From NCBI GenBank assembly GCA_022925895.1, contig JAKSYS010000634.1:1-36486 (forward strand): a stretch of 36,486 nt of DNA, read 5' to 3'. Positions 1-36,486 of the stretch are shown here, piece by piece. Source of the DNA: Fragilaria crotonensis. Lineage: Eukaryota; Bacillariophyta; Fragilariophyceae; Fragilariales; Fragilariaceae. Every line of letters begins with the position of its first letter. Position 1 is the stretch's first letter. The notes below the pieces were generated by a model, which did not search any database, was not told where the DNA came from, and saw nothing but the letters and a program-made list of their open reading frames with translations. Position numbers and translations under genes: made by a program.

Positions 1-306
1 GTAGGATTTTGTCCATTTTTCTGCCGGACGCACTGTACTTACAAGATTCCTTGTCCTGGACTTCTCCAGTTCTGTGGACTTCGTCTGCTGATTCCTACAG
101 TCTGCCATAGTGCCGCATGTTTGCAACATGAGTTTAGGCTACGCGTCATCTACGCGCGATCAATCTGCCACATAGACGTCTCGGACAGCGGAGTGTGGGC
201 ACAATAGTAATGAAAAGCACCTTTGCATTTTCGGTTTTTCAATCCAACCACGGTAGAGTATACGTTTCATCAAGCGTTCATTAACACCTTGTTGTCAAAA
301 GTCATC

Positions 307-1762
307 ATGTCTCGTCGATCTGAAACGGGAAGAAATGGTAGCATAAGCGACTCTCTCCCGCAGACTCTGTCCGAACGCGGAACAGACATCCTAAAGGACG
401 TCTTGAATTCTCCAATCTTCTCGTCAGGCCTTGTCAACGAGCAGGTTCCGTCATTCGCTCGCGATGGTAAGTTCGAAACAATCAACATCGGCTCATTCAT
501 TTCATGGAGGTCTCATTGATTCTTAACACCATCATTACTCACAGACATCAAGCTCGGCGAGGTGCTTGGATTCGGAACCTTCGGGGTCGTACGAGAAGTC
601 ACTGAGATTCGATGCAGTCACGCGGTCATCGGTAATGGCATGCCAAACACAGAGGCACTAGTTGATTCTTCATCCTTTCTTTACCTCAATGACACTCTTT
701 CTGGCGATGCCCCTGCTGGAGCATCAGTATCGCCGACTGGGTGTCGCAGCATTTGAACCAAAATGATAGATTCGCCGTGACACGACTGCAAATGTCGACT
801 CGATGCTTTCGAGGTGGTGATGCACGATACGCCCTGAAACACTTATTGCTCGAGGATGCCAACGAGAAGGAGAGTGATAACGCCCGAATTGATCTCGCAA
901 TTGAAGTCAAATATCTTCAAGTTCTATCCCATCCTCACATCATTAAGTTGCGAGGACTTTTCCAGACTGATGATCCATTTCATCTAGCATATTTCTTCAT
1001 TATGGATCGGCTTTATGATACACTAGAAGACAAAATGAAAGAATGGACAGGTTGCCAGCGAAGCTTATGGAAAGAAACGTTCTCTTCTTGTTATGGAGAT
1101 CCGATGGATCATGAGTATATTCCGGAGAAAGATTTGATGACGCAACGACTTCTAGTTGCCCACGACATCGCTTCAGCCTTTGATTACATGCATACCAACA
1201 AAGTGTTGCACCGGTGAGTCAAAATATCGTAAATTCAGGATCATCATGTCGCATACATCGACATGCATTCTCACTCTTTTTGCTATGCAGTGACATCAAA
1301 CCTCAAAATATGGGATTTGATGTTCGTGGCAACATTAAGGTGTTCGACTTTGGTCTCGCAAAGTCACTCGTCCCGGAACTCCAAGCGCAATGTGGACTGC
1401 TATATAATTTGACAGCCAAGTCCGGCTCGCTACCGTACATGGCACCAGAGGTGGCCATGTCAAAACCATACAACGAGAAATGTGACGTGTATTCGTTCGG
1501 CATTCTCTTCTACGAAATCGTCGCATTGAAGCCTCCATTTTCGCAACATGTACTGAAGAATTATACTGCCAAAGTCTTGAAGGGTGGAGCGCGTCCTCCT
1601 ATCAAACGCACTTTCCCCTCGTGCACCAAGAAAATTCTCAAGAGTTCATGGTCCGTGTCGCACACTAACCGACCAGACATGGCAACGATTGTCAAGCTAA
1701 TTCAAAGCGACGTTGAGCTCTTGGAACAGGAGCCCTCGTCCACGCCCGGTCAAACCATATGA
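307..1762 (+). CDS. Serine/threonine protein kinase, four exons
   Basis: This is a eukaryotic protein kinase, expected to phosphorylate Ser/Thr residues in the cytosol. Proposed exons are 307-466, 545-624, 750-1213 and 1291-1762. Introns 1 and 3 have clear GTAAGT/GTGAGT donors and CAG acceptors. The glycine loop GFGTFG is at the start of exon 2. The ATP-binding lysine is in DARYALKHL, the catalytic loop HRDIKPQN is formed across intron 3, the metal-binding motif is DFG, and the activation-segment end is YMAPE followed by DVYSFGILFYEI. All invariant residues I can check are present. Intron 2 (625-749, GTCATC donor) is inferred because the frame must change there; it joins the glycine loop to the lysine region without a stop. 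The lobe order is complete, so the protein should be active. The subfamily (TKL or MAPKKK-like) is uncertain. Confidence 0.85.
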
Positions 1763-2376
1763 TGAATCTTTCCAAGCACAGTTTAAATGGTGGTCGATGA
1801 CAAGAAGTCGTCGTCACAAGGATTCGATGACGATAAACACCCGGTGAAGGTACTTTCCGTGTTCTAAACGGAGACCCTTGACATCGTTGCAATTAACCGC
1901 GCAAACCCAAGTCTTCATACCCAACACGAATAAATAGATTGCATTGTGAGCCTTTCTCCCAGTCAGTTTATGTACTTCATTTGGTTTTGTGCTTACGTAG
2001 GAAGGCATGAGTACACTTTTGTACCTCCGAGACAGATGCAACACAACTCCTATCGTTGGAGAGTAGTCACTCTGCTGTATTATGTGATGAATCCCTGAAA
2101 AAGACAATTCGCTCGATTTCTTGTCGTGTCGACATTTTCTTATGCTGGCCGCATTATTCCGAGCGGATTAAATCCAAAAAGTACGTTGTGCTTTACATAT
2201 GCGTCTCTGTTTGTGCGGGTATGCACTGATACTCTGATGCCATGGTTGTTCGTCTGATCTTCCATGATCGTGGGAGACCAAGCATTGTGGGCAGGGCATG
2301 AATCAATGCCTGCATACATCTATAGCTCGTATAGTCGGTCAACTACTCGCAACAGTACTGGAATATGTCAGGTGCT
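1763..2376. other. Intergenic region, no gene seen
   Basis: About 600 bases between the kinase stop and a weak reading frame on the other strand. The open frames here are short with no recognisable protein pattern. It probably holds the kinase 3' untranslated region; no other signal was seen. Confidence 0.5.
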
Positions 2377-2811
2377 TCAAATCTCATAGTTTAGGTATTT
2401 ACTTTCATCGAAGCTCTGAAAGGTGAAATGAAACCCTTTGCCTCGTCTGGGGTCAGTTGAACACACGTATCCCTTCGTTGTCGCCGTCGCTGTTGTATCG
2501 ATAATGGATGGTGATAATATGAGGTCCATGAGCTCAGAAAATGATACATCTTGGAGGCGCAAGGACGGCCTTTTCGACAAAGGAATGGAGACATGCGCAC
2601 TGCTGCTAGTCAACGGAATGGCAGGTTCATGGCGTCGACTGGCGAACTTTCGCCGTTTGCATGGTCGACACTGACAGTCGTTAGTGGCAGTGCACACTGT
2701 CAACGATACGCGACACTTTGATTTGTTTTTTCTTAATCTCCTGTTGCCTTTGGCCGTGACAGTTGTTTGATGGAGAATGATGAAGTCCAGATTGTCAAGT
2801 TCCATTATCAT
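2377..2811 (-). CDS. Possible small hypothetical protein
   Basis: A 144-codon open frame starts with ATG and has a near-neighbour second ATG two codons later. I do not recognise a family. The first half is basic and contains a short cysteine cluster (CTATNDCQCRPCKRRK). The second half has an amphipathic-looking stretch (LRLQDVSFSELMDLIL) and an ordinary-looking C terminus. Composition is more protein-like than neighbouring chance frames. No intron, signal peptide or membrane segment was seen. It could equally be a random frame in the spacer. Confidence 0.3.
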   Translation of the reverse strand: MIMELDNLDFIILHQTTVTAKGNRRLRKNKSKCRVSLTVCTATNDCQCRPCKRRKFASRRHEPAIPLTSSSAHVSIPLSKRPSLRLQDVSFSELMDLILSPSIIDTTATATTKGYVCSTDPRRGKGFHFTFQSFDESKYLNYEI

Positions 2812-3291
2812 GTTGGTGGTTGCTGAAGGTCAGATTTGCGATTTTGATTCGTTTTGACCCGATTACATTGGATAGAAATTGTGATTCGAAAATTTTCAAT
2901 ACCAGGTGTGTCTTGTTACGATTTTTGGTGTATGATGAGACATGGGGTAGGAGTGTTTTATGATCACGTAGTTTTCGTGTGTTCGACGTTTCTCCAGAAT
3001 TCCAATCATGTCCATGAGCCCATGTCTCGCAGAAGTCGTACGTTTCATCAAAACAGGGTCGATTCAGGCGCGATGTGCAATATGCAGCACTACCAACGCC
3101 GCACAACGAGAAGTCGGAAGTTTTGAGTGATGGTTCACGGCATTTAATTGCTGATGCTGAACAGAACGATGTGCAAGTTGCGCGGAGTACTTGTACTCTA
3201 ATGGCCATGGTGTGTTTGCACCATGAAGTGGCGGGTTTCATTGTTTCAATGTGGAGATCAGAGTCTGCGGAACACGAATCGCGTCACACTG

Positions 3292-3299
3292 TGACGTCA
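3292..3299. promoter_or_regulatory. CRE-type palindrome TGACGTCA
   Basis: The eight-base palindrome lies inside the ten-base palindrome GTGACGTCAC, about 500 bp upstream of the first five-span gene. The same word is the classic bZIP site, and TGACGT-type elements are known CO2/cAMP-response elements in the carbonic anhydrase promoter of the diatom Phaeodactylum. Function here is inferred only. Confidence 0.3.
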
Positions 3300-3563
3300 C
3301 GGTATAGTCTCCTCGTGGTTGTTACATATCATATGTATATCATATATCATTGACATATGACCAGTGACATGTGACATGTGACCATGACGACGGTGCTTTG
3401 TGCTTTACCCTGCCACAGTGTGGCTTGTACAATACGGGATACGGGGAACTGTGGTACTCCAGTACATCGGAGATCTTGGTAATAGTACATGTATATGAAT
3501 GTATACTGCACAGTACACCGAATCTACCGGTAGGCATGGTATGGTAGTTCTTGCCGAGTATTC

Positions 3564-3594
3564 GGCGTACAGTACCACTTAACCACTGTACGCC
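3564..3594. repeat. Perfect 10-bp inverted repeat, 11-base loop
   Basis: GGCGTACAGT at 3564-3573 is the exact reverse complement of ACTGTACGCC at 3585-3594. It lies about 200 bp upstream of the first five-span gene, within a GTAC-rich stretch. Confidence 0.6.
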
Positions 3595-3795
3595 AGTATG
3601 TCGTATGTTGCGTTACTGTATGCATATGCGTCTTGCTTTGAGCAGTTTTCCACAAGTAATGGAAGGGGCGAATTGCGTGACTTCCGTATCTTCAAGCAAT
3701 CTCGACACTAAGGCGAGGTCAGTCGACACTCTCAACTTGTTGACATTGCCACATTCCTGGGAACTAACCTCGTCTCAACCAGGAGAAAGACTATA

Positions 3796-6700
3796 ATGGA
3801 TAATTTTACCATGGATAATTCTACCATGGATAGCTTGACAATACCATCACAGGTGTACTCACCGGTACGTCGTGAGCTTGCCGGATCTGTGTAAGCTGCG
3901 TCTCATTCTCATGTATGGGAGTACGCATTCTGTCCTGCGTCTCCTTTCCCATAATTCTGTGCCCTTCCTACTCTAACTCGTCCTTGCCGTCTGCTATCAG
4001 AATCCTGCCATCGAAATCTTGCGAAGTGCTCCAAGTATGGGTAGGAATGAAGAGTTTGCGCTCTTGGCCTCTGAGGATCCAAGAAATAGATCCGAATATA
4101 CATCGGGACTGATGTTTCTCGGGTACTTCTATCTTGCCTTCTTTTTCGTATGGACTGGAGTCGTTTTGATGTTCAAATGCATGGGACCAGAAAAGGTTGG
4201 GTTCTGGTCAGGACACGCCATGCAGCCGATCGAAGTGCAACCCAAGTCATTCATCCGACGATATAGGATTATATTGGTTCGATCCGTCGTTGGTAAGGCA
4301 GCTTTGGTGTGGATAGCCTTCGTCATTGTCTTTTTGACTGTGGGACTGAATGGTCTAAACGAAGCCAAGACGTTGTTCAAGGAGAGCTTCATTGTAAGTC
4401 AACCTCGAAATGCATTTGCAATCTCATTGCTCCTAGTGACTATACCGTACTGAAAATCCTGCGACATAGGAACTGAATACCGTGATTGATGCAGCCGCTG
4501 CGGCCCAAGCAGAACTTCAATTCCAGACTGACGAAGCTATCGTGATGAGGGACAACGTGGTGTTGGACATGACAAGCTTTTGCCGCTTACAGGACATCAG
4601 AAAGGGCAGCAACGAAAGCAGCAGCATTCCACTCAGCATAGGGGCTCGACGCACAGCTCGCATCACATCTTCTGTGCGTCGGGCGAACACTGACGAGGAA
4701 ACGGCGAGTAAGCTAGATGCTCTGTTTGCAAAGTTAGCATCTGAGTCCGCTGCAACCGATGCTCAAACTCCCACCCCAAGTCCAGTCAGAACAGCATCGA
4801 ATCGTCCTGAAGGCAACGTGCACGGCAGAAATACGAATCGACCTATAAGTTTGAATCTCGGTTTCCTTGCTAACGCTCCTGTCGCCAATGTGGATGGCGC
4901 GAATACGAATCAACCTACAATTGTCTTGAATCTCGGTGATCTTGCAGACATTCCCATTGCCAATGTGGATGACGCGAAAACGGATCAACCATTACTGGAT
5001 CTAAGTTTTCTTTCAGTTACAGATGCACCCGTTGCCAATGTGGATGGAACGAATACAGATCAACCATCAGATTTACGTTTGGCTTCCCCGACTGATCCTC
5101 CCGTGGCAAACTTGGGTGGAGCGGATACTGATCAACCTGTGTTTGATACTTCCTTCAATATCCCTTCTGAATCAGATCAGGCCTCGCCCGTTTCGACTGT
5201 TACCGTTTCTACCGAATTGAATCAGACGTTGGATCTCAGCGTCTTCGGCGACTCTACAGGACTATTCGTCAACTCGACTGAGGATTTCGCTAATTTGATT
5301 GGTTTGAGTAGCTTTGCGGGAGATGACGCGTTCAAGGCCTTAATTCTGAATGCTCTATTCTCCTTGATGATGCTCGATGACTTCATGGCAGCCGAACTTG
5401 AGGAGGGATGAATGGCATCAATGCTACAACGGAAGTCGCTGAGATGTTGAACGCAACAGCTTTGACTGTGAATCCTCCCAACGCTCTCGCGTATGTACTT
5501 GCCATTCCATGGTTGTTGGTGCCCTTCGTTTTGTTCATTGTTGTGGTGATGGCTGGGAGATCGAGGGCCAACGCGAAGATTTTGCCGCGTATTGCACGAT
5601 ATACGATGCCATTGCTTTGTCTCTTGACCATGGCGTCAACCGCTCTGGCAATTATCATGTTAGCCTATGCGACCGCCAATGCTGGTAAGTCGTGTTTGTC
5701 ATTGATCTATGGATATCCATTGTCATTGCTGTCGCGGCTCACTGAATGACTACACGCATGTTCTTAGACTTTTGTTCGGGTGGTCAGAGCAACACTCCTG
5801 ACGAAACAATTTTGGAAATGGTCTTAGCAAGGGGCTTCGAAGCAGACAGCTTGGTCTTCTTGGCAACAGAATACTATGTGTCACAATGTGATGCAGAATA
5901 CCCATATGACTTTGTAGACACGTTCATGAAGGAACTTGAAACTGCCAGTTTAGCAATTTCGGCTGTGGAATCCGCCATTGCGACGAAAACTATGGAATCT
6001 ATAGTTGCCGAATGCGGCTCTGACGCCGAGGGGATCGATTCTCTCCTGTCGGCTATGAAGTCTCGCCTACTGGAGGTAGGGAGCGCTTTGGATGATGCTC
6101 TATCAAGTTTGTCGTGTGATTCGGTGGTACCGACGTTTACTAACACAGCCTACGATGATGCATGTGATGTCAGTGTAAGCGGTCTTTACTACTGTTATGT
6201 GTGTAAGTTTCATCATGAATGGGTGGTTTCTTTCTCTATATTGACGCAACCTTTTGTTTTTCGCTCTCACCAAATGTTCTGCCTCTCCTTTCGGACGTTA
6301 GCATTCATCGTGATGGCGTTCACAGGCATGATAATGATAACCCTGCGCACGGCGTTTGTCCCCGTCACAGGTACACAACAAACGAAGGACGCTAAAGGTA
6401 ATCTCAAGGGAAGGGCAATAGACGATATGGAGACTGGCAATCTTGACCAATCAGATGAGGATGTTGACTTTTCTGAGAGTGAATCAGATAGTGACGAAGA
6501 CAAGGCCATTGATTCCGATTCAAGAGGGAAACAGAAAAGCGATTCTGATGAAGATGACGGTTCAGAAAAGGATGAGAACTCAGATGACGATAATGGCAAT
6601 TCGGAAGATGGTAATGACTCCGACAATGATCAAGATTCTGAAGAAGACGCAGATTCGGAGAATGATGCCGGGTCGGAGAAAGATGGAACTTCTGACAATA

Positions 6701-8500
6701 AGGAGTCCTCGGATCAAGACGAAAGCTCTGACGATGATGAAGATTCAGGCGAGGAGGACTCCAAAACACATCAAGATTTGGACAAGGAAAAGGTCTCATC
6801 GAAGGATGATTCGGACAACGAGGAAGACTCAGACAAAGAAGAAACGTCAAGTGAGGAAGAGGATTCTGACAAGGACTCTGACAAAGATGACGATGATGAG
6901 GACTCTGACAAAGATGACGATGATGATGAGGACTCTGACAAAGATGACGATGATGAGGAGGACTCTGACAAAGATGACGATAAGGACGAGGACTCTGACA
7001 AAGATGACGACGATGAGGAGGACTCTGACAAAGATGACGATAAGGACGAGGACTCTGACAAAGATGACGATGATGAGGACTCTGACAAAGATGACGACCA
7101 TGATGAGGTCTTTGACAAAGAGGACCATGATGAGGTCTCTGACAAAGATGACGACGATGATGAGGACTCTGACAAAGATGACGATAAGGATGAGGACTCT
7201 GACAAAGATGACGATGATGAGGACTCTGACAAAGATGACGACGATGATGAGGTCTCTGACAAAGAGGACGATGATGAGGACTCTGACAAAGATGACGATG
7301 ATGAGGTCTCTGACAAAGATGACGATGATGAGGACTCTGACAAAGATGACGATTCTGAAGATTCGGAGGATGAGGGGTCAGAGGAGGATGGTAATTCTGA
7401 CAACAGAAGTCCTCGGACCAAGACGAAAGATCTGACGACAATAAAGTTTCAGACGAGGATTCAAAGAAGAAAAAGACTTCCGATGATGACTCGGACCATG
7501 ATAAAGATGACGATTCTTCGGAAGACTCTGACAACCATCAAGATTCCGACGACGATGAGGCTTCTAAGAAAGTTGACGGGTCGGAGAAAGATGGAGATTC
7601 TAAGAACAATAAGTCCTCGGACCAAGACGAAAGTTCCGATGATGATGACGATTCAGAGGATGAAGAGGAATCGAAAAAGGCTCAAGATTCGGACAATGAC
7701 GACAGGACGTCAAAAGAAAATGATGCCGACCACCAGGAAGACTCTGACGAAAAAGTTTCAGCTGATGAAGGGGGTTCCGATGGTGACAAGGACTTAGTCA
7801 AAGATGATGACGGGTCAGAAGAAGATAGAGATGCTGACAAGTCCTCGGATCAAGGCGGAAGATCAGATGAAGATTCGGACGATGAAGAAAACTCCAAAAA
7901 GGCTAAAGATTCGGAAAATGACGAGGGCTCGTCAAGAGGTAATGATTCGGATGACGAGGAAGACTCTAGCAAAGAAGAAGTTTCAAAGGGGAAAACGGAT
8001 GCCGATGCTGACACGGACTCAGACAAAGATGATGATGCTGATCAGAACTCCGACGAAGATTCGGAGAAGGATGCTAGGTCGGAGGAAGATGAAAATCTTG
8101 ACAAGAATAAGTCGTCAGACCGTGACGAAACCTCTGACGATGATGAAGATTCGGCCGACGAGGACGGCTCCAAGAAGGCTGAAGATTCGGACGAAGATGA
8201 GAGCTCATCTGAAGATGATGGTTCGGACGACGACGAAAGTTCAAAAGAAACGGAGGATGCCAAGGACTCAGACGAAAGTGACGATGATGATGAAACGAAC
8301 TCTAACAAAGATGACGAGTCGATGACTCTGCAAAGAATTAGCCCTCGGACCAAAACAAGCTCTGACTATGGTGTAGATTCGAAGGACGAGAAGACTCCAA
8401 GAAGGCAAAAGATTCGGACGAGGAAAGGGGATTATCAAGCGACAACGATTCGGATAACGAAGAAGACTCATATGAAGACGAAGATTCTAAGAAGAAATAG
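3796..8500 (+). CDS. Five-span membrane protein with acidic repeat tail, copy A (frames broken)
   Basis: First of a tandem pair. Exons set by comparison with copy B are 3796-3864, 4001-4393, 4470-5684, 5768-6202 and 6302 onward, all with GTAAGT/GTACGT-type donors. The N terminus carries Asn-Phe-Thr and Asn-Ser-Thr glycosylation sequons. Two membrane spans follow in exon 2. A large loop has about five copies of an ANVDGxNTDQP-like unit, then come two spans, a Cys-rich loop (exon 4), a fifth span ([15 protein letters not shown]) and a very acidic Asp/Ser/Lys tail. Three breaks are visible. A G run of three at 5405-5407 matches four in copy B and shifts the frame. A second shift near 7405 turns the acidic frame into a Lys/Arg/Thr frame. 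A third falls within about 8322-8392. The acidic frame finally stops at 8500. It is either a recent pseudogene or a victim of assembly indels. Role unknown. Confidence 0.7.
4817..5145 (+). repeat. Degenerate tandem repeat in the first extracellular loop of copy A
   Basis: The loop encodes roughly five units ending in N(T/V)xxP-like blocks, for example ANVDGANTNQP, ANVDDAKTDQP, ANVDGTNTDQP and ANLGGADTDQP, at a spacing of about 24-30 residues. Copy B has only one to two related blocks ([13 protein letters not shown]), so the array expanded or contracted after duplication. Confidence 0.65.
6868..7354 (+). repeat. Minisatellite coding Asp/Lys/Ser/Glu repeats (copy A tail)
   Basis: About 17 imperfect units of 24-30 bp, each built on GACTCTGACAAAGATGACGA and coding for DSDKDDDDE-like peptides. 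Units differ mainly by added or lost GAT/GAC/GAG codons, all in multiples of three, so the frame is kept within the array. The antisense and shifted frames over this stretch are long only because of the repeat. Confidence 0.9.
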
Positions 8501-8954
8501 AATTCTGATGATGGTATGGACTCATACAAAGATGACAATTCTGAGGGTCCTTCCTACACGAGGATTGGGGAAAGGATGAGGGGTCAGAGATTAAGGACGT
8601 TGCAAAAATTCAGATTCTGATGATTCCAAGGATTATTGGAATGCTTCGAAAGGACATCAAATCCGACTCAGAACGGAGGAGAGGTTCGATTCTGACAAAT
8701 TTCGCAGTCTCACGAATATGCTGCGTCGGTGATGAAAGGCGAAGATTCAGACAAAGAGACAGACTACAATTGATATCTTGGAAAGGCGATGCGGACGGCA
8801 ACCGGACGTCAAGGGCTCCTCTGGATGTGATACACCCTGAGATGAGATAGACGCTGCGATTGGTGAAGCTTCTTTTGAAATTAGGATAGTCATTTCATTG
8901 CATGCGTAACGTGACGCACCAGTTGCTTTGAAGAATGACCACTTGTGGGGGGTT
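8501..8954. other. Decayed continuation of the acidic repeat tail, no gene
   Basis: After the stop at 8500, words such as GATTCTGATGAT and GATTCAGACAAAGA still occur up to about 8765 in several frames. I read this as decayed acidic-tail sequence plus spacer. No independent gene is supported before the fucosyltransferase stop at 8955. Confidence 0.45.
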
Positions 8955-10443
8955 CTAAGCCGCCGAGACTTCCCTACCAACTACTTCAGCATAGTAAGAA
9001 GCTGTGGCAACTTCTGGTTGAGCTGCCCATCTGTGCCACCACCGACCAAAGTCAGGGTAGCTATGAGGATTGTCATCTTCGTGTAACTTCGCGCAAAGGT
9101 CACAGAAACTCAAATTGTAAACGTCTCTGCCACCCACAACATGGTAATGGTCTTTCCACCAAAGGTAGGAGAGATATTCAGTAGCATTCTTGTCGAGTCT
9201 GTGGAGGAAATCAGCAAGCGCTTTCGGACTGCTATAATCGAGAACATTAATGAATGAATGGGGAGGAGCTTGGAGGCTGTAATGGCTTGTCCCAAAACGA
9301 TAGGTACCAAGGTATCATTCATTCGCGAAAAGAACTTCTCCGTCACGTAGTCCTGCGCAAAGTTGTTCTCAAATGCCAAATAGAACTTGTAATCACGCAT
9401 AACTTTCGAGTTGCAATTTTCCTCACCATCAACATTATCGCATGGAAAACTTCCACACTTTCCATAGACATCGACATCAATGTATTTCTTCAACTCTTGG
9501 ACGAAATCTTCTCGATGAGAGTTGCTTACACAGCGCGATACCACCCATGCCACCTTCTTTGGTCGACGTGCTAGCCTACGAAAGCTCTCATCTTTGTTTG
9601 GCAAAACATTTCGTACGAAATGCGTCTCATTGTAATCGATAGGCCACGCAGATTGTTGAATTTGGATACCTTTCGGATTCCCTTCTTCCACTGGATCTAC
9701 ATTGGGGGCAATGAATGCATACGGTATTGGAACATCACTATCGATTCGATACGTCATGGTATAGTTCCAGAAGGAATTGTAGCTCGCAGATGTCAATAGT
9801 GGGCCGTTTGGCGGCGGTTCCAGCATGAAGAATACAAATCTTTGATGTGGTTGTCTCCAAGTTTGAATGTAATCCATGTCCCCAGGGCTGAGATTGGCTT
9901 CGACTCCATGCATGACAATTGCGTCAAACTTAGGCATTTCTTCAACCGAAGGAGAATGCACAGCCTGCTTGATGCAACACAAGATGTAATTCGGCATTTT
10001 GCAAATGAATCTTGTTCAAAGCCGACATGGAAATCTGTCCAATGCCAAAAGCTGTTGTAAAACAGGATTTTCTTGATTGGAGGGACCAGGGCCTCGTCCT
10101 GTGTGACCACATTCGGAGGAGCCGAGCTCCTATTCAAGGCATCTTCTTGACTTGCAATGACAGGTAGAGGTCTTGCATTTCCAGATGCTGCAGATGCTCC
10201 TGATGTTGATTCATTATATTGCAGTTTGAGAGGAGAGGATCCTCGGCTGGCACGCCCTTGGGAACAACATCCAGGGTGGCAATATCTAGAAGGACCCAGC
10301 TCTATTGGTGGCATTTTTCCACTCGTTACAACAGGTTGCGCCTCGTTGAATTTGCCAAGGCGTTTACTATTACGAAGGGTGAGACAAAGGAGCAATCCCA
10401 CGCAAACAACTGTCGCTGATCAGGTTCTTCCATTGCCTTTCAT
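8955..10443 (-). pseudogene. Alpha-fucosyltransferase, family GT10 (frame broken in at least two places)
   Basis: GT10 enzymes move fucose from GDP-fucose onto glycans in the Golgi lumen. The diagnostic block is FYLAFENNFAQDYVTEKFF followed by VPIVLG. The C-terminal part continues with APPHSFINVLDY and a Cys-rich end (FCDLCAKLHED). A hydrophobic stretch (ATVVCVGLLLCLTL) near the N terminus fits a type II membrane anchor. Three lesions are seen. A single-base shift falls near 9990, between DSFAKC and NYILCC. A second falls near 9281, between VPIVLGQAI and APPHSF. A TGA at 10422-10420 lies between the candidate ATG at 10443 and the anchor. Both shifts are mended by one extra base in a short A/T run, so assembly error is possible. 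The start is uncertain. The gene lies between, and opposite to, the two five-span genes. Confidence 0.75.
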
Positions 10444-12153
10444 GTCGTATTATTCGCAGGGACCAGTGGAAATGAGCACGAATCACTTCCCGCTCTCAGT
10501 GTAATGATACATGTACTTCAAGCGAACCCTATGACATAATGCTAATCGTACAGTAGTAGTACCAGTAGTCTAAATTAGTAACGAAGAACAGATTAGCATT
10601 CGCGAGTATGGGCGTGGGCGGATTCTGCGCTTTTTTTCCCCCCTTTCGTACTGGAGTTTGGAGTACTCGGATTCTGTTTTTAACATTTGACAATCCGCCA
10701 GTAACGAAAACAAGTAATGATGCGACTAGGTAGGAATAGACTAGTCACGAGCAATATCAAGCTACCCACTGCATGGTAGCTGAACTTGCCGCTTTCCTGA
10801 ATGATATCTCATAGGCCGAGCCATATAGGTAGTATAGTTCGGCCAGTGTATTGGGGGAACAGTAGCACAATCCAACAGTAGCGCAGCACTGTATCAATAC
10901 CTCCTCAGGTCATGCATCGTTGCATGGGTTCACGAAGGTTCTTCCCAAGACCTGAAAGGGTTGTTCTCCTTCAAACCCGCTTCCATCTCCGCTCGTTGGA
11001 CCTAAGTCAACGGCCGAGTGGGATTGAAGTCGGGAGGAAATATACCTGCTCGAGCGAGATGTCTCCTACTAGTAGGAGGCTCCCGTCCGATCGATCAGCC
11101 CAAGATGGGAACCTTCAAGTTCGAGTTATAGCAATCGAACATATAACTCGGACCTTGAACTCGACCCCCCGCTGGGGCAGTACCACAAGCCGTAGCGGGA
11201 AAAGAAAAATAAAGGGATGGTGGGTGGGGAAATAAAAAAGCTGCTTGATGGCCTAGCACGCGATAGGCCTTGGATGTACGGTCCGAAGATAAAGGCTGCT
11301 AGAACCAAAAAGAGTGAGCGATGAATCGCTCTGATGTCTTCCTGCTGGGACTTGATACCAAGCATTCGAAGTAACTAGTAATCAGCTTTTGGCAAAGCTG
11401 GTGGGTAGATTCTTCATAGGACTCGGTTTCCGACTTGGAAGACATCCTTTACGTAACCTGATGGCTGGTCGGTAGCTTTGGATGAAAGCCACGAATTCCT
11501 TGTCGGTAAACTCAATTCCTCAACGCGTTCGTAGTACACCAGTGGCAAGTACATCCCAGTGTGACCTTCGAAACGATTATGAATGAGTTAGACCATACTG
11601 ACACTTTGATTAAGTCGAATCGTACTTGTATGTAGTTACCGGTGTACCGTCTCCTGTGCAACAGTATCCAACTTGACCTGCAGGTACGCGAAGAGTACAT
11701 GTACTCGAGCAACCGGTACTACCACTCTACTAAAATAAATCCGAGTCTTTCGGAGAGACACAACATCGATGTATCGAATTGCTGATCCAGGCGAAGAAGG
11801 AGCGAAGTATCCGTATCGAAGGAGATGCGTCGAGGATACGTTCAGTACTGGTACACCAATTCCGTGAGTACTGTCAATGTAGTATCGTTGGTCTTGTTTT
11901 GTCGGTCGGCGGCCAGACACGTCGGACTCCTTCCTCGTTGAGCAGTTTTCACATGTATGCTCACATGAGCACATTGCGTGACGGTGTATCTATGGAATGG
12001 TCCGATCATCTCATGCAACACTGTGAAAGCCGACACACATCTATGCTTCGCTTACATACTATAAATCGTGGCGTTGACATCATATATCAGACCAAGCGCA
12101 TTCACAACATAGAGGCATAGAGAGAAAAAGGAGTATTCACAAGAGTGATTATC
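10444..12153. other. Intergenic region upstream of the second five-span gene
   Basis: No gene recognised in 1.7 kb. Visible structure includes a long imperfect hairpin at 11114-11159 and a smaller inverted repeat (GGCCTA at 11250-11255, TAGGCC at 11264-11269). The last 250 bases contain short blocks shared with the upstream DNA of copy A. Open frames here lack protein-like composition. Confidence 0.5.
11114..11159. repeat. Imperfect inverted repeat (hairpin), stem about 17 bp
   Basis: The left arm TTCAAGTTCGAGTTATA pairs with a right arm whose reverse complement is TTCAAGGTCCGAGTTATA, separated by about 11 bases. One mismatch and one bulge interrupt the stem. It could be a short inverted-repeat transposon remnant or an RNA hairpin; no function can be assigned. 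Confidence 0.5.
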
Positions 12154-15134
12154 ATGGATAATTTTACCATGGATAATTCAAGTAATACGGATGGTTTTAC
12201 CACGGATAACTCCACCATGGAGGGGTTAACCATACCGATGCAACTTTTCACACCCGTAAGTCATGATCATACTTCATGCGTGTATGTCACGAGGTCCAAG
12301 TTCTTCTACGCAACTCACTTCTCATGTTTCTGCATCCTTCGTATTCAATCCCACCCTCTATAAGAACTTTGCAATCAAAATCATGCGACTTGCCCCTAGC
12401 ATGGGGAACTCAAAAAAGTTTGCACTCTTGGTCTCGGAGGATCCTAGTGACAAATTCGAATACACTTCGGGGTTGGTGTTTCTCGGTCGTTCTATCTGGT
12501 CTTCTTTTTCATGGACCCTCGTCCTTATTCTTTGCAAATGGATGGGACCAGAAAATGTCGGGCTCTGGTCAGGACACGAAATGCAACCAGTGGAAGCAGG
12601 GACAAAGTCATACCTTCAAAGATACAAGGTAAAAATTGTACGAGCCATCTTTGGCTTGGCAGCTTTCTTGTGGATGGTGTTTGTCATAGTATTTTTGGCC
12701 AAGGGACTGAATGGTCTAGAAGAAGCCAAGGTTGCATACAACGAAAGCTCGACAGTAAGTAACAATGTCGCAACCAAGTATTTGCAAACGGATCAACACT
12801 CAACATACCGCTGCACAGGAAATGTTCTTGGTGATTGATGCCGTCGCTACCGCTCATGCAGAACTTCTTAATCAAACTGACTCGGCTACTGCAATGAGGG
12901 ATGATTTTGTGTTAAATATGACCACCTTTTGCGGCGGACAGGGCAGCATAAGCAACGGTGGCAACGGTAGCAGCGGTATCAACAGCACAAGCAGCAGCAG
13001 CAGCAGCAGCAGCAACATCAACAACACAAGCAGCATCCCATTCAGTTTAGGGGCGCGACGACGCATTGCTCAGAACGCCACTTCTGCGCCGCAGGTGAAC
13101 GCTGATGAGGCAACGGCGAATCAGTTCGCGTCTCTCTTTTCAGATCTCGCAGCTGAGAACATTACAACCGATGCCAAAACACCCGCCCCGAGCCCTATCG
13201 GTTCCGGCTCGCGAAGTGGAGTCAATACGGATCAGCCTGTTTTTGTCTTGAATCTTCCTGTCGACAACGTCAATGACGCCAGTACGAATCTTCCAGTATT
13301 AGATCTTAACTTCAATCTCCCCACCGAATCGAATGAGACGTCAGCTATTTCGAATGTCAGTGATTCTACAGACTTTAATCAGACGTTGGATCTCAGTTCC
13401 TTTGGCGACTCGATGGGACTGTTCGTCAACTCGACAGAGGCATTTGCTGATGCAATTGGATTGAGTCCATTTACTGGTGACGAAACACTCAAGGCCTTAA
13501 TTCTGGATGCTCTGTTTTCAGTGATGATGCTCGATGATTTTGTCGCAGCCGAACTCGACGAGGGGATGAAGGGCATCAATGCTACAATGGACGTCGCCGA
13601 GATGTTGAATGCAACGGCCGTGAGTATTAATCCTCCAAACACAGTAGCCTACGTTCTTGCCCTCCCCTGGATGGTGGTACCCTTGGTGTTTTTCATCCTT
13701 GTGGTGATGGCTTGGAGATTGAGACCGAATTTAAATCTTTTGCAGCGTATTTCGCGGTATGTGCTGCCACTGCTTTGTCTGCAAACCATGGCGTCAACAA
13801 TACTGGCAATCATCATGGTAACCTATGCGATCGCCAATGCTGGTAAGTAGTGTTCGTCATTGATCCGTGGCTCCATTGTCGTTGCTGTTGTGGTTAACTG
13901 AATCGACACGTCCTTAGACTTTTGCTCGGGTGGCCAGAGCAACACTCCTGACGAAACAATTTTGGAAATGGTGTTAGCAAGGGGCTTCGAAGCAGACAGC
14001 TTGGTCTTTTTGGCAACAGAATACTATGTGTCACAATGTGATGCAGAATACCCATATGACTTTGTAGACACGTTCATGAAAGAACTTGAAACTGCCAGTT
14101 TGACAATTGCGGCTGTCGAATCCGCCATTGCGACAAAAACTATGGGATCCGTCGTCGCCGAATGCGGTACGGACGCCGTGGGGATCGATTCTCTCCTGTC
14201 GGCGATGAACTCTCGCCTTCTGGAGGTGGGGAATGCATTCGATGATGCACTATCAAGTTTGTCGTGTGATACGGTAGTGCCGACATTTACCAGCGCTGCC
14301 TATGATGCTGCATGTGATGTCAGTGTGAATGCTGTTTACTATTCGTATGTGTGTAAGTTTCGATCATGAAATGGGTTGGGTTTGTATGTCAATAACGACG
14401 CAAATCTTTTGTTTTTCTCGCTCACAATATCTTCCTGCTATTTTGGACGTTTCGTAGCATTCATCATGATGGCGTTCACGGGCATGATCATGATATCCCT
14501 CCGTACAGCGTATCGTCCTGTTGAGGGAGAGGAAGAGGAGCTAAAGGAGTTGTTGGCCAAACGGGCTGCAGCGTTGAAGGAACAAAGGGCGAGACAAAAA
14601 GCTGCGGCAAAAGAGAGAAAGAAGGCGGCCAAGGCGAAAGCCAAGAAGAAGGCCAGAAGCCTTGAAGATGTTGAGTCTGCCACTGTTGACGATTCTGATG
14701 AAGATTCGGACTCCGATAAAGATTCTGACTCGGATGAAGACTCTGACTCTGATGACGACTCGGACTCTAACAAATCATCGGACTCTGATAAAGATTCGGA
14801 CTCTGACAAATCATCGGACTCCGATAAGGACTCGGACTCTGACAAATCATCGGACTCCGATAAGGACCCGGACTCTGACAAATCATCGGACTCCGATAAG
14901 GACTCGGACTCTGACAAATCATCGGACTCCGATAAAGATTCGGACTCTGACAAATCATCGAACTCCGATAAGGATTCGGACTCTGATAAAGATTCGGACT
15001 CTGATAAAGACTCGGATTCCGACAAGGACTCAGACTCCGATAAGGACTCGGATTCCGATAAAGATTCAGACTCTGATAAAGACTCGGATTCGGACGACGA
15101 CTCTTCGAGTGACGATTCTTCCGAGAGTTCATGA
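12154..15134 (+). CDS. Five-span membrane protein with Asp/Ser/Lys tail, copy B (intact)
   Basis: Exons are 12154-12255, 12365-12754, 12819-13842, 13918-14352 and 14458-15134, giving 875 residues in one frame. The N terminus has Asn-Phe-Thr, Asn-Ser-Ser and Asn-Ser-Thr sequons and no cleaved signal. Predicted spans are about residues 70-92, 125-146, 440-462, 479-500 and 651-668. Loop 1 (about 150-440) is Ser/Asn-rich with a Ser run. Loop 2 (506-650, exon 4) has several cysteines (DFCSGG, SQCDAEY, AECG, LSCD, AACD). A Lys/Ala-rich, probably helical segment (about 675-720) leads into a Ser-Asp-Lys repeat tail. This 2-loop-2-loop-1 layout matches Tweety and prominin proteins, but I see no sequence proof of homology. 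Copy A upstream shares every intron position. Likely a surface or endomembrane protein with a cytosolic polyanionic tail. Confidence 0.8.
14764..15090 (+). repeat. Minisatellite coding Ser-Asp-Lys repeats (copy B tail)
   Basis: Six units of 36 bp carry the word AAATCATCGGACTC at about 14771, 14808, 14844, 14880, 14916 and 14952, coding for [12 protein letters not shown]. From about 14960 the unit becomes an 18-bp DSDKDS repeat. The unit differs from that of copy A, so the two arrays arose or were homogenised independently. Confidence 0.9.
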
Positions 15135-15810
15135 CGAATTTGCTTACCATCCTTTAGAGTTCCAAGGTTTCGTACTCACACTGAGTGTTTCGCTATAGAC
15201 GCCGGAACGCAATGGCTCGTTCCCAGTTTTTACCAAAAAGTCATCTCCAACTGATACTTTGAAGCGTTGAAGGTCTGAGTACTCTTGCATTCTCAATTAG
15301 GGAAGTTCAGACTGCACGACAAAAGGACCATGTGCGACTAGCTAGCATAGCAACGTACTCTGTAGGGGAAATCTTCTTGAATGCACCAATGTCACGACTT
15401 CTTGAAAACCCATGCAGCTTCGAGGGTACCTATCGACGATGAAATCCGTTACCAAGAAGGAGATTTCCCCCTCGTAGCTATATTGGGTGATTGTCAAGTC
15501 GCAACGTGAACAATTAGTGGAAGAAGCCGATTGGATACATCTAGCTAGTAGAATGTACAAACGTATAAATCAAAATATTATATGTGAGATTGCGTGGCAA
15601 AGAGTTATTGTTGGTAAGCGCAACCAACGCAACGGCTCCACAATGTGATCTTCTTGGCAAGAGCAACATGGTAGCGCTCCAATACAACCTCAACAACACC
15701 AAAGTGTGTCAACATTCATGTTTGACACACGTGTACCAACAAGGTAAATACCCATATTAGAACCTCTACATTGTCGGCAAAAAGTCGTAAAGGAATACCA
15801 TTTACGAAAA
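15135..15810. other. Intergenic region with an imperfect nested inverted repeat
   Basis: No gene seen. ACTAGCTAG (about 15338) and CTAGCTAGT (about 15540) form an outer inverted pair. GGGGAAATCTTCTTG (about 15364) and AAGAAGGAGATTTCCCC (about 15453) form an imperfect inner pair. Together they could be a decayed inverted-repeat element of about 210 bp. Confidence 0.4.
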
Positions 15811-17023
15811 TCATGACACGACAGTTCGTGTCGACCCAGTGGTGCAGGGTGTAAACCAGGAGCTCAAGGATGCACCCGACGTAGAACCGCAGCCGCCCTT
15901 ATCGGTGGAATCACCAGAATCAAAAAAGGACCAAGTAGTGGGTGGTGGTGCTGATGATGTCGCCGCCGCTGCAGTCGCGTCTGGGATTCCAAACTCATCT
16001 TCTTCTGATCTCTTGACGTAAGAAAATGCCTCCCGCGCTCCACCCGTTTCTTCCGCCTTGACTTCATATCCCTCCATGTCGGTTGTGAGAGTAAACAAAC
16101 GATTGAATTTGCGACATGCCGATTCCCACGCTTCCTCCACTTTGGATGTCAAGGATCCAGTCATGATGGTTTCGTATCGTTGTTGTCTGATTTTGAGTGA
16201 TTCCATCCAGGCGTTCTTGAGTTCTTCCATGGAGTATCCCTGCTTTGCAAAATCTCCTCGCGTTCCGTAAAGGACATTTTGAGCTGACGACGGGTTTTCC
16301 GTGGTTGGCGTTCTTGTTCGTACGTGTTCAAATCCACAACCGATTCCGTCTTGTGTTCCCAGTCGAGTTGGACGGGAGGACCACTGGCAGAAGAGGGGTG
16401 GTCTGTGATTTTTTGCACGCGAGTTGTTGTGGTAGTAGTATTAGGATATTAGGATATTTATGAGTAGAAAGAAATCGTGTCAGCGAGGATGATTGGTGTA
16501 TGATGGCAAGTGCACAAGAGTCCACTACTCTCTCACCTCCAAGAGTCAAGTCATATTCTCGAACCGTCAGTGAATTGAAGGAGACACTTCGATTGGATTG
16601 AATACCAGCATGATTTGTCTGGCCAGGCTTCTTGAGAGCCGATTTGGGAGGTACGTAGCAACCAGGAGCACACAGTGGCAAACACATGCTCGAAAATGTA
16701 TCAAATATGGTATCTTGATCATCACTGTCTGAGACATTAATCTGACCCTCAACAGTATCGTCCACATCGTCTTGATCTTGTTGCAAAACTTGCTGCAGGT
16801 GACGTATTTTCTCAGCCGAATCCTGAGAAAGGGTTAGGATAAGACCGGCCTCATTACCATTCCCCTGGTTGGCACCACCACCACCACCAGCAGCAGCAGC
16901 AGTACTACGGTCACCGGAAGAAGGCCCAAGACGAACGATTGGCGTATGACGCCCATCAACGTGTTGAATTTCAATCGTATCTTCCAATTCCACGTGAGTG
17001 GAGTATGAAGAATGTGGAGCCAT
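15811..17023 (-). CDS. Uncharacterised diatom-type protein with SVSF/REY and GPPxxLDW blocks
   Basis: Exon 1 is 17023-16537 and exon 2 is 16402-15811, separated by a 134-bp intron with a GTGAGA donor and CACAG acceptor. Exon 1 has a Gly/Ala run, an acidic Ser-Asp stretch, then KSALKKPG and RSVSFNSLTVREYDLTLGG. Exon 2 opens with DHPSSASGPPVQLDW, then a basic RKTRRQLKMSFTEREEIL segment and a helical region ending in a Ser/Pro-rich tail. I recall this arrangement of blocks from many uncharacterised diatom proteins, but no function is known to me. The frame shifts by one base near 16245; one extra base in the T run at 16244-16246 would rejoin EEILQ to KQGYSMEEL, the expected continuation. No signal peptide or membrane segment was seen, so it is probably nuclear or cytosolic. 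Confidence 0.7.
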
Positions 17024-18137
17024 TTTTCGTTCAGTTCGTCAAGTTTATTGCAAATTGTATTCACCACGATCAATCAACAAGGATCAGCGAACAATCAAGA
17101 AGCTATTGAAGGTAATCAAGATCAATCTCTGCAACCACTACAGGTCAATCAATGTTATGCTGCCCTTCACTGATGGAGTACAATTGTACGCCTCTCATGA
17201 GTACAAGTACTACGTGATCAGGCTTTGGCTTCAACGCTTCGAAAGGCGCCTGGTTCTAATGTAGATTCTATTTGGATATATTCAATTGAAGATTGACTCT
17301 GTATGTCATACACAGACATGAAGACCGTACAAGAATATGTGGTATTTCGTGACTGTACCCCTTGACTGGGAAGTAAAGGCGAGGTATGGCTCGCATGTGA
17401 AATTTCGACGGGAGGGCGTGTGCTCACTTAACAATCAGATTTTTCGCTCCAGTCCTGGCGATAATAATATTATATGACATTGTATAAATTCATGATGAAA
17501 ATACAAATCTTCAAAAAATAAGATGGCGGAATCATACATATAACAAAACATTTGAGTTCACAGGTTCGAATACATTTATATAATTCGGATAACAATCACG
17601 TGATTTTTATCGCACGCGAGCAGTTGATATCGAAAAATCGCATTTCGATTGGATCACAGCAGGAGCAGAGTCGGCGAGACTGCCAATACAGAGAGTCGAC
17701 TCCGAGGCGTATCTGGAGAAATGGATAGATGTGCTCACTATTCACTATTCACTCGTTACTCCATGTAGGTCTACTGGAAGGACATTCACACCCCTACGGC
17801 CTACGGTAGAGTCTATCTGTCCGGAAAACCAACCGGTACCAAGGCTTGCTTCAACAAGTCGAGTTTATGTTTGTATGCTATCCTCGAAGAATGCAGTATA
17901 GATGCACCGTTTAACACATGGGCACATGGGCACATGGGACCTATGATATCGCTTGCAAGCTCAATACTGCAGTTGCGCAACCACCAAATCAGCTACTTCA
18001 GGACTTACTCCTTACTACTAGTACCTCCCCAACCAGTCTACTACTGCACCCAGGTCATATGGTAGCCCTTCATAACGAATAGGGTGCATCAAATAATACT
18101 CAGTACTCGTTTCGCGAATCCCATCCCAACAGTTCCT
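17024..18137. other. Intergenic region, no gene seen
   Basis: About 1.1 kb between the start of the motif protein and the BUB3 stop. It includes an AT-rich stretch around 17460-17600 and three 8-bp tandem units (ACATGGGC) at about 17916-17939. No protein-like frame or RNA gene was recognised. Confidence 0.5.
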
Positions 18138-19323
18138 TTACTTCCCCTTGGGTTGGACTTCGGATTCCAACACTGGCCGGACAAAGATTTCATCCCTCGG
18201 ATGATCTCGTTCTCCCTCTTCAAACGTATAACTCGCGGCAATGGCAAGGTGCGATCCGGTTGGTGAAAAGACCAAAGCCGCAATGCTGGTGGGAAATTTC
18301 GGAAGTGATGTTAATTTTTTCTTGTGAAGGCCATCCCAAATGGCCACGGTACCATCGCAACCACCAGTGGCAAAGGTACAGTCTTGCGTCGGACAAAAGG
18401 CAATGGCATTGACGGGATAGACTGTATCCTGGATGCGATGGCATTTGAAGGCGTATTTTTTCTTTTCCGAATTGGCGGTGCCAATGTTGTTATTGTTTGT
18501 AGAATTAGCAACGTCAAGTGAGGTTGATGACGTGTTGGATAACAATGTTTCTGGTAAATACTCGACTGCCACTCGACCTTCAATACTTCCTATAGCAATC
18601 CCATGTCCATTGGGGAAGAATTGAACGCATCGTGTTTGATATTTGAGTGACGATTCTCGGTCCAACACCGTTTGTAATGTGCCATGATTAAAATCGCAAA
18701 AGACCAGTCGTCGTCCGGCACTGGTGGCCACGACGATGCGATTCCGCGATTCATCCACATCCATGGCAAAGGCCTTGCCGGGAAGGTCCATGGAGGCAAT
18801 CGCAACTTGTGATGACGATCGTACGTCCCAAAGATGCAGTTGTGAATTCCAGCCGGCACTAACGATTAAATTCTCACCGAGACTTTTGAGACAGGAACAT
18901 GCCACCTTGGATGGTTCACCCGAGTGACGACCGACGACTGATGTCGCGTTGGTGAGAATATCTAATTTTCGGACTGTTGATAATAATTTTGGAATTCAAC
19001 GTAGTGAGAACAAGAATGACAATAACAACACAAGTGATCACCGTCTACGTACTGCTACCATCCAATCCCCCCGTCACTAACAATGGATTGCTTTTCATAG
19101 TTCCCATGGTTGCTAAACTCAAAAGTGGACCAGAATCCATGTATTGATTAATTTGTGATACCCATCGTTCCGTGTCGTGAAGTCGAACACATCCATCCCA
19201 TGATGTGGACGCCAAGAGAGAAGACGATGACGATTCGTCGTCACCGTTGCGCAAGTATTGGAGCGCGCTAACACCATCGGTGGGTGGATCAGGTAACGCT
19301 TTCGCTTCTGGTAATGCTGACAT
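18138..19323 (-). CDS. BUB3: Mitotic checkpoint protein BUB3 (WD40 propeller)
   Basis: BUB3 binds GLEBS motifs of BUB1/BUBR1 and recruits them to phosphorylated KNL1 at kinetochores in the spindle assembly checkpoint. Exon 1 is 19323-19053 and exon 2 is 18973-18138 (intron 80 bp, GTACGT donor, CAACAG acceptor), giving 368 residues; metazoan BUB3 is about 328. Signature blocks of the family are present in order: SLKYQTRCVQFFPNGHG, SIEGRVAVEYL, KKKYAFKCHR, VYPVNAIAF, FATGGCDGTVAIWD, and HPRDEIFVRPV at the C terminus. A Ser/Asn-rich insert (about 30 residues) separates the VEYL and KKKYAF blocks. The start was taken at the ATG of MSALPEAKALPDPP. It is divergent from the pyrophosphatase gene. Confidence 0.92.
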
Positions 19324-19641
19324 GTTCAATTTCTTCTCTTTGTTTTACTGCTTGTGTAGTAATTCAACAGAGTACTGGGGTATGGGGTACCTGGTTGGTC
19401 AATAGATTATAGATAATGAGCATCAATCTGATTTAGCATGAAGAGTTGTGATAATGAGGTGTCGGTGGTCGATTGTTGGGTTGACGAGGAGAGTCTGGTC
19501 GATGTTCGAAGTTTTTCCAGTGAACCAGTACCAGTGTACCAGTACACTGTGGCAGTACAACAATATACAACCCCAAGTAGCAACTTGTCCACCGTCGACT
19601 GTCCTGCTAGTAGTACTCAGTATACTCAGTACTAAGAACTA

Positions 19642-19672
19642 AGTACGGAGTACGGAGTACGGAGTACGGAGT
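19642..19672. repeat. Short tandem repeat, 7-bp GTACGGA units
   Basis: Four consecutive near-perfect units of GTACGGA, followed by GTACTCC, so the end of the array folds back on itself. It is part of a longer GTAC-rich stretch. Confidence 0.8.
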
Positions 19673-19717
19673 ACTCCAGTACTATACTTATAAGCACTGT
19701 CACTTGAACCTTGAACC

Positions 19718-19746
19718 GGAGGGAGTTTCAAGTTGAAACTCCCTCC
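19718..19746. repeat. Perfect palindrome, 14-bp arms with a one-base centre
   Basis: GGAGGGAGTTTCAA is followed by a single G and then TTGAAACTCCCTCC, its exact reverse complement. It lies about 395 bp upstream of the BUB3 start and 323 bp upstream of the pyrophosphatase start. It may be a dimeric factor site or a cruciform-forming repeat. Confidence 0.85.
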
Positions 19747-20068
19747 ACTCGACCCTCGATGGAATAGGATGGATGGAACCAAAATGGCGGGACGGTTCAA
19801 AAAGTCCAATCGTGCCGAGTGAAATACGTTAGATCTACCGTTATTATAGGCGCTCGCCACAGATCATGCCACTGATGATTGTTGACAATCATCTTCCTGA
19901 TCCGACAATCACTCTTGTCGCAAACAAAAGCCATCCTTCTGGAGTACAAGTACTCCGAGTATCAGGTATTCGAGTGCTAATCAGTCACTCATTTTCTCAG
20001 AGACATCCATTATAAGGTCCATTGAGAGTGTCGTCGACTCAACCAAGTTTTCGAATCTTCAATTTCCA

Positions 20069-20962
20069 ATGCTTACGTTTGGCCACTTGGCCACTCTGGC
20101 CAATGCTCGACAGAGGAATCAATTCAAAACTCCACGACATCTCATTTTGGAATTGACAGCCTTGGTGGGACTGTTGGCATCCTCCTTTTTGCAGCATTGT
20201 CCACTCGATAATCTGATTGCAGAAACATCAACAACATCGACAACACCATCCACTACTATCAAAACACCTCCCACATCTCCGAATCGAAAACTCCGTCCGA
20301 CACCACCCATGTCTCCATCGACAAAGCTATGGAGACCACCGGTGGAGACACGGTTGCTCATGGGACAAATTCTATTCCAATTGGCCATGACAGCATCGTC
20401 GTGTCGTTTGGATCTACGCAAATGCATCCTTGCCAAATTAGTTCTCAATGAAAAGAAGTATCCTGTCGAACTCTGCAAAGGCAAGTCTGGAAAGTATACG
20501 GCATATTCGGATCAGACGGGAATTACGAAAACTGTAGGACAAGATACAGATGTGGGTGTTGTGTTGGAAGACAATGACAGCAGTAGTGGCAATGACGAAG
20601 ACAATAACAACCAGGACAACAGCGAAAACAACAATTCCGGCGATACGTACCAAAGTCCCGAACACGACAAGACTGAAATCGATGCCATTCAAATGAAAAT
20701 TAGCAAATTTGCAGACGACCGATTGTGGAATCGTTTTCACACGCCTCGCAATCTAGTTCTGGCCTTGATTGGAGAATTGGGAGAATTGTCGGAATTGTAC
20801 CAATGGAAGGGAGAAAAGGAAGAGTTGAATGGTGCCGAATTGGAAAAGGTGGGACAGGAGATTGCCGATGTGGCCATTTATTTGTTGCGATTGGCAACCG
20901 TATGTCGAGTCAAGATTGGTGAATATACAGTAGAAGCGTGTGCGAACATGACTCAAAAGTAA
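20069..20962 (+). CDS. dCTP pyrophosphatase-like (all-alpha NTP-PPase) protein with two domains
   Basis: Single-exon frame of 297 residues. Residues about 206-297 match DCTPP1/XTP3-type enzymes, which cleave dCTP and modified analogues to the monophosphate plus pyrophosphate and clean the nucleotide pool. Seen are WNRFHTPRNLVLALIGELGEL, the metal-binding acids of the ExxE pair (E236, E239) with E242, the ExxD pair (E264, D267), and YLLRLATVCRV. Residues about 6-150 look like a second, decayed copy: NQFKTPRHLILEL lines up with the active domain, but the four metal ligands become Leu, Leu, Ile and Gln. The N domain still has the KKYPVELCKGKSGKY end that the C domain lacks. An acidic Asp/Asn linker (about 160-205) joins them. 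The family forms oligomers through helix bundles, so the N domain may act as a built-in partner. Confidence 0.8.
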   Translation: MLTFGHLATLANARQRNQFKTPRHLILELTALVGLLASSFLQHCPLDNLIAETSTTSTTPSTTIKTPPTSPNRKLRPTPPMSPSTKLWRPPVETRLLMGQILFQLAMTASSCRLDLRKCILAKLVLNEKKYPVELCKGKSGKYTAYSDQTGITKTVGQDTDVGVVLEDNDSSSGNDEDNNNQDNSENNNSGDTYQSPEHDKTEIDAIQMKISKFADDRLWNRFHTPRNLVLALIGELGELSELYQWKGEKEELNGAELEKVGQEIADVAIYLLRLATVCRVKIGEYTVEACANMTQK

Positions 20963-21345
20963 TGATTTCCCATGTTTCTGTTTCTTTTAGCTCACATTCA
21001 CATGCAGCATGAGAATTTGTAGATACGATTAACAGATATATTTTGAAGCCCCATTTAAGTGATTTTGATGTGGAAGCAAGGCGGAATGCGCTCGATTTTT
21101 ACTCTGATGTGCTTATCGATGTCCTGTCCTTGCCCGCGGCGAGAGATGTTGCGCATCCGAAGAGAGGTTCACATGCTATTGCGTGACAAATTGAACACGA
21201 AGGAGCCGATTAGTTGTTTCTCACTCAATGGAATTCAGTGGCTTATCGAAGGGCAAAAGGAGAATACAGTAGATTGGAAAGCAAAAAGGTTGAACCGTCT
21301 GAAATACACTATGCCTTTTCATGGAAATCGTCAAGTGAGACTAAA

Positions 21346-23061
21346 CTACACTGTCGTTACCACAACGTTGCGTTCCAGGCGAAGCTGATTGGTAACAATG
21401 GCCAGCACAACATGAAGGGCAAGGTCAGATCCCTCGGCAACGTGCATCTTCATCTTGTGGACACGCATGGTGTTGTCCCAATTCCAGAATCCAACCAGTG
21501 GTTCAAGATCTTCATGTTTGCCTGACTTGCTGCTTGAAGTTGAGAGTCCATCTAAAGATGCGTGGCTTGACGTCTTTTTGATCTGGTCACTGTCGTCAAT
21601 ATCCGAATCTACATTGTCTTCACCTTCGGTCTGAGACGCTTTACGAGGATCCTTCTCAGTAGAGGGATCCAACTTGTCGTGCGCAGCTCCATCGAATGAG
21701 GACTCGACACTTGCAGCCCATTCAGACCCAGCTTCTCCGACCTTTTTCAACCAACGTCCGATTTTTCGCATGCCAGGGAACGGCTTATCACTGCCCTTCT
21801 TCTTCGAAACCGTAGCGCCTCCTTCTGTGGGTGCAGCTGCCCCACCTTCTGCCGGCTCAGTTCCATGTTTGACATTCGCATCCGGTGCATGCGCATCGGC
21901 ACCCAACTTCGCAGCGGTTTCCAATTCTTCTTCCTCCAAACGCTTGGCCTCCTTGTCGCTCACCAGCATGGTTTGGTGCTGACCCAAAAAGGAGTTGATT
22001 TCTTCACACTTGAGAATCGGTTTATCCAGCTGGAGGTATCCCTCCAAGGGATCTGGCGGTAGTTCAGTGGTGTTCTCCTTCACCCACTTTGAGAATTTCT
22101 TGATGTGCTTGTGCGACTTCCTGTTGTGTTGTTTCGGACCAAGATTGGGATTTCGAAGGTGTTCAGGCACTTCTGGAATCGGGTTTGAAAAGTCACGAAG
22201 TGGGACAACAGGTCTAGGGGTATCTTGATCTGTAGGAGCCTCATTTGCATCATTTGTATTTGAATCTTGGGTATCATCATGCACGTCGTCGATTTTAGGT
22301 TTGTCAATGGATGGTTCAGTCGCCGCAGGCTCTTCGAGAGTCGCTTCCTTCGCCGCATCCTGAAGCTGTTCCACTACGTCCTTCTCCTTTTCATCGGCTG
22401 ACTGGCCTTCAAGCGGCTTTGCCGTTTCGGGTGGCTCCTCTTTCTCGGACGACGCAGAAGCAGTCTGTTTTGGAGCATCCTTTGCAAGAAACTCCGGGCC
22501 TACCTGCGCCCATGATGGGGTATCATCTTTCTTTCTTTCACCTTCCACAGCAGCAACTTTGTCTTTTGATTTTTCATCCATGTAGTCATCTGGTGGCGGT
22601 CCGTATAGATTGACAATCGCATGATATCTGGACCACGTGACTGTGATACAGGCCTTTTTGTACAAACATGGCTGCGAATCGCCTCGCGACTGGCGCAATA
22701 GACTCGTCGCTGCCGCATCGGCGAATTGTCCCGGATAGGAAGGCTGACCGAATCGATAAATGACCCAATAGCGACGACTTAAATCCACCTGAACTCGCAA
22801 CAAGTATTGATCGATTCCAGGGCCCAAAACGTCAAACCACGCCAACCGTCCTTCTATTCCACGAGTGGAATACAAGAGATTGGATTCATCATCTGTCACG
22901 TCGTATTCGCGTTGATTGATGACTCCTGCTGTCTTGTTGATGTGATAGACTTTGTATTTGGAAGTTGGCGGAAATCCATCGATTGTCTCTTCCATGGAAG
23001 TTAGCTTGCCAGACGCATTCTCCCAATCCGTCTCCTCGAAACGAGAACTACCTCCACCCAT
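21346..23061 (-). CDS. LURP-one/Tubby-C-like protein with a long disordered insert and myristoylation-type N terminus
   Basis: Single frame of 571 residues from the ATG at 23061. This start gives MGGGSS, a fit to the N-myristoylation pattern. Residues about 35-165 contain beta-rich sequence (YKVYHINKTAG, NLLYSTRGIEGRLAWFDVLG, YWVIYRFGQPSYPGQF). A low-complexity Glu/Ala/Lys/Pro-rich insert of about 350 residues follows. The C terminus (VGFWNWDNTMRVHKMKMHVA, then SDLALHVVLAIVTNQ) looks like the last strand and buried hydrophobic helix of the LURP-one/Tubby barrel. Proteins of this fold act as plasma-membrane-linked, often lipid-binding factors; that role here is inference. The family call rests on pattern only. 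It is convergent with the pyrophosphatase gene. Confidence 0.6.
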   Translation of the reverse strand: MGGGSSRFEETDWENASGKLTSMEETIDGFPPTSKYKVYHINKTAGVINQREYDVTDDESNLLYSTRGIEGRLAWFDVLGPGIDQYLLRVQVDLSRRYWVIYRFGQPSYPGQFADAAATSLLRQSRGDSQPCLYKKACITVTWSRYHAIVNLYGPPPDDYMDEKSKDKVAAVEGERKKDDTPSWAQVGPEFLAKDAPKQTASASSEKEEPPETAKPLEGQSADEKEKDVVEQLQDAAKEATLEEPAATEPSIDKPKIDDVHDDTQDSNTNDANEAPTDQDTPRPVVPLRDFSNPIPEVPEHLRNPNLGPKQHNRKSHKHIKKFSKWVKENTTELPPDPLEGYLQLDKPILKCEEINSFLGQHQTMLVSDKEAKRLEEEELETAAKLGADAHAPDANVKHGTEPAEGGAAAPTEGGATVSKKKGSDKPFPGMRKIGRWLKKVGEAGSEWAASVESSFDGAAHDKLDPSTEKDPRKASQTEGEDNVDSDIDDSDQIKKTSSHASLDGLSTSSSKSGKHEDLEPLVGFWNWDNTMRVHKMKMHVAEGSDLALHVVLAIVTNQLRLERNVVVTTV

Positions 23062-23983
23062 GATCAATTACTGTAGCTCGTCTGTCGCGTAGATCTGCTT
23101 TCTGCAAGGATACCTGGACAATGTTTGAGGTTTGTTCAAACGGAGTTTATAGTTTGTTGTTGCGTGTTGCACGTCTCTTGTTCTAATCAAGAGTCGATCG
23201 TTATTCTTGGAGGTTCGTGTTGATCAGTCGGCCAAGAATCCAAAAATTATGGGAACCGAATGCAATGACGGCAGAATGGTGGAGAGATGCCCCTTGCCAA
23301 AAATTATACAACCGGAACACTTAACCTTACGAACATATACTGTGTGAAGCGTGTGCAGTACCAGGTACAAGTACTAGTATGCAGTATTATTCAAAATCAT
23401 AGAAGAACAGGACATACTGACATACAGTATACTACGTACAATATCTGGTACCTGGTACTCGTACAACCGGGATGGCGTCTCCATGAGCCTTCTTGCTGCT
23501 AAAGGGCGATCCCACACTCCCAAGAACTCTCATGTACTTGGTTCCTAGCTAGACGTGTGCTCTTCCGATTCGTTCTATTGACGTGTGCTGATGCCTCGAA
23601 TGCTCTGTTGCTGTCAGTGGCATGAGCGCCAAAAATTCTAGAATGAAAGAGTTCGAATCCACCAGATGTACTAGTCAAATCTCCTAATTGCCAGTTGTAA
23701 CCATTATCATAGTTCGATCTCATCACACCAACCCAACAAAATAATACTGGAAAACACCTCATCTTGCTAACTATCTTTGAGATCTTGCCCATACCTAAAC
23801 GCCTGCTCGCGATCGTACGTGCATTCGTATCCTTTCAGTGCACGCACCCCACCTGTTCACATGTATATCATCTAATGCGTGAAAGAGCTAATCTCTTCCA
23901 TCTAATTGGTTTCATTCTTGACTGTTCCTTCATGCTTTGTCGTTCTCGCTCAAAAACAAAGCGACCTCCCCGAAGCGGTGGAG
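23062..23983. other. Intergenic region, no gene seen
   Basis: It includes a GTAC-rich block at about 23350-23470 (GTACCAGGTACAAGTACT, GGTACCTGGTACTCGTAC). A GTTCGAATCC word at 23649 resembles a tRNA B box, but no cloverleaf forms around it. Confidence 0.5.
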
Positions 23984-25646
23984 CTAAGGGGGGCAGCCAA
24001 CCGCTAGTTCCCATGCAGTTCCACTATTGGGCGCATTGAGTTCCACGGTAACGGAAGTGCTCGCAGACTTGGAGGAGCCGTACTTCACGCCGACGCTGGC
24101 GAGATCCCGACACTAATCCACCCGTCGAAAAGATGCTTTCACCTTCGTAGAAGATGTTCAGCCCATCAGGAATGCTGTACATATCATACGACACAGGAAA
24201 CGTGCCGTTCTTCTTCTTCAAATCAACTGTGAACGAAGTGAAGCCTTGACCACCCGACACTTGCGTGGTGGGGCATTGCGCTTCACACAAGTTGCACACG
24301 CAGTCGAAGACATCCGCTTGACCGCAGTCAGTGTCTTGGCAGCACTGTAGTTCTATAGCGTCGGTTCGAGTCACTTTGGTTTTGGTCATGAACGGCGAAG
24401 ACCATCCGTACACAGTGAAACGGCCGAAGATATTGGACGCAATTCGTGCGGCAGTTCCAATGCCTGGATCATCTCGATTGAAGTCATACAAATCTTCAGC
24501 AGAAATTTCCAACGAAACGTCAACTTGGCATTGAGCCTGATTGTACGTCGCAGTACCAGTAGACCAGAGCAAGTGACGTCCCAAAGCACCCTTCCAATTG
24601 ACAGTCGTGGATGCCACACTGCGCGTCGTGGTCTTGTAGAATTGGAACGACGTGTCGCTCCCGGACGCTCCGAGAGCTCGAGCAGCATCGGTGGCAGCGC
24701 GTATCTCGGCATCAACAGCGTTGCTGATCCCTGCATCCTCACGAATCGCTTTCTCGTAGTCAACGGTAATGTCGCTTCCAGAATTACGTAGATAATGACG
24801 GAATCCTTCGCGACCTTCTTGCGTCCCAATGTACTTGAGCTGGACATAGAGACTGATAGCATCTAGGACAGCTTGCACTCCTGGCAGCAGCACCGTAAGC
24901 GTTACGTATGAAATTACACCTTGATCAATGAGTTGCTGAGTCGCAGCGAAGAAGAGGTAATCATACCACCTCACTGGGACCGAAGGATCCCTGACAAAGT
25001 CTCGCGTGAATTGGCGCGGAGGCCCAGCGGACGGAGCGGTTCCCTTGGTATATCCGTTGTACTCGCCACTCGCTACGCCGCAATCATCAGCCTGCTGAAG
25101 GCCGCGCGTATCAAATGGAAAGTCCACGACTGTGGGGATGGTGGGAGATGTGATTTCTTCCAGCCGACGAGTGCTGTTGTTGTTAGGCTCAAAGTTGGTC
25201 AAGACGAAATCGGTCATGTTGCCACCGGGGATGAGGTCCGCCACGGTGACAGCACCGGAGTTCAACAACGACGTAAGGAGCAGGACAACGTCTTCAATTG
25301 TGACAACGCCATCCTTGTCTAGATCGTACTGTAGGTTCGAGTTGGGAGTAATAAGCTTTAAAGGGTCAGCGATATTGCGAAGAGTGAGAATCACTGGATC
25401 TAGGACGTTGGAGGGCACGCCGCCGCCGCCCTTGCCCCTTTTCGTTGGTCTTGGAGTAGCTTTTCTGGTCGGCTTTCGGGTAGGCCTTCGCGTTGGGTTG
25501 CGGGTAGGCTTTCGCGTTGGGTTTCGGTTTGGCTTTCGAGTGGTCTTGGCGTTTGATAGGTCACGATCTGGAGCCGCGCTCGACTGTCCGATAACCAGTG
25601 CGGCAATGAAAGCCAGTTCTCCGAGCAGCAGAAACGATAACTTCAT
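23984..25646 (-). CDS. Secreted Pro-Thr-repeat protein with a dockerin/EF-hand-like calcium loop
   Basis: The protein starts at the ATG at 25646 with a signal peptide (MKLSFLLLGELAFIAALVIG, then QSSAAP). A basic TRKPTRNPTRRPT repeat follows, a feature common in diatom wall and adhesion proteins. Next is a calcium-loop motif DLDKDGVVTIEDV followed by a Leu-rich helix. The large middle region has several Asn sequons and no known domain. A Cys cluster (LQCCQDTDCG, DCVCNLCEAQC) precedes the C-terminal beta-rich domain. The frame breaks near 24106-24108: one more base in that C run would give DLASVGVKYGSSKSASTSV and end with GTAWELAVGCPP and a stop at 23986-23984. Without it the protein ends at 24024 in an unrelated Arg-rich tail. 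The shifted-frame ending looks like the genuine one. Confidence 0.75.
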
Positions 25647-26411
25647 ATTTGAGGTACCTGGTAGATCCAAGCCGAAATATGCTATGAAGATTCTCCTCAA
25701 AATCGCCCCACACCAGCATCTTTGGAGAGTGTATCTTGTATCTTTAAGTCACAAGATTGGCGTGCGCGACCTGTCAACATGCCAGCCTTAAATTCGTATA
25801 CACCCTTGGTAGATTCGTTGCGATAGTTGGACAAGTGCTCATAAGCTCATAAGTATAAATCATTTATGCAATTGCTTGCGTGTCGCCGCAGTCTTGCTAT
25901 ACGCTAGAGCTTAAACGTTCATGGCACTACCTGGTACTCAAGAGAAGTGTTAAGGTACGTGGTTCTCAGTTCGTGTGGCAAAACACCCTGACTGGTTTGA
26001 TGTGTTTCTAAATAACCACGATGATCTTGACACAACTCCGAGGTCCAAGGAAACGGTTTTGAGTTGAGAACGTCGGAGAACAGATTGTTGTCATGTGTAA
26101 TTATATAAATATGTAAATATGCATAGATTCCAAAGGAAATCCGATTTGTCCAGCATAGCAGTTAATTCAAGTACCAGTACGATATCACGTGATGAAATGC
26201 TGCAAACTTGACAACAGGTTTGATATTTATGATACTCGGAGTAAACACGTTCTGCTATCATACTAGTACAGCAGTCATTATATATATCGTACGCTGGGTC
26301 CCAAGACTCCAAATTTCAGTTTGCGCGCCGGTTCGTCTAAATTTGAGATCCCAGAGCCATGGTCCATTTTATGCCAGTGTCCGAGGGTGTCAACCGTTAT
26401 TGCGTCGCCAC
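25647..26411. other. Intergenic region to the left of the copia element
   Basis: No gene seen. Bases about 26327-26391 resemble the DNA just beyond the other end of the element (32911-32986). Both share CCGGTTCGT, then GATCCCA, GCCATGGT, CATT and CAGTGTCC in the same order. The last bases before the LTR (GCCAC, 26407-26411) are the target duplication. Confidence 0.5.
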
Positions 26412-26685
26412 GTGAAAAGACTACTGCGTAATCTCTTGGATTACTACCGTGCTCATGGTCACGAGTAGGCTAAACTTACATAACAAGATGTTAACAACAA
26501 AAAGAGTGAGATCCGATTCCTGTCGGATCTCTACATACTAACATGTTATTCGTTCATATGTGTATCACTGTACAACGACCACGTACATTCATCGATATAC
26601 GGTCCGTATCGTTGTTCATACATATCGCCGTCCATATCGGCTCGCCATTAGGGCACAGTATACAGTATACGGTAACATTCGTTCG
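26412..26685 (-). repeat. 3' LTR of the copia element
   Basis: Read on the minus strand it ends in CTTTTCAC; the canonical CA end may be one base inside. It contains a hairpin (AGATCCGA/TCGGATCT) and several CATATCG/GTATAC words. It has one more A in the run near 26503 than the other LTR. The outer boundary is set by the GCCAC duplication. Confidence 0.9.
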
Positions 26686-26698
26686 GTCCCCTCGAAAC
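26686..26698 (-). other. Polypurine tract next to the 3' LTR
   Basis: On the minus strand the sequence before the LTR reads GTTTCGAGGGGA, a purine-rich plus-strand priming site in the expected position. Confidence 0.6.
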
Positions 26699-26734
26699 GT
26701 AGCACTTAACAGGGCATTGTTTCGACCGTTACCG

Positions 26735-28984
26735 TTAATACGTAAACCTGTCAAGTAGCTCCTCTCGTCTTGCCTGCGGTAGCAGCTTGGTGAATAGGTC
26801 GCTTAGGTTTGTTTTTGTTCCTTCCTTCGCAACCCGAATTGTTCCAGCTGCTACTGCTTCCCGACACCTATGGTAGGCGATTGAGTGATGCTTTTTCTTC
26901 AATGTCGATTCCGGTAAGGTGGTGTTCTTGTAAACCGCCTCGTTGTCGCAGAAGACATTGGTGGCTGTATCGAGCGGTATTCCGAACATTCGCAACTTGT
27001 ATCGAAGTGCCTCGGTCAGTTCGACTGCATTCTTCATAGCTTGGAACTCGCTTCCGAATGTGCTCGCTTCGACCGTGTTCTGGCGCTTACTGTGCCATAT
27101 TATTGGTGCTTTGTTGCAAAACAAAAGTATCCCTGTTTGCGACCGCCTCGTAGCCCAATCGCTGCCATGACTGGCATCCACAAAACAGTGTGTTGACATT
27201 GGGTTACCACGCGGCTTTGGCATATCTGTCGGGATAGCTTCAGATGCATCCCGATAAAAATCGCACCAGTCATATTCCTTGAACATACGTTCGTCGATCT
27301 TCGGATGTTGGAAATCGAAGGCAATCTTCCTCTTGGGATAAAGCTTGAAATATCCAAACATGCGATATAATTGTTGAAGGTGTCCTTCCCGCGGCATTGC
27401 CATATAGGTTGACATCAATGCGACTTCAAGCAGTACGTCAACTCTTCCGAGCTCAACTGCCCATCGTAGGACCCCGATCAACTCTTGGTACAATTGGATG
27501 CCGTCGCTTTTTAGCTCCGGGCTCGTTTCCAATTCGGGTCGGTAATCCGATGGCAGTGGAGTGTAGCACTTGGAAGGCAATCGGAGCCCTCGTTTTGCGA
27601 GCGCCTCGACGTTCTTCACCGATGCCATGACGTATTTCTCGGCCGACATGGTCCAGCATTCCGCACCGCCAATGACCATTTTATCAAGCTGTGCTCCCAA
27701 GTAAATTTCGGGGGGTTCAATCTTGTCGTCCTTTAACTTGAAAACCGTAGTCAGATCAAGCAACGTTGCTTTTGGATCGTCCGAGATGCACAATATGTCA
27801 TCCACGTAGCACAGGGCAAGTTCATAGTATTCAAACCCATTCGCTTTAACCGCCGGTCGAAGCCATACATCAGGGTCCGCCTTCGTGGGTTTGTACCCAA
27901 TATCATGCAAGGTGTCAGCGAGTAGTGACCTGAACGCAGCGCCCGCAGACTTCAACCCGTATAGTGCCTTCTTCACCAGGAATATTGTTCCGGCTTCTGA
28001 TCCGAATTCCGGGCCAGCGACTGTCCAGATCTTCTCTCGGCAGTCAGCCGTCAAATAGGCGTTTTGAATATCGCAGGCCATCACCTGCAACCCGTTCAAA
28101 CCGGCAATTGTCAAGGCAATCCTGACCGAGTCCCTCGAAACCACTGACGAATATGTGATGATCGAGTCTGGTACTTCTGTGGTGTGTCCGCCAGCCACAA
28201 ATCTTGCCTTCCTCCTGAAATTCTCTCCCATCTTCACATCGAATATTAGATGGCATTTTATCTGTTGGTATCCCGGTGATATCTTGTCCGCCGAGTCCTC
28301 CCAAACTTCGAATGCGGGGCGCACGTTCTTCATTTCTTTCATGATGGCATCCCACCAGAGAGTATTGCCGTTCTCGGCGTCGAACCGCCGTGCTTCCTCG
28401 ACCGTTTTCGGTATTTTTATACCAAACTTATGCGTCCTGATCCAGTACTTGGATTTAACCTTCGCAATCACCCGATTCCTCTTTTTCAGGGTGTGGGAGA
28501 CCCACCATGCAAATGCAGGTTCCTCGGCAATCCTAGCTTGGACGGCGTACTCAGCCGTCTGTATAGGGTATGCCTCTTTCATATCCTTGAGACTTATCCA
28601 CGTGGTACTCAAGTCTTTCCATTGCACGAGTATTTCCCAGCCAATCGTAGTCTCACGTCGTCTGCGAGTCCCCATTCGGGTAGTCACGAAGGCATCCTGT
28701 TGCAAGACTTGCTTACCGGTAGTCCGATAGTCGATTATTTCTTGAAATAATACGTGGCGGTTGCCCTCGTCGTCAATTTGGGCGAAGAGGTTTTCGGCGA
28801 TCGCATTCGCTGCCAGGGACGCTTTGTATCCGTCTTGGAACTCCACTTCGTATTCCCTGGAGTCCAATATGGGGTTATCGTGAGCGGTACCGATTGGCAA
28901 CCCATCCTTATCCCGCAAGCGCTTGACGACGCGAGCAAGCTGGACTTCACCGCCATCGCGAGGCAGCGCAAGTTCCATGTTCAA
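26735..28984 (-). CDS. Copia reverse transcriptase and RNase H segment
   Basis: An unbroken frame of about 749 residues forms the last part of the polyprotein. Residues about 115-140 (GWEILVQWKDLSTTW) resemble a chromodomain core. The RVT_2 reverse transcriptase follows: VMACDIQNAYL holds the first catalytic Asp (about 305) and CYVDDILC holds the YVDD pair (about 394-395). The RNase H part has CFVDASHGSDW, NTVEASTFGSEF and VFCDNEAVYKN with the expected acids, then KKKHHSIAYHRCRE. The catalytic residues I can check are all present, so this segment could be active. No ATG is needed at its upstream edge because it is cut from a polyprotein; the frame is separated from integrase by shifts near 29000 and 29220. 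Confidence 0.93.
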   Translation of the reverse strand: MNMELALPRDGGEVQLARVVKRLRDKDGLPIGTAHDNPILDSREYEVEFQDGYKASLAANAIAENLFAQIDDEGNRHVLFQEIIDYRTTGKQVLQQDAFVTTRMGTRRRRETTIGWEILVQWKDLSTTWISLKDMKEAYPIQTAEYAVQARIAEEPAFAWWVSHTLKKRNRVIAKVKSKYWIRTHKFGIKIPKTVEEARRFDAENGNTLWWDAIMKEMKNVRPAFEVWEDSADKISPGYQQIKCHLIFDVKMGENFRRKARFVAGGHTTEVPDSIITYSSVVSRDSVRIALTIAGLNGLQVMACDIQNAYLTADCREKIWTVAGPEFGSEAGTIFLVKKALYGLKSAGAAFRSLLADTLHDIGYKPTKADPDVWLRPAVKANGFEYYELALCYVDDILCISDDPKATLLDLTTVFKLKDDKIEPPEIYLGAQLDKMVIGGAECWTMSAEKYVMASVKNVEALAKRGLRLPSKCYTPLPSDYRPELETSPELKSDGIQLYQELIGVLRWAVELGRVDVLLEVALMSTYMAMPREGHLQQLYRMFGYFKLYPKRKIAFDFQHPKIDERMFKEYDWCDFYRDASEAIPTDMPKPRGNPMSTHCFVDASHGSDWATRRSQTGILLFCNKAPIIWHSKRQNTVEASTFGSEFQAMKNAVELTEALRYKLRMFGIPLDTATNVFCDNEAVYKNTTLPESTLKKKHHSIAYHRCREAVAAGTIRVAKEGTKTNLSDLFTKLLPQARREELLDRFTY

Positions 28985-29217
28985 GTACGTGTCATCGAAG
29001 GCGTCGGGGGGTGAAACTCTGATCCGCCTCCCTGATCGCCGGGTCGTTTATCGTACGACCGTATTCCTGGACAAATTCTGCGTCGTAAGCAGGGTCGTCC
29101 CAATCATCGACTGCCACAACATGATGACCCAGTTCTTCATCTTGTACCACGAGGTCATTGCCTCCGATACGATCTGTGATCGTCGTCGTGAAACTATCCA
29201 TGCGAGTTTTATTCTCC

Positions 29218-30273
29218 TCAATTTTCGATTCGAGGTTTGTTACTCTTTTGCACTGTCGTTCGTGACAGTACTTTGCCTGTGCTTGTCAAGACCCAGAAAG
29301 ACATCAGAGTCCCAACACGATGTGATACTCCGAGCCATCTTCCGAGTTTGGTCTCACCCAATCCGGCATTTTCGCGGTACCAGATCCAATCATAGAACCC
29401 AAAGTCAAGGTATTCTGATATGTCGACCGTTTCGCCTGTAATGCGTTCAAGTGGGCATCTGCCTTCTAGTCCCCGCGAACTGTTGGATGTGCGATTTTGG
29501 ATGTCACACACCCACTGTAGACCATAGTCCCACAGTCGCTGGGGTACATTTTTCCGAATCATGACTCGAAACCACTTCTTTCTGATCTCTCGGATGACGC
29601 CTTCCGCGAAGTTGTGGTTCGGGCGATACGGTTCTGTGATGTGATGACTGATCGCATATTTTCTCACGTTTGCCATAAACTCCGTCTTGCGACCACATTG
29701 TTCTTGGGAGCCATCAAACGTGAGTTTTTCTGGTCTTCCATATTCGTTAATGAATTGGCGCAATGCATCCCCTGCCTCTGATTTATTGTGAAGCGGGAAA
29801 GCTGTCGCGAAGAAGTCCTTGTTGGCAAAGACTTGGGCATAGCGATTACCGTTGAGCGACTTGCACCGACCGTCCATCGTATCAGTGTAATACTCGCCTC
29901 GAAGCAATGGCTTTTCGAAGACGCGGTCCGCTCGATATCTCCGACTTAACGGAAGTACCGCCGACCTCTTAACGTTTTGTGTCGTCACCCTGATGGTTTC
30001 GTGGGCCTGTGCGAGCCCGATAAACCATCTTTCACTCAGTTCCTGCGCCGTTACAACCGAATGTCGCTTTGTCGTGGCAAAGGTCTTAGGTATGGGAACG
30101 TCAGGGACAAGCGTTTCAGTTCCATCAGTGGTCACCGTGGCAAGCAATCGATCAGTCAAGAGACATGAGATCGAACGCTCGTCAAAATTGCACGTTGCCA
30201 TATCGAAATCCACATCTTTGCAGTTGCATTGATGCGACTGATGCCGTACTTCCCGCCTCACCGTGGTGAACAC
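29218..30273 (-). CDS. Copia integrase segment
   Basis: A frame of about 350 residues. A His-rich zinc-binding start (AQELSERWFIGLAQAHETI) is followed by the DDE core: the first Asp in EYYTDTMDGRC, the second in KLTFDGSQEQCG, and the Glu in HNFAEGVIREI. The end matches the copia integrase C terminus. The frame stops at RIEN just before a continuing frame (28992-29201, MDSFTTTITDRIGG) that belongs to the same polyprotein; one base separates them in an A run. Confidence 0.9.
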   Translation of the reverse strand: MFTTVRREVRHQSHQCNCKDVDFDMATCNFDERSISCLLTDRLLATVTTDGTETLVPDVPIPKTFATTKRHSVVTAQELSERWFIGLAQAHETIRVTTQNVKRSAVLPLSRRYRADRVFEKPLLRGEYYTDTMDGRCKSLNGNRYAQVFANKDFFATAFPLHNKSEAGDALRQFINEYGRPEKLTFDGSQEQCGRKTEFMANVRKYAISHHITEPYRPNHNFAEGVIREIRKKWFRVMIRKNVPQRLWDYGLQWVCDIQNRTSNSSRGLEGRCPLERITGETVDISEYLDFGFYDWIWYRENAGLGETKLGRWLGVSHRVGTLMSFWVLTSTGKVLSRTTVQKSNKPRIEN

Positions 30274-30288
30274 TGGAAGGAATTGACA

Positions 30289-30897
30289 TCACGGGGATTC
30301 CATTCGGCAGCAGAGGTTAAAATGATGAGGGCAGCTGGCCAGTTCGTGATTGGTAGGAGTCCGTGAGTCGAAGTAGATTACGGTCCCATCAGCCGTCATT
30401 GGTTGCTCGAATTCATCTTGTTCGGCTGCAATGTGCATTGCTGTAGTCGCGTAGGGGTTATCTTGAACGTGAATGCCGTACGCACGTAACTGGTTTGGGT
30501 TGATGAGTGAGTGGTCCAAGACATCGCCCATCCATATGGCCTCATTAAAAATCAGGATGTAGGTTAAACCATTCTCCTGGCTGGTGACAGCAGTGGCGCC
30601 AGTAACGATTGGGACATCAGCAATTGGTTTGTAAGTATCGGCATACGGTGATACATCACATTCGCGGCTTGTGTAATGCATTACGATGGCGTTACTGCCT
30701 AACACAATGGTGTCGGCGTGCGAGTCAAGCTCCATGCGACCGTGAGTGACATGAGAGCCGTCATTATGCAGCGCCTTCTTCTTGTTGTTGCGTAAAGCTG
30801 ATGTACGTCTATTTGTTGTAATGTTTGCCGAAACCACAGTTGATCTTTCGAAAGTAACAATCTTTTTAGATTGGGTAGTAGTAGTTGCCGTAAGCAA
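30289..30897 (-). CDS. Copia protease segment
   Basis: About 200 residues. GRMELDSHADTIVLGSNA carries the catalytic Asp in the DSHADT form typical of diatom copia elements, in place of DTG/DSG. YILIFNEAIWMGD, HSLINPNQLRAYGI and VIYFDSRTPT follow in the usual order. The frame ends at CRMESP, a single shift before the integrase frame. Confidence 0.85.
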   Translation of the reverse strand: MLTATTTTQSKKIVTFERSTVVSANITTNRRTSALRNNKKKALHNDGSHVTHGRMELDSHADTIVLGSNAIVMHYTSRECDVSPYADTYKPIADVPIVTGATAVTSQENGLTYILIFNEAIWMGDVLDHSLINPNQLRAYGIHVQDNPYATTAMHIAAEQDEFEQPMTADGTVIYFDSRTPTNHELASCPHHFNLCCRMESP

Positions 30898-30927
30898 ACT
30901 ATTAACTGCGGAAACGGACGCGCATCG

Positions 30928-32394
30928 TCATTCCTTTTTAGACTTCTTGCTGCTGCGGCCGCCAAAGGCGTCGCCAGCATTGTCGGGGACACTTGAGTCG
31001 TCCGTAGTAGAGGTATCGTCGTCCTCGTTGCTTTTGTCAATTTTAGAGCAGCAACAGACCTTTGAGATCCGCCAGCTGCGTTTTGACATCCGCCATCTTT
31101 CTTTGGTTGGCGTGGTACCCTTGGCTTTATTTGTTTTCCTGGTCGCCATGACTGTTTCCTTATCGGCATCGGACATCTTGTCCCAATCCGAGTAATATCC
31201 AGTCCACACGCTCCCGTCCGGCATGTGGATGCCCTTGCGTTTGAAGCGGATCCGCCGCTCGCACCGCCGCCACGGATGCGTTTGGCCTTGGTCTTGAGTC
31301 CGTTGCCGAAACCTTCCTGGAGAGATGGTTGTCAGGCAATTCAGATACCATCGCTGCGAGGTGATTAGCGCATTCGGTGAATGTAACCGAGTCCAATTGA
31401 GCCCGGATACGCAATGCGCTGACCGTAGTCTGAAGCTGGGGTGCTGGATCTTTTAAGTAGCATCCTCACCTTGGCTTGCTCAGTTACGGCCTCACCTTCC
31501 TCTTGGAACATGTTGAACATCTTCTGGATCTTGTCCAAGAAGGATGAAAAGGAGAGCGACTTCTCATGCTTATAGTAGAGCGTGTCGCGGTAACCTTCGG
31601 CTTGAGCGATGCGTCGGGTGGTGGTCCCCTCACCGCTATAATGATTGCGAAGAGCAATCATATCTTCACGGCCACTCTGTCTGCGAGCAATGGACTTGAT
31701 CCATTGTTCTGCGGTCTCAGTTTGGAGAAAGCTTTTAAGCAATTGGTGGACCTTCCTAGCATCGGCTTGGAAGTTGGGTCCAGCTAATGGTGCACATGCA
31801 ATCGCTCGTTCGTTGAAACTTGGATAGTCCACTGTGCGGTCGGGTTCCTCCACCTCCCTAATCACGTATGATAGTGGGATGCCGTTCACGCCCGGAATAG
31901 TAGACAGATAGTTAGCGAAGGCCGGCTCCCACTCAGGCCACTTGCGCTCGTCCTTGAATTTTCCGGGGTCGGCAGCCTTGCTCACTGTGTCCGACTGATC
32001 TTTCTCTATCTTGCGGACGTCGGCACGTTGAGATGCTTCATCCAATGCGGCCCTAAACTGTAAGGCATTGTCAATGCCATCCAGAGAAGGTTCCTCACCG
32101 GTTCGACCGAAATCCTGAACCCAATGGATCAGTCCGATCATGTAACGGATGCGACGAAGCCCGAAGATGGCTCTCCCGTCGGCAATCGTGCGTCTCCCGT
32201 AGGACTCAGCGAGGTCACGAATGTCTTTTTCCTTCATTGTTGCTAGGTCGCTGAATGTATCGAAACCTCTTCCCTGATACGAGTTCGTGTGGCTTCTTGG
32301 TCAAATCCGATCCACCCGAGGATTGTATCCATCACTGTCACGGTGGTGGTGGTGCATCGTCACCAACGACTTCGCCAAGTAATTCGATATCCAT
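30928..32394 (-). CDS. Copia gag segment (frame broken)
   Basis: The likely start is the ATG at 32394 (MDIELLGEVVGDDAPPPP). The main body (from 32237) contains MKEKDIRDLAESYGRRT, HWVQDFGR and a helical capsid-like region ending MLLKRS. It continues in another frame (SALRIRAQLDSVTF, SELPDNHLSRKVS) and then a third (GIHMPDGSVWTGYYSDWD) to a Lys/Ser-rich end at 30928. At least four single-base shifts are needed to read it through. Gag forms the virus-like particle that packages element RNA. Confidence 0.8.
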
Positions 32395-32615
32395 TTTGGT
32401 CTATATGTATATAAGTGATGCGAATGTGAGTAAGTCATCTTGGGCGTCACGACAACGCGCTTCGTACGGTTGGGTGATCAGCCCTTCCCCTTGTTTCTTC
32501 TCTGTCTCGATTTGACAATTGTCAATATCGGACGATCCCACGTCGTCGCCGTGTCGTGAACGACGTCATATGACAATGGGATCTTTCTCTTTGACTCCTC
32601 TGTCGTCGTTTACAA

Positions 32616-32635
32616 GCCACTGGGTCTGATAAACC
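32616..32635 (-). other. Primer-binding site, initiator-tRNA-Met type
   Basis: On the minus strand, immediately inside the 5' LTR, the sequence is GGTTTATCAGACCCAGTGGC. It resembles the TGGTATCAGAGC complement of initiator Met tRNA used by copia elements, with mismatches. Confidence 0.65.
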
Positions 32636-32908
32636 GTGAAAAGACTACTGCGTAATCTCTTGGATTACTACCGTGCTCATGGTCACGAGTAGGCTAAACT
32701 TACATAACAAGATGTTAACAACAAAAGAGTGAGATCCGATTCCTGTCGGATCTCTACATACTAACATGTTATTCGTTCATATGTGTATCACTGTACAACG
32801 ACCACGTACATTCATCGATATACGGTCCGTATCGTTGTTCATACATATCGCCGTCCATATCGGCTCGCCATTAGGGCACAGTATACAGTATACGGTAACA
32901 TTCGTTCG
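32636..32908 (-). repeat. 5' LTR of the copia element
   Basis: It is the partner of the 26412-26685 repeat, one base shorter in the A run. It carries the element promoter for minus-strand transcription. The outer edge is followed by GCCAC and then CGGTTCG. Confidence 0.9.
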
Positions 32909-32913
32909 GCCAC

Positions 32914-33134
32914 CGGTTCGTTGAAATATGTGATCCCATGTGGCCATGGTTCATTGTACCAGGTACTTGTATCAGTGTCCCAGGCTTTATATATATACAG
33001 CAGGTTTCACCCTTGACCGTCCTCGCGTACAGATTAGTACAATTTCTACACATCACACAATTTCCTAAAGTAAAATTCTGAAAGATCCTTCCGAAATCAG
33101 ATTGCCTCCACGCTGCTCATCATAAAACTCATTC
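32914..33134. other. Spacer between the copia element and the DDE-like gene
   Basis: It begins with the repeat-like block that resembles 26327-26391. A short TATATATA stretch lies near 32987-32996. No gene seen. Confidence 0.45.
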
Positions 33135-36100
33135 TTACTCCGAATTCACTTCATCATCATCGTCTTGATTCACCTCTCTTGTTGTTGCTTCTTCCTTGAG
33201 CTCCGAATTCACGAAACCACTATCGAAGTCAAGGGCACACCTGTGACACTTGAAGGCCTTCCTGACCCTCTCAATGTCAGTGTACGGCAGCACTTCTTTG
33301 GCAAACTGCGATTGGATCAACACCAGCAACTGCGGCAGCTCGTGCTGATTGCACCTGCTCAAGATGATGGTAAGTGCAAATATAGGCGCGAAGCTCTCGA
33401 TGCAAACTTCAATTCTGGCTTTTGTTAACACCTTAGCAGGAGAGGTGCATTCTTTTACCAGATCTTTGAAGTTTTCACGTCCTCGCTTTCTTGAGACTGG
33501 AACGCGACGATAATATGCCTTTGCATGCGCCCAACTGTACTCTATCCCTCACCCGCTAGCTCGGCGTGAAACTTTGGAGTGAGCTGAACTGTAACTCCAA
33601 TTTGAGTCCCCAAGTATTGTAGTGCTGTTTCTTCCTCCTTAAAATCGGTGCACCGGCAAGTAGATTTCTCAGCGAATAATGTAAGTCGACAACGCCTGTG
33701 ATTGGATCTTTCGACCATCAATGTATATTTTTCTAACGAGTGTTCAGGAATAAGACCTCTTTCCCTTAGGACTTGCAGAAGGCCTTCGGTTGCCCCTGCC
33801 ATCCCGCAATTATTTGTTCTTTTCTTCGAAAAGATCAATGCCACGGATCCTTGCAAAATCTTGAAGCTCCTTCTTTGTGTAACTCCGTTGCTGCTGAAAT
33901 GATACTCCAGCATCACTTAATGCGTTCATGAGCATCTTCTTTGACCGCTCCACACGTTTGAATTTCCCAGTTGGTCGATCGTGTCGTTGCTCTTCTCTCT
34001 GTTCTGGTGACAGATAAAATGGACCACAATCATCTGCGCGGAAAATGAACGACTGAGTGTCACCGACATTCAATCGAGGTACGTGTTCCCCAAGGTATCC
34101 GTCTTTACCATTATTGTCGTGTCTCTCATTACTGCCTGCGCGCACCATAGGTCTTCGACATTTGAAAGGCATTAGTGCCCCAGGTCTTTGCGAGCGTGTC
34201 CCTGACTGTGATCAAACAGGAACACGAAATCGAACTCAGGATACAAGACTTGCAGGCAATCGACAACGTCCTCAAACTGTAGACTCATATGGTAGCTATT
34301 CCAATATCCTCGTTGTTGGCTCCGATGTACAAGTATTTTACGAATGGTGATTCCGTCAAGACGGGCTTCTTTGTCGACTTCAAAATTTCTAGTGCAGCTT
34401 GAGTATCAATGTAAGTCCTGTCACCTCCTCGCCTTGCTGCATTTATTTTAACTAACTCATCTGCCGACAGGTCTCTTCCGAATCCAAATTCTTCTCGACA
34501 AAGGCTGATAGCATAAAGCCATCGCCTCCGATTTGGGTAGTAGAGGGCGTTGGCCTTCGGTCCTACCCAAGTCTTACTTCCAAGAAGGTACTGCGCGAAG
34601 ACGCTCATCCTGCCCCACGATCATGATCGGCCTCGTTGCGCTTGATACACGAATGCTTGTGGTTGCTTTCTTTCTTCAATCTGGATATCATTGATGGCTG
34701 GCGGTTGTTGTTTGGTTCGCCTCCATAATACGACTCTTCCAATAGTTGACGTGGAACTCGATCCATTCCTCGTTGCTAATAATGTCAAAAAGGAATAGCC
34801 AAATGCAACGTTAAGATTCTTGATTGTTGTTGCCTCTCTCAAAGGTAGTCGAATCCACCGATTACAGTATGGTTCATACTCTGTTAGGTAACGCTTGCAA
34901 AACGTAGAACGACTCGCGACAACATCGTCACGTTCGTGACCATCAACGTAAAAACTTTTCCTCCTCGTGTCGTATTGGAATCCTAGCAAACGCATCCATC
35001 GCCATGGTAGTCAAACTCATTGATTCAAGCCGATGAGTTTTAAGAAATGAATGAATCGCTCGACTTCTTGGCTCGGATGTATTGTCGCAATCGTCCGCTG
35101 GCACCATCATCTCCTTCCCACAGTACTGTTAGCCTTGGAAGGACAGAAGAAAGGATGAAATCGTGGACGCTTTCTATTGTTAGTGTCGCTAGATTCTTGA
35201 TTCCATATGCAATTATTTGGTCCTTCGCAGTTGGAAATACTCGAGGAGTCGCGGCAAGGGTCGCTTTCCACATTGTACATACGGGTTGGGATGTGGAAGC
35301 ACTCGAACTTCCTAAAACCTTGTTCCAGTTCGCGATTGTCTTGAAAAATGCTACCCGCACAAGGCCTAGACTATTTAAACGATTGCAGGCCTCTCTGCAA
35401 CAGTCATGCCACGTCCAATCGTTCATTTTGAGAGTGCCAATTGTAGGCACAGCAGAGAAATAAAGCACGCTGTCGGATCTCAAATATCTCAGCCTTTGTA
35501 CAAAAGTTCTCTTCATCTCTTCCCATGACTATAGTTCGCCAGCTATCTTCTTTCTCATGAACCGTCAGTAGCAGTTTGATCCTTCGCTCCAGTGCTTCCT
35601 CGCACTTTCTCCAGAAAGTGTCATCGTATTGCCATCCTCATCACGACCAGTACTGCTAACCGCAGTCCTCATTGTCCTCATAGTTCTTGGTCTGAAAACT
35701 TGGCGGGCTTCTGGGCTATCAGGCCAATATGACATTGTTGTTGTGCGTTCTTCTATTCTTGGACGTTTGTTTGGTGACTCATCGCCTTCGATAGTACTGT
35801 CGTTGTCGTGAAGAATAGCAGTTGAGGATATTGCAGGTCTTGCCTGAGTTGACGGAATTACGAGCACGTTAGCCGCAGCTTGCAGGACCCTATCCTTCCA
35901 TGTGTTATTCAATGGAAATGGATACTCAATTTGCCGATTTTTCTCAGTAAAGTAATAGAAATATTGCCGAGCATATTTCACTCGGAACACTCCTGTTTGA
36001 TTGGTGCCATCGAAACGTGTCATCGATTCACCAAATAAATTGGACTTCGACATGGCAACGTTAAATTTTCGAGCATCAGTACTAACAAGGGAGGCATCAA

Positions 36101-36242
36101 TGTGCCCTGATTTGGCCAAAGCTTCTGCCCACGTTGAGGCCGGGAGCCAACAGTTTGACAATCTCGGTCCAAATCGGCTGTCATCCAAAAGAACGGTCAC
36201 AGCCCTTGCTATTATTGCATTTATTCGACCACTGTCGGCCAT
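33135..36242 (-). CDS. DDE-transposase-like protein of a diatom repeated family (many frame breaks)
   Basis: Six or more open segments on one strand line up as one protein of about 1,000 residues. In order they carry MADSGRINAIIARAV, SYWPDSPEARQVFRP, FSAVPTIGTLKMNDWTW, VFPTAKDQIIAYGIKNLATL, KSFYVDGHERDDVV, TWVGPKANALYYP, SREEFGFG-like sequence, YIDTQAALEILKSTKKPVL, FVFLFDHSQGHARK, RLNVGDTQSFIFRADDCGPF, GLLQVLRERGLIP, PKFHAELAGEG, RRVPVSRKRGRENF and a Cys pair near the end. I recall this set of blocks, with YVDGHE and FDHSxGH, from repeated hypothetical proteins of diatoms, some labelled DDE endonuclease-like. Activity as a transposase is inferred. At least ten single-base shifts break the frame, most mended by one base in a short run. 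The start was taken at the ATG of MADSGR. Confidence 0.65.
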
Positions 36243-36486
36243 TGCAAAGTGCCTCAATCACTCTGTTGAATTCTAGAGGGTATTCTGGAGAGGATTGCCA
36301 GGGTGAGGCACTTTGTAAGGAGTGGGAACAAGGCAAACGGCGGCATGCAATCTCATGGTGGAACTCACGCTTTTAACACGACAACTACTTGTAAATATGA
36401 CGTCACATGCAGAATAAAAATCTAGTCGCGTAGAGTTTATACTGTTTCCTGCGCCAGGTTTATCGGAAATGAAACCTGCTGTATAT
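36243..36486. other. Upstream region of the DDE-like gene, with TGACGTCA
   Basis: No gene seen to the window edge. A TGACGTCA palindrome lies at 36398-36405, about 155 bp upstream of the DDE-like start. No terminal inverted repeat can be judged, because the window ends here. Confidence 0.45.

Follow-up and report, generated by a model that had tools for sequence, protein, structure and literature searches.

Do two related genes in this stretch of diatom DNA encode relatives of the Tweety or prominin membrane proteins, and what might their long acidic tails do? The window, i.e. the whole stretch of 36,486 nucleotides of Fragilaria crotonensis DNA analysed here, carries two homologous genes (copy A and copy B) with four GT-AG introns at positions common to both. 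Copy B (12154-15134) reads cleanly through five exons and encodes 875 aa. The preliminary description presented a tandem pair with common introns; intron positions and coordinates stand, while adjacency does not, as a GT10 fucosyltransferase gene lies between the two copies on the opposite strand. The features are as follows:

3796-3864, forward strand: copy A exon 1, N terminus with sequons
4001-4393, forward strand: copy A exon 2, TM1 and TM2
4470-5684, forward strand: copy A exon 3, first outer loop, TM3 and TM4; reading frame interrupted near 5408, with a stop codon at 5409-5411
5768-6202, forward strand: copy A exon 4, second outer loop, Cys-bearing
6302-8500, forward strand: copy A exon 5, TM5 and acidic tail across three reading frames
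6872-7353, forward strand: tandem repeat coding for part of the copy A tail
12154-12255, forward strand: copy B exon 1, N terminus with three sequons
12365-12754, forward strand: copy B exon 2, weak TM1, and TM2
12819-13842, forward strand: copy B exon 3, first outer loop, TM3 and TM4
13918-14352, forward strand: copy B exon 4, second outer loop with five Cys
14458-15134, forward strand: copy B exon 5, TM5, basic stretch and 148-residue Ser/Asp/Lys tail
14706-15095, forward strand: 36-bp tandem repeat coding for the tail of copy B

Translation and comparison with copy B show that copy A lacks a single open frame. A length difference relative to copy B in exon 3 leads to the stop at 5409-5411; in the tail, the frame rich in D/E/S/K shifts near 7400, then at least once between ~8300 and ~8400. 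Because copy A is frame-broken, its ~700-residue tail exists only as a sum over three frames; the tail length first given as 150 to ~700 residues thus holds at its lower end (148 in copy B) and needs three frames at its upper end. The GT10 gene is frame-broken too, its domain match being split over two frames (profile positions 2-105 in one, 95-182 in the other). Whether copy A is in fact intact, its breaks and those of the adjoining GT10 gene being insertion/deletion errors of the assembly, is a separate question, compatible with every reading discussed below, and we consider it possible, at somewhat less than even confidence. After each break in copy A, the expected sequence picks up in another frame; exons 1-4 are stop-free up to the exon 3 break, and the resumed frame is stop-free as far as the tail break. 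Similarly, the GT10 domain carries on in its second frame, and dN/dS between copies A and B is 0.30 over 611 codons. On the other hand, other parts of the window contain reading frames that stay open for 573, 558 and 749 aa, which speaks against generally poor sequence. In exon 4, dN/dS between the copies falls to 0.15; judged by these substitution ratios, the gene pair is under protein-level constraint. The first 500 bases upstream of the two copies align globally at 65.8%, in an alignment rich in gaps.

The five-span topology originally proposed is borne out in each copy by a segment scan at the stricter of two dG cut-offs (dG values are approximate). At dG <= 1.0, exactly five span-like segments are found in copy A and five in copy B, a number reached by 3/400 shuffles of copy A and by none of 400 of copy B. 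When the cut is relaxed to 2.5, copy B still shows five spans, which 132/400 shuffles match, and copy A shows six (51/400 shuffles match), the extra one lying in the first outer loop. A cruder hydropathy count of copy B gives four spans, which is not above chance (shuffle mean 2.6, maximum 7). TM1 of copy B appears weak: its best segment has an approximate dG of +0.78 (+4.0 for the segment chosen by hydropathy), versus -0.34 in copy A, and ~10 residues of it are flanked by a 1-base and a 2-base difference from copy A that cancel out.

By our own span limits, copy B has outer loops of 292 and 150 aa and inner loops of 32 (TM1-TM2) and 12 aa. K+R make up 12.5% and 25% of its short loops and 30% of the 60 residues past TM5, but only 3.1% and 2.7% of its long loops; the N-terminal segment, at 7.6%, leaves the charge pattern imperfectly clean. 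Under the positive-inside rule, the N terminus is predicted to lie outside and the tail in the cytosol. Sequons number three in the N terminus of copy B, 15 in its first outer loop (EC1) and none in the second (EC2), and EC2 carries five Cys in copy B and six in copy A. The described order is directly visible, with sequons at the N terminus, a pair of long loops of which the second bears Cys, and a charged tail; as for the glycosylated N terminus, the sequons are there and glycosylation itself is a prediction from them. Overall, we infer an outer domain that bears Cys and whose first loop contains an insert of low complexity, rich in sequons.

This architecture resembles that reported for Tweety proteins, which have five spans in 2+2+1 order, an outside N terminus and a cytosolic C terminus (PMC8361169, PMC8617170). 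The same order is found here at dG <= 1.0 (with the weak TM1 of copy B), the same orientation is predicted from the charge pattern, sequons precede TM1 and Cys lie within the second outer loop. Acidic residues in the C-terminal tail are a further likeness, the cytosolic side and disorder of the tail being predictions here. Sequence similarity, by contrast, was not detected, the tail is long and repetitive, and the first loop has its low-complexity insert. Of the Tweety/prominin topology assigned at the outset, the 2+2+1 layout and predicted orientation fit Tweety, whereas membership in the family is unsupported by sequence searches. Other TTYH features are described in PMC8361169, PMC8617170 and PMC12328215, together with a role in lipid handling. 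The mid-membrane acidic residue of Tweety has no equivalent, as neither the five spans of copy B as delimited nor the copy A spans inspected contain D/E. Mouse TTYH2 has glycosylation sites N129 on EDH1 and N352 on EDH4 (PMC8617170), versus no sequon in the second outer loop of copy B. Its two disulfides involve Cys separated by gaps of 26, 67 and 15 (PMC8617170); setting aside one of the five EC2 Cys of copy B gives gaps of 38, 76 and 16, a post hoc match that is weak against chance (reached by 1303, 5515 or 11503 random placements per 100000, depending on tolerance). A helix (2-43) at the start of the exon 3 model, whose mean pLDDT is only 37.8, may correspond to the long outer helix extending TM2 in Tweety.

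Family searches bear on a different identity, namely a lineage-specific five-span protein unrelated to Tweety and prominin, e.g. a receptor, sensor or adhesion protein, in which the 2+2+1 layout arose independently. The membrane part has no match above cut-off in Pfam, which presumably includes a Tweety model, nor, as three pieces, in NCBIfam. The copy B core retrieves no Pfam family at E<=1, and among seven exon pieces searched at E<=10 two have a single chance-level match each (YBR126W-A, 0.55; DUF6111, 0.29), neither being Tweety or prominin; the HMMER filters discard most matches above about 0.1. Searches against PDB sequences up to E 10 returned 1, 1, 2 and 3 matches, none to Tweety or prominin. 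Those at E 0.61, 2.4, 2 and 9.5 were set aside, as was one at E 0.018 in a low-complexity region within exon 3. AlphaFold2 models of exon 3 (three alignment rows) and exon 4 (two rows; mean pLDDT 47.1) gave no PDB fold match at E<=0.001 among the 1 and 35 listed, respectively, and no Tweety; such single-exon models and their fold searches are too uncertain to decide. Pattern scans of viral contigs (4 matches for exon 2, 4 for exon 3, 21 for exon 4, 156 for TM3-TM4) and of prokaryote genome contigs (51 for exon 4, 95 for the TM3-TM4 part) yielded no confirmed relative and, given these two collections, say little about eukaryote relatives. For a retroelement protein, three pattern matches in viral contigs were likewise unconfirmed, and tRNA and Rfam scans of the window returned no match. 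Among the open-access papers screened, none dealt with an acidic-tailed five-span protein of diatoms, a weak negative.

Two further observations favour an unrelated protein: several TTYH features are absent, and OrthoDB, as cited in PMC8273234, lists potential tweety orthologs in two Thalassiosira species, so that some diatom Tweety relatives are recognisable by sequence while the five-span protein studied here was not. Against it, layout, predicted orientation and acidic cytosolic tail fit Tweety, with which the spacing of Cys in EC2 can also be reconciled. We see such an independent origin as a serious possibility that still falls short of being probable.

Prominins share the 2+2+1 layout and two outer loops, and putative members have been reported in SAR (PMC11405016). 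The curation rule given there asks for outer loops longer than 300 aa and inner loops shorter than 25 aa, and the outer loops (292 and 150 aa) and TM1-TM2 loop (32 aa) of copy B fall outside it. Similarly, TM5 lacks the near-invariant Trp of prominins (PMC11405016).

The tail was initially said to have no counterpart in the Tweety and prominin families. This was overstated, since the C terminus of all three human TTYH proteins is described as presumably unstructured, with an acidic stretch (PMC8361169); what differs is size and repetition. Its length is very different between the two paralogs. In copy B, units 12 codons apart show 41 synonymous and 18 non-synonymous codon differences, and units six codons apart 59 and 28, versus 260 and 1072 for random single changes, although the repeat units copy each other and the counts therefore lack independence. 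On this codon pattern, the protein sequence of the repetitive Ser/Asp/Lys tail of copy B looks preserved. The same count in copy A, where units are out of register, gives 13:66 and 18:71 (random 209:1276), with no synonymous excess. The motif S/T-x-x-D/E is a site of the casein kinase 2 kind, and 41 such sites occur in the 207 residues past TM5 of copy B, which contain 60 S/T. In NCBIfam, TM5 plus tail also matched SD-repeat adhesins of staphylococci (8 families listed; best E 5.9e-19, 67.6 bits for a cut-off of 1700); these matches were rejected as compositional.

Of the roles suggested for the tail, that of a cytosolic kinase target would agree with its predicted side, whereas extracellular binding of calcium or mineral conflicts with it. 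The same prediction weighs against a membrane protein of the silica deposition vesicle, or otherwise associated with mineral, whose acidic, Ser-rich tail would meet polyamines or mineral as silacidins do; we hold this to be very unlikely. Silacidins, by a title cited in PMC5525289, are highly acidic phosphoproteins of diatom shells, and the likeness in acidic, phosphorylatable, Ser-rich composition is drawn from that description rather than from sequence, whereas the tail here belongs to a five-span protein and is predicted to be cytosolic.

We favour, tentatively and with less than even confidence, a five-span membrane protein of Tweety-like layout that would handle lipid or shape membrane and bear a phosphorylatable cytosolic tail. 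By analogy, it would most plausibly work like Tweety, whose own channel role is contested: the structural studies PMC8361169 and PMC8617170 describe proteins without channel features, while the review PMC8273234 still names them chloride channels. The outer domain, as in TTYH2, would handle membrane lipid or shape the membrane, and the acidic tail with its many casein kinase 2-type sites may form an electrostatic brush, tunable by phosphorylation, or serve as a docking platform beneath the membrane. Disordered regions in relation to membrane curvature or caveolae are the subject of PMC4515776 and PMC7875971. A more specific version, which we think unlikely, is that the proteins form a lineage-specific branch of the Tweety/prominin class. 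In it, an acidic brush in the cytosol, built from repeats, open to phosphorylation and differing greatly in length between the two paralogs, would supply or tune membrane-bending force, together with a sequon-rich, low-complexity insert in the outer domain.

If the protein is Tweety-like, a class tied to lipid transfer and membrane bending would gain a member with very variable cytosolic tail length, and such tails could be used to ask whether membrane shape depends on a charged tail. If it is not, the two genes would represent an uncharacterised five-span family.

Two homologous genes encode the five-span membrane proteins, and between them lies a third gene:

Copy A, 3796-8500, plus strand: exons matching those of copy B, the first starting at 3796
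GT10 fucosyltransferase gene, about 8958-10401, minus strand: between copies A and B, Pfam domain in two frames
Copy B, plus strand: exons 12154-12255, 12365-12754, 12819-13842, 13918-14352 and 14458-15134, separated by GT-AG introns

The five joined exons of copy B translate into 875 residues with no internal stop, and its four intron positions are identical in copy A, as the preliminary description had proposed. When the left part of the window is compared with the right at the DNA level, the two copies appear as duplicated blocks (81.6% over 1213 columns for the best), and they are the only matches in the window at E<=0.01 when exons 2-4 of copy B are used as a protein query.

The five spans per copy proposed initially were recovered at dG <= 1.0, on an approximate insertion-energy scale: copies A and B each show exactly five span-like segments, a number found in 3/400 and 0/400 shuffles, respectively. 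At a cut of 2.5, copy B still has five segments (reached by 132 of the 400 shuffles) and copy A has six, the extra one lying in the first outer loop (51/400), while a cruder count gives four spans in copy B (shuffle mean 2.6, maximum 7). Lysine and arginine make up 12.5% and 25% of the short loops and 30% of the sequence after TM5, the fifth span, versus 3.1% and 2.7% of the long loops and 7.6% of the N-terminal segment, a distribution which favours a predicted topology with the N terminus outside and the tail in the cytosol. In copy B, three sequons precede TM1, 15 lie in the first long loop, none in the second and one in the tail; for the core, shuffles average 7.4 sequons against the 18 observed. 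Copy A carries a 75-bp tandem repeat (4830-4990, 2.2 copies) within its first outer loop, and copy B is much shorter there.

In copy B, TM5 is followed by a basic stretch, which gives way to 148 residues, mostly D, S and K (net charge -50); S/T-x-x-D/E fits 41 sites within 207 residues after TM5. The first frame of the copy A tail, up to ~7400, comprises 350 residues, including 146 D, 51 E and 50 S. The length of about 700 residues initially attributed to this tail holds for the distance from TM5 to ~8500 (~710 codons), but only across three frames: the D/E/S/K-rich frame switches near 7400 and at least once more between ~8300 and ~8400, before a stop at ~8500 closes the last one. Copy A has no single open frame in the present sequence, as exon 3 also shifts frame relative to copy B near 5408, leading to a stop at 5409-5411. 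In TM1 of copy B, about ten residues are flanked by 1-base and 2-base differences relative to copy A; these leave the span weak and may reflect either errors or a change that was compensated.

The GT10 Pfam domain falls into two parts in different frames (profile positions 2-105, E 2.4e-32; positions 95-182, at 8958-9314, E 2.7e-21), so this gene also shifts frame, near 9275. A further shift near 9990 was read by eye, and the upstream frame has no Pfam match. Either decay or assembly errors may account for this stretch. Elsewhere in the window, a protein kinase-like gene (741-1762) is divided between two open frames that both have above-cut-off matches to Pfam Pkinase, and a 749-aa reverse transcriptase frame (26735-28984, minus strand; Pfam RVT_2) is presumably of copia type. 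Other frames comprise a WD40-repeat protein (18138-18905, minus strand) and three with matches under their cut-offs: MazG-like (20069-20962, 297 aa), PT-repeat and EF-hand (24024-25700, minus strand, 558 aa; curated cut-offs) and integrase core (29218-30273).

For 611 codons pooled across exon 2 (0.345), two parts of exon 3 (0.317 and 0.29), exon 4 (0.15) and TM5 (0.163), dN/dS between copies A and B is 0.30; the pool leaves out the tail and exon 1 (23 codons, 0.079). Exon 4 begins with 182 bases (A 5768-5949, B 13918-14099; boundary picked after inspection) that differ at five positions, versus 41 in the last 253, and the longest identical run, 71 bases, is reached in 45/5000 shuffles; this contrast and this run suggest gene conversion of the near-identical patch. 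In the copy B tail, synonymous changes account for 41 of the 59 codon differences seen at a unit distance of 12 codons and for 59 of 87 at 6 codons, versus 260 of 1332 random single changes, an excess which is only indicative of constraint because repeat units copy one another. Corresponding counts in the copy A tail, whose units are out of register (13/79 at 10 codons, 18/89 at 9), are near random (209/1485) and give no support for constraint on it.

Two papers on Tweety structures argue against channel function (PMC8361169, PMC8617170), and other sources describe TTYH2 as speeding lipid transfer (PMC12328215), give prominin criteria and putative prominins in SAR (PMC11405016) and cite potential tweety orthologs for two Thalassiosira species (PMC8273234). 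The Tweety/prominin interpretation initially put forward stands in part. Layout, predicted orientation and acidic tail fit Tweety, but sequence searches (Pfam, NCBIfam, PDB) show no agreement with it, and two Tweety features, the membrane acidic residue and the sequon in the second long outer loop, disagree here; prominin differs in loop sizes and TM5 Trp. Cys spacing resembles that of TTYH2, but 1303, 5515 or 11503 of 100000 random placements match as well, depending on tolerance. Models of exons 3 and 4 are mostly helical, except in the middle of exon 3, which is long and unstructured, with mean pLDDT of only 37.8 and 47.1, and fold searches with them returned no match at E<=0.001. The five-span protein with its striking acidic tail is real and constrained, and copy A is broken in the present sequence. 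As a putative family member at most, this protein most plausibly works like Tweety.
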